A stretch of DNA of 64,000 nt from contig OX327693.1 of NCBI GenBank assembly GCA_946807835.1, forward strand, positions 10,743,501 through 10,807,500. The letters run 5' to 3'. The notes beneath the pieces are model-generated. The model worked only from the letters and a program-made list of their open reading frames with translations. It did not search any database and had not been told where the DNA came from. The position numbers and the translations under genes were made by a program. The DNA comes from Ailanthus altissimus. Lineage: Eukaryota > Streptophyta > Magnoliopsida > Sapindales > Simaroubaceae. Positions 1-64,000 of the stretch are shown in pieces (within the stretch, counting starts at the first letter, position 1; each line of letters starts with the position of its first letter).

Positions 1-1690
1 TGGCCAGTATGCATGCAAAGTATCCAACATGCCCTTTTGTCTATCACTCAAAAAGGTAATCAACCTCATCTCCTTATATCCAATCAAATAAAATATTTTT
101 TCTAGAAAAAACACCAACTTTTAATACACTCAGCTTTATACATAGCTACAGCTAATGAAAATATGCCATTATTGGCATTTAGAGTAAAAATAAACAATAG
201 GATACCACAAAATTTCCCTTTTCAAGTGACATCTATCTAACTCTATAAATGGTCTACACTCACTCAAGAAACCTATTTTTAATGCAGGGAAGGCTATAAA
301 AATTCTCTTAAATGAAGGGTTAGTGGGAATTGATTTTGGCTTGGGAATTTATTCTGATTGAATAGTTGTTACTGCACCATGGTTTGTTTCATGATCATAT
401 AGGCATATTTGTGCTATATAAAGTAAACTATGATCCTCATCAAACATATTTAAGGCATTTCTCTTTGCTCTATATATTATAAGCCTATTGATAGTGATTT
501 TATACTTTTATAAATGGTTTCAACCTGGACATCGGCATTATTCTAACCAAATTTGCAAACTCTTTGACAATCCATGATGATCTAGCTTCTACTGTTTTGG
601 AGCTTTTCAATAATGTATGCCTAGGGGGTATGACTTTTAACTATGATGGACTCTCAATCTAACAACCTACTAACATGTATATTCTATGGACAACCCTTTG
701 AAGTACACTCAACAGTAACTCTTGAAGGCTCGCTTTTCACTTTCTTTGGTGTGAACGGTTGTTAGATAATGCACTTTGTCAGTGCATCTTTAAAATTTTC
801 TTTATTAACAAAAAAGTGACTAACATCAAAGGACACTAGCTCTCTTGATGTTTCTACCCATAATTTTTCATGGATCTTCTTAGATATCTTTTGGTTGGGT
901 CCTCATCCTCAAATAAACTAATAACAAAATCATCATCATCTGATTGATACTATTTCACATCATCATTTCCTCAAGCACTTTCTTCCCTATCGGAGAAATG
1001 AGATACCTTATTTGCATCCTCATCAAAGTAAAAATCTCCAGGTGTACCTGGTTATGTTGGGTGTGTTTCAACCTTGGGTAGCTGCGTATCAACCTGAGAT
1101 ATGTGCATTTTTAGACTTGGTGAATGTGTATTAGGTTGAAATGGATGCATTTTAACACCTGGTAAATGTGTATCAGGTTGAAATGAGTGCATTTTAGGAT
1201 CTGGTATGCCTGTATCAGTCTCAAATGAGTGTATTTCTTCTTCAATAGGGTGTATTTCTTGATCAGGTGGCGGTGTTTGTTGTTAAAGTAAATGTGCATC
1301 AGGATCAGGTGGTTGTGAATGACATTGGGTGGTGCATGAAAACTGAATAAATATGTTATCCTTATCCTCTCCATGTTCTTGATTCTTAGACTTTGGACCC
1401 TCTAGTAATGGAATGCGATTACCTCTAAATGTACAATTTCTATGGTAATATCTATCTTGTCAACTCTCTCAGACCAAAATAATTCAAATGAAGCTTTAAC
1501 ATCTGTGTCATCCTCTAATTGTAATCTACCCCTAAACCAAGGTAAGTGTGCTTCTACTTTATATTTCTCACTAGGATGCACTATCCTATTGCTAAGCTCC
1601 CACTAAACCTGATTCAATAGAAAAACTCTACTAAATTTATCAGGGCCTACATTTGTCAAAATAACATTTTGACTAAATATAAATATATTC
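1..1690 (-). pseudogene. Decayed MuDR-type (MULE) transposase, runs off left edge
   Basis: I recognise this by translating the minus strand across several frames; stops and shifts interrupt it. In order from about 1640 leftward come an acidic N-terminal region with a 14-residue repeat, then at about 830-600 a MULE DNA-binding-type block (VTVECTSKGCP followed by NIHVSRLL and a HTL-like stretch), then at about 290-245 the segment IFIAFPALKIGFLSECRP, and at about 240-1 GKFCGILLFIFTLNANNGIF followed by LITFLSDRQKG. This order matches MuDR-family transposases, where the GCRP...DG..LKG block opens the DDE catalytic domain. The rest of the catalytic domain and the SWIM zinc finger would lie outside the window. 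It is not functional as it stands. I did not find terminal inverted repeats. Confidence 0.72.
1100..1310 (-). repeat. 42-bp tandem repeat inside the MULE N-terminal region
   Basis: About four imperfect copies of a 42-bp unit lie head to tail. On the minus strand, in the MULE reading frame, the unit encodes a 14-residue motif of the form MHxFQPDTHLPGVK, with copies becoming more divergent outward. Because 42 is a multiple of three, the repeat keeps frame and looks like a coding minisatellite in a linker region of the transposase. Confidence 0.7.
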
Positions 1691-1699
1691 AAAGTAAAC

Positions 1700-2530
1700 A
1701 GCAATATACTAGAATGAAATTAAAAATAATACTTCAGCACTAAGATATATTTGTATATGCATTTGTACACTCAGAAATATTTACAAATATTACCGAAAAA
1801 AACATTTTTACATGCATTTATACACTAAGAAATCATTTTTACATAAACCATAACAAATATTAATATAAAAAAATTATTTTTACATCAACCATAACAAATA
1901 TTTAGGACTTCAATCATAATAAATATTTACAAAATATTTAGAGCTTTAACCATAACAAATATCTACAAAAAAAATTAGGGTTTCAACCATAACATCCATG
2001 CATTTGTATACAAAATTTTTTTAAAGTTATTTTTACATTAAAAACAATTCACAAGTTCACAAAAAATTTATATTTAAAAAAAAACAGGTTTACGTTTTTT
2101 TTTTAGTTCTCATTCGTCAAAGAAAAAATAAGTGTTACAATAAAAATTTGTAGAAAACTTTTAATAGGTTCTCTACATTAAATTAAGTTTTCTTTTAGAA
2201 TTTCATTATCTTTATCGGTTTCAAAATGTTATTTTAAAATTTTTGGCCAAAAATACCTTCAAATTATAACTAAGTCATTTGTATAGCATGCAAACTCAAA
2301 AAATATTTTTAGACCCAAAAAAAAAAAAAAGTTTGCTTCTTGCTATGTTCAGTGTCACAGTGGCTCTCCGTCGTGGTCACACTCCTTCAATCGAGAAATA
2401 AAGAGTTTCAAAGTTACAGTGTAAGAGAGTTTTAGAAATAAAAAGTTTTTGTTTAACAAATTTCAGAGTTCTTTTAATTTAATGAAGCAAAATGGTGGTA
2501 CTTGAGATTGATGTCATTTTTTTTTTATAT
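1700..2530. other. AT-rich noncoding DNA
   Basis: Mostly homopolymer-rich A/T sequence (for example the A-run near 2320). I see no coding trace, terminal repeat or structured RNA. It may hold the 5' noncoding part of the neighbouring MULE. Confidence 0.4.
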
Positions 2531-2536
2531 GAAAAG

Positions 2537-4151
2537 TGTTGGATTGTTATGACATTTATAACGGAGTAGAATAAAAAATAAAAATTCTTTAATTTTTATT
2601 TTCATCAAATAAAAATAATTTTTTTATCTTAAGATCTTATGAATATATGAGTTTGATGTTAAAATAAATAAAAATTAACAGGAACAAAGATGTATCTGAA
2701 TTCACGTTAGGTTTTCTTCTACTAAATGATTCCAAACCAAGTCTCTTGTTCTACAGTGAGAGGAAGAGTGAGCTTTTTATTTTCTTTTCTCTAAAGAAAA
2801 ATACGTATTCTGTGTGTTTTATGTATGTGTGTTTTTCTTTTTAAACTAACTTCTTCTTTTTAAAATAATAATTTAATTATAACATTTATTAATTAAATTA
2901 TTACCTCTTAAAAAGAGACATAATTAATGTAAACCACATAAAGTCATACTCTTTATGGTTAATGTATAATATCCAACAATTGAGCATTATTAGACTTCCA
3001 AAATTAATAGACTTTTTTAGTCTTTATAAAAAGGAAACTTAATTAAAATAAAATCTTTTTGATAATTTCAAAAATTATCTTTAAGATTTTATTTATTTAA
3101 TTTCTTAAATTAAATATTTAATTATATTTGAATAAAATACTATCTATATTAATTAATTCTTAATTAATGAATTTTATCCAAATATAAAATATACGTATTT
3201 GAAAACTATTTTCTGGACACAAACAATTTCTTTAATAACACAATTTATTTTTAATTATTCACTGTAATAACGAAAGAGGTGGTGTTAAAGACCCATGGAC
3301 TTACAATTTCAAGCTCCAATAAATTTTATATAATTAATTAAACTCTTTAATTAATTCAATTTATTAATTCCCGTGTTATTCCACTAAAAACTTAGATTGC
3401 ACTATTAAAATTGTAGATATAATTTACTAAAAAAACTTAGAGCAATCTATTGATTTAATCACTACATGTAATCTAACCCTTCATAGATAGTTCATAATTA
3501 GAGTTAAATCAATTACCGTTTTAACCCTTAAGAGAACATTCTTTCTAACTTCTGTTAGGAATAAATAGATTTCATATCTGTAAATCATATTCCCAACCGT
3601 TTATCTTACTATGTCACCAAAATATAAGTTTTTAGCCTGTTCTTTAGACAAACGTAACGAGTATTTCAAATGACATAATGACATTAATAGGAATTTATGA
3701 TCACTTAGGATTAAGGTTAATCTGCATATGATCATCAGTTGACATTATTTGAATTCTTAATTAACAATGGTATTTTACATAATAATTCAAACTACGTTTG
3801 GTTCAGTCCTATATAATCATATTTAATCATAGAGCCTTCACCATAATGTCACTACATTAGTAATCCGTATAAAATCACTATATTTTAAATGTCTGTGGAT
3901 CGCACTGGTAATATTTAATTAATGATCCCAAACTTTAATTAATTTATTACAGATTTTTCTATTTATTATCCATAACTTTAATCCTCTTGTATATAATAAT
4001 TATATACTAAAGTTATGGTTATATAAATAAATAAGGGATTTTATGATATTTATGTCATAAAATTACAAACACTTTTCAAATATAAAATTGCAATTTTATT
4101 AATTTTATAAAAACAATACAAGTACATATTTTTAAGGTACTATCCCTAACA
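2537..4151. mobile_element. Solo LTR (copia-like), TSD aaaag
   Basis: The unit begins tgttggattg and ends ccctaaca, so it has the TG...CA termini of an LTR. It is flanked by an identical 5-bp duplication, aaaag at 2532-2536 and at 4152-4156. It is 1615 bp long, AT-rich, and has no internal domain, primer-binding site or second LTR nearby, so it is best read as a solo LTR left by LTR-LTR recombination. The inverted terminal motif TGTT...AACA is typical of copia elements, but the superfamily is inferred. Its orientation is not established. Confidence 0.75.
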
Positions 4152-4156
4152 AAAAG

Positions 4157-6190
4157 TGGGTGTTTGAGCTCAAAGTTCAATAAATTTTAGTAGGGATAAC
4201 GGTAGCCAATCACTAGACTTGCCACGTGTTCTTAAATTAGAGATAAACTCAGATACTTATTGAAAAGTCTAAAGTGACTTTCTTGACGTTAACTCCAACA
4301 TAAGATTCCGTCACGATTAGATATTACTGTGTATTTTTTAAATTAATAAATACTACTAATATTAGGTGATACCTTAAGGATAATTATAATAATATCCCTT
4401 ATATAAAATAGTTTTAAATCTAAAGAGTGATGACATAGTTGGCCACTGGGGCTTTTGTTCTTGCACAACTTGTTATTTTCTTCACTCTATTTTCCTTTAT
4501 ATTCCAACATTAATTAACTCTTTTTATCATTTAAATTAGGATAATGATCACTTTAGTTTCCACCTTTTGTTAATTACTCACTAAAATCTTTAACATTTTA
4601 AAAATTATTAATTACATCTGTTAGAGATGAAAATGATCATATTTCAAGTATAAAAAATACTAGGAAAAAGTAATAAAAATGATGTAATTGAATATTTAAA
4701 AAAAAGTAGAAACGTAATGAATAATTCAATAAAAATGTAAGAACTAAGTTATTAATTTTTCCTTAAATTATTTAAAAACTCACTTTTTTTTTAAGAAACA
4801 CAAAGCAACAAAATTATGTAATTCTAAAAACTCACTTTGGAAAAGTATAAAAACTGAAAATTAGGAAAAAAAATTAATAGTATTTTAACAAAAAACATAA
4901 AACTTAAAAATATTCTTACACAAACACTTTAATTGTATTCTAAAATAAATAATACCATATTTTTAAAATAGTATCTTAATATTATTCATCTTAAATGATG
5001 TGTCACTTATTTATTAGATGCTTAATTTTTATAATTTTTAAAATCACACGTTATATTATTCTATCATATAATAAATATTTAACACATTACTTGAAATGTA
5101 CGAAAATTAAAATATCACTTAAAAGGTGGAGTATTATTCTTTAAATATATCACAACACTTTCACAAATAATTTTACCAAATATATTTACTTTATTCTAAA
5201 CTCATTGTATTTTCAGATTTATAGTTATCAAATACTTAACTTTTTTCTTTTCTCACATCCGATTATTTCTTCAGCACAACTAATAACTAATAGTTATTAT
5301 CTTAAAAATTATACCATCAACAAATAGACTATTGATGGGATAAAATTAAATTGACTTAAGTGAATTAATTTGCTACTTTTCTTATATTGGTGCACTAAAT
5401 TATGTGTATAATTTTACCATTAAATAGATTAAAAAAAATTAAAAAAAACTAAAATAAATGTTTATATTATTAATTATAACCCTTATATTATTAACCAAAT
5501 AAAAACTTAATATTAAGAAATAAATATGTATTTAAATTATTAGTGAATGTTTATTGAATATTATTGTAGGTAAGTATTACCCTACATTAGTCTTTTTATT
5601 TTATTCTATATTTTATCCGGTAAATACTTATATGTCACATTAGTTTGTCTAAAAAACGTTGTATAAAAATGTGTACATGTAATATTGTTGGTAATTTTGA
5701 TATTATACTAGACTATAATTTTAATAGTAAATATTTTTTTAGCATAAGGAATCAATTCATGACTAAAGTATTAAGGCAGGAAAATCAAAGCTAACAGGCG
5801 AGACCAAGTTTAGTTAAGGAGTGAGCTACCTTATTCATTAATCTCTCTTAAGCTTGAGCTTGAGCTGTAAAAGATATAATTTGTTGGATGATAACAGTTT
5901 TATCTGCAAAGAGAGCAAGATTGTTGTTTAATCTACGAGTAACAAAGCAATAATCCACAAAGTCCTTGCAAGACTAACCCCTTCAAAAATGGCCAAACTT
6001 GGAACACGAAATGATCTTTTTCATTGTGCATTGTGAATAAGTTAAGCCTAACCAGAGGGTTGGCTGTCAATTGAAGCATCACACAGCATTCAACATAAAG
6101 ATACCAAATGGAAGGTGGGGATCCATCTATTTTAATTTCCAACTATGTGTATATATATATATATATAATTAAAAGAAATGCAAGGGTGTA
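4157..6190. other. AT-rich intergenic DNA
   Basis: No domain or element boundary is recognisable. The stretch 5933-6142 carries a 69-codon minus-strand ORF that I cannot assign; it is somewhat less AT-rich than its surroundings and may be a remnant of an older gene or element. A short (TA)n tract lies near 6150-6168. Confidence 0.4.
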
Positions 6191-6195
6191 CTTTT

Positions 6196-6840
6196 TGTTA
6201 GATTTTAAAAGTGTATTTCAAATATATAAAGTGTAAAATTAGGCTTTAGAGTAGAGAGAAATAACCGCAAAAAGAAAGGAAGATGAAGAGGAAGCACCCA
6301 AGTCATAGGAGGCTTGGGTGTTGCGGCATTCCAACCATAGGATTAGGCACCATGGCGCCAGACCAGAAGTACCACGACACTCCAGACACGGGACTAGGCG
6401 CAGTGGTATAGCGCTGCGACACCTAAAGCTTGATTGGTGGCCCTTTAAAGAGTCACCTCCCCATTTTATTTGATGTAGCATTTTAAAGAGGTGTTGTGTC
6501 TTCTCAAAAGGACACTTACAACTCTATAAATACTGCAGGCATATTTGAAACAAAGGATGAACTTCGCTTCTCAATCTTTGATTCTCATTTTCTCTCTTAT
6601 CAACTATTTTTAGGTAAAACACTTATAGTCCAAGAAAAGTATTTTGGCGTGCACCTTATACTTTCTCATAAGTTATTGAATCCTAAAACTATTCTACTGT
6701 CAAACTCATTTTGCACCTTTGATTATCATCAAAGTAGGGGGTAGAAATGGTTTAAGGACATTGTATTGCATGCCTTGACTTCAATCGTTTATATTTGTAT
6801 CCTTGTATATATACCCAATTACAGAACACTTTATTCAACA
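6196..6840 (+). repeat. 5' LTR of copia element A
   Basis: 645 bp, TG...CA ends (tgttagattt to ttattcaaca). It contains a GC-rich tract with GCGCTG/GGCGCC-like words at about 6310-6440 in an otherwise AT-rich LTR. The sequence just inside it (atcttaaactacttctac) recurs at the same place in element B, so it marks the LTR/internal junction for this family. Confidence 0.8.
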
Positions 6841-6868
6841 ATCTTAAACTACTTCTACAAATATACAT

Positions 6869-7715
6869 ATGGATGCTACAAGTGATTCATAGCTGCTAGA
6901 AGTTGCCAAATCACTCTCAGAAGCCATAAAGATACCACAATTTAATAGAAAACACTTCAAAAGATAGCAAGACTGGGTGTTCGATATACTCGATGTGATG
7001 AATTTTGTCGAGTATCTCACCACTCCTCTTTCTGAAGCACTGTAAAAAACTACAAATAGGAGTTCTTAAATAGAGTAGGGTAATTAAGGTATGCTGAAAC
7101 ACCATTTTACACACATTATCAAATAAATTGTATGATGTATACTTCATATAAAAGGATGCATATAAGTTGTGGGCACAACTTAAGAAAAAGTATGTTATTG
7201 AAGATAATGGTGCTCAAAAGTGTGTTGTAGCAAATTTTCTAGACTTTAAAATTTCTGAGGAAAAAACAGTCACTGCACAAATTCATGATTTTCACATTTT
7301 ACTAAATGACTTGAAAAATGAAAACATTATACTCCCTGAACATTTTGTGATTAGTTACTTAATTGAAAAGTTGCTTGAATCTTGGAAGGATTATAAAAAA
7401 AGCAACAAACACAAAAAGGAAGAATTTAACTTTAGAAGATTCTATTGTATATATTATATTCAAAGAAAAAAATCGTCAAAGGAGAATATTGAGAAGGCTA
7501 AAGAATTAATTTCTAAGACTATTTTAGTAGAGGGTGATTATCATAATAGGAAACATCAAGATTCCATAAGCAATACTCATTTTAAGAAGAATAAAGCCTT
7601 ATTCAAGAAAAATGATAAGTGTTATGCTTGTAGAAAGTGTTGTCATTTTCTTTATCAATGTAAACATAGAAATAAAAAAGGAAACAACAAACCTCTCAAT
7701 GCCAAATTGGTTTAG
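6869..7715 (+). pseudogene. copia gag remnant (element A)
   Basis: A broken gag starts near 6869 (MDATSDS then a stop). The largest open piece (7167-7715) reads MWAQLKKKYVIEDNGAQK and continues through a UBN2-type capsid-like region (FLDFKISEEKTVTAQIHDF). Near its end it has a zinc knuckle that keeps the CX2CX4HX4C spacing (CYACRKCCHFLYQC) but has lost the usual glycines. In the family, gag forms the virus-like particle and the knuckle binds RNA. Element B preserves a better knuckle (CYICGKGGHLAYQC). Confidence 0.82.
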
Positions 7716-7729
7716 GAAGAAGATGTTAT

Positions 7730-9360
7730 TGCTGCAGTTGTTTCACGAGTGAACATGGTGACAAGTGGCAGCAAAGAGTGAATGATTGACTCTGGAGCCA
7801 CTAAACACATATATAGAGAAAAGAGTTCTTTTCAAAAGTATATTTCTATTAGAGGAATAGATGAACAAGTGTATCTTGGTGATTTTTGTTCTGCACCAGT
7901 GGTGGGGAAAAGAAAATTTCCTCTTAAACTTACTTCTGGGAAATCTCTTATATTAAACAATGTTCTCTATGTTCCTAATATTAGATATAATCTTGTTTGT
8001 GTTTATGTTGGGAAAGGCTTATGTAAAAGTCTTATTTGAAGGGGATAAAGTTGTAATGACCAAAGGTGAGACATTCATTGGAAATGGATACTCTTCCAAT
8101 GAATTGTTCAAATTCAATGCACCTGATGTTCCAACAAGAAAAGATGTTTCTTCTGCTTATATTGTTGAGTCTTTTAATTTATGGCATAATAGACTAGGTC
8201 ACTTGAATTATCTTTATTTAAAAAAGATGAAAAAAGTTGGTTTACTATTTAATATGAGTTTAGATGAAATGCATCAATATGATGTATATGTAGAAGGAAA
8301 GTCCACTAAAAAAGTTGTAAATCTATAACCCATAGAGAAATCGAATTGCTTGGTTTGATTTATAGTGACTTGGGTAATTTTAAAGATATCATGATTAGAG
8401 GGGAAAAAAGCTTTTACATAATCTTTACTGATGATTTCTCAAAATATACTAAGGTATAATTATTAATAAATAAAGATGAGTCATATAATATGTTCTTAAT
8501 CTATAAATAAGAAGTTAAAAATCAACTTGGTAAGAAAATTAAGAAATTAAGAATTGATAAAGTATGAGAGTAAATGTCTAACTTGTTTAGTTCATATTGT
8601 GAGGACAATGGAATTATATATGAAATTACTCCACCATACTCACCTGAATCTAATAGAGTAGCTGAAGGAAAAATAAAAATTTAAAGGACATGATGAATTT
8701 GCTTATTGGTTAATTTTGAGGCACCTATGAATTAGGGGGGACGGAAGCTATTTTGACTGCTTGTAATATACAAAATAGAGTCCCTTACAATAAAATGAGA
8801 ATTATACCCTATGAGTTATAGAAAGGTTATGCTCTTAATCTTTCATGCCTTAAAGTATAGGAGTGTCTTATAAAGGTTCTTATTTCTAATCCTAAAAGAA
8901 AAAAGATAAGACCTAAGACAATTGATTGTATGTTCATAGGTTATATTTAGAATAGTGTTGCTTATAGATTCTTGGTATTAAAGGATACCTTGGGGTTGTT
9001 TGAAGTAAAAAACATAATGAAATTTAAAAATGCATAATTCTTTGAGTCTATCTTTTCTAAGAAATCGAATATAGATAAAACTATTACTCATGTAAAGGTT
9101 AATGTAGATCCTCCAGTAAGCTTTAACAATGAACTTGAGAGAAGTAAAAGAATGAGGAAAGCTACTAGTTTTGGTAATGATTTATGTGTTTGTCTTATAG
9201 AAGAAGACTCTAAGACCTTTAGTGAGGTTATGGCTTCTCATGATGCTCTTTTATTTGAGGGGGGAGTGATAAATGATGAAATTAACTCTATCATGAGTAA
9301 TTATGTATGGGAATTAGTTGATTTACCTCTAGGTTCTAAGCTCATAAGTTACAAATAGAT
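7730..9360 (+). pseudogene. copia protease and integrase remnant (element A)
   Basis: Protease: MIDSGATKHI at 7782 has the DSGA active-site motif and is followed by a VLYVPNIRYNL-like segment. GAG-pre-integrase: LWHNRLGHLNYLYLKKM at about 8180-8230. The integrase core is seen only piecewise, with stops: a FTDDFSKYT-like piece near 8425-8450, and at about 8570-8670 a MSNLFSSYCEDNGIIYEI stretch followed by SPESNRVAEG. The region to 9360 carries the usual linker between integrase and RT (RMRKATSFGNDL near 9150). At least a dozen stops or shifts prevent expression. Confidence 0.8.
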
Positions 9361-10740
9361 CTTCAAAAGAAGATAAGGGCTGATAGAACTATTGAAAAAT
9401 ATAAGACAAGATTGGTTATTAAAGGGTTCACTCAAAAGAAAGACTTAGATTACTTTGAGACCTATGCCTCTATAACTAGAATTACATTAATTAGAATTTT
9501 GATTACATTAACTGCAATATATCATTTTTCATACATCAAATGGATATAAAGATCGCCTTTCTAAATGATAATTTAGAAAAGAAAATTTACATAAAATAAG
9601 TGGAGGTTGTATTGGTATTGGAACTAAGCATAAAGTATGTTAGTTGGTCAAGTCTTTATATGGCTTGAAACAAGTACCAAAACAGTGATATAAATTTTTT
9701 TGACAATGCTCTTGTATCAAATGGTTTTATGATTAATGATTCCGATGAATATGTGTATATAAAACATTTTATACTAATAGATTTGTTATAATATGTCTAT
9801 ATATGGATGATATGCTTATTTTCAGTCCTAGTATGAAAGTGATTGTTGAGACTAAAAGGTTTTTATTAAATGTATTTGATATGAAAATTTTGGGAGAAGC
9901 TGATGTAATACTTAGGGTAAAGATTATGAGAACATTTATTGGTCTCACTTTATCATAAGAGCACTATGTAAAGAAGTTTATTGAGAGGTTTGGGTATACA
10001 GTATATAAATCATTGACAACTCCTTATGATGCAAGTGTTAAACTTCAAAATAATGTAGAACATAGTGACAATCAGAATCGTTATGCTCAAATCATTGGTA
10101 GTCTCATATATTTGATGAATACTACTAGGCCTGATCTACTCAAATCATTGAATAGGTATACTCAAAATCTAGGAAAAGATCATTGGAGTGCCTTAGATAA
10201 AGTTACAAAATATTTAATAGGCACTAAAACTTATATACTTTCATATTGTAGATCACAACCTATGATTGAAGGTTATAGTGATTCTGATTAGGTATCTGAA
10301 TCCAATGAGGTCAAGTCTACTAGTGGATATGTCTTCACTTTGAGTGAAGGAGCCATATGTTAGAAATCCACCAAATAGATTTTATAGCACGATCTACCAT
10401 AGAATCGAAATTAATAGTATTAGAAAAGGCTTGTTCTGAGGTTGAGTAGTTAAGGACACTCATGTGTGATCTTTTTATTAGTACCCACCCTCATGCTACA
10501 ATATCTATAAATTGAAATTGCCTAACAATGATTGCTAAAGTAAAAAGTAAAATGTATAATGGGAAAAGTAGACATATCTATTTACGACATGGCATCATTA
10601 AGCAGCTGCTAGAATTTAGGGTGGTGAGCCTAGATTATATGAGGTTAGAGAGAAACTTGAACTATCCTCTGATAAAACTACTAAATAAGAGATTAATGGT
10701 AGATACGTCAAGAGGGATGAGATTTCTTTCTAGAGCATAA
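9361..10740 (+). pseudogene. copia reverse transcriptase and RNase H remnant (element A)
   Basis: RT traces include KYKTRLVIKGFTQKKDLDYF near 9400 and the catalytic box CLYMDDMLIFS at about 9790-9820. The RNase H region follows: QIIGSLIYLMNTTRPDL at about 10090, EGYSDSD at about 10270, and at 10528-10740 the terminal part with KMYNGKSRHIYLRHGIIKQL. The order and motifs are those of Ty1/copia. Multiple stops break the frame. Confidence 0.82.
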
Positions 10741-10814
10741 GGTAAGAGTAATGGTAACCATACCTATGTGATTGGAGATCCCATTGAAATAGGTTCAGGA
10801 TGGTAATAACAAGT

Positions 10815-12231
10815 TGATGCGATATTTCTATATCTTATAATTAAGCACAAGTATACGCTAACGTAATAAGTAATAAAGGGACTCAATAAGTTAGATGTCT
10901 AACCTACACGAATAATTTCTACGTTTTAACCAAGTACTAAAATTATGTCTTTCTAATAATTATTTAGAAAAATAAAAATCTAAGAATGAATGTAGAAAAT
11001 ATAAAAGCAAAAACACAATGTAAAGAAAAATTAGGTGATAGCAATATAGAGAAAACTTAGGATTAATACTATCCCTCAATATGTTTCTAATGATTAATCT
11101 CTAATATTTAACTCCCTTAGTCTTTATTATTGATCAAGACACTAATGTATTCACAAGCCTCTTCTAAAGTCATGAAAATATACCTTAATTTACCAAATAC
11201 CTATATTCCTATAGTACTTGTAATAAATTAAGATTCATTAAGATTAAGTCTTATTGATCATACATGCCAATTAGGTATATTCCTATCCTAAATTGAAACT
11301 TGCATATGCAACATTGAATATTACTCTATAATCATGCATCAAATTACCTAGGTCTGAATATTATGATTCCTCTTCTAAGTTTATCAAAATATTACCAATT
11401 CATTCACCATATATTGCAGCATTAAGATCAAGTAATTTAAATAACAAAGGACTAAGTTTATTAAATATTAAAAAGATATGGCAATTAAGCACATATATTG
11501 AGTTCAAAAATTAAACCTAAAAAAAAAATTTAGTTCATGGTTAAAAGAAAACAGCAGTAAAAAATAATAATAAATCATGATACAATCAATAGTAAACTGA
11601 TATAGACGTCAAATTACTCTTAATTGTGCTGCTTAAGATACTCTTGATGCCAAAGAATGCCTTAAATATCTCTCTAAGGTTGCTTCAATTAAACTCCTAT
11701 TACTCTTTAACACTTGTGCTCTTTATTCTCGGTGTTCTTGAATTGCTCTTGGGTTATTTTGGATGATTTTTAAAGGTTGAGGATGAGTGACCTTTTATAG
11801 GGATTGATATGAGCTTTAAAATCTCAATTCTCATAAGATTAGGATTTGCACTACCGCTGGGATGCTATGTTGCTGTTGCTGAGGCGTTGTATATAATAAG
11901 CCTCACTGCTGAAGCAATGGAATGTTGGCGCTAAAGCGCTGGCTTGTCGCTGGCGTGATGAAGGTCTGGCGTTGGGGCACCAGTTGCGACTTAAACAGAT
12001 CGTCTTTTCTGATTTTCTTATTTTGATCACTGTTCCAGCGCGTGAGGGAAAATCCTCGTAGTGCTGGTGCGATGGACACATATTTTGAAAACTTTACATC
12101 TTTAAATTTCGTTCTAATCCTTATAAATAACAATAATGCACATAAATAGCCATTTATTCTCGTAAAATAATAAAATATTAAAATATTAAAATAAAAACAT
12201 AAGAAAATATATGACAAATATGTCTTTATCA
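10815..12231. mobile_element. Solo LTR, Athila-like family, TSD caagt
   Basis: A 1417-bp unit starting tgatgcgatatttc and ending ctttatca, flanked by identical caagt at 10810-10814 and 12232-12236. Its left end matches the LTR starts at 17158 and 21331 (tgatgcaatatttc), so it belongs to the same family as the gag-only element there. It sits in the 3' untranslated part of copia element A, whose sequence resumes at 12237 and matches the corresponding part of element B (about 16290-16740, inverted). A GC-rich cluster of GCGCTGG-like words lies at about 11855-12070. Confidence 0.85.
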
Positions 12232-12732
12232 CAAGTCACTTGTTATCTTGTTGTAATATCGATTATTATGTGAGTCCCTCCTTATAACAAGGTAGTACAT
12301 TCGCAGTGAAAAAAGGTGAGTTAGTCTCTTAATGAACTTCATAGCCCTTCATAAGGTGTGTGGTAAACCTGTAGGACACACTTGATGGAGTGTTACCTAT
12401 ATGAGTATGGAATTGAGTCGATTCTTATGAGAGCTGAGTAGGCTACTCTGGAGCACTTATAAAACCAGATAGGTATATGACCATTAATAGTGCCAAACTG
12501 TAGAAATAGGCAAGTTATTTGAGAGTTTAACTTGATAATTTGACCCTCTATTTTACATTCAAATGAATAAAAGTTGATAGAAACTTGGTTTTACCTAACT
12601 CTTGTAAAATATGGTTACTTAATCAGTGGATTAGTTCATAACTTAGAAGAGCACCAAATTATATAAATTAAATTCTACTTACATATGTAGTTAATTTGAT
12701 TCACATTTGTTTATTTAAAATATATGAGGGAT

Positions 12733-12985
12733 TGTTAAATTTTACGAGTGTATTTTAAATAAATAAAGTGTAAAATCAAATTTTAGAGTATAGAGAAATA
12801 ACCAAAAAGAGAAAGAAGGACGAACGGAAAATGCCTAAGCTGTAAGAGGCTTGAGCGCTAGGCTTAGTATTCCAGCGTTCCAACCATAAGGTTGGGTGCT
12901 GTGATGATAGAGCAAGAAGGCCATAGCACTTGAAACACTAGACTGGGCGTTGGCATCTGCATAAGCCTAAGAGTAAATTTTGTGC
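12733..12985 (+). repeat. Truncated 3' LTR of copia element A
   Basis: Starts tgttaaattttacgagtg and follows the 5' LTR (6196 onward) through gtgtaaaat, agagaaataacc and ttccaaccata with moderate divergence. Similarity fades at about 12965-12985, so roughly the last 390 bp of the LTR are missing. Confidence 0.75.
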
Positions 12986-14015
12986 AGTTCAAATTAATTC
13001 ATAGGAAAGAGTAAATTGCATGGATGTTTATTGATAAGTAAAGTTTTGGGTATCGAGAAAATGAATGAAACACACTGGAATGTTGCTGGAAACATTCAGT
13101 GATCTCACATTGGAATTTTAGATTTTAGTTGGAGGCTCCCCTATCTGAAAAGTATCTTTTTTTTTTCTTATGTTTCTATTTTTTCTTTTCTACTACAAAA
13201 TTGTTTGTATATTACAAGTAGAAGGCTGTTAATATTTTAAAGTATAATATTGAACTATAGCTGATTATTCATTAAAGTTGGGAAAAATATTTGATTATTT
13301 GCTTTTATCCTTTTGTTTCTTGATTGTCTGTATATTACATTTATTCTGTATTATCATATTCATTAACTTAAGTGGTCAATACAATGTTGAGCTCCACTTG
13401 GTTCGGCCATTATATATCTTCTATCTCTGTTGATCTTTTGCAATAAAATAAGATTCCAATGTGTTCATTCATTGATTTTGTTTGTGTGTGGGGCTTATTC
13501 TCTAGCCATTAGCCATTGTGTTTGTGGTCCTCTAGTCTATATTAATATTTAATATAACTATCTCTTCAAAACGTATCATAGAATTTTCAAAAATGTTTTA
13601 GAAATATATACAATTTGGAGCTGATGGGTTTGGTAATTGTTGGGTTACATTTATGTTTAAGGATGAATATAACTTTATGAATGTTTGTACATTTTTTTTT
13701 AAATATAACTTATTGATGAATATGAATGTTTGTAGTATTTTTCTTATTTGGATATTGGATATTTATTACTTGGATATGTATAACTAATGAAATGTTATTG
13801 ATTTATATTACAAATAAAATATTAATTTATAGAATATTTGTAAATTATTATTATATAATAATATAATATAATATATTAATTAATTGTATATGTAAAATCT
13901 AAAAAATAATTAAATTGTATATATAATAAAATTAAACAAATTTACAAATTAAAAAAAAACACAAATTTATTATCTATCATAGAATAGTACTATAAATATA
14001 TATCTATCACAAAAT
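12986..14015. other. AT-rich spacer between the two inverted copia elements
   Basis: No coding trace or element end is recognised. The part at 13020-13150 is less AT-rich and may belong to the sequence that replaced the end of the element A LTR. (TA)-rich sequence fills 13850-13930. Confidence 0.4.
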
Positions 14016-14020
14016 AGTAA

Positions 14021-16236
14021 TGTTGGAGTTGTGATTGTGAGGATCGTAAAGATGGATACTAATAAATTGTGTAGTCAAGGTGTGAAGGTCATTGTCGTTA
14101 AATTATTTCTACCTTTACAATGATGATGATTGACACGTTTAGAATATAAGAGTTTATTTTCAAGTGCAGAACTGTCGAAATAATAAATAACCCTGTGAGA
14201 ACGAGGTCGATTTAAAGGGAAGCAGAATTAAAATTACAAACTATAAATACTTTAAAGATAATTAAAGTAGTATAAGATGTTTGCAAATAATAATTCAATT
14301 AATCAATTAAAATAAAAGTTTAGGTTAGGGGGATCCACTCTTGGCATATGAAATATAAATATATTCAACTCTTTTTATAACTCAATTGGAATCCTCACAC
14401 AAAGGAGGTTCCAATCGGAAGATATAACAATTAAAGTTCATCACTATTTATATATTAACTAGTATTTATTTCTTTCAATTATTATACACAAAATCTGTAA
14501 ATGGGTTCAAGTATTTATTATGCCAATATTTATATTTGTCTACAATAATCAAGACTCCCACTTTATAAGAAAGGGTATCTACGCTAAATCTTGTAAATGG
14601 TTTCAAGAATTTATTGTACCAATTATAAAAATTGTTTATAATAAATCAAGATACATCACTTTATAAGAAAAGAGTATTAATATTACAAACAAAATCAATA
14701 CATCATATATAAATTTGCATAACTTAAGAATGAAACATTAAATTCATTAATAAGAGTCAAGTATATCTTATTATATTGCCAAGAGTTTCATCCTTTCAAC
14801 TTAGCAAAAAAAAAAAAGAAAATTACTTGAACATAATAAAACTAAAGAAAAAAAAAGAGATAGAAGAAGAGATAATATCATTTTAGAATGGTAAACAACA
14901 GAAATAATACTACAAAGAGATAATACAAAATGCAAGTATTTTGAACTAAAATCTAACTCTCTAAATACATGCTTTGAGCATAAATAAGCCATCTATTTAT
15001 AGAAGAATATGGACAAATCAAGATAAATAAGAGGAAACCACTTGAATGGTAAAAGTCAAGAAGGGTGGCAATTAATTTGCATTAATTATCATTAATACAC
15101 CACTTGATTATCCAATTTGGAATTGATGTGGTTCGAATTAGTTGTCACTCAAAAATTTCAACTTATAGATAAGTATTTTATATTTTCAAATTTAGTTGTC
15201 TCATGCATATTAGATACGTATTTATATAGTTATAGGCCAAATACTGATGACTGTTCGGATTGGGCTTGTACTGCAGATCAGTTCTGTTCTGGGCCATTTT
15301 TACCCTCTAAATGCTTGAATTTCAAATATTTTGTGAATACAATAATTAGATTTTGTAGTCCATTGACTCAACTCTTCACAAGATAATCACTATAATTAGA
15401 TTCTTAGGTAGAAAGTTAAGCTCATTTTACCGAACTTATCACAAAACAGTTAAAAGCTAATTAGGTACAATATTGTAAACATACTTAAGTTTTGGGGGGG
15501 GGGGGGGGGGGGGGGGGTGTTAAAGACACTAGTAATACAAAACAATGATGTAAAACCCTTGTTAAATGTGTAATTTCAAGTGCTCATCAATGATCAAGGT
15601 GCAAATGGGTTGTGTGGTTGTATAGTTTCAAGATTCAATGACTTTGAATTTATAATGGTGCACACCTATTACAAATTCTGTAGGACTACAAGATTACTTT
15701 AATGAGAGTTAATTAATGGAGAGAATAAAGAAGAGAATGATAGATTGTTTATGTATATCTTAAGAATGAGGTGTGCTTATCTATTTATAGAGGTATTTGT
15801 GCCTCCCTAGAAGGATATAATACCTTTTCAGATCAACACATCGTTTGGAGTAGACACATGCATTTCCAAAGAGTCATGACCTTAGGAAGAGTTGTGTATC
15901 TTTCCATAAGATCATAACCTTTGATTTAAATTGGTGTCTTTCTAAAAGAACACAACTTTTGAAGAGTTAAATGACTCTTCAATAAGTCACATCTTTAACT
16001 CTAATACCATAGCCCATATAATAGGGATAATGGGTATCAATAAAGGGAGGGGTGGTAACCCGTATGGGCGCTGCGACGCTCACATTCTGTCACGGCGCTA
16101 TGCACACACATTGTATTAGGCGCTGCAGCGCCAAGTTTTGGGCCATTTTCTTTTCCCTCTTTTTTACTTTGTCCTCCATCTCTATCAAGTCTTCAACATA
16201 TATGATTAATTTGAAATACTCTTATAATATACAACA
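14021..16236 (-). repeat. 3' LTR of copia element B, split by a solo LTR
   Basis: Pieces 14021-14130 and 15590-16236 join into one LTR matching 26209-26945 (for example both contain gatgatcaaggtgcaaatgg and gtaggactacaagattac). It has a GC-rich tract at 16060-16140 with gggcgctgcgacgc and ggcgctgcagcgcc. A TATA-like tctatttatagag (read on the minus strand) lies at about 15780. Confidence 0.85.
14131..15589. mobile_element. Solo LTR related to the 12-kb Athila element, TSD atgat
   Basis: 1459 bp, starting tgacacgtttagaatataag and ending tgctcatca, flanked by atgat at 14126-14130 and 15590-15594. It is clearly related along its length to the 1438-bp LTRs at 50924 and 61545 but noticeably more diverged, so it is an older copy. 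It contains an uninterrupted run of 24 G at 15494-15517 that the younger LTRs lack. Confidence 0.87.
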
Positions 16237-16804
16237 ATCCCCCTACATTTTAAATAAACTATATTATTATATCAACTCTACATTAAAGTAGAATTTAACT
16301 TATATAAATTGGTGCCTTTTCAAGTTATGAACCAACCATTGATCAAGTAACCATAACTTATAAAAACTAGGTGAAGCCAAGTTTCTATGAGCCTATATTC
16401 CTTTATTGTAAGATAAAAGATTAAGTGATCAAGTTAAATTCTCAATCTTGTAAATGTCCTACAGTTGGCACTTTACTAGCCATGTGCCTTCATTGCTTCA
16501 TGAATGCTCTAGAGATACTTGTCTAGCTCTCATAGGAATCGGCCCAGTTCCACACTCACATAAGTGACACTCTATCAAGTGTGCTCTGCAAGTAGACACA
16601 CCACCTATTTATAAAGAGCTATAGAGTTCAGAGATTAACTCAACCTTTTACCACTACAGATGTACTACTTTGCCATAGGGAAGGACTCATAAGTATAATC
16701 AGTAGTACAATTAGACAACAAGTAGCTTGTTCTTACCTTTATAAACCTACTTTACGGGATCTCCAATCACATAGGTAGGGTTACTATCACTCTTGTCTAT
16801 TGCT

Positions 16805-17157
16805 CTAAGCAGGAGTCTCATCCCTTAACATTTGTTTCATTAATCTCTTATTTAGTGGTTTTGATAGAGAATCAGCCAAATTCATCTCTGACTTCACAAA
16901 ATCTAGGCTTACCACCCTAGATTCTAGTAGCTGCTTAATAATTCCATGCCGTAGACGAATATGTTTACTCTTTCCATTGTATATTTTACTCTTTGTTCTA
17001 GCTATAGTAGCTAGACAATCACAATTGATTGCAATAGAGTTAGGAGAGTGATAATTAAAGGAAAGATCATATATGAGTGTCCTCAACCACTCAGCTTTGG
17101 AGTAAGTCTTTTCTAAAGCTATTAATTTTGATTCCATGGTAGATCGTGCAATGCAAG
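16805..17157 (-). pseudogene. copia element B RNase H, C-terminal part
   Basis: The minus strand reads CIARSTMESKLIALEKTYSK and goes on to AIARTKSKIYNGKSKHIRLR-like sequence ending MLRDETPA. This is the end of the copia polyprotein (RNase H with its terminal HIRLRHG motif). The upstream half of the same sentence, WKSSK-stop-TC, is found at 22653-22700, 5.5 kb away on the other side of the gag-only element. This shows that the insertion split the gene, duplicating gcaag. Confidence 0.87.
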
Positions 17158-17818
17158 TGATGCAATATTTCTATATCTTAAAATTAAGTGCAAGTATACA
17201 CTATCGTAACAAGTAATAAAGGGACTTTATAAAGTTAGAAGTCAGCCCACAGGGATAATTTATGGCTAAAAATTAAAATAAATATGATACAACAAAAAAT
17301 AAACCAATATAGACGTCAATTTGTAGTTAATTGATACGCAAAAGATTCGTCAATAATCTCTTACTTTCTTGAATTACCCTTACTTCTCTCTCTAAAATTG
17401 CTCTTTTTTACTATGTTGTGCCTCTAAGAACCCTAAATTGTGTCTCCTTAAGGTCTGAAATGAGTGACCTTTTTATAGAAATTGATTGGAGTCTTGGAGT
17501 TGTATTTCTTTTAAGATTAGGAAAAATCGCACTGTTTACCACTGCCGCGAACACTGTTCATCACAGGGGTGACCGCACTGTAGCACGGGGTTGTTCACAG
17601 AACACTGTTCATGTGACAATTTTCACCTATTATTGTAGCGATTACTGTAGCATTTTATGTTTTGTCTTGTTGTTTTTAGATTTTCATACCCACTTGTTCC
17701 ATTGACTTCAAACCTACAAAATAACAATTAATCATATAAAAAGCCTAATATTCTTATTAAAATGAGCAATTAATCACGTTAAGGGAGTGAAAATAATAGA
17801 TATAATTTACGCTTATCA
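17158..17818 (-). repeat. 3' LTR of the gag-only element (internally deleted)
   Basis: 661 bp against 1317 bp in the partner LTR. The missing block starts after gggataattt. A pyrimidine tract (aactcccctaaa, a polypurine tract on the minus strand) follows at 17819. A cluster of CTGTTCA and CTGTAGC words lies at 17530-17660. Confidence 0.82.
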
Positions 17819-19987
17819 AACTCCCCTAAACTTAACCATTTGCTCGTCCTCCACCAATGAAAAATAAAAATCAAAGAGAGAATTGAAAGAGATTATACTT
17901 GACTCAAAATGAAATGAAAATTTAAAATTAAAAGAAAAATAACATGACAGGTTAGTAAGATGATCAAAATGATTGTCTCAAAAGCTGTTTAAATGGCACA
18001 AATCCTTAAGGTTGATAAATAACTATTAACAATTCTAATTATCTTTATTTAGTCACTCATTCTTCCTCAAAGATAATCACCATGTGTCCGTGTATGCAAG
18101 TAGTAAGCAATACCTAAAACCATACTTTGATTTACTTTATACTTTAGTTTGTACAGAAAAGATGATGTCTCGGCATTTGATTTGTATAATGACACTTCTA
18201 TAGGCTTGTCTTTACTACCACTCTCCACTAATGTAGAAAATCACATGTCTAGGGATCTATTTAGGACTTTACTTACCTTGTAACATAAGGCTAAAGTCAA
18301 GGTAGGATAAAAGGATAAATATACAAAGTTTAAGTCACACTATGAACACTTAGACTTTACCTAGAAACCTTTTAATCTTCTTTTTAAAATTTATTTTTCA
18401 AAGAATTTCATCTTTTTCTTAAGCTAGGGGTATTTTTCTTTCTCTTTTTTTTCCTTTGAATTTTTTTTCTTCTTTTTTTTTTCTTTGAATACCCTCAAAG
18501 TTAGATTGAAAAATACCACCCAAACTTATTTTTCTCATATCACCACAACCTTTTCCTTTCAAGAGTATTTCTAAGAAAATGTAAGGTTTATGGTGTTACG
18601 GATAAATTTTTGGATAAATAAACTTTAAGTCTTGAGCTTGTAATGTGGTTAAACCAAAAAATGGATAATTAGGCTCAGATAGGGTACTAAGGATAAATAT
18701 ACAATAAAGGGTAGGCTAGAAAGGCTCAATCGGTCCAAAAATGGCATAATGTTAATTTTCTATTAATGTGTTTCCTAGGATTTCGCCTCAAGTAGTAACT
18801 AAAGATAAGTTCTAGAGTGTCGGTCTTCGAGACTATGGTGTACCCCCTAAAGCATAAGTATCTCTAAGTAATAGTTATAACTATTCATGCTTTAATAAGT
18901 GCTAAAATAGAATGATGATTATAAATAAGGTTAAACTTGTTTTTTAATTTGGATAACCAAAATTGTCTCAAGTATCTATCATTCCCTATGGATTTATAGA
19001 AAATAAATTTAGCCATGTATTCTTTTTCTTATCATAGACTAATGATCATCCTAACAACTAAAAGTTAAAAAAAATTAACCCATAAGATAACCAAACAAAT
19101 CATGCAGCAAAAATAAAAACAAGAAAGTGTTTCTCACCCCCACACTTAAATTAAACATTGTCTCTAATGTCGAAAAATAAACTTAAGAGTTAGAGAAACT
19201 TCCCTGGTAAAAAAAGTTGAAGCAATGTAGCATTGTTGTATAATGTGGCCCCTTGCTCTCGACGCTTGCAAATGCTCATGCTGCATTCCTTGAGTGTTTG
19301 ACTTGCTGTTTTATTCCTAAATAAACTAATATAACTAAAACTGAAAATAAGTAATAAAAGTAAAATTTACTTGGGTTGCCTCCCAAGAAGCGCTTGATTT
19401 AATGTCATCAGCTTGACGTCTTCTTTTTTGACTCATGGAGGATCAAACTGTATATCAGTGGTATCGCGTCTATGAAACTTCAATCTATGTCTAAGAACAT
19501 TGGTATTCCTTTTCTTTGACTTCCATAGCTCCATGAAATTTTTTTGTAGACATGATCCCACCTTCTTTGATTTGAACCTTATCGGAAAGATTTTAATCTT
19601 AAACTAAAATATTGCACCCCATTAGCTGGTATTAATCTGCCTCTCCATTATCTTACCATGCCCCTTCTTCTTTTTTAACTTGCATAGTTTTGTATAAGTT
19701 TATAGTTGAAGGGCTTCCATTAATTTTACTTTAGGAGGTAGTGGTGAATTTTCAGGAATTACTATGTCAACCTTGAAACATTGAGATATATTATTGAAAA
19801 ATTACTGATGTTCAAGGTTCTTCTCTTGAAGTCTTTGTAGGAAAGGTGGCTGTGGAATATATAGATTGTCTTTACTTTGAAGTGCCACCAATTCCTTTTC
19901 TTCTATAGTTGACTCATCTTCTTTTTTCTTTATTACTCTATCATGGCTTTCCTTACTGTAAGACGTTTCAGCAGCTGTTAGTAGTTC
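17819..19987 (-). other. Noncoding 3' interior of the gag-only element
   Basis: About 2.2 kb without a coding frame. It is homologous by landmarks to 36791-39430 of another element (polypurine tract, a block beginning cttgtaatgtggtt, a block beginning cccccacactt) and to the start of 45504 (ggttgcctcccaagaagcgc at 19376). It may be the relic of an env-like region plus the 3' untranslated region. Confidence 0.5.
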
Positions 19988-21143
19988 TTATTCAGCCTTT
20001 AAGGTGATTGTTTGGCATTGCTCCTTATTTTCTTTTGGATTCACCTCTGTGTTATTGGTTAATGGACCTTGTGGATGATTGTTTAATGATGTGGATAATT
20101 GACTCACTTGCATCTTTAACGTCTTTAAAGAGACTACTTGGCTTTGAAGGAAGGAATCTGTCTCCTTCATGTATTGTATAAATATCTCCTCTAGGCCTAG
20201 TTTTTCTTCAATCTGTTGTTGAGGTTGTGTTGGCATGCTATGAGGGTCTACCCAATCTAAATTGTAGAAGTTGTTGTAAGAATTATGCTACTGTACTTGA
20301 TAGTTATCCATGTAGTGCATAGGCTCCATACATTCACCACAAAAATCACAAGTGATAAGTTGTCTCTTAATAGCATTAACTCTAATGGCATCTAAATTCT
20401 TGGTCAATAGGTTAATTTGTACAGCTAGTGAGATAAGTGCCCATTCATTATATGTGTTTGTAGTTCTTCTTGGGGTTATTCTCTTTACTGGCCATTGATA
20501 ACTATTGGATGCCATCTCTTCTAGTAAGTCATATGCTTCGTTAGTTGATTTGTTCATTAGTGCTCTACCTGCTGCGACATCTATTATGATCCTCAATTTC
20601 CCTATTAAGCAATTATAGAACGTCTGCAAGTAACCACTTATGGACATCTCATCAGTATATCTTTATATCGCTCCTATGCATCATAAAGTATTTCTAAGTC
20701 ATACTACATGAAAAAAGTGATCTCATTCCTTATCCTTACTGTCTTGGCCGGTGGAAAGAATTTAGATAGGAATTTTTGGGCCAAGTCTTCCCATGTTGTA
20801 ATTGATCCTGAGGTAGTGATATCAACCAACTCTTCGCCTTATCTCGAAGTGAAAAAGGAAATAGCCGTAATCGTACTGCATCATTTGAGACTCCATTGTA
20901 TTTGAACAAATCACAAATCTCTAAAACATTTATGATATGTTCATTTGGATCATCGCATGGATGTCCACTAAACTGAACTGAGTCTTTCAACATTCGAATT
21001 ATTTCTGGCTGAATTTCAAAGTAATTAGCATTTATTATTGGTCGGCATATGCTGAGTTGAATGCTATTAATAGTAGGGATTGAATAATCTCTCAAAGATC
21101 TATGTTTTCCCTCTTGTTGCTGAAACTGAAATTGATAGGCCAT
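19988..21143 (-). pseudogene. Athila-like gag remnant
   Basis: Three minus-strand pieces in order. 21143-20736 starts MAYQFQFQQQEGKHRSLRDY and contains a capsid block ending RLRLFPFSLRDKAKSWL, the hallmark of plant Ty3/gypsy gag. 20647-20288 contains GRALMNKSTNEAYDLLEEMA and a CDFCGE half-knuckle. 20236-19988 has the C-terminal KLGLEEIFIQYMKETD and ends TITLKAE, where Athila gag proteins lead into protease. Frame shifts and stops separate the pieces. No protease follows. Confidence 0.82.
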
Positions 21144-21307
21144 GATATAGCTCTGAAAGGTATTCTAAAAAAATAAAAACAAAAAGAATTGAAAAGCAAC
21201 TGTACAAAAAATAAAAGAAAAAGGACTTATATGAAAAATAAAATAAAAAAATTCTAAATTAAAAATAAGAAAGATTCGTATTAATATTGGCGAAAATAAA
21301 ATATTAT

Positions 21308-21324
21308 CCCCGGCAACGGTGCAA
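21308..21324 (-). other. Primer-binding site (tRNA-Asp type), slightly degenerate
   Basis: The plus strand reads ccccggcaacggtgca beside the LTR start at 21331. The 3' end of plant tRNA-Asp is CCCCGGCAACGGCGCCA, so the match is close, with changes at the last few bases. Confidence 0.75.
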
Positions 21325-21330
21325 AAAACT

Positions 21331-22647
21331 TGATGCAATATTTCTATATTTTAAAATTAAGTGCAAGTATACACTATCGTAACAAGTAATAAAGGGACTT
21401 ACAAAGTCGAAAGTTGAACCCACATGGATAATTTTTATTTTCTACCAAGTACTAAAATTATATGTTTCTTATAATTATTCAGAAAAATTAAATCTTAATT
21501 TTGTAATAAATTTAAATAGAATAAGAGTGCAGAAAATAAATGACACAACTCAAATAAAATAAGAAAATAGCAATATAGAGAAAGTTTAGGATTAATTACT
21601 ATTATTCAATATATTTTCTAAGGATTAATCTTTTTAATATTTATATCCCTTAATTCTTATTATTGGTCAAGACACTAATGTATTCACAAGTCTCTCCCAA
21701 GGTCATGCAAGTATATTCTAATTTACCAAATACCTATATTCCTATTGTACTTGTAATAAATTAAGATTCATTAAGAACAAGTCTTATTGACCATACGTGC
21801 CAATTAGGTATATTCTTATCCTAATTTGAAACTTGCATATGCAACATTGAATGTTACTCTACAATCAGGCATCAAATTATCTAGGTCTAAATACAATGAT
21901 GCCTCTTCCGAGTTTATCAAAGTATTACTAACTCAATCATAATATTGATCAGATATAATGAAGCATTAAGAACAAATAATTTGAATAAGAAAGAATTGAG
22001 TTCAAATAAATATTAAAAAGATCCAATAATTAAGCTCACATATTGAGTTCAAGTAATATCCCTAAAAAATAAATTTAGCTCATTATAATAAGAGAATTAT
22101 AGCTGAAAAATAAAATATATAATACAACAAAAAGCAAACTAATATAGACGTCAATTTGTAGTTGATTGATACGCCAAAGATTCGCTAATAATCTCTCACT
22201 TTCTTAAATTGCCCTTACTTCTCTCTCTAAAATTGATCTTCTTTATTGTGTTGTGGCTTTAAGAGCCCTAAATTATGTCTCTTTGAGGTCTGAAATGAGT
22301 GGCCTTTATATAAAGATTGATTAGAGTCTTGGAGTTGTATTTCTTTTAGGATTAGGAAAAATTGCACTGTTCATCGCTGCCGCGAACACTGTTCATCACA
22401 GAGGCGACCATGCTGTAGCACCGAATGGGGCACTGTTCATAGAATACTGTTCACGCGACACTTTTCACATATTACTGTAGCATTTTATATTTTGTCTTGT
22501 TTTTTTAGATTTTCATCCTCAATTGCTCAATTAACTCCAAACCTACAAAATAACAATTAAACATATAAAAAGCATAATATTCTTATTAAAATGAACAATT
22601 AATCAAGTTAAGAAAATGAAAATAATAGATATAATTTACGCTTATCA
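21331..22647 (-). repeat. 5' LTR of the gag-only element
   Basis: 1317 bp, tgatgcaatattt to cgcttatca. A GC-rich island at 22370-22470 has repeated actgttca words and gccgcgaac. Related to the solo LTR at 10815-12231. Confidence 0.83.
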
Positions 22648-22652
22648 GCAAG

Positions 22653-23790
22653 TCTACTTACTAGATTTCCAACATATAGCACATTCACCTAAGGTGAACA
22701 TATATCAACTAGTTGACTTCACTTCATTAGATTCTTAGATCCAATTTGTATCACTATAACTTTCTATCACATGTTGTGATCTACCATATGTTAGAACATA
22801 ATTTTAAGTGCTCTTTAAATATTTAGCAACTCTATCTAAAGCACTACAATGTTCTTTAATAGGGTTATGAGTGTATCTACTCAGTCTCTCTATAGCATAT
22901 CCTATATCATGCCTTGTATTATTTACTAAATACATGAAACTACCAATAATTTAAGCATAACGGGCTTAATTTTTACTATGTTCATTATTCTTGCAAAGTT
23001 TGGTACTAGCATCATAAGGTGTTGCCATCGATTTATATTTCAAGTATCCAAACTTCTCTAAGAATTTCTCAACATAGTGTTCTTGAGATAAAAATAGACT
23101 ACTATAGGATCATATTATCTTAATTCTAAGAATAACATCAAACTCTCTCATATTTTTCATATCAAACTTAGTTTATAGAAATTTCTTAGTCTCATTGATT
23201 GCTTCTATACTAGAACTGAATATTAGCATGTCATCCATATAAAGACATATTATGACATAACTTTTGATATCAAAGGTTTTACAATACATATATTTATTAG
23301 AATCATTAATTATAAAACCATTTGATAATAGAGCTTTGTCAAATTTTTCATACCACTATTTTAGTGCTTGTTTCAAATCATATAATGATTTTACTAACAT
23401 ACATACTTTTTGCTCTGAATCAATACTAATATAACATTTTAATTGTTACATATAAATATCATCTTCTAAATCACCATTTAGAAAGGCAGTCTTTACATCT
23501 ATTTGATGAATATATCAATTATGGATTGCAACTAAGGCAACTAAGGCAACCAAAACTCTAACAGATGTGATTTTGATTACAGGAGCATAAGTATCAAAAT
23601 AATATAAATCTTTCTTTTGAGTAAACCCTTTGGCAACTAATCTTGCCTTAAAATTTTTAATTTTTCCATCAGTCCTCATCTTTCTTTTAAAGATCTAATT
23701 ACAATTGATGAACTTGGAATCATGAGGTAAATCAGCTATTTCCCATACTTGACTATTCATAATGGAGTTGATTTCATCATTAATGGCCTA
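22653..23790 (-). pseudogene. copia element B reverse transcriptase and RNase H, upstream part
   Basis: The minus strand carries the RT catalytic box VIICLYMDDMLIFS at about 23225-23265, a preceding RT palm stretch with several stops, and downstream the RNase H start up to CWKSSK-stop-TC at the insertion point. This is the 5' portion of the gene whose end lies at 16805-17157. It is not translatable. Confidence 0.8.
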
Positions 23791-25350
23791 TCTCCATAAA
23801 GGAACATCAAGAGAGAACATTGCTTCACTATATGTCTTAGGGTCCTCTTTCATAAGAAAGATATATAAGTTATCACCAAAATTAGTGGCTGTTCTCATTC
23901 TTTCACTTCTTCCAAGTTCATTATTAGAGCTCTCAGTAGGATTATTATTTACATTTTTATAAGTCAACAATTTTTCTGGTTTGTCTTTCTTAGGAAAAAT
24001 AGTTTTAAAGAACTCTGCATTTTTAAATTCTATGATATTATTTACATCAAACAAATTAATGGTATCTTCTAACACTAAGAATTAAATGCAACACTATTCT
24101 ACATATCTTATGAATATACAATCAACTATCTTAGGTCCTATTCTTTTCCTTTTAGGATTCAAAATTAAGACCTTAGCAAAACACCCATACACTTTCAGAT
24201 ATAAAAGACTAGGTGTATAACCTTTCCATAACTCATAGGGTGTTATTTCATTTTTCTTATATGGAACACGGTTTTGTATATGGAAAGCAGTCAAAATTGC
24301 TTCCCTTCATAAGTTCATAGATGCTTTAGAATTTAAAAACATATAATTTATCATATCCTATAAGGTTCTATTTTTCCTTTCAGCTACCCCATTAGATTCA
24401 GAAGAATATGAAGACGTGACTTCATGTATAATTCTATTGTCCTCATAATAGGCACTAAACATCTTTGATATATATTCTCCACCTCTATTTGTTCTTAATC
24501 TTTTGATTTTCTTTCCTAGTTGATTTTCAACTTCTTGTTTATAGATTAGGAACTTTTCATATAACTCATCTTTATTTCTTAAAAGATATAATTTAGTATA
24601 CCTTAAAAAATCATTTATAAAGGTAATATAATACCTTTTTCCTCTTCTAGTCATGACATCTTTTATTTCACCTAAGCACTATGAATTAAACTAAGGAATA
24701 CATTTTCTCTAAAAGTAATTGGTTTAGAACTCTTATTTATGGACTTTTCTTCTACACATATATCACATTTATATATGTCTTTTAAGCCAACATTTGAGAG
24801 CAAACTAATTCTTACCATTTTTCTTATGTACAAATAATTCGAGTGACTTAGTCTATCATGTCATATATTATAAGGCTCAACAATGTAAATAGAAGTAGAA
24901 CTTTTATTCATAGAGGTTTCTATTACATTAAATTTGAACAAATCGTTGGATGAATATCTTTTCCCAATGAATGTTCTAATTTTGGTCAATACAACTTTAT
25001 CTCCTTTAAAGGATACTTTTACATTATCCTTACCAAACATAAATACAAAAATCAAATTATATCAAATTTTTAGAACATGTAATACATTATTCAGTACAAG
25101 AGATCTTCTAGAAGTTAATTTGAGAAAAACTTTTCCCTTACCCATCACAGTTCCAGGATGAGAATCTCCAAGATATACATGTTCTTCCCATTTTCTTGTC
25201 TGAACTTAGTCATTAAAGGCATTCTTATCACTATAAATGTGTCTTGTGGCTCTAGCGTCTATGACCCACTCTTTGTTGCTTTTTGTAACCATGTTCTCTT
25301 GGGAAACAATTACTGCAACAATAACATCTTTTCCCTCAACTAAGTTGGCT
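23791..25350 (-). pseudogene. copia element B protease and integrase remnant
   Basis: From right to left on the minus strand: protease-proximal sequence near 25150-25350; the segment MIFVFMFGKDNVKVSFKGDK at 25055 leading to GAG-pre-integrase; the integrase core at 24654-24358 (ITFINDFLRYTKLYLLRNKD, GGEYISKMFSAYYEDN, SNGVAERKNRTL); and 24294-24094 with FHIQNRVPYKKNEITPYELW. The 24075-23788 piece is the integrase-RT linker (RMRTATNFGDNLY). Pieces are separated by stops. Confidence 0.8.
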
Positions 25351-26200
25351 TTAGGAGTTTTATTGTTTCCCTTTTTATCTTTCCTATATTTGCATTGGTA
25401 GGCTAAGTGACCACCCTTGCCACAAATATAACACTTATCTTTCTCTTTTTAAATGAGGGCTTCATGTTCTTAAGATAGGTGTTGTTTGTGGTTTTAACAT
25501 TCTTCTCATTATCACAATTTTCATTCTCCACCAAATTAGCCTTAGAAACAAGTTCCTTGGCTTTCTCATTATTCTACCATTGATGATTCTTTTCTTCAAT
25601 TCTAATATGAATGATAGAATCTTCCAATTTTAAATGCTTATTTTTATGCTTGTTGTTTTTTTTCTAATCATTCCAAGAATTTGGTAATTTTTCAACCAAA
25701 CAACTAGCCATAAAAGGCTCAAGAGGAACAATGCCCTTATTTTTCAAATCATTAATTAACAAATAAAAATCATGAATTTGACAAGTAACCTCTTTATCTT
25801 CAGACATTTTAAAATCTAAGAAATTTATAATTACATATTTCTGGGCATCTATATCTCCTATGAGATATTTCTTTTTGAGTTATGCCCAAATCTCATGTGT
25901 ATTGTTGTATGAAGAATATATATCATATAATTCATTTAATAATATGTGTAAGATTATGTTACAACATACCTTATTCACCATATTCTATTTAGAGATCTCC
26001 TCATTGTAATTTTTAGCATTTGCATCTAGAGAAGATTTAGTGAGATATTCTACTATACCCATCACATCTAAAATGACATACACTCGATCTTGCCACTGCT
26101 AGAAATGTTTGCCATCAAATGGTAGAATTTTTATAGCCTCTGAGAGAGACTTTGCTATTATAAGAAGAGATGAGTCACTATTAGTACACGTTAGAAGTAG
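25351..26200 (-). pseudogene. copia element B gag remnant
   Basis: On the minus strand a good CX2CX4HX4C zinc knuckle (CYICGKGGHLAYQC) lies at about 25390-25436. Upstream of it are decayed UBN2-type gag sequences matching gag of element A (for example the stretch around 25700-25860 parallel to EDKEVTCQIHDFYLLINDLK). Several stops are present. Confidence 0.78.
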
Positions 26201-26208
26201 GTTAAGAT

Positions 26209-26945
26209 TGTTAGAGTTGTGATTTTGAGGATTGTAAATGGATATTAATAAATTGTGTAGTTAAGGCGTGCAAGGCATTGTCCTTAAACTATTTCTACCC
26301 TCACAATAATGATGATCAAGGTGCAAATGGATGTATGGTAGTATAGTTCCAAGATTCAATGACTTTTGAATTTGTAATGGTGCACACTTATTACAAATTC
26401 TGTAGGACTACAAGATTACTTTGATGAGAGTTGATTGATGAAGAGAATAAAGAGGAGAAGGATAGATTATTTATGTATATCTTAAGAGTGAGGTGTGCTT
26501 CTCTATTTATAGAGCTATTTATGCCTCCCTAGATGGACATAAGACCTTTTCAGATCAACACATTCTTTGGAGTAGACATATGCCTTTCCAAAGAGTCATG
26601 ACCTTAGGAAGAGTTATTTATCTTTCTATAAGGTCATAACCTTTGATTCAAATTGGTGTCTTTTCAAAAGAACACAACTTTTGAAGAGTTTAATGACTCT
26701 TCAATAAGTCACATCTTCAACTCTAATACCATGGCCTATATAATAAGGACAACCACATTCTATCAAGGGCGCTACGACGCCCAGCCATGGGTGTCGCAAC
26801 GCCTAGTCCTAGGCGTCGTAGCCGCCAGTCCTAGGCTATTTTCTTTTCTTTTTTTTTTCTTTCCCCTCCTTTTCACTTTGTCCTCCCTCTCCATCAAGTC
26901 TTAAACACATATGGTTAATTTTAAATACTCTTATAATATATAATA
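26209..26945 (-). repeat. 5' LTR of copia element B
   Basis: 737 bp, tgttagagttgtgat at the left end and ataatatataata at the right, where the partner LTR has atacaaca. A GC-rich tract at 26765-26840 contains ggcgctacgacgcc, gtcgcaacgcc and aggcgtcgtagccgcc. TATA-like tctatttatagag is at about 26502. It is followed by TSD agtaa. Confidence 0.85.
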
Positions 26946-26950
26946 AGTAA

Positions 26951-29600
26951 TAAAAGATAAGCGATGACGTCAGCATGCTTACCTCAGTTTGATGTCATTA
27001 TGCTGACCTTGTTATGACATCATATGCTACATCATGTGCTACATTATATGCCATATCAATATCCACGTGTCAATAAAGTGCCACATTGCATGTACACATC
27101 AGTATCCACATGTCATAACTCTATTACAGATTTGTGACGGGTCTTTAAGCGAGAAAAATCTATCAAAACTTCATTTGTGATAAATAATACCTATCACGAA
27201 ATCCCTGTTTTTTAATATTGTCAATGTGAGGTAAGGAACACATGCTTCTAGAAGTGACATAACTTAACTAGCATTAGATTAGCATTTACCAATATCATTT
27301 GGATCCATGATCCAAAATTTTTAAGAACTGAGACTATTTTACTATTATCTTTTAGCAATAAGCACAAGAACCCTTAAAGTTGATCTAAGATCAAACTAAT
27401 TAACCTAATATCAACTGGCACCATGTATTTTGAAAATGGCCAATAACATAATCTTATTAGGCAGTAGTAAAATCGACAATCATAAACCACAAACCATAGA
27501 TGTTTATCAAAGGAGAAATAATAAAGTTACTCTTGATTGAGCCATTACTTATAAAGAACACTGGGGCCAATTACATTTTTGTTGAATATGGTTTTTTTTA
27601 ATTTAAATTGATAATTATGACTTTATATCATGCATTTTAATTTTTTTTTCTCATTAATTATTGACCAGTATCAAAATTAAAGTATATGTAATAAAATTTT
27701 ATTTAATGATTAGATAGAGAATGTAATATTGCCAAGCCATAAATTTTTTTTTTTGGAATTAAAAGGGTTTCAAAATTTTATATTAAATTAGTTAATTGAT
27801 GAGTTACAAAAATTTAATACATATAATAAAACTCTTGGAGTTTCAAATTTTAGAATTCAAATTTATGTTAATAAAAATTAGTTTTAAGAGTTACAATTTT
27901 AAATATAAAATGTACTTTAATATTAGAATTACAAAATATATACAAATTATAAAAATGCTAAATTAATATTGATATTAATACCTTAAACATTACTACTACT
28001 ATATAAAGTGGTCATTCCTTACTCTAAAATTACACACGTATACATTCCAAGGTTATACTCTAAAATTTTTTAAAAACTATTTCCCTTGCAACTTAGAGAT
28101 TGTAATACTTGGTATTTGTTTTCCAATGATTGTACTTATCAAGAAGAGTGGTTAATAGCATTTAAGTTGCATCTTAGAGTTGAGGAGAACCATAATAGCC
28201 TGCACGAGGAAAGGCCTCTTTGGGTTTAGGACAGTGTTACAAGCGTGTCTCTCATACACAGGCTAAATTTTATTTTCTTATTTACAATTGTGTTTTATCA
28301 TTTTATTTGTATAGATAAATTTTAATGCTACATAATTTGATGATATACCTAAAAAATAATATATAATATATACATATAATCTTACAATTTTTTTCTACCA
28401 AATCAATCTTCAAGAAGTATTCAATCTTATCTTGCATTTGGCATACTATAGGATTGGATTGAATGATAAATATAATTCTATTAGTAAAATTATTAAAATA
28501 AAAAATAATTATTTAGTTATTAAATTTTAACATTAGTGCAAATAGAAACTAATTAAATATTATTAAAAGGTTTAAAGTATGGTACTTTTTAAATATCCAC
28601 CTTACTATTAAATACTCCACAAATTTACTTGCAAAGCATCACTCTCCCACTAAAAAAAAAAGACACTCCGATACTTAGGTCAATACCTATTTCAAAAAAG
28701 GGTGATTTGTGTGTGGAGTACTTCAACGACAAGTAAAATGCTCCAGATGCTTGAATAATACTTAGAACTCAATGATCATTCAATTGATGTCAAATGAATC
28801 TTAGTTTGAATAAATCATCCATATTTATATTTCATGAGTCCAAGTTATACTCGATTTATGCATGAACATACATAACGTGAGTTAATCCAAGTTTAATTAA
28901 GGATTAAGTTTGTTTACAATTTATAATGCAACAACCAAGGAGAATGATTTAAGTAAAACTCATCCACTCATATAAGAAATCCTTGTCTATGCAATAACAC
29001 ATTTAGTTCAACCATAATTTGAATAAAATGGTAATTATAATTCTTTTCCACTTTGTCATACTTTACATGACCTGTTTCTGGGATTCACAAGTCAACTGGT
29101 CGGCTTTACATGATCTAAGAATCCAAATTAGTTCGGGTTTGGGATGAAATTTGTATTAATCACTTGATTTGTGCCTATCAGCTATAGGCCTTGCTTAAAA
29201 TAGACATTGTGGCGTAGGTTGCTAGACTTATTTAATAATGAGCCCAACAGATATTCTCTCACAAGTAAAAGATAAATGCTGACTCAAGACCAAAGCTTGG
29301 AGGGCACGTTTCTTCACTCTTCGACCAACATGTGGGTGTGTGTCTTTTCTTAAGAAATAACATGTTTTTTTCCTATGTAATACTATTTTTGGCAGACAAG
29401 ACTCTTCTTTTTCAAGTAACGTCCCAATTTGACAAATGCGGCTTCCAATTCTTCCCTTTTTAAAATCTTATACCATTTCAGTTCTTTCTTACTTTCAAAT
29501 TTTAAAAGAAAAAATTCTTTGAAGCAATCTTCTTCTTCATTCTCTTATCTTTGACTTTTTTATTTTCCTTTGCATACAAACCCTAATTTCCTTCTCTTTT
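26951..29600. other. Intergenic DNA without recognised features
   Basis: AT-rich. The first 250 bp (26960-27210) are rich in short repeats of the type tgccacatca, tgtgctacatta and tgatgtcatta and end with gtgataaataatacctatcac, an imperfect inverted repeat. This could be a DNA-transposon subterminal region, but I cannot find its partner. The rest shows no coding trace. Confidence 0.4.
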
Positions 29601-29612
29601 AGTAAATCTAAA

Positions 29613-30490
29613 ATGGTAAAGAATGTGAGCGTATTTGCTCTAGATGAATTGAATTCTTTATTTGAGTTCCCTCTGGAGGTAAAGATAAGAAATCTTTCAT
29701 AAAGGAAATATCTCTCCGAATTCCTCTCTGCTAAACTTGGTGAACTTCCTCTCTATAGGAAGCACCTTAATTATTTTCACTTCTTTATTCCTTCATTGAT
29801 TCATGAATCTCTCCATATCATCAAATTTTCTCCCTTTCAGATTTACCCTAGTGTCTTTCATTTACTACAAGATATTGCTATTCTCAACCACATAATTCCT
29901 CCTCCATAGTGTCTTGCTCTTTTTGATGTCTTAACTATATATATCCTCTAACACTCAAGGAAGAATTTCTATTGGGATCCCAAAGGGGAGTAAGAAATCA
30001 TTTATAACTTGAAGACAAAAAGCAAGCTTTAAGAAGCATGTTGTAGTAATCAATGGCAAATGGAAACATCCTAACTACTCCTATAAGGTTGCTACCACCT
30101 ATGGAACCTATAACTTAAAGACAAGCTTGACCTTCCATTTCCATCCTTAGTAGAGAAAGGTTCTTAAAGAAGTTCTTTTAGAATAACCTCATCTCTCATA
30201 AAGAGATGTTATGGATTAATCTTTTGTGGGACTACACGCGTAATAAAATGGTGTGCCACCAACCCCGTACCCTTACACTTGAAGAGGGAGTTTAAACCCT
30301 AACCCCTCATAATTTGAAATTCATCAATCATGTTCCTTCATTCAATGACTAATATTTTAGCAACTGTTGGCATGTCATTGGATGCTTTCTTATTTAATTA
30401 TATTCTCCCCAGAGATAGAAGATGAGGGCGACAATGGCGAAGCCATCCATCGACCATTTACTTACCCAACTTCTTTCTTGATATAGGTAA
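29613..30490 (+). pseudogene. Decayed ORF, possibly a plant transposon gag-like domain
   Basis: Starts ATG at 29613 (MVKNVSVFALDELNSLFEFP) and, allowing for stops and shifts, continues through LYRKHLNYFHFFIPSLIHES, KFSPFQIYPSVFHLLQDIA and later fragments. The hydrophobic spacing and the FQIYPS block recall plant putative gypsy-type transposon domains, but the resemblance is weak and I cannot exclude chance. Stops occur about every 25-40 codons. Confidence 0.3.
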
Positions 30491-30783
30491 ACTTTAATCT
30501 ATAATTTAAAAATAATGATGGTGAAGTTAAGACCAAATAAAATTTGAAATGAGGATGATATACTGATCTTTATGGGGTTAATAAAAGAATTTTCACACCT
30601 TTATGTGTAATATTGGATCCTAGAGTTTGCATGTATAAAGATAACGCAGAGATGCTTATTGAAAACCAACAATCTTGTTGCAAACAGTAAGCGGTAGAAA
30701 CCAACTGAGTAGCATAGCCCTAAAAATATCAATTGTTGTGTTTTCCATAAATATTAAAAATAACTATTATTATTTACTCTATA

Positions 30784-32720
30784 ATGTTCAAAGACAATCC
30801 AACTTATATGCATTATGATATTTACATAGGTGAGGATTATAATGGTAATGAAACTAATGATAATGGAATTGAAATTGATGGATTAAATGATATACCAGAA
30901 GGTGGACAATGTTATATCTTTAATAATTCTCTTAATGAGGCGTATTATGCGTATGATTCGCATACAAGAGAGATGAAGTTGAAGCAAAAAAAACCATTTT
31001 CAATTTATTTCTTTAATACCACCATTAGGCTCGACCATATTAAATAAAGTATTATATTTTAGAATTAGGAATATGTTTGTAGAAAAATTATATAATAGCA
31101 AGAATGAACTCAATGAGGCTATTAGCTTCTTACCATTTAAGGGTAATTAGTGCTTCAAAGTTTTAAGGTCAACAAAAGATTGTTTAGAGATAAAATGCAA
31201 TGATGAGAGTTGCAAATAGTAAGTATATGCAATGTTGTTGGAAGGGAAAAATTATTCACCATATAAGAGTAGATACAAATCACATATGTTAGTTGCACTA
31301 ATTAGGCGATGGTTATCGATAAGTTAAGAGTCAAATTATTAGTAAAATAATAAAAACTAAGTTTGCATTAGTTAATAAAATTTACAAATAAAAGGAAATC
31401 CAAGCCAACATATGTAAAATCTTTGGTGTGGAGTTAATGTATTCTACTGCTTTGCGAGCTAAAGAGCATGCATGTAGGTTGATAGTTGGCAGTCCAGAGG
31501 ATTCAATTAGATTACTTATTGCATATTACTATATATTAGAACAACATAACTCAAGTAAGGTTACTCATTTAGAAATTGACGACAATAATCACTTTAAGTA
31601 TTTTTTGTCCATTGGTATCGTGTATCAGAGGTTTTTAGTTATTTATTTGATTGATAATTTCAATTAAAGATACGTATCTAGATATAATGTTTTATAATCG
31701 TATATAAAGACAAAATAATCAAATATTTCTATTAGCATGAGGGTTGTTGATTTTAAAATTGATGCTTCTTGGCATAGTTTATGAAAAAACTATAAAGAGT
31801 AATTGGTGATAATAAGAATCTAGTATTTGTATCTAATTGATACGCTAGTATTGAGAAGATCATTCTAGTTGTATTTTTCAATGCCTATCACGGGGTTTGT
31901 ATCCAACACTTAGAGAAAAATTTAATGCCAAAATATAAGATACCAATGGAAAAGAAAAAAAAGAAAAGGCATTCTAGCTACTTATTTTGCGGTTGCAAAG
32001 GCAGATCACACTTTCGACTTTCAAAATCAAATTAACAAGATGCGAGAGATAAAAAATGATGTAGCAAAGTATTTGGAGGAGCATATTAGTTGAGGGAAAT
32101 AGGTTCGATCAGTAGGCACTAAGAAGATACGACATAATGACTATTAATATTGTAAAGAGCATTAAGCAATTACAAAATATACATGATCTCTATATGTTAC
32201 AACTTTAGTTAAGTGGATATGAGAGTTAGTGCAAAGGTGATTTTTTTTATAAATGGGAGGCAGTAAAAGATATGACATCTTTTCTGTTGATGTGGTCAAA
32301 TCACAAATTTTGGAAGTATAATAATAAAAGTAGTTAAATGATTGTTCATTCAGTCAATAATTCATAATATGTTGTGAAAGATGGAAGTAGAAATAGAATA
32401 ATGAACATCATAGAAAAAATATACAGTTGTTAGAAGTTTGACTGGCAGTAGCTACCTTGTAACCATGCTATTAAAGTATACAGATAGAACATATTATAGT
32501 ATCAAGGTCTTTGTTTGTTCTATTATACTTTTGAGTGATAATTTTGTGTATATAGCGAGTTAGTCTTTTCGATTAATGTTCCATCAAAATGGATAGTTCC
32601 GGATGAGTTGAGAAATATTAACATCTAGCATCCTATATCATGTTAAAAATCAGGGAGGTGTAAGACAAAGCGAATTCTATAGTAAAGGCTGGAATCGATA
32701 AAAAAATGTATGTAATCGCT
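30784..32720 (+). pseudogene. Decayed MuDR-type (MULE) transposase
   Basis: N-terminal acidic region open at 30784-31047. The DNA-binding block follows at 31085-31260 (LYNSKNELNEAISFLPFKGN, then CLEIKCNDESCK). At 31410-31640 comes ELMYSTALRAKEHACRLIVG, then GSPEDSIRLL and VTHLEIDDNNHFKYF, leading into the DDE domain. 31740-32100 has GVCIQHLEKNL and INKMREIKNDVAKYLEEHI, both standard in MULE transposases. At about 32420-32480 is the SWIM zinc finger (YSC, then LPCNHAIKV). Complete order, but with many stops. Transposase function is known for the family; this copy is dead. I did not find its terminal repeats. It is not obviously the same subfamily as the copy at the left edge. Confidence 0.78.
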
Positions 32721-32729
32721 TCAAATAGC

Positions 32730-35240
<2,511 letters not shown>

Positions 35241-35243
35241 TGT

Positions 35244-36790
35244 TGTGGTTATTTGTGTGTATTAGGTGAGAGTACACACTATTGCTAAAAAGTAATAAAG
35301 AGTTAGGGGTGTTGAACCAATGAGGACTAAATGCTTCGCTCTATTCAAGTACTAAAATTACTTCTCCTATTTTTATCTAAACAAATTGATTTAATTGAAA
35401 ATAAAACTAATACTAATTGAATAACTAATTATCCAAGTCACAAATTCCAACACTATCAAAGATAATTAATGTTTAGGATTTATAGTTATCCTTTAGCCCA
35501 TGTTTGTTATGGATATGTCTTGAATGTCAATTCTTTGGTTAGTTATCGGTCATAAAACTATGCTCATCGCTAGCCTCACCTCTTCTAATGGTCGAACGAT
35601 TATATTCCACTCAATCCAATAGCTATAGTCAAATGATATCAAAATTAAATAGAATTTATTAAGTCCAAGTTGTAATAACCATGCATGCCAATAAGATATA
35701 TTTTTATCCTAATTGAAACTTGTAAATACTAATTTACAATCATACATCATTTTGTTCTAGGCTATTCAATGAGATGCCTTTTTCAAATTTGTCTCAATGA
35801 ATCCAAAGTTCATACATAAGATTGGCTAGGTCAAATGTAAGCATTAAGTACCAATAAAATGAATAAAAACTAAGTTTAAGCATTCAAAGCTGAAATATTT
35901 ACAAACATATAGTTAAGTTCAAGATTATAATCCTAGATAAGTGTATTTAGTTCAACATAATGAAGTTCAGATAATAAAATACAAGATATAACATAATAAA
36001 ACCAAGTTTAGATTAATAAATGCATAAATAAAGTTTAGATGATCTTCCCAAGCCTTAGTTCCAATGTTTCTCTTGCAAGTATTAGCCTTATTTGATGATG
36101 TTGATTCTTCTCCAAATGGGTTTCAACTACAGAAATATGTGTCTTCACAATAAAAAGGTGTGATTTTGACCTAGATTATGCTCTTTAAATGCTGAGATAA
36201 AGGTGAAACATTCCAGCTCATATAAAATCCAAAAAAGTTACTTTATCTAGTGTCGAAAGTAACTGTCACGTCGTTTCTCCTTATAACATAATTGCATTAC
36301 CAACTGTCATGTACGAACATTGCACTATTCTCATTCTTGTACCACTAGGGTATTTTGGCACTATAGTGTTGACTTTCAATGCTAAGGCATTGAAAAAGTG
36401 GCATGGCTGCGTTTCTTTTCAACGTTGGGAAGTTGAAGTTCTTGAAAACTTTTTGGATCCCACGTTATCATCCTCTACCTTAATGCTGCTACGTCATAAT
36501 TTTCAAAAACACTGGGGTATTCTGTGCCTTATCGCTGAGACGTCCATATTGCATGATGAATGCCAGTGTGTTATCTTCTAGAACGTAGCCGCGTCTAGTC
36601 TTTTTTTCACTTCTATCTCTGAATATACACTCTTTGACCTCATTTTTGCTACTTTTCTTTCTTATTAGTCCATTAAGTTCTTGTTCTATAATTTCAACAC
36701 AACTATGTATAAATAAATAATAATTACTTAAAAATGGTAATAATCAAAGCTAAAATAGGGAAATAATATTTATCCATTTTGTGCTTAACA
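35244..36790 (-). repeat. LTR (3') of an Athila-like element
   Basis: Starts tgtggttatttgtgtgtatt and ends gtgcttaaca. The first 100 bp follow the same pattern as the LTRs at 17158 and 41492 (agtacacactattg, aagtaataaagag, ttgaaccaatgagga). It is about 1547 bp; the left end could be 3 bp further left. No duplicate flank can be tested because the partner LTR is lost. Confidence 0.7.
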
Positions 36791-37768
36791 AACTCCCTCA
36801 AATTTAGACAATTGCTCATCCTCAAGCAATGAGAAGGAAAAACACATTTAGGGATCTAATTGACTCAACACAAAACTAAAACAAACATTAAATATTAAAG
36901 CATGAATACTAAAGACATATATAGAAAAGTTAAATGAAAAATAACTAAAATATGGTCAAGTTGTCACAATGATTACTTAATCGCCTCAGGGATTATCCCA
37001 TTCAACCTTTACTTCATCGAAAACAATGATTCTACAATCCATAAACACCATAATTAAGCACTTCCCTTCTTCCATGCAAGTGATCAACTGTATGTGTGTG
37101 TTAGGCGAGAATTACTTAAGTCTAACCCAAATTCGCTCAATAACTTAGAGTTGTATAGTAAAATGTTTCCTCGATACATTTTGAGTCTAAGACACTATCA
37201 TAGGCTAGTCTTTCACACAACTCTCCACCAATGTAGGAATGTGCATAAATAAGGGATCAATTAGGACTTTCATTGGCTTGTAATGTAAGGCCAAGATTAA
37301 GGTGAGATATTTAGATAAACCTTTTAGCTTATTATACACCATGAACATAAAACCCAATTGGCTTCCTATTGTGAACTTTCTAACCTCACCACTATAATTC
37401 CCTTAAACTTAAGCCCTCCTTCAAACTTAGGACTTTTTGCCTAAAATTGCCTTTATTTACTACTTCAAGATATCTATATATTCTATTTATTTGTTTATTT
37501 TTTATAAATAAAAACCATAAACCACATTACGCCCCCAAACTTAGAACAATACTCACTCCATATGGCCTTCAATTTCCATTCTTTAGCAATTTTCCATATT
37601 CACACTACTTAGCTCCACACAAACTCTATATTTCCCAATAAGCTCTATGTCCATGTTTTTAAGGGTGTTTAGGATAATTAACTCATGGCTTGGGCTTGTA
37701 ATGTAGTTATTTAACAAAAATGATGCTTTTGCCTCAAAATAGGGTAACTAGGGTTCAATGTAATAAGG

Positions 37769-38825
37769 GTCCAGGGTCTTTGACATCCGCAGAAAAAAAT
37801 AAACCTTAATATTTTCTCTCAACCCAAAAAGAAGAAAAGGCGATGCACCCCACCCCCTGTCTTTCCTGCCAGAGATGGGCTTTATTGGCCTATCTCTAGT
37901 GGCTTTCTTGTTCTTTTTCTAGTCCCATTCCATTTTCAGTATAGTTATAGTTTCATTTTCTTTCTTTTTTGGGTTTGTACATTTTTGTTCCTATTTGCAT
38001 GTTTTGCTAGCCGTTGAGCTTTGGCGGGTATGTCAGGGAGCCTTTCAGCAACCATCAGCTTCCTTGGCCCACTCTGAGTCCTCGACTTGTGCCGAGCTTC
38101 CTCAGCCTGGGCGTACTCTCTGATCGTCACAATCTTTGCTTTTTCCAGCCATTTTTCAGCTGGATTCCGACAAAACTACTTAACAGAATGCCCCTATAAT
38201 TCCCTGTCTAATGCCACAAGTCTATTCTATTTCTAGCCACCACTAGAGTCCCACGCGTATCTCTGGTCACTGGTCTGATCCTGTCATTGCGCTAACCACC
38301 GTTGGCCATCTAGCCCCTACAACTGAGCAACCATTGCTCTCTGTAGTTGCGCTTACGTTCGATCCAGTGCAAATCATATATCGGCAACCTTAAACTCTTT
38401 ATTACCACCGCAAAAGAATAACTTGTTGTTATAGTTTTATTATTTTGTTTTTTTTTTCGTGGGTATATTATTGGCGATTTGAATGTTTGAAATTATTTAG
38501 ATTGTAATTATGAATGTTGTATTTGTAATTGGTGGATTGTGTATATTCCTATTTTGTGGTTTTTTTTTTGTGTATATCCTCCTGCGTGAGGTAAATCTCT
38601 TGCTTAGTAAGGTAAAATTCCTTCCGTGTCCTTAATAAGGGTAGAAAATCTATCTGTGGATGGTATCTATTAATGGAGTTTGCTTTTATTTCCTATTAGG
38701 GAAAATGTCAGGTCCGGGCGATCGTTAGTAAATTTGTATTTTTTTGTGCTGGTAATTCTTTACTTTATAGCAGTAAACCCTGTAATATCTTAATTTATTA
38801 ATTATATTAAAATTACTTCAAAAAA
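37769..38825 (+). mobile_element. Non-LTR-type retro-insertion with 18-bp target-site duplication
   Basis: The 18-mer gggttcaatgtaataagg occurs at 37751-37768 and again at 38826-38843, directly flanking 1057 bp of unrelated, less AT-rich sequence (38010-38390 is visibly GC-rich). The insert ends in an A-rich tail (acttcaaaaaa). Long variable duplications plus a 3' A-tail are the signature of L1-type target-primed reverse transcription. I find no RT or endonuclease motif, so it may be an internally deleted LINE, a SINE-like element or a processed transcript. Orientation is inferred from the tail. Confidence 0.7.
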
Positions 38826-39766
38826 GGGTTCAATGTAATAAGGATAGACTAGAAAGGTTCAAACGGTTTAAATATGGCTAAATTTCCTTTCCTTTTTCAC
38901 ACAATTCCTAAGATTTCACCTTGAATTGCAATCAAACTAGTTCTATATGTCTAATCATCGAAATCGAGTGTACTATTTAAGTATGAGCTTTCTAGGCCTA
39001 CTCAATTAATTTAAGCTTAATAAGTGCTCAAAACTTAGTGATCACTAATAGGGTTGAATATTATATTGTAATTGGTGTAAAAATTGTTTCAAGTCTAAAT
39101 TATTTTCTATGAAGTTAAAAGCTAAGTGTTTCAACAATTTACTCATCATAGACAAGTGTTTATCATTAAAACTCAATATAATTAAAGCATGGTAATACAC
39201 AAGATTTTACATGAAAAAAACTATATTACTCATGCTTCTTTTTACTACAAAATATAAAAACTAATACACAAAAGTAAATGGAATAAATAAAAGACAAGGA
39301 TAAAAGACATACTAACTATGAAAAACATAAGTAAAATAAAAGAATAAAAACAAGGTAATAAAGCTTATCTCCCCCTCTCCCAACTTAAACTAAGGCATGG
39401 TCCCTATGACAAAAAATATATGAGTAGTTAAGACTCCCTTGGTGACTACGGGTCACGGTTCATATCCTTCAAGTCTAAAGCTTTGATGCCTAAATCATCA
39501 CTCAGTAGGGTCGCGTTGTTTTCTAAGGGTGGTAACTATCATGCTCGTGCTGGAGGAGTTGGTGGAATAGGCTGAAGGATGTAGAAGATATCCAATCCCT
39601 ACTGTTCTACACCCAAATGCATCTACTAGATCTAGTAGGCTTTAAAATCTCTCAACTTCTGTTGGTGGTTGCTGAACCCTCGGTTGCAGTAGCTGTCTCT
39701 AACTCAGCGGTCCACAATTATTGGATTATGCTATAGTCAATAGGCTTGGCTAGATGAATAATGTCC

Positions 39767-40493
39767 TCATATGCCTCCGAGAACTCCTGTGCGGCTACAA
39801 AGTACTGTGATCAAAGAGGGGAGGCATAAGCTATTCTTGGCCAGTCTAGAGTAAGCTAAGATCTCATCTTGAAGTATATACCCAATGTCAATAGGCCTTT
39901 CAGTCATGATAGAATATAAAAGCACTACCCACGCTTTAGTGACGTCACTTCTGTGCTTGATAGGCATTAGACACAAGCAAATAAAGATGTACCAAGCCTT
40001 GATGTCCTTGGTCAGGGCATTGGATCTGAAGTGGATCGATAGGTCATGAAGATGGTTCACTCTATGCTAGGCTCACATAGGGTCTGAATAATCTAATTAT
40101 AGTCTACCTTACACTGGATTATTGGATAATCATCTGGCCCATCGATCGATAACCTATAGATCTGGTTAATTTTGCTGCAATCATATGGCACCATCTTACC
40201 CCGAAATCTCACTCTCAGGTCAATGTGCTCCTGGGTGTTGGCATAGAACTCCCTGACTATAGTACTATCCCCGACGTCAGTGTCTTACAGAATATCTTCC
40301 AGTGGCAGTCTGCGATCATTTGGTGGATGTTGGGGAAATCATTTGCCTCGAAGTTGAACCCCCGATCCTGAATAATGAATTTATAGAGGATTATATTATG
40401 GAAATAATCCGCTATATTCTGTGAAACAAAGCATGTGGTATCAAGTAATAGGGTCCTCGAGGTACTTGCTTTGCTTCTCTTTGTTGGTGCCAC
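39767..40493 (-). pseudogene. Athila env-like / putative plant transposon protein remnant
   Basis: Two minus-strand pieces. 40493-40257 starts MAPTKRSKASTSRTLLLDTT with a basic N terminus and continues FVSQNIADYFHN, then FIIQDRGFNFEANDFPNIHQ and HWKIFC. 40060-39767 continues with KAWYIFICLCLMPIKHRSDV, KAWVVLLYSIMTERPIDIGY and LCLPSLITVLCSRTGVLGG. This is the domain annotated as putative plant transposon protein, found in the env-like ORF downstream of pol in Athila and Calypso elements. A stop or shift separates the pieces. Its position beside the 3' noncoding interior fits that role. Confidence 0.72.
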
Positions 40494-40951
40494 GACTGAA
40501 AATCAGATGAAATATGGTGAAATGGGATTTTGGTTAGATTTGGTATGGATTTTGTTTTTGTTTGGCAAATGATTTATAGTTTTGATCATGTGAAAGTGAT
40601 ATATAAGTGGTAGGTGAAGTGTTTCTAGGCTTGATTTGGGCAAGCTTGGGTATTGGATGATTTGAAATTGAGAGAGAATGTAAGTGTTTGAAGTTATATG
40701 GAGAGGAAATGGAAAAATAGTGGTTTTAAACTGATTTTTAAAGGAACATTGTTGCATTAAAGTGTAGAATGCTAGAGCTTTCATTCTTGATTCGAGGATG
40801 CAAGAGGGTGATAGGTGAAGAACGTTGAGGTATCTTCAATTTGGCTCTTCAAATTCTAAAACTCTTGAAATGCTATTGAGTTACAAGTGAAGAACGCTGG
40901 AACGTCTTCAATTGGGCGGTTAACTACTTTTTGAATTTGCTGAATACTTGG

Positions 40952-41298
40952 GCATTGAGTTCAACAATGTAGTTACGTTGGAGTAATAACGGTTGACCTT
41001 CAGTAAAGATCGGATGCTGAGGTATTCTCTCTTAATGTGAAGGCTTTGGTGGCCCTTGAGTTCCCTTAGAACATATTGGAAATCATGCTAGGGTGTTGTA
41101 AAAGTGGCGCCCCAACAATAAGTTGGGATACAGGGGCATTGAGATTTAGCAACGCAGCTATGTTGAAGTAGTAATTATTGACCTTTAAGTACAAATTTGA
41201 TGTTGGGGTATTGTTTGCCTTTGGTTTCCCCAGGAACACATTGGAAATCACATTCAAGTGTTGCAAAAGTAGCGCCCAACATTGAGTTGGGACGCAGG
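40952..41298. repeat. Tandem duplication, about 184-bp unit
   Basis: Two adjacent copies starting gcattgag at 40952 and 41136 share tgttg(g)agtagtaa, ttgacctt, gaacacattggaaatca, gtgttg(t/c)aaaagt and agttggga in the same order. The second copy is shorter at its end. The copies are diverged, so the duplication is old. Confidence 0.7.
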
Positions 41299-41491
41299 CA
41301 CATTGAAGAATAGGAATGCAATAGCATTGGATATGTCGTATAAACTCGGGGGGTGATAGAAGCTAAATGCTCTAGTGTTCATCCATTTTACATGAACGCG
41401 ACAGCGTTTTAAGTGTTGATATTGGGGCATTTATGGAAGTTTTGCTTGTTCAAGTCCTAAATTCACCAAAAATAACACAAACACTTAATGT

Positions 41492-42300
41492 TGTGTAATT
41501 TCTATGCTAAGCGCAAGTGTACTCTATCGGGAACAAGTAATAGAGTGATGAGTTGAGTGTCGATCCTACAAGAAATTTTTATTATTCTTAATCAATTACT
41601 AAATTTGTGTCTTCTTTTAATTATCCAGAAAATTGATAAATTTGATTTGTTTATATTAAAATTAATTACTAAATATACAAATCAACCCTCATTATGTAAG
41701 CAGTGTAAGCACAATCATTATATAAAGAGTATCTAGGATTATAGCTATCCCTCAATATGAATTCATTATCCTATCATTAATCATCCAATTTAATTATTGG
41801 TCATAATATGTATTTCATCACAAACTTCTTTTAATAGTTGAGTGATTATACCTTGATTTACCAAATTTCTATATTCCTATAGTAATTCAAATATATCAAG
41901 GTTCATTACAAACAAATTGTATTGACCATACATGTCATATAGATATATTCTAATCCTATATTAAAACTTGTAGATATTACTCTATAATTATGCATCAATT
42001 TGTCTAGGTCTAAATAATAGGATGCCTTTTCTAAGTTTATTCTCATGTTTCATAATCATTCAATCACTATTCTTATCATATTGAAAGATTAATAAAAAAA
42101 TTAAATTAAATAATAAACTTAAGTCATAATAATGAGAATCAAATAATTCAATTAAGTTCACATATTGAGTTCAAAACTACAATCCTAGATAATAAAATTA
42201 AATCAACATAATAATAGTTTAATGGCTAAATAATAATAAATAAACATGATAAAACTAATTCCAAATTAAATTTATGAAGACAAGATGCCTTCCAATCAAT
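41492..42300 (-). repeat. Truncated left LTR of the gag-only element
   Basis: Matches 44184 to about 44990 closely (for example gaagacaagatgccttccaatcaat against gaagacaagatgccctccaatcaat) and then diverges abruptly. About 500 bp of the LTR end are missing. The following 42300-42640 has pyrimidine-rich sequence with no clear assignment. Confidence 0.75.
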
Positions 42301-42639
42301 TTATAAAGACAATATACCCTCTAATTTATGGTGATGGTGGATTATAGAGTTAAACAAGCAATTTTTGCACTCTTTGCCCCTTTTTTGCACTTTCTTTGCT
42401 TTTTGTTTTCGCTAGATTAGCTGTACTGTCTACAGTTTTTTGCTACTCTTCCTACTGCAGTGTAGGTTTTATTGCACTTTTCTGTAATTCCTCATCGTTT
42501 TTGTACATGACAACTTTACATTGCTCTCTATTACCTTTCGAATTAACTTTTATATTTCTTGGTAAAGCTCTATATAGATTACCTGTCATTGTTGAGGCTA
42601 ATTGTCCAAATTGAGTCTCCAAGGTTTGTAGAGAGGCTG

Positions 42640-43690
42640 TTTAGTTTTAGATGAGATCATCATGACTATACATGAGAGTGTTAATCTATTTTATATACTG
42701 CATAGGCATATCCTCTATGACTGATTTCTCTTCTTGCCACTGCTGTGGTTGTGTTCGAATGCTAGAAGGATCCTTTCACCCTCGATTGTAGTAATTTAAA
42801 TTAAGGATTTTATGCTCCTCTTTATATTGTCCTATGTAAGGTGCAAGCTCATCACATTGGCCATTTGAATGGCTGCCACCACAGAAGTTGCAAGTGATCT
42901 GCTGGTTTCTTATTATATTCATCCATATGCTATCATTTGTCCTCAACCATAAGTTATCTTGTGCAACTACTGAAGTTGAAGCATTCATATTATAAATTCC
43001 ACAAATTCTTCTTGAAAAAGAAGGATTTACTCTTTCTTCTGGCCATTGACAATTGTCGAAAGCCATCACCTTTGATAGATCATAAGCACCATTAATAGAT
43101 TTATTCATGAAGGCTACCCCTGCTACAACATTAATTAGTATCATCAAGTGTCCTACTACTACATTGTCAAATATTTGTACTAAGTATCATTTAGGAATTT
43201 CATGGTGTGGGCACTTCCTTTGTATTTCTTTAAATCTCTCCAAGCTTTATATGGAGATTCTGAATCACACTTCATAAAAGACATGATATCATTTCTCATC
43301 CTTATTGTCTTGGCTGGTGGAAAAAATTTTGCTAAATATTTTTGGGCCAAATCATCCATAGTGGTAATAGACCCTAATAGTAACGACCTCAACTAGCTCT
43401 TTGCTCTATTCTGGAGTGAAAAAGAAAATAGTCGAAGCCATATTGCATTATTTGAGACTCTATTATTTTTGTACAAATCTTAAATTTTCAAAAAATTATT
43501 GATATGCTTAGTCAGATCCTCTTTTGGTAGTCCATTGAATTGTACTGAGGCTTTCAATAATTAAATTAACTTTGATTGGATTTCAAAGTAGTCAACATCA
43601 ATAGTAGGTGTTCGAATGCTAGACTGGATGTCTTCTAATTGTGGAATTGCAAAATCATGCGATAATCTTTGTGCGCCATCTTAGTTATGC
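42640..43690 (-). pseudogene. Athila-like gag remnant
   Basis: Minus-strand pieces: 43690-43400, the gag N terminus (broken); 43392-43180 with TMDDLAQKYLAKFFPPAKTI and SFMKCDSESPYKAWRDLKKY; 43147-42776 with GVAFMNKSINGAYDLSKVMA and a zinc-knuckle-like CNFCGGSHSNGQC (CX2CX4HX4C spacing kept). It is homologous in order to the gag at 19988-21143. Stops and shifts break it. Confidence 0.8.
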
Positions 43691-44160
43691 TCAGTCATCA
43701 CGTAAGAATTAAGCATACTAAATAATAAAAACAAGAACAAATAAATAGTAATTGTACAAAAATATATACAAATTAAAAATGAAGCAAAGTATAAAGCAAA
43801 ATAACGCAGCACAAAAAAAAATCCAAGCAATTAACGATAATGTAAAAATAATAGTCAAATAAACAACAATTCAATATAAACGGGTGTAAACAAAAGCAAA
43901 TAAAAACACAACAGTAAATATATAATGAATAAAAAAATACAACAATTCAATATAAATAAAAATAAACAAAAGTAAATAAAAATGCAACAATAAAATAGAT
44001 TAAACAAAATAAATTGAAACAAACAAAGCAAAATGAAATAGAAATTAAATGAAAAAAATATTTAAATCAAACTAAATAATAATAAAATAAAAATAGAAAA
44101 TAAAATCTGAACTAAAAGTAAGATAGATTAGTATTAGTGTTCGTAAGAATAAATCTAATT

Positions 44161-44177
44161 CCCCTACAACGGCACCA
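44161..44177 (-). other. Degenerate primer-binding site (tRNA-Asp type)
   Basis: The plus strand reads cccctacaacggcacca, 6 bp from the LTR start at 44184. It differs from the tRNA-Asp 3' end at three positions. Confidence 0.7.
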
Positions 44178-44183
44178 AAAATT

Positions 44184-45503
44184 TGTGTGATTTTTATGCT
44201 AAGAGCAAGTGCACGCTACTAGGTATATGTAATAGAGTTATGACTTGAGTGTCAATCTCGCGAGAAATTGTTATTATTCTTAACCAAATACTAAAATTAT
44301 GTCTTCTTGCAATTATCTAGACAATTAATAAATTTGATTTGTTTATATTAAAACTAATTACTAACTATACAAATCAACCCTCATTATGCAAGCGGTGTAA
44401 ACACAATCACTATATGAAGAGTATTTAGGATTATAACTATCTTCAATATGAATTCATTATCCCATTATTAATCATTCAATTCAATTATTGGTCACAACAC
44501 ATATTTCATCACGAGCCTCTTCCAATAGTTGAGTGATTATACATTGATTTACTAAAATTTTATATTCCTATGGTAATTCAAATAAATCAATGTTCATTAC
44601 GAACAAGTTGTATTGACCATACATGCCATATATGTATATTCCTATCATATATTGAAACTTGTAGATATTAATCCACAATTATGCATCAATTTGTCTAAGT
44701 CTAAATACTATGATGCATTTTCTAAGTTTATCATAATGTTATATAGTTATTCAATCACTATTCCTAGCATATTGAAAACATTAAGAACAAAACAAATTAA
44801 ATAATAAACAGAGTTCATAATCATGAGAATCAAATAATTCAATTAAGTTCACATATTGAGTTCAAAACTACAATCCTAGATAATAAAATTAAATTAACAT
44901 AACAAGAATTTAATGGCTAAATAACAAAAAATAAACATGATACAACCAATTCTAAATCAAATTTATGAAGACAAGATGCCCTCCAATCAATTCATGGCTT
45001 TGGTTGAATCCTCCAAAAGGTTGCCCAAATACTATTGAATGTGTAATTCCTCTCCAAAATAGTTTTAAATGTTGTTTTTGCATAATGTAAGGATGATTTC
45101 TGGGTTATGAATGTGTTAGAATCGAGAAACAATGAGTTAGGGTTAGGTTAGGGGCGGAATTCTCCTATTTGGAGGCGAAACAAGGTATTTATAGAATCGG
45201 CTTTAGTGATTTGAACGTTGTTACAGTGTTTAATAGTATTTTAATCGTTGCATAGTAATTTAACTGTTAATGAACTGAGATTATTGCTACAGTATCCAAA
45301 TCCCTGTTCATAGGTACTGTTTACAATTACTGCAGTGATGTACTGTAGTAATTTATATTTTTGGCCTCCAATTTTTCTCCCAAAATGCTTTATTAATTTC
45401 CTTTCCTATCTTTTTATGATTTAACCTTATAAAACGAAATAACCCTTAAATTACTCAGAAATAAACAATTACTAAGATAAATGGGCCTAAATTACACTCA
45501 TCA
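44184..45503 (-). repeat. Full-length Athila-like LTR shared by two element copies
   Basis: 1320 bp, tgtgtgattttt to cactcatca. To its left are primer-binding site and gag (so it acts as a 5' LTR); to its right is the 3' interior of another copy (so it also sits as a 3' LTR). CTGTTCA- and CTGTAG-type words lie at 45280-45350. Confidence 0.72.
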
Positions 45504-46640
45504 CTTAACTAACAAAAATTAAACTTAAAAAATATAAATTATACGTTGAGTTGCCTCCCAAGTAGCACTTGAATTAACGTGATTGGCTTAACATCGTGCT
45601 TTACTTCTTAAGGATTAGTAAGTCCAAAAGATGACTTTTGGAGATCAATGCCATCTCCTTAATAATGCTTTAGCGTTTGGCCATTCACTTTGAACAGTCT
45701 TTTGCTCTCTTCATCAGCAATCTCAATAGCTCTATGAGGAAACACCTTGGTAACCAAAATGGCTTGGACTATCTCGACTTAAGCTTTCTCAAAAATAGTT
45801 TCAGCTGAAAGTTGAACAATAACAAATATATCCAGGATGAAATTCCTTCATTTTTATTTTTTTGTCACACAATTCTTTATCTTCTCCTTGTACAACATGG
45901 CATTTTCATAAGCTTGGAGCCGGAACTCATCTAGCTCATATAGTTGCAAACAACGTTTATCTTTGGTTGTTTAAACATCAAAATTCAAGGCTTTGATAGC
46001 TCAATATGCTTTATTCTTTAACTCAATTAGAAGCTGCAAGCTTTCTAATAAACTAACTGGTATAGAGATATCCTAATAGATGTCTCATACACAGCGTGGT
46101 ATGCTCAAAGTGAGTTATCAAGTGTAATGGTTCTATCCTTAAGGCTAAGCTTTACAGTTTTCTTTAAAATATGTTTGATTTTTTGGTTTGAAATCTCCAC
46201 ACTGGCCATTTGTTTGAGGATGATAAGTTGTCGCTACCTTGTGTCTTACCTCATATTTTTTTTAAAAGGGTTGAAAAATACTTATTGCAAAAGTGTAACC
46301 CCTCATCACTTATGCTTGCCCTTGGGGTGTCATGCTTCGTGAAAATATTTTTTTTCAAAAACTTCAACACCACCTTGGCATCATTGGTGGGGACCATAAC
46401 TGCTTCCATACACTTAGACACATATTCAACAGCTACTAAGATGTATTTGTTCCTAACAGATGAAATGAAGGGACCCATAAAGTCAATACCCCATACATTA
46501 AATATTTGCACTTCCAAATTGCTTTATAGGGCATTTCATGCTTCCTTGAAATGTTTCCAGTCCTTTCACACCTATCATGCCTTAGGACATACATGTTACC
46601 ATCCTTAAATATTGTTGACCAATAGAATTGTTGCATTGCA
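45504..46640 (-). pseudogene. Athila-like integrase remnant and 3' interior
   Basis: The minus strand from right to left: 46636-46436, the zinc-binding N-terminal integrase domain in a shifted frame (FYWSTIFKDGNMYVL, RCERTGNISRKHEMP); 46517-46251, the catalytic core ([37 protein letters not shown]); then the C-terminal FKVNGQRLKHY-like end near 45665-45700; then noncoding sequence with gttgcctcccaagtagcac, also found at 19376. Frame breaks are present. It ends abruptly against copia element C at about 46670. Confidence 0.78.
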
Positions 46641-46713
46641 TAATTATTATTTTATACCCTCTTGTATCAGATAGATTATCCCTCTTCCTGTACTTGACAG
46701 TGAAGGGTATCAT

Positions 46714-47540
46714 GTGTATATCAGGAACCGTTCCTTATATTTATGTGATATATTTGATGTTTTGTTAGCTGAATGTCAGTTAATACACTATGTTTTAGAT
46801 ACAACTGCAAATATCATGAATGTACTGGGTAACACTAGTAGTAGTTCGGGAACTTTAAATGATACAGAACTGTGGCATATGAGATTAGGTCACATAGGCA
46901 TAAGATGTCTAACCTATCTGGTTAAAGATGGTTGGATACATGATCTGACTATACAACCTTACCCAGTTTATGAATCTTGCATTCAAGGAAAAATGACTAA
47001 ATCTTTATTTACTGATGTTGGACATAATGCCACTGATTTATTAGAACTGATGTATAGTGATGTATGTGGTCTAATGAATTACACTATAATAGGTGGATTT
47101 CGATACTTTGTAACCTTTATCGATGATTTGTCATGATAGGGGTATGTGTTTCTTATGAAGCACAAGTCAGAATCCTTTGTAAAGTTTAAAGAATTCAGAT
47201 TTAAAGTATAGAAATAAATTGGTATGTACGTCAAATACCTTCGATCAGATCGAGGCGGTGAGTACATGAGTAGTGAATTTTCTAACTATTTAAAAAAGAA
47301 TGGGATTCTCACTCAGTATAGTCCTCTGGGTACTCCACAACACAATTGTGTTTCAAAAAGGAGGAATCAAACTTTATTGGATATAGTCTGGTCGATGATG
47401 TGCTTCACCGATTTTTTGAAATATCTGTGGGATTATGCTCTTGATAGTGCTGCTCATATATTGAACATGGTTCCATCTAAAACTGTTCCGACCACTCCGT
47501 ATGAGATGTTGAAAGAAAAGAAACAAAGTCTTAAATAGTT
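46714..47540 (+). pseudogene. copia integrase (element C)
   Basis: Open piece 46714-47136 contains ELWHMRLGHIGIRCLTYLVK (GAG-pre-integrase, H-H of the zinc-binding domain) and GGFRYFVTFIDDLS, the first catalytic Asp region. After a stop, 47224-47538 reads YLRSDRGGEYMSSEFSNYLK (second Asp) and continues TPQHNCVSKRRNQTLLDI, where the catalytic Glu expected at VAER.N is replaced by Ser (VSKRRN). The function is therefore lost. Confidence 0.82.
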
Positions 47541-49478
47541 TAAGATTTGGGGTTGTCCTACTTACGTAAAAGTTATGTAGCAGGATAAACTTGCACCCAG
47601 AGGGTATAAATGCCAGTTTTTTTAGTATCCTAAGAATTCAATGAGTTACAAATTCTATGATCATGGAGAATGAAACGTGTTCATTTCTTGATATGTCACT
47701 TTTCTAGAGAAAAGAGTTTCTCATGGATTGTGGGGGTTGTAGAAAGATTGAGCTTGATGAAGCCAAACAAAACTAGAATGAACTAAAGATGAAACCTCAA
47801 GCTTAATCCAGCAGAATACCTTTAACACAGCTTCTATGTAGGTCGGAGAGGATGTCTAGACCACCTGATGGGTATAGTCAGATCCTTAAAGGTGCGCTTA
47901 GAGTTTTCTTAGTTAAAGAAAATGATTCTTTAACCTATAGAGAGGCGATGTTGGACACCAACCGAAAAAATGGCAAGAAGTCATAAAATCTGAAAATGGA
48001 CTCAATACATTAAAATCAAGTCTTTGACTTAGTTGAGCTTCTCGAAAGAATAGTTTCTATTGGTTTAAATAGATTTACAAGCAAAAGCGTGGGCCTAAGG
48101 AAAATGTGGAGACCTTCAAAAACCAACTAGTTGTAAAAGGGTATACTCACCGATCTGGGATCAATTATGAGAAAAACTTTACACCAGTAGCGATGTTAAA
48201 GTTAATACGAATTTTATTGGCAATTACTGCGTATTATGACTTTTTGATATGACAGATGGATTTAAAGATGGTGTTCCTGAATAGACATCTCGAGGAAGAG
48301 ATATACATAGAATAACCTGAAGGTTTTGCATCCAGCCTAACTGCGAGTCTAGTATGCAAACTAAAGAAGTCAATTTATAGATTTAAGTAGGCTTCCCGAA
48401 GTTGGAATATTCATTTTAATGAAGTAATCAAAGGGTTTGGTTTCATCAAAAATGAAGAGTAACCTTGTGTGTATAGAAAGATCAATGAGAGTATGATAGT
48501 CTTCTTAGTTCTCTATATAGATGACATTCTGATAATTGGAAATGATATAGGTATGTTACACTCAGTTAAAAGTTATCTAAACAAGAACTTTTCTATGAAG
48601 GATTTGGGAGAGGCTTCCTATATATTAGGTATAAAGGTTTATGGAGATAGAGCTAGAAAATTAATAGGACTCTCTCAATCATCGTACATCAACAATGTCT
48701 TAAAAAGGTACAATTTTACTAATTGTTAGATGACTAATGTACCTTCTAGACATGACATTTATCTTTCAAGGAGAATGTCTCCTTAGACGGAAGATGAAAG
48801 AATTAGAATGTCTAAAATGTCATATATATCAGCTATAGGTAAACTGATATATGCTATAATGTGCACTAGACCTAACATCAGCATGGCTGTAAGTGTTACT
48901 AACTGGTATCAATCTGATCTAGGTGAAAACCATTAGATGGTAGTCAAACATACCTTAAAGGTACAAAGGACAAGTTTCTAATTTATGGAAATAATGACTT
49001 ACAAGTCAAAGGATAAACAGATTTAGACTTCCAGTCTGATCCGAATGATAGAAAGTCTATATTTGAATATGTGTTTATCCTAAACGGTGTTGCAGTGAGT
49101 TGGAAGAGCACCAAACAGGGACTTAAAACTGATTCTATAATGAAAACAGAATATATTACAGCCTATGAGGCAACAAAGGAAGCAGTGTGGATACACAAGT
49201 ATATCACTAAACTAAGAAATGCCCTTACTTTGATAGATCATATCCCATTAGTATGATACAATAACAGGACCATAACATAAGCCAAAGAGCCAATGGCACA
49301 CCAGAGATTTAAATATATGGAGAGCAAATATAATATAATTAGAAAGATCTTGGTTAAGGGAGATGTAATAATTTATAGAGTTGATTTTGTAAATAATGTA
49401 GCAAACTTACTGACTAAGGCCTTAACTCCAAAGGTATTTGAGAAACACGCAAAGTTCATGGGTATTAGATACCATTAG
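47541..49478 (+). pseudogene. copia reverse transcriptase and RNase H (element C)
   Basis: RT pieces lie at 48050-48480 in broken frames (FKNQLVVKGYTHRSGINYEK-like, QMDLKMVFLN). The catalytic box is FLVLYIDDILIIGN at 48500-48540, followed by MKDLGEASYILGIKVYGDRA. RNase H: GVAVSWKSTKQGLKTDSIMK at 49086 onward and EAVWIHKYI. The terminal piece 49293-49478 ends VFEKHAKFMGIRYH, a usual copia C terminus. Stops at about eight places make it a pseudogene. Confidence 0.82.
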
Positions 49479-49504
49479 GAATGGTACTAGAGCAAGTGAG
49501 AGTT

Positions 49505-50923
49505 TGTTGGGATTTGTGCTTATGTGTCATTCTATTTTGTATAAATATTTTATTTTATAATAAAATAAAATATTTTATTTTGTTTTAGGAATGGTACTAG
49601 AACAAAATATTTTATTTTATTATAAAATAAAATATTTATACAGTACCTTTTATTAAATCACTAATTTCATTAATTAAATAGTATAGTGCTTGTAATGTTA
49701 CAGAAATTGTATGATCTGAAGGAGTTTAGATCTGGCCTAAAAGCTTTTAGACCAGCGCTAAAGGTTAGCAATGCTGAGAATTATAATTGCTAATAGTTAG
49801 CATTACAAAGAGTCAGTAGGTTATAAAAGTCAGCAAAATCTAAAAGTTAAGACCTTGTCTGTAACGGGACATAGACCCGAGAGTACATCAGTAATAACAT
49901 AGTTGTAAGGAGTTGTAATAGGTGCTAAAAAATTTTATTATGCACGTGTATTCTCAAACACAATGTTCCTAGTCTAATTCATAGATGCGGGTCTGTCGGT
50001 GAAATCCTTTATTATAGATCAGTGTATGACCATATCTAGATGGTTTAGATAGTTGTTCTTAACTGACCATAGACTTATCAGAAGCTCGTATGGCATATGA
50101 GTATTCAATAAAGATTGAATACTGAACCGGCTCAATAAGGACCCTAATAGATAACCTATGAAGCTATTAATGGTAGGTCCTCTCAAATTGAGTAATGTAC
50201 GTGGTCCTTTAACCTGAGCGCCATAGTGGGCTTGTGAGTGATCCACCATGCTTTAGTTCTACATATGTCAGAGACCTTTCATAGTCTTACCACTATGTGT
50301 CGTTAGGTATGGTCTGATGCTCATAAAGTTTGGTATGCGCAGATATAGGATTCGTCAGCTCATATGGGTGAGTTGTATATTCGGATACTCCGAGACTGTA
50401 TCTTAGAAAAACTTATGGCTATAAGCAATAAACTTGGAAAATGAGTTTCCCACACAGCTAAACAATATCGCAAAGGTATTTGCGTATATTATTTTTTGAG
50501 ATACATGTCTGGAGATAAGTTCACGAATGAGCGCATGGGAATTTGACGGCGATGATCTATATCCCAACTCCTCTAGGATATAAATAGCAGAAGAATTATA
50601 CGTATGCGATATAACCTCAACTTGTATGGTTTACTGTGCTAATTTGTAATATCTATAATGTGTATATAGGGCGTTGATCATGGATTCACGAAACAGTTTT
50701 GGTTGACAAATCGGGCGTGGACCTAGGAGTCCCGCAACATAAAGTGTACTCATTATGCACTGGGATAGTGTATCAGATTGAATAGTTCAATGTAGTAAAT
50801 TTCAGCAGACCGGACATTTGCTTCAGTATCCCTCAAGATGTGCACATGTCAAGACTTAAGTGCATCAATTAGTTAATAATAGTTGTTCATCAATAGGATA
50901 ATGACACGTCATTGTAGGCTAAT
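49505..50923 (+). repeat. LTR-like region of copia element C (3' side), interrupted
   Basis: Starts tgttgggatttgtgc just after the polyprotein end and a purine-rich aagtgagagtt, as expected for a polypurine tract plus 3' LTR. The right boundary cannot be placed because the 12-kb element inserted at 50924 and no second LTR is in view. It contains a long inverted repeat at 49539-49641. Confidence 0.55.
49539..49641. repeat. Near-perfect inverted repeat (hairpin) with a duplicated loop
   Basis: The arms 49539-49582 and 49603-49641 are reverse complements except for a 5-base difference near the loop. The 20-nt loop contains taggaatggtactaga, an exact copy of 49476-49491 just outside the LTR start. 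As RNA it would fold into a stem of about 39 bp. Confidence 0.9.
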
Positions 50924-52361
50924 TGACACGTCCAGAATATAGAAGTTATTCCCAAGTGCAGGATTGTCGAAGTAATAAATAACCCGATGAGAACGGGGTC
51001 GATCCACAGGGAAGTAGAATTAAAATTACAAATTATAAACACTTTAAAGATAATTAATGCAGTATAAGATGTTTGCAAATATTATTTCAATTAACCAATT
51101 CAAATAAAAAGCTAAGGTTACTGGGATTCACTCTTGGCATAAGAAGTAAGAATATATTTAACTTTTTATTTTTTTATAACTCAATTGGAATCCTCACACA
51201 AAGGAGGTTCCAACCGGAAAATATAGCAATTAAAGTTCATTATCATTTATATATTGATTAGTATTTATTTCTTTCAATTATTATACACCAAATCTTATAA
51301 ATGGGTTCAAGTATTTATTATGCCAATCTTTATATTTGTCTACAATAAATTAAGACTCCCACTTTACAAGAAAGGTTATATAAACCAAGACTTGTAAATG
51401 GTTTCAATAATTTATTGTGCCAAGTATTAAGTTTGTCAATAATAAATCAAGAATCACCACTTTAGAAGAAATGGTATTAATTCTACAAACAAAATAAATA
51501 CATCATATATAAATTTACATAACTTAAAAATGAAGCATTAAATTCATGAATAAATATTAAACATATCTTATTACCTTGCCAAGAGCTTCACCCTTTCACC
51601 TTAGCTTAAACAAAATTATTTGGACATAATAAAACTAAATGAAAAGAAAAGAAATGGAAGAAGAAATAACATGACTTAATAGTAAACAAGAGAAATAATA
51701 GTACAAGGAAATGGATACAAAGGAAAAGTATTTAGAACTAAATTCTAACTTTCTAATTACATTCTTTAGGCATAAACAAGCCACCTATTTATAGAAAAAC
51801 ATGGATAAATTGAGACAAATTTGGAGGGAACCACTTGGTTGATGAAAGTCAAGAATGGTGGCAAAATAATTTGCATTCATTATCACTTGGGCACCCACTT
51901 GCTTATCCAATTTGGAATTGATGTGATCCGAATTAGCTGTCACTTAAAACATAAAAGTTGTAGATAAGTCTCTTATCTTTCCAAATTGAGTGATCTCATA
52001 CGTATTGGATACGTATGTCTATAGTTATGGGCCAAACATTGATAACTGTTCAAACTGGGCCTGTACTGCAGATCAATTCTGTTCTAGGCCAATTTTCACC
52101 CTCTAAACACTCGAATTTCCAATGCTTTGTGAAATACAATATGTTAGCCCATTGAGTCAGCTCTGTACAGGATTAAGAAGTACCTCAATTGGATCTTTAG
52201 GTAGAAAGTTATGCCCATTTTACCGAACCTGCCACAAAACAGTTATAAGATAATTAAGTACAATATTGTAAACATACTTAAGTTAAGAAAATTAAATACA
52301 CTAGTAATACAAAACAATCATGTAAAACTCTTATTAAATGTGTAATTTCAAGTGTTCATCA
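50924..52361 (-). repeat. 3' LTR of the 12-kb Athila element
   Basis: TG...CA ends (tgacacgtcc to gttcatca in plus orientation). TATA box ctatttatag at 51785-51794 (CTATAAATAG on the minus strand). About eight single-base differences from the other LTR, for example at about 51123, 51417, 51902 and 51940. Confidence 0.95.
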
Positions 52362-52370
52362 CACCCCCCA
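52362..52370 (-). other. Polypurine tract
   Basis: The plus strand reads caccccccaa directly after the LTR end, so the minus strand has TTGGGGGGTG abutting the 3' LTR. This is the expected primer for plus-strand synthesis. Confidence 0.85.
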
Positions 52371-53794
52371 ACTGGCTTATTGCTAGTCCCTAGCAATTCG
52401 AGCATAAATAAAATTTGAACACTACCTAAGTATTTCAAACAAAACGTCAGTTTTAAAATCATAATCGCTATAAAGGTTATTTCAATCATAACTTCCAAAA
52501 ATATTTTTGTGTGTGTGTAAATTAAGCCAAAGCCTTCTTACCACAAACCACAACATATATAGCCTTAAAAATGTTCCAAGTAAAAGCCTCAACTCCATAT
52601 CCTTACAGGTGAATAACTTGTTTAATGACTTAGGATTTCACTCATGGAGTTGGAAAACAGATAATCGCTCAAAAAAAAGTTACATTTAAGGACAGACAGA
52701 CAAACTAACATTGATCCAAAGATAGGAAAATCAAATATTTAGAGTCAAACCATTATTGTCAAATGCCAGCTTCAAGACTTTAATTATTTAATGCGAATCT
52801 TACGAATATAGAATTCGGTGATAAGATTGCTTCCTAATGACTTTAGTCTTCTAAAATTGAATGAAGACTTTATTGAACTGAATTGACTTCTTTTCTTTCT
52901 TTTTTTTTTCTTTTTTTCTTTTTAAAATTTTTTTTTTTTACTCTCTTTTTTTTTTTGAAAGACATATGGAATCATTATAACATAAGAGCAATTTATCACC
53001 ATAATACTTTTCTAATTTTTTTTTTTTATCCTTCAGCTAAGCAACCAAATCATTCATCATCCTAAATAATGTCATTCCAAATAAAAATTAACCATTTCAA
53101 AGGATCAATGAAAGTTCGTAAGCTGTTATCTCAAATCTCTCCACTCACTCACAAAAGATATGTGAGTTTAGAAAATAATATGTATACTTAAACATGGAAA
53201 TTCTCTTGGCTATATATATTGAATCATCCATCTTACCACAAGGCTTAGTATTGTTCTCAAGAAATAATTTCAGAAGTTATTCTTTGGTAACCTAAATAGA
53301 GAAAGTGATTTAAACTAAACAATTTTGAAATCATACATCGATAGTAAAGCAAATTTATTTACGCAAGAGTTACCAAAAACTTAAGCAACAAATAATTATA
53401 CATAAAATGCATTAAAAATAAACCAATTAGAATGTGTTTCAAAAGTTTATAATGTACTCTTTACTCTGCCATTCTAGAACTAGAATGCGTCTCAAGAATA
53501 CATAAATGAACATTTTACTCACGCCATTCATGATAATTTTTTTTTTTACATAACAAAGTGATAACAACAACAAAATAAAATAATTAACACTAACATTATA
53601 TATCAACTATCCTCCCCCCAACCAGATTGAGACATTATCCTCAATGTCAAAATATAGAAAGAGTAAAATATAGAAGATATCACCTGAAACATCTTTTATT
53701 GAAAATTAAACCTGCAACAAAATAAAACAAGCCACACAAAAAAAAATAAAACAAGCCACACAAAAAAACTTAAAAATACATAGAAATAGATAGG
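52371..53794 (-). other. Noncoding 3' interior of the 12-kb element
   Basis: About 1.4 kb between the LOG remnant and the polypurine tract with no coding frame. Long T-rich runs on the plus strand (52885-53030) are A-rich in the element's sense RNA. There is an 18-19-base direct repeat around 53735-53765 (aaaacaagccacacaaaaa). The origin of this segment is unknown. Confidence 0.6.
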
Positions 53795-53965
53795 CTACAG
53801 ACGAAGCGTCAAATCTATCCTGCGTTTCTTTTCACTGTTATCAGTATACCAATCTATCTGACTCATTGTTGGATCAGATAGAGGTGTAAAAGCTTGTAGT
53901 TCATCGAGTAACTGATCAACAGTTGAAGCAGAAATGAGGATCTGTCGTGCTGCAGATGAGACGAA
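53795..53965 (-). pseudogene. C-terminal remnant of LOG beyond the premature stop
   Basis: In the same frame as the LOG ORF, the 56 codons after the TAA at 53966-53968 contain no further stop until TAG at 53795-53797. They start FVSSAARQILISASTVDQLL, which corresponds to the conserved C-terminal helix of LOG proteins. With this part, counting from the second ATG, the coding length would be about 217 codons, the usual size of plant LOG proteins. The uninterrupted frame implies that the stop is a recent, single lesion. Confidence 0.85.
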
Positions 53966-54511
53966 TTATTTTTCCACCGCATAGTCAAGAAAAGATAACA
54001 ACCCATTATAAAAACCATCAACGTTTAACAAACCAATGGGTTTTTTATGGATTTGCAATTGTGCCCATGAGACAATTTGAAAAATTTCCTCCAATGTTCC
54101 GAAACCTCCAGGTAGAGCTATGAAGGCATCAGCATTACGAAGCATAAAAGAAATTCGTTCATGCATTGATGATACCTGTAACTCATCCCCAATTGTTTTT
54201 CCTACAATGTCTCCAACAGCTAGAGCTTTTGGTATGATACCCAAAACTCGACTGCCATTATTTTGTGCAGCGGTTGCCACACGTCCCATTAATCCAAGAC
54301 TACCTCCCCCATATACTAAATGAATATTGCGCTCAGCTAACATCTTACCAAGGGTTTCTGCTGCTTCTATAAACTCACTAGTTTTTCCAGGGCTGGATCC
54401 ACAAAAGACACAAATTTTTGTGAATTTACGAGTTGATGATCCTTCCATGATTACACTCACCCTCTCTCTTGAATGATTTTGAGTTTGTACAAAGATGCAG
54501 AAATAATGCAA
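53966..54511 (-). CDS. LOG: Captured LOG-like cytokinin riboside 5'-monophosphate phosphoribohydrolase, truncated
   Basis: LOG enzymes hydrolyse cytokinin riboside monophosphates to free active cytokinin plus ribose 5-phosphate, in cytosol and nucleus. The 181-residue frame has the family features: ICVFCGSSPGK at the start of the Rossmann-like fold, the glycine-rich VYGGGSLGLMG, SMHERISFMLRNADAFIALP, and the diagnostic PGGFGTLEE active-site motif (PGGxGTxxE). The likely natural start is the second ATG at 54448 (MEGSSTRKFTK); 21 extra codons precede it. A TAA at 53966-53968 removes the last 57 or so residues. There is no intron, whereas plant LOG genes normally have several, so it probably came from a processed mRNA. 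It lies in sense orientation between the cysteine-rich ORF and the polypurine tract of the Athila element. Activity of the truncated form is doubtful. Confidence 0.93.
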   Translation of the reverse strand: MHYFCIFVQTQNHSRERVSVIMEGSSTRKFTKICVFCGSSPGKTSEFIEAAETLGKMLAERNIHLVYGGGSLGLMGRVATAAQNNGSRVLGIIPKALAVGDIVGKTIGDELQVSSMHERISFMLRNADAFIALPGGFGTLEEIFQIVSWAQLQIHKKPIGLLNVDGFYNGLLSFLDYAVEK

Positions 54512-54805
54512 TGTATTTATAGAGCCAAAAGGTATTGCAAAGTTAAATCACATGGCTATTGGCTTGAAGTACAAGATTCAATACCTTTTACCAATTTTCA
54601 ATTTGTTAGCTGGAAAAGTCACATGGGTTGTCGGCTTAAAATGCAAAATTTTCAAAAAGGATTATAGGTGGTTGATTATTGAAAAGATATTTGAGTTTGA
54701 AATGAAACATTTAAAAATAACAGCTATAGTAAATATATACAAGTAGTTGTGATTGTGGCTCACATCTTCCTCTGATTTTACGTCCAGTAACGGCTTAAAC
54801 GCCCT

Positions 54806-55354
54806 CTATGGGTCGGGGATAGGCTTCCCATCCAATTTTCTTATAAATTGGCAAACAGGGTCTTTTAAAGTCAGATTCCCGAGACTGTACCGCTCATGTT
54901 CTTTTAGGAATATGTCCCATAATTCATGAATTGCAATATGCACATATCCACTAGGATGCGTCTCAAGAGTCGATAAGATATTATCTAAAGACTCCTTACT
55001 CAGGCCATCCTTAATGAACCTAATTTTATCTTCACGATTTACAGACACCATTCCTAAAGTGCGGCAACGTGTGTTGCAAGTCGTGCGTGCACACTTGTAA
55101 CAAACATTTAATCGTTTTGCTCTTCGTTTTTTTGAAAAAGAGCTTTTACCTAAGCCAGGCATGTAGGAAATTAATGAGTCTGAAAATTCACCTGTTAATC
55201 TAACTTTGGCTTCAATTAACCAACGTAAATCAACAGGTATATTCATAATCATTAATAACCTTAATCTTTCACATCTTGCTTGGTAAATTTTCTTCAAGGA
55301 ATTTTGAGGCAATGAGGGAAAACGCTTTTTCAAATTTTTTAGAATGTCATCCAT
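54806..55354 (-). CDS. Basic cysteine-rich protein, possibly viral nucleic-acid-binding-protein-like
   Basis: 182 residues, complete frame, ATG at 55354 (MDDILKNLKKRFPSLPQNSL), in sense orientation 219 bp after the end of pol and 294 bp before the LOG ORF. The centre (about residues 67-98) is a basic stretch, GLGKSSFSKKRRAKRLNVC, running into CYKCARTTCNTRC, with spacing C-x2-C-x4-C-x3-C. A basic arginine/lysine cluster ending RRA directly before a CxxC zinc-binding motif is the layout of the small cysteine-rich nucleic-acid-binding proteins of carlaviruses and related flexiviruses, several of which suppress RNA silencing. The match is by pattern only. This protein is longer, with about 65 extra N-terminal and 80 C-terminal residues, and its cysteine spacing is tighter. 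It has no signal peptide or membrane segment. It is not the usual Athila env-like protein. Alternative: an unrelated zinc-binding protein of the element itself. Confidence 0.6.
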   Translation of the reverse strand: MDDILKNLKKRFPSLPQNSLKKIYQARCERLRLLMIMNIPVDLRWLIEAKVRLTGEFSDSLISYMPGLGKSSFSKKRRAKRLNVCYKCARTTCNTRCRTLGMVSVNREDKIRFIKDGLSKESLDNILSTLETHPSGYVHIAIHELWDIFLKEHERYSLGNLTLKDPVCQFIRKLDGKPIPDP

Positions 55355-55573
55355 TTTTTTTTTTAAGAAAAGGGGGAAGAAGAGAAGATATCAGTAATTA
55401 TGGGAAACTGACAAAATCGATTTGAAATATCACGGAGTACCGTTATCCGCCGCTTAACCGGGGTGCAAAACAAAACTTTAACAAAACTACTAAATTAACC
55501 TGCAAGTAAAAAAAAAAAAAATGTTAGAAGAAGAATAAATATATATAAATATGTAAATATATAAAAAAAAAGA

Positions 55574-55840
55574 TTAATTGGTCTCGTAACAAGGATCCGA
55601 CAGGAACGTAAATTCTTCATGAAAAGCTTGGTTTTCTAGAAACGGCTTGAGTCTTTGCCCATTTACCTTAAACACATTCCCATTTCTAGGATTTTCAATG
55701 TCAATTGTTCCATAAGGGTACACATGTTTCACAATAAAAGGGCCACTCCATCTTGATCTTAATATTCCAGGGAATATGTGAAGTCGAGAATTATAAAGCA
55801 AAACCTTCTGACCAGTGTCAAATGTTTTTCTCTGAATTTT
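55574..55840 (-). pseudogene. Integrase C-terminal region, shifted out of the gag-pol frame
   Basis: This frame encodes the C-terminal part of Athila integrase: [53 protein letters not shown]. It is separated from the main gag-pol frame by one extra base in a run of eight A (plus strand T at 55837-55844). The gag-pol frame itself ends shortly after, at 55818. The region is otherwise free of lesions, so the shift is recent, a sequencing error in a homopolymer, or a site of slippage. Confidence 0.85.
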
Positions 55841-58800
55841 TTTTATCATGAAAGGCTTTAATTTTAGCTTTATGAATTTTTGAATTCTCATATGCATCAT
55901 TTCTCAATTCTTCAAGTTCATTTATTTGTAATTTACGTATGTGTCCAGCAGAATCAAGATTTTCATTGAAAGTTTTAATAGCCCAGTAGGCTTTATGCTC
56001 AAGTTCCACAGGTAAGTGACAAGGTTTTCCATAAACTATCCTATAGGGAGACATACCCAATGAAGTTTTAAAAGCAGTTCTATAAGCCCACAGTGCATCA
56101 TTTAGTCTTAAAGACCAATCTTTGCGATTTGGGTTTACAGTTTTTTCTAAAATTTGTTTTATCTCCCTATTTGCTAATTCAACTTGTCCACTTGTCTGAG
56201 GATGATAAGGGGTGGCAACTTTATGAGTAATACCATATTTTTTCACTAATGTTTCAAATGGCCTATTACAAAAATGCTTACCCCCATCACTTATAATGGC
56301 TCGAGGGATTCCAAATCGACTTAAGATATTTTCTTTCAAAAATTTCATGACTGTTTTATGGTCATTATGTCGACATGGAATAGCCTCAATCCATTTTGAG
56401 ACATAATCTACTGCAACTAAGATATACGTAAATCCAAATGATAACGGAAATGGTCCCATGAAATCTATCCCCCAACAATCAAAGATTTCAATAACAAGAA
56501 TGGGGTTCAAAGGCATCATGTTTCGTTTTGAAATTGATCCCAACTTTTGACAATTTTCACAAGTTATACAAAATGCATGTGTATCTTTAAATAAAGTGGG
56601 CCAATAAAATCCACACTGCAAGATTTTTGCAGCTGTTTTCTTTGATGAGAAATGTCCCCCACATGCTTCAGAATGACAAAATTCAATAACTTTATTTACC
56701 TCATTGTCGGGTATGCATCTTCGAAATATTTGATCACGACAATATTTAAAGAGATAAGGATCATCCCAATAAAACTTTCTCACCTCCGTTAAAAATTTTC
56801 TTTTGTCTTGAGCATTCCATTGAGGTGGCATTTCTCCTGTTACAAGAAAATTAACAATATTAGCATACCAGGGCATTGTAACAGTAGAAAATAACAATTC
56901 ATCGGGAAAAGAATCATTAATAGGTGTTATTTCTGTTGATGAATCTGGTGTGAGTCTTGATAAGTGATCTGCAACAACATTTTCAGCTCCCTTCTTATCC
57001 TTGATAGTGATAATAAATTCTTGAAGCAATAGAATCCATCGAATCAGTCTTGGTTTTGCATCTTGTTTTGACATTAAGTATCTTACAGCAGCATGGTCAG
57101 TAAATACAATAGTTGAAGAACCAATTAAGTAAGAACGAAATTTGTCTAATGCAAATATTACAGCAAGTAGTTCTTTTTCAGTTGTTGTGTAATTCATTTG
57201 TGCACTGTTTAAAGTTCTACTCGCGTAATAAATTACATAGGATTTACCTTCTTTTCTTTGTCCTAATACAGCACCAACAGCGTAGTCACTAGCATCACAC
57301 ATGAGCTCAAAAGGTAAAGACCAGTCAGGAGATTGTATGATAGGAGCAGATGTTAAGAGGCCAATTAATTTTTCAAATGAATTTTGACACTCTTGAGTCC
57401 ACTTAAATGATACATCTTTTGCTAAGAGGTTACAAAGAGGTTTAGATATAGCACTAAAGTTTTTTATGAACCTCCTATAGAATCCAGCATGTCCTAAAAA
57501 GGATTGGACTTCTCTGACTGTTTTTGGTGGAGGCAAATGTGTAATGAGTTCGACTTTTGCCTTATCCACTTCAATTCCTTTAGAAGATACTATATGTCCC
57601 AAAACAATTCCAGAAGTAACCATGTAGTAACATTTTTCCCAGTTCAATACAAGACTCTTTTCTTCACATCTTTTTAAGACCTTTTCTAAGTTTTCAAGAC
57701 AATTATCAAAAGAATTTCCAAACACAGTTAAATCATCCATGAAAACTTCTAAATAATGCTCAATCATGTCACTAAAAATGCTTAACATACATCTCTGAAA
57801 TGTTGCTGGGGCATTACAAAGTCCAAAGGGCATTCTTTTAAAAGCAAAGGTTCCAAAAGGACATGTGAATGTAGTCTTTTCTTGGTCTTCTAGTGCTATA
57901 GGAATTTGATAATAGCCAGAGTAACCATCTAGAAAGCAATAGTAGGGATGTCCTGCTACTCTTTCTATAATCTGATCAAGGAATGGTAAAGGAAAATGGT
58001 CTTTTCTAGTGGCCAAGTTCAATTTTCTATAATCTATGCACATCCTCCAACTAGATGAGACTCGAGTTGGTATTAACTCACCTTTTTCATTTTCAATGAC
58101 TGTGATTCCAGATTTTTTTGGTACTACCTGAGTAGGACTTACCCACTTACTATCTGAGATCGGATAGATAATTCCTACTTCAAGTAATTTGAGAACTTCA
58201 GCTCTCACTACCTCTTTCATATGTGGATTTAATCTCCTTTGAGGTTGTTGGGAAGTTTTGGCATTATCCTCTAGGTGTATTCTATGTGTGCAAATCAAAG
58301 GATTAATACCATTTATGTCTTTTAAAGTCCACCTAATTGCATTTTTATGCATTTTCAATAATTCAATCAACTTATCTTCTTGTTCACTTGTGAGTGTAGA
58401 AGCGATTACCACCGGGTAAGTTTGTTTCTCTCCAAGAAATGCATATTTCAGTCCTTCAGGCAGAGGTTTTAACTCCAACTTTGAAATTTCGTTCTTTTTA
58501 TCCTCATTTTCTCCCAATTCTTCAAACTTTAGTTTCCATCTTTTATTTTCAATCACCTGTGCACAGTCAAGTAAAGAACATATGTCAGAGATTTCAGGAT
58601 CTAATTGTATATTTGACTCAAATGAATTTATTAAACACATTTCTAAGGGATCGGTAGAACTCCCTTTTTGAATATGATCCTCCACAATCATTTCAATCAT
58701 GTCACCTTCTTCACTTTCATCCTCCTCTTCATATGGTTGCTTACACATATTAAAAACATTGAGTTTAAGTGTCATGTTTCCAAATGAAAGCTTCATTACT

Positions 58801-61007
58801 CCATTCCTGCAATTAATCAAAGCGTTAGAAGTTGCTAAAAATGGACGACCTAAAATAACAGGTATCGGATTACATCCTTTGACAGGTTCTGTGTCCAAGA
58901 CGATAAAATCCACAGGATATATGAATTTATCAACTTGAACTAAGACATCCTCCACTGTCCCTCTTGGTACTTTTATTGATCTATCAGCAAGTAAAAGAGT
59001 TACAGATGTTGATTTTAACTCCCCGAGATTGAGCTGCTGATAAACTGAATACGGCAATAAATTCACACTAGCACCAAGATCAAGTAAGGCTTGTTCAATT
59101 TTATGACTTCCAATAATACATGAAATTGTAGGACAACCAGGGTCTTTATATTTCAAAGAATTATTGTTCTGAAGAATGGCACTTACTTGTTCAGCTAAAA
59201 ATGCTTTCTTTTTCACATTCAGTTTTCTTTTTACTGTGCATAAGTCTTTCAAAAATTTTGCATAAGATGGAACCTGTTTAATAGCATCCAGTAAAGGAAT
59301 ATTAACTTTTACCTGTTTGAAGATTTCAAAAATTTCAGGATTGTGATTCATCTTTTTAGTATTACGTAATGCATGAGGAAATGGGGGTGGAGGTGAAGGT
59401 TTGGTGTTTTCTTCATTAAGTGTAGGTTCAACACTTTCCTTGCCCTTAGAGATTGATTCATCGCTCTCATGAGGTTCAGGAATTTCTTTTTCAACAATTT
59501 TACCACTCCGAAGAGTGATAACTGCTTTAACTTGATCCATGTGTTGGCTTCCTGAACTACATGCATTTGAGTTATGTTGTCCTTTGGGGTTTGGCTGTGG
59601 TTGAGAAGGAAATTTTCCTTTCTCATGAATGTTCAGTGCAGTTGCAAATTTAGCAAGAGTATCTTTCAAATCAGCAAATGTTTGAGCATTTTGAGAATTA
59701 ACAGACTCTTGTTTTTCAATGAATGTATGCAAGGTTTCTTCAAGATTTTTCCTAGGAGGTGGGACATATGGTGCATAACCTTGATGATTTTGAAAGTTTT
59801 GGTGTGGTTGGAAAGGTGGTTGCGAAGCCTGTGCTTGAGTGTCATTCCTCCAACTAAAATTCGGGTGATTTCGCCATCCAGGATTATAGTTTTGTGAATA
59901 TGGGTTATTGTTTGACCATTTGAACGTGTTTAAAACATTGGCTTGTTCATGAAGACATTCCCTAAATGCAGGCAAAGTTGGGCAATCATTGGTAGGGTGA
60001 TCATGGGTTTCACAAATGTGACACACAATTTCTTGAACAGATTTTATTTGACCACTCTTTTTCATTTCTAAGGTTTCGACTTTTCTAGCAAGGGATGCTA
60101 ATTTGGCTTGAAGGTCATGGTCTTCCTTAAGATGATAAATACCCCCACTAGATGTAGTGGTTTGATTTTTGCTAGGTGCCTCACAGGTACCAGCAGTGTC
60201 CCAATTTTGAGCATTTTCTGCTAGTAAGTCAAGATAGTTCATTGCCTCTTCTGGGTCTTTTTCCTCAAATGTTCCATTACACATCATTTCTACCATTTGC
60301 CTAACTTGGGGTGTTAAGCCCTCATAGAAATTTGAGACTACTCTCCATGTTTCAAAACCATGATGGGGACAGGTATTAAGTAATTCTTTATACCTTTCCC
60401 AACATTGATAAAGGGTCTCTCCTGGTTTTTGGGCAAAAGTGGTGATTTGTCTTTTGAAAGAATTTGTTCTATGGGAGGGAAAAAACTTTTTCAGGAATTG
60501 TTGTTGCATCTCGTCCCATAAAGAAATGGATCCTGGCCTAAGGTTTTGTAGCCATGTTTTAGCTTTATCTTTTAAAGAAAAAGGGAAAAGCTTAAGTCGA
60601 ATTGTGTTCATGCTACAATTTTGATCATTATACGTGTTACACACTTCTTCAAATTCTCTTAGATGTAGATAAGGGTTCTCTGCATCTAAGCCATGAAAAG
60701 TGGGTAAAAGTTGGATAATGCCTGGCTTAAAATTAAAATGCGTTGCATCCGGTGGAAAAATTAAGCAAGAAGGTGCACCGGTTCGTGTAGGGTTCATATA
60801 GTCTCTAAGTGTCCTAGGTCGGTTATGGTCATTATGTTGGGACTGATTGTCCCCTGGGTCTATGAGTCCCTCAATTTGATTTTCGCTCATGGTGTTACTT
60901 GGTGAAGAATGAGAAGATGAAGGAGAATCTAACAAATTATCAAAGGAAGTTTTGAAATTACCTTTTACTAAACGATGAGAATTAGGATCTCGAAACCAAC
61001 CGCTCAT
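55818..61007 (-). CDS. Athila-type gag-pol polyprotein (gag, protease, RT, RNase H, integrase)
   Basis: An almost intact frame of about 1730 residues from the likely start at 61007 ([17 protein letters not shown]; an upstream in-frame ATG at 61088 would add a hydrophobic leader). Numbering from the upstream ATG: gag capsid with [17 protein letters not shown] at about 160; zinc knuckle [14 protein letters not shown] at about 350; protease DLGAS motif in [17 protein letters not shown] at about 670; RT with CIDYRKLN at about 1020, [24 protein letters not shown] and the FMDD box at about 1118; RNase H with [12 protein letters not shown] at about 1263 and [11 protein letters not shown]; integrase zinc domain (H, H, CITCENC) at about 1470-1510; core D-D-E in [18 protein letters not shown] and VELANREIK at about 1540, 1600 and 1636. 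All key catalytic residues are present. The frame breaks near its end (see 55837-55844), separating the integrase C terminus. Confidence 0.96.
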
Positions 61008-61190
61008 AAAAAGAAACAAAACAAAATACAATAACAATAATACAAATAAAATATTAAACACGGGTAAATAAAATAAAATATTACACACAAGTAAATAAAA
61101 TATGTAAAACTAAAAGCAAAATAAAGATAAATAATTAGAAGTTAGATTAGTGATGTTAGATTATATAATAAAAAGTTAATAAATAAATAG

Positions 61191-61475
61191 TAGGAGGCTT
61201 AGCCTTCCATTAAAATAAAAAAAAGCGAAAATAAAAGGCGAATAATAAATAAAGTAAAGTACGTTAGGAGGCTCGGCCTTCCATGAAAATTAAAAAAAAC
61301 TAAAATAAAAAATAATAAATAAACGAAATAAAGAGTAGGAGGCTCAGCCTTCCGCGAAAATAAAAACAGAATAATAATAAAGTACGTTAGGAGGCTCGGC
61401 CTTCCATGAAAAAAAAATAAAAAAAAAAAAACGAATAATAAATAACAAGTAGGAGGCTCAGCTTTCCATGAAAAT
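61191..61475 (-). repeat. Five hairpin-forming repeats in the retrotransposon leader
   Basis: Copies start at 61191, 61265, 61336, 61388 and 61450, with the core taggaggctcggccttccat (variants at a few sites) separated by A-rich spacers of variable length. On the sense RNA each core reads roughly ATGGAAGGCCGAGCCTCCTA, where AGGC can pair with GCCT and GG with CC around a short CGA loop. They lie between the primer-binding site and gag. They also produce a spurious repetitive minus-strand ORF at 61199-61699. Confidence 0.88.
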
Positions 61476-61521
61476 AAAATAAACAAACAAACAATAACAA
61501 AACAAAATATTAATGTTACCT

Positions 61522-61538
61522 CCCCGGCAACGGCGCCA
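61522..61538 (-). other. Primer-binding site, perfect match to tRNA-Asp
   Basis: The plus strand reads ccccggcaacggcgcca, identical over 17 nt to the 3' end of plant tRNA-Asp(GUC) including CCA. It is 6 nt from the end of the 5' LTR (61545). tRNA-Asp priming is typical of Athila elements. Confidence 0.93.
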
Positions 61539-61544
61539 AAAACT

Positions 61545-62982
61545 TGACACGTCCAGAATATAGAAGTTATTCCCAAGTGCAGGATTGTCGAAGTAATAAA
61601 TAACCCGATGAGAACGGGGTCGATCCACAGGGAAGTAGAATTAAAATTACAAATTATAAACACTTTAAAGATAATTAATGCAGTATAAGATGTTTGCAAA
61701 TATTATTTCAATTAACCAATTCAAATAAAAAGCTAAGGTTACGGGGATTCACTCTTGGCATAAGAAGTAAGAATATATTTAACTTTTTATTTTTTTATAA
61801 CTCAATTGGAATCCTCACACAAAGGAGGTTCCAACCGGAAAATATAGCAATTAAAGTTCATTATCATTTATATATTGATTAGTATTTATTTCTTTCAATT
61901 ATTATACACCAAATCTTATAAATGGGTTCAAGTATTTATTATGCCAATCTTTATATTTGTCTACAATAAATTAAGACTCCCACTTTACAAGAAAGGTTAT
62001 ATAAACCAAGACTTGTAAATGGTTTCAATAATTTATTATGCCAAGTATTAAGTTTGTCAATAATAAATCAAGAATCACCACTTTAGAAGAAATGGTATTA
62101 ATTCTACAAACAAAATAAATACATCATATATAAATTTACATAACTTAAAAATGAAGCATTAAATTCATGAATAAATATTAAACATATCTTATTACCTTGC
62201 CAAGAGCTTCACCCTTTCACCTTAGCTTAAACAAAATTATTTGGACATAATAAAACTAAATGAAAAGAAAAGAAATGGAAGAAGAAATAACATGACTTAA
62301 TAGTAAACAAGAGAAATAATAGTACAAGGAAATGGATACAAAGGAAAAGTATTTAGAACTAAATTCTAACTTTCTAATTACATTCTTTAGGCATAAACAA
62401 GCCACCTATTTATAGAAAAACATGGATAAATTGAGACAAATTTGGAGGGAACCACTTGGTTGATGAAAGTCAAGAATGGTGGCAAAATAATTTGCATTCA
62501 TTATCACTTGGGCACCCACTTGATTATCCAATTTGGAATTGATGTGATCCGAATTAACTGTCACTTAAAACATAAAAGTTGTAGATAAGTCTCTTATCTT
62601 TCCAAATTGAGTGATCTCATACGTATTGGATACGTATTTCTATAGTTATGGGCCAAACATTGATAACTGTTCAAACTGGGCCTGTACTGCAGATCAATTC
62701 TGTTCTAGGCCAATTTTCACCCTCTAAACACTCGAATTTCCAATGCTTTGTGAAATATAATATATTAGCCCATTGAGTCAGCTCTGTACAGGATTAAGAA
62801 GTACCTCAATTGGATCTTTAGGTAGAAAGTTATGCCCATTTTACCGAACCTGCCAAAAAACAGTTATAAGATAATTAAGTACAATATTGTAAACATACTT
62901 AAGTTAAGAAAATTAAATACACTAGTAATACAAAACAATCATGTAAAACTCTTATTAAATGTGTAATTTCAAGTGTTCATCA
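61545..62982 (-). repeat. 5' LTR of the 12-kb Athila element
   Basis: 1438 bp, identical in length to the 3' LTR. It should carry the promoter for the genomic RNA (TATA box at 62406-62415). Followed by TSD ctaat. Confidence 0.95.
62406..62415 (-). promoter_or_regulatory. LTR TATA box
   Basis: The plus strand reads ctatttatag, giving CTATAAATAG on the minus strand, a canonical plant TATA box. The transcription start would be expected about 30 bp downstream, near 62375. The same box is present in the 3' LTR (51785-51794) and, as tctatttatag, in the older solo LTR near 14990. Confidence 0.7.
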
Positions 62983-62987
62983 CTAAT

Positions 62988-64000
62988 TATTGTTTGACTT
63001 AGAATTTACCAAAATGACCTTACTTATTTGATAAGTAAAAAGAATTAATTAAATGAAAAATTGTTTTGTTTTAATTGATTGGTCAAACAATGATTATTTA
63101 ATGCATTTGTTATGTTTTGATATGATTAAAAATAATATGGAAACAAAAGCATTAGATGGCTATTTTGTGGTGGGGTTAAAATGTATTAAACAAGCAAGTG
63201 AAGAAATGCTACTTTCGGCCAACACTCCACTTTTATTTTATTTTATTTATATTTTTTAATGTAATTAAATCAAAAACAAAGGCAAGAAAGCAAATAAATT
63301 GTATGCCATGCTTGGTGGGACCTTATGACTTGTAAAATGATGAAAGAGTGTTTCATTATTTGCTCACAATTTTGGTCAAATGCATCCATTATTTTGCATC
63401 ATTTATTTATTGTAAACAAGTGATAAAATAATACTAAATGAAAGAGGTGTGTGTGCCATACATGGTGGGCCATATGTTGCTTGTGAAAGAGAAGGTAAAT
63501 GAAGCAAATTAAAGAGGAAAATTTTGCTCATTTGAGAGTTAGACAATTCGGTCAAGTGAGAGAGAGTAAGTGAAGTCTTTTGTTCTCTAAGTGTTAGAAA
63601 CTATCAAGTGTTGAATGTTAAAAACAAACACTTCTCTTTGCTTTCTTTCTTTTGGCTATTGAAACAAGAACAAAAATTAGTTCATAAAAGCTTCAAGAGA
63701 TGAGCTTTCAAAGCTAGTTCATCATTTCTTTAAAAGTTTAAAAGTTAAACTAAGGTTTAAATGTGTAAACCCTTGCTGGAATCAAGTTACCATTCTAGAC
63801 TACCCAATCCCACTAAGTTGGGTACTATAATTGCGATGAGTGCATTTCAAGGCAATAACTTCAGTTTAACCAAATACAAAAGGCTTGTCAAGGTAATTAT
63901 CTACAAACCTATGTAGTTTCATTTATGAGATAATATTAAAAACTTATGTGTTTATCATTTTAAAAATTAGATTTCTAAATTTTTGTTGCGCATAAATATG
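62988..64000 (+). other. Sequence continuing from copia element C; noncoding
   Basis: Directly follows the ctaat duplication, so it was contiguous with 50923 before the insertion. Two related blocks (gccatgcttggtgggaccttatg at about 63305 and gccatacatggtgggccatatg at about 63455) form an imperfect direct repeat about 150 bp apart. A 68-codon ORF at 63053 has no recognisable domain. It could be the rest of the LTR or the older target DNA; I cannot tell. Confidence 0.4.

What the first reader, a model, noticed from the sequence alone, without database searches (positions are those of the whole stretch)
53795..55354. A young Athila retrotransposon carries a hormone-activating enzyme (LOG) and a viral-suppressor-like protein in place of env
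Seen: two sense-strand ORFs lie between pol and the polypurine tract of an LTR element whose ends, TSD and primer-binding site are all identified, so both are inside the mobile unit. One is an unmistakable LOG. The other is a basic CxxC protein with a carlavirus-like core. Known: LOG makes active cytokinin and promotes meristem activity; cysteine-rich flexivirus proteins can suppress silencing. Inference: the pair could act as an accessory cassette, keeping host cells dividing and weakening small-RNA defence, which would favour germline transposition. I know of no described retrotransposon with this combination.
Basis: partly seen in the sequence, partly recalled or inferred. Interest (0 to 1): 0.92.

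Follow-up and report, generated by a model that had tools for sequence, protein, structure and literature searches.

The report
Retrotransposon carrying plant and virus-like genes
A plant jumping gene present in many copies carries two extra genes, one for a cytokinin-activating enzyme and one resembling plant-virus RNA-binding proteins, and comparison of element families shows that natural selection kept both, so they probably help the element.

Summary
A 12,059-bp minus-strand Ty3/gypsy (Athila-type) element (50924-62982; 1438-bp LTRs, 8 differences; TSD CTAAT) carries, sense to pol, a 182-aa cysteine-rich protein (CRP, 54806-55354) and a LOG gene (53795-54448). This copy is broken: LOG has a premature stop, shared by 6 of 67 other aligned copies, and pol has a late frameshift.

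Of 70 CRP copies read from the same genome, 69 have LOG sequence beside CRP. A second, diverged family (CRP ~75%, LOG ~65% identical) has CRP then LOG in 20 of 20 copies checked. Between families dN/dS is about 0.2 (CRP) and 0.12-0.13 (LOG). Within the young family change is near neutral.

CRP passes Pfam's cut-off for flexivirus Viral_NABP and has 547 database matches at E <= 0.1. New here: a ~150-nt block across the CRP stop codon with very little synonymous change, and a TATA block upstream of LOG in both families.

LOG in gypsy-type elements was already in print; the CRP, the pairing and the block did not turn up in my literature searches. Silencing suppression and cytokinin action remain inference.

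The parts
61545..62982 (-). 5' LTR, 1438 bp
   Evidence: 99.44% identical to the 3' LTR; exact ends and 8 differences
50924..52361 (-). 3' LTR, 1438 bp
50919..50923 (.). target-site duplication CTAAT; the other copy is 62983-62987
61521..61538 (-). primer-binding site TGGCGCCGTTGCCGGGGA (tRNA-Asp type: label recalled, no call names the tRNA)
   Evidence: the same 18 bases occur in one second-family copy (L114)
55818..61088 (-). gag-protease-RT-RNase H-integrase ORF (true start not determined); frame lost before the integrase C-terminus
   Evidence: Pfam Retrotrans_gag, Asp_protease_2, RVT_1, RT_RNaseH, Integrase_H2C2, rve
55574..55900 (-). integrase C-terminal stretch in another frame; continuous with pol in L001
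55500..55521 (-). putative splice acceptor upstream of the CRP; last intron base 55500
   Evidence: top of 222 YAG sites in the element by a simple score of my own; 3 of 200 shuffles have a site scoring as high; in L001 the top site of 45 also lies just upstream of CRP
55391..55462 (-). conserved non-coding block upstream of the CRP ATG (contains GGCGGATAACGGTACTCCGTGA, 55430-55451)
   Evidence: window vs L001; also in L095 and L096 of the second family, its upstream half absent in L098
54806..55354 (-). CRP: 182-aa basic cysteine-rich protein, Viral_NABP family, intact here
54733..54883 (-). conserved ~150-nt block straddling the CRP stop codon, candidate cis-element
   Evidence: synonymous divergence 0.07-0.15 in codons 161-180 against 0.35-0.95 in the first 100 codons, three pairs; the part after the stop is almost invariant among families
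54514..54521 (-). TATAAATA in a conserved block CTCTATAAATACA, putative core promoter of LOG
   Evidence: the same 13 bases, with TATAAATA 73 nt upstream of the LOG ATG here and 60 nt upstream in three second-family copies
53795..54448 (-). LOG gene without introns; in-frame stop at 53966-53968 truncates it in this copy
52362..52376 (-). polypurine tract (GTTGGGGGGT) next to the 3' LTR
   Evidence: sequence

Best explanation
This is a multi-copy Athila-type lineage with a 3' accessory module kept by selection. Shown: CRP and LOG sit between pol and the 3' LTR in the window element and side by side in two diverged families of one genome; CRP without LOG follows pol in a third family; both genes were under purifying selection between families; a conserved block overlaps the CRP stop codon; a TATA block lies upstream of LOG. 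Inferred: CRP is made from a spliced subgenomic RNA and acts as an RNA-binding protein that protects the element's RNA from small-RNA silencing, as its flexivirus relatives can; the conserved block is a cis-acting RNA signal of the element. Inferred: LOG is transcribed from its own promoter and raises active cytokinin in the host cell, favouring dividing cells. Copies that lost one gene could still be mobilised in trans by intact copies.
For: Linkage and copy number: all 150 scored CRP matches in the same genome are full length and 98-100% identical, 139 without a stop; these are the best of 4891 first-look candidates. Of 70 copies read, LOG is uninterrupted in 46, has an inner stop in 9, a frameshift in 13, is partial in 1 and absent from the stretch in 1. 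Second family: CRP then LOG in 5 of 5 loci found through LOG, and LOG at the site in 15 of 15 copies found through CRP, uninterrupted in 13. Selection: dN/dS between families 0.205 for CRP window-L096 (bootstrap 0.12-0.33) and 0.12-0.13 for four LOG pairs (upper bounds 0.20-0.23); one pair of each gene read in the two wrong frames gives 0.91-2.65. CRP against L001: 0.219; pol of the same pair 0.088. Viral kinship: Viral_NABP above cut-off in the window, L001, L096 and L098; 95 of 120 database relatives match it at E <= 0.001; 24 of the 32 BFVD fold matches are named flexivirus proteins (virus families recalled). Conserved block. It is no mutation cold spot: 11 of the first 70 sites from the stop on are polymorphic in young copies against 46 of 288 in the rest of the spacer.
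Against: No expression, binding or hormone data. Within the young family both genes look near neutral: LOG singletons N64/S25, shared N29/S5; CRP singletons N50/S21, shared N14/S10; neutral expectation about 2.5:1. Shared stops: the window's LOG stop is in 7 of 68 rows, four further LOG stops in 2 to 4 rows each, and CRP stops at codon 81 in 4 and codon 146 in 2 of 74 rows, so neither intact gene was needed in cis for every insertion. L001 has CRP but no LOG. The Cys motif that I looked for is complete in 96 of 120 CRP relatives, not all. No single fold match is significant (best E 0.086; model pLDDT 69.7, pTM 0.39); PDB gave none. The splice donor after the PBS is not shared by the one second-family leader read. 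LOG dS is near saturation, so its exact ratio is uncertain and the lower bootstrap bound is 0 for that reason.
Confidence: 0.62

Rival explanations
1. CRP is mainly a post-transcriptional regulator or packaging factor of the element itself: it binds the conserved block at its own 3' end and controls export, splicing or packaging of the full-length RNA, in the manner of retroviral Rev and RRE (analogy recalled). Silencing suppression would be secondary or absent.
For: A block with very little synonymous change overlaps the CRP 3' end and continues beyond the stop in three families. The best-scoring splice acceptor precedes CRP in the window element and in L001. CRP has a basic KKRRAKR stretch followed by a C-x2-C-x4-C-x3-C motif (sequence).
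Against: Folding of the whole 171-nt block is not better than shuffles (z -0.4 to -1.2); only the last 85 nt fold somewhat better (z -2.1, 6 of 200 shuffles as good), with one compensatory pair. The Cys motif is complete in 96 of 120 relatives. No binding evidence.
Confidence: 0.22
2. LOG was captured repeatedly and independently from host LOG genes, so the low dN/dS reflects host constraint before capture; inside elements it is passenger DNA.
For: Near-neutral variation and frequent stops within the young family. L001 has no LOG. Host LOG clades other than LOG3-type and AtLOG8 were not sampled, and the tree is a quick one that warns of long branches.
Against: Same place and orientation in both families, a shared CTCTATAAATACA block before the ATG, and no introns. 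The window LOG and 45 of its 120 nearest database relatives fall apart from 25 LOG3-type host proteins (SH-aLRT 98). 43 of those 120 relatives are Reevesia proteins on many chromosomes, as expected of elements; that they lie in elements was not checked.
Confidence: 0.13
3. The flexivirus resemblance of CRP is convergence of a basic stretch plus a zinc finger rather than common descent.
For: The Pfam score is modest (31.7 to 34.2 bits) and the fold matches are individually weak.
Against: The window match spans 87 residues, not only the finger; CRPs of three families pass the cut-off; 24 of 32 fold matches are named flexivirus proteins.
Confidence: 0.12
4. Both ORFs are recently captured junk that spreads only because the element spreads.
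For: Near-neutral variation and shared stops within the young family.
Against: Between-family dN/dS far below 1 with wrong-frame controls near or above 1; 547 CRP matches at E <= 0.1, the listed 120 at 58-87% identity apart from the window's own entry.
Confidence: 0.04

Closest known systems
Gypsy/Athila-like elements with a LOG-like extra ORF (Steinbauerova et al. 2011: abstract recalled; the DOI that I recalled is not held; cited in PMC9289625 section 12, read)
   Same: LOG/YgdH domain inside LTR retrotransposons of Citrus and Populus
   Different: The section that I read mentions no virus-like CRP partner, selection on LOG, internal promoter block or conserved cis-element
Carlavirus/betaflexivirus nucleic-acid-binding cysteine-rich proteins (Pfam Viral_NABP PF05515, Carla_C4 PF01623), e.g. 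chrysanthemum virus B p12 (PMC7588395, abstract and passages)
   Same: Basic stretch plus Cys motif; Viral_NABP gathering score met
   Different: Encoded by an integrated LTR retrotransposon after pol; 182 aa with conserved N- and C-terminal regions beyond the profile match; activity untested
Orchid Ty3/gypsy elements with an AlkB RNA-demethylase ORF (PMC9289625, section 12 and passages)
   Same: A retained extra ORF in a gypsy element whose domain also occurs in flexiviruses
   Different: Other domain, found only in two Phalaenopsis species in that screen
Athila env-like ORFs / ATHILA ORF-1 PF03078 (found in 16% of Athila elements, PMC6317226 passage)
   Same: Position between pol and the 3' LTR
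   Different: No PF03078 match for CRP or LOG

Membership tests
LTR retrotransposon, Ty3/gypsy | two LTRs, TSD, PBS, PPT and gag-PR-RT-RH-IN order | tested here: met
Athila clade (against Tat) | no additional RNase H domain (the mark of Tat, PMC6317226 passage) | tested here: met
   Pfam finds only the RT-linked RNase H
Athila clade (against Tat) | RT places with Athila in a phylogeny | not tested
   No reference RT set was used; the name rests on layout, PBS and recall
LONELY GUY phosphoribohydrolase | PGGxGTxxE motif and the conserved Arg (role recalled) | tested here: met
   PGGFGTLEE is in the window ORF; the motif is in 109 of the 120 nearest relatives, and R98 (P0121 numbering) is at least 97% identical
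LONELY GUY phosphoribohydrolase | full-length protein (~215 aa) | tested here: not met
   The window copy stops after 160 codons; 46 of 70 sister copies are uninterrupted
LONELY GUY phosphoribohydrolase | cytokinin riboside monophosphate hydrolysis | not testable with these tools
   needs an enzyme assay
Viral_NABP (PF05515) | curated gathering score of 23 bits | tested here: met
   window 31.7, L001 34.2, L096 33.2, L098 33.5 bits
Carla_C4 (PF01623) | curated gathering score of 20.9 bits | tested here: inconclusive
   window 18.3 and L001 19.8 below; L096 27.5 and L098 28.5 above
Viral_NABP (PF05515) | encoded by a flexivirus genome | tested here: not met
   lies inside an LTR element
RNA silencing suppressor | suppression of small-RNA silencing | not testable with these tools
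   needs a bench assay

The most novel reading that the evidence does not exclude
A plant retrotransposon lineage and flexiviruses share an RNA-binding counter-defence gene. In the element it is a conserved gene with its own cis-acting RNA signal at its 3' end, and it is joined to a separately promoted cytokinin-activating enzyme, so that the element carries an anti-silencing and cell-proliferation module comparable to a virus's accessory genes.
Probability: 0.33. Interest if true: 0.92.

Novelty: new variant of a known kind. Interest (0 to 1): 0.74.

Why it matters
How plant retrotransposons escape small-RNA silencing is a long-standing question, and few are known to encode a recognisable counter-defence candidate (recalled). 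This element family offers one related to proteins with reported suppressor activity, in many intact copies and with a sequence-level sign of a cis-acting target. It also turns the known LOG curiosity into a selected gene with a promoter-like block, and it links plant retroelements to flexiviruses through a shared gene.

Tried and rejected
Rejected: assembly error (the TSD and 69 of 70 other copies argue against it). Rejected: recent passive capture (between-family dN/dS). Rejected: LOG required in cis for every recent jump (shared stop). Not upheld: one splice donor after the PBS shared by the families (absent in the one second-family leader read). Not upheld: a strongly folded RNA across the whole conserved block.

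Led nowhere: IMG/VR scans with CRP, the CRP alignment, LOG and an 18-mer of the conserved block (no relative). Rfam at E <= 1 on 52000-56000: nothing. PDB by sequence and by fold for CRP: nothing. The copies with the LOG stop do not form a group on the flanking tree, which is poorly resolved (6 changes; shuffled mean 6.8; 108 of 500 shuffles as low).

Rows dropped: L010, L049 and L057 from the LOG and spacer variation counts. From the CRP count, 15 of the 70 CRP-ranked loci whose LOG was not full length, L076 (no CRP match) and, L091 (83-nt match only); the first CRP count still held L091 and is superseded. Loci were ranked by CRP identity, which biases CRP counts low in nonsynonymous changes; the added LOG-ranked copies were chosen because they were outside the CRP list, which biases the other way. 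The 30-codon end window was chosen after looking at the sequences. The LOG trees used 45 of the 120 nearest relatives and 25 or 9 of 120 LOG3-type proteins; the label 'TE' on the former was mine.

Literature: 10 searches of PMC open-licence papers. Eight bear on retrotransposons or these Pfam names; two searches were about the virus proteins. None of their listings showed a CRP/NABP-LOG pair in a retrotransposon; subscription papers and supplements are not covered. Papers seen: PMC9289625 (section 12 and passages); PMC7264820, PMC11728184, PMC6317226, PMC13317346, PMC7588395 and PMC3136472 (passages); all others as listings only.

Full report
Element and its state. The unit is 50924-62982 on the minus strand: LTRs of 1438 bp with 8 differences (4 transitions, 4 transversions; K2P 0.0056, about 0.2-0.4 My at 1.3e-8 to 7e-9 per site per year, rates recalled), CTAAT on both sides, PBS and PPT present. 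gag-protease-RT-RNase H-integrase domains are found. No second RNase H was found, which fits Athila rather than Tat (PMC6317226 passage). This copy carries two lesions: the end of pol is in a different frame (continuous in L001), and LOG has an in-frame stop at 53966-53968.

The two extra genes. CRP (182 aa) passes the Pfam cut-off for Viral_NABP (31.7 against 23 bits); Carla_C4 is just below its own (18.3 against 20.9). It has 547 matches at E <= 0.1 among 608 candidates, of which the best 120 are listed; those listed with an organism come from Xanthoceras, Acer, Populus and Rhamnella. Of these 120, 95 match Viral_NABP and 90 Carla_C4 at E <= 0.001, and 96 have the complete Cys motif that I looked for. 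The predicted fold is of moderate quality (pLDDT 69.7, pTM 0.39). Against viral models, 24 of its 32 matches are named flexivirus proteins (families recalled), 11 of them labelled RNA silencing suppressor by their depositors, but none has E below 0.08. LOG matches Arabidopsis LOG3 (2a33) at 198 bits. It has no introns in a frame of 217 codons apart from the stop. The nearest database LOG, P0121, is 98% identical over the part before the stop and runs on to full length.

Copies in the same genome. The window's assembly has 939 Mb in 37 contigs. A CRP search had 4891 first-look candidates; all 150 that were scored are full length at 98-100% identity, 52 of them (the window's included) at 100%, and 139 without a stop. 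LOG had 6308 first-look candidates, of which 150 were scored, at 92-95% identity to P0121. First-look counts are not copy numbers, and the scored ones are the best. I read 70 CRP copies, 30 cut out by the search and 40 picked from its list. LOG is uninterrupted in 46, has an inner stop in 9, a frameshift in 13, is partial in 1, and is missing in 1, L010. On L010's contig a LOG lies 10.7 kb further on with no CRP just before it (L076), as expected if an insertion split the element.

A second family. Searching with a host-type LOG3 protein also returned LOGs of another kind. The five of these loci that I read hold a CRP about 72-76% and a LOG about 63-65% identical to the window family, in the same order; CRP is free of stops in 3 of the 5 and LOG in 4 of the 5. 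Fifteen further copies, picked from a CRP list of 150, all have LOG at the expected site, 13 uninterrupted.

A third family without LOG. L001, a 3330-bp contig filed under a bacterial MAG and by its content plant DNA, has the end of pol, an intact CRP (77%) and no LOG. So CRP can be kept without LOG. Whether L001's lineage lost LOG or never had it is not resolved.

Selection. Between families, dN/dS of CRP is 0.205 for window-L096 (0.12-0.33), 0.200 for window-L098, 0.219 for window-L001 and 0.198 for L001-L096. Four LOG pairs give 0.120-0.133 (upper bounds 0.20-0.23), with dS near saturation. One pair of each gene read in the two wrong frames gives 0.91-2.65. pol of the window-L001 pair is 0.088. 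The LOG part after codon 160 seems constrained too (0.17, 0-0.44; 55 codons), which suggests, without proving, that the truncated LOG is impaired. Within the young family no selection is visible: LOG singletons N64/S25 and shared N29/S5; CRP singletons N50/S21 and shared N14/S10; about 2.5:1 expected. The window's LOG stop is in 7 of 68 rows, four other LOG stops are shared by 2 to 4 rows, and CRP stops at codons 81 and 146 are shared by 4 and 2 of 74 rows. So copies without a working gene also spread, or were helped by others.

Signals around the genes. By a simple score of my own, the highest of 222 YAG sites in the element lies at 55500, before CRP; 3 of 200 shuffles reach that score; the top site of L001 (of 45) also lies just before CRP. 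The donor after the PBS is not present in the one second-family leader that I read. A block upstream of the CRP ATG is conserved in the three families, though only half of it is left in L098. Across the CRP stop lies the strongest signal. Synonymous divergence per site is 0.35-0.95 in 20-codon blocks of the first 100 codons, 0.28-0.53 in codons 101-160, 0.07-0.15 in codons 161-180, and 0 in the last two codons, in three pairs. In the last 30 codons it is 0.198 pooled against 0.496 overall, and 5 of 10,000 random 30-codon sets are as low; the window was chosen after looking. From the last codon on, 72 of 75 alignment columns between window and L098 are identical (two of the misses are slice ends), while the spacer behind averages about 40%. 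In the young copies the first 70 nt from the stop on vary like their surroundings (11 of 70 against 46 of 288 sites), so the between-family conservation is not a low mutation rate. RNA structure is only suggested: z -2.1 for the last 85 nt, one compensatory pair, and no clear excess stability for the whole block. Upstream of LOG the window and three second-family copies share CTCTATAAATACA, with TATAAATA 73 and 60 nt before the ATG; apart from one in each LTR it is the only TATAAATA on the element's sense strand. It reads as a core promoter.

Reading. An old accessory module is maintained by selection over the time that separates families. Its exact work is inference. [quoted passage not shown] The conserved block at its own 3' end makes a regulator or packaging role a serious rival. 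LOG as a cytokinin activator rests on its motif and on uninterrupted sister copies.

What is known. The LOG domain in LTR elements of two Citrus species and Populus is in print (PMC9289625, section 12), as are extra ORFs in Athila in general (PMC11728184 and PMC6317226, passages). I found no report of the CRP, the pair or the conserved block in the listings of ten searches, eight of them on point, which cover open-licence papers only.

Noticed in passing
54733-54883: Very little synonymous change at the CRP 3' end, continuing into near-invariant non-coding sequence, in three families.
   Followed up: partly
54514-54521: TATA block upstream of LOG shared by two diverged families: a candidate internal promoter inside an LTR element.
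   Followed up: partly
14130-15589: A third LTR of the same kind, about 81.5% identical to both LTRs; the sequences on either side match a continuous stretch near 26209-26946, as expected of a solo LTR inserted into another repeat.
   Followed up: partly
53600-53640: A second PPT-like run (GGTTGGGGGGAGG) about 1.2 kb before the real PPT, with a similar motif in L001.
   Followed up: no
46714-48729: ORF pieces that look like a decayed copia element (recognised by eye).
   Followed up: no
L001 1-3330: A contig filed under a Nomurabacteria MAG carries what looks like plant retrotransposon DNA, probably contamination.
   Followed up: partly
61167-61501: Imperfect repeats in the leader just inside the 5' LTR.
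   Followed up: no
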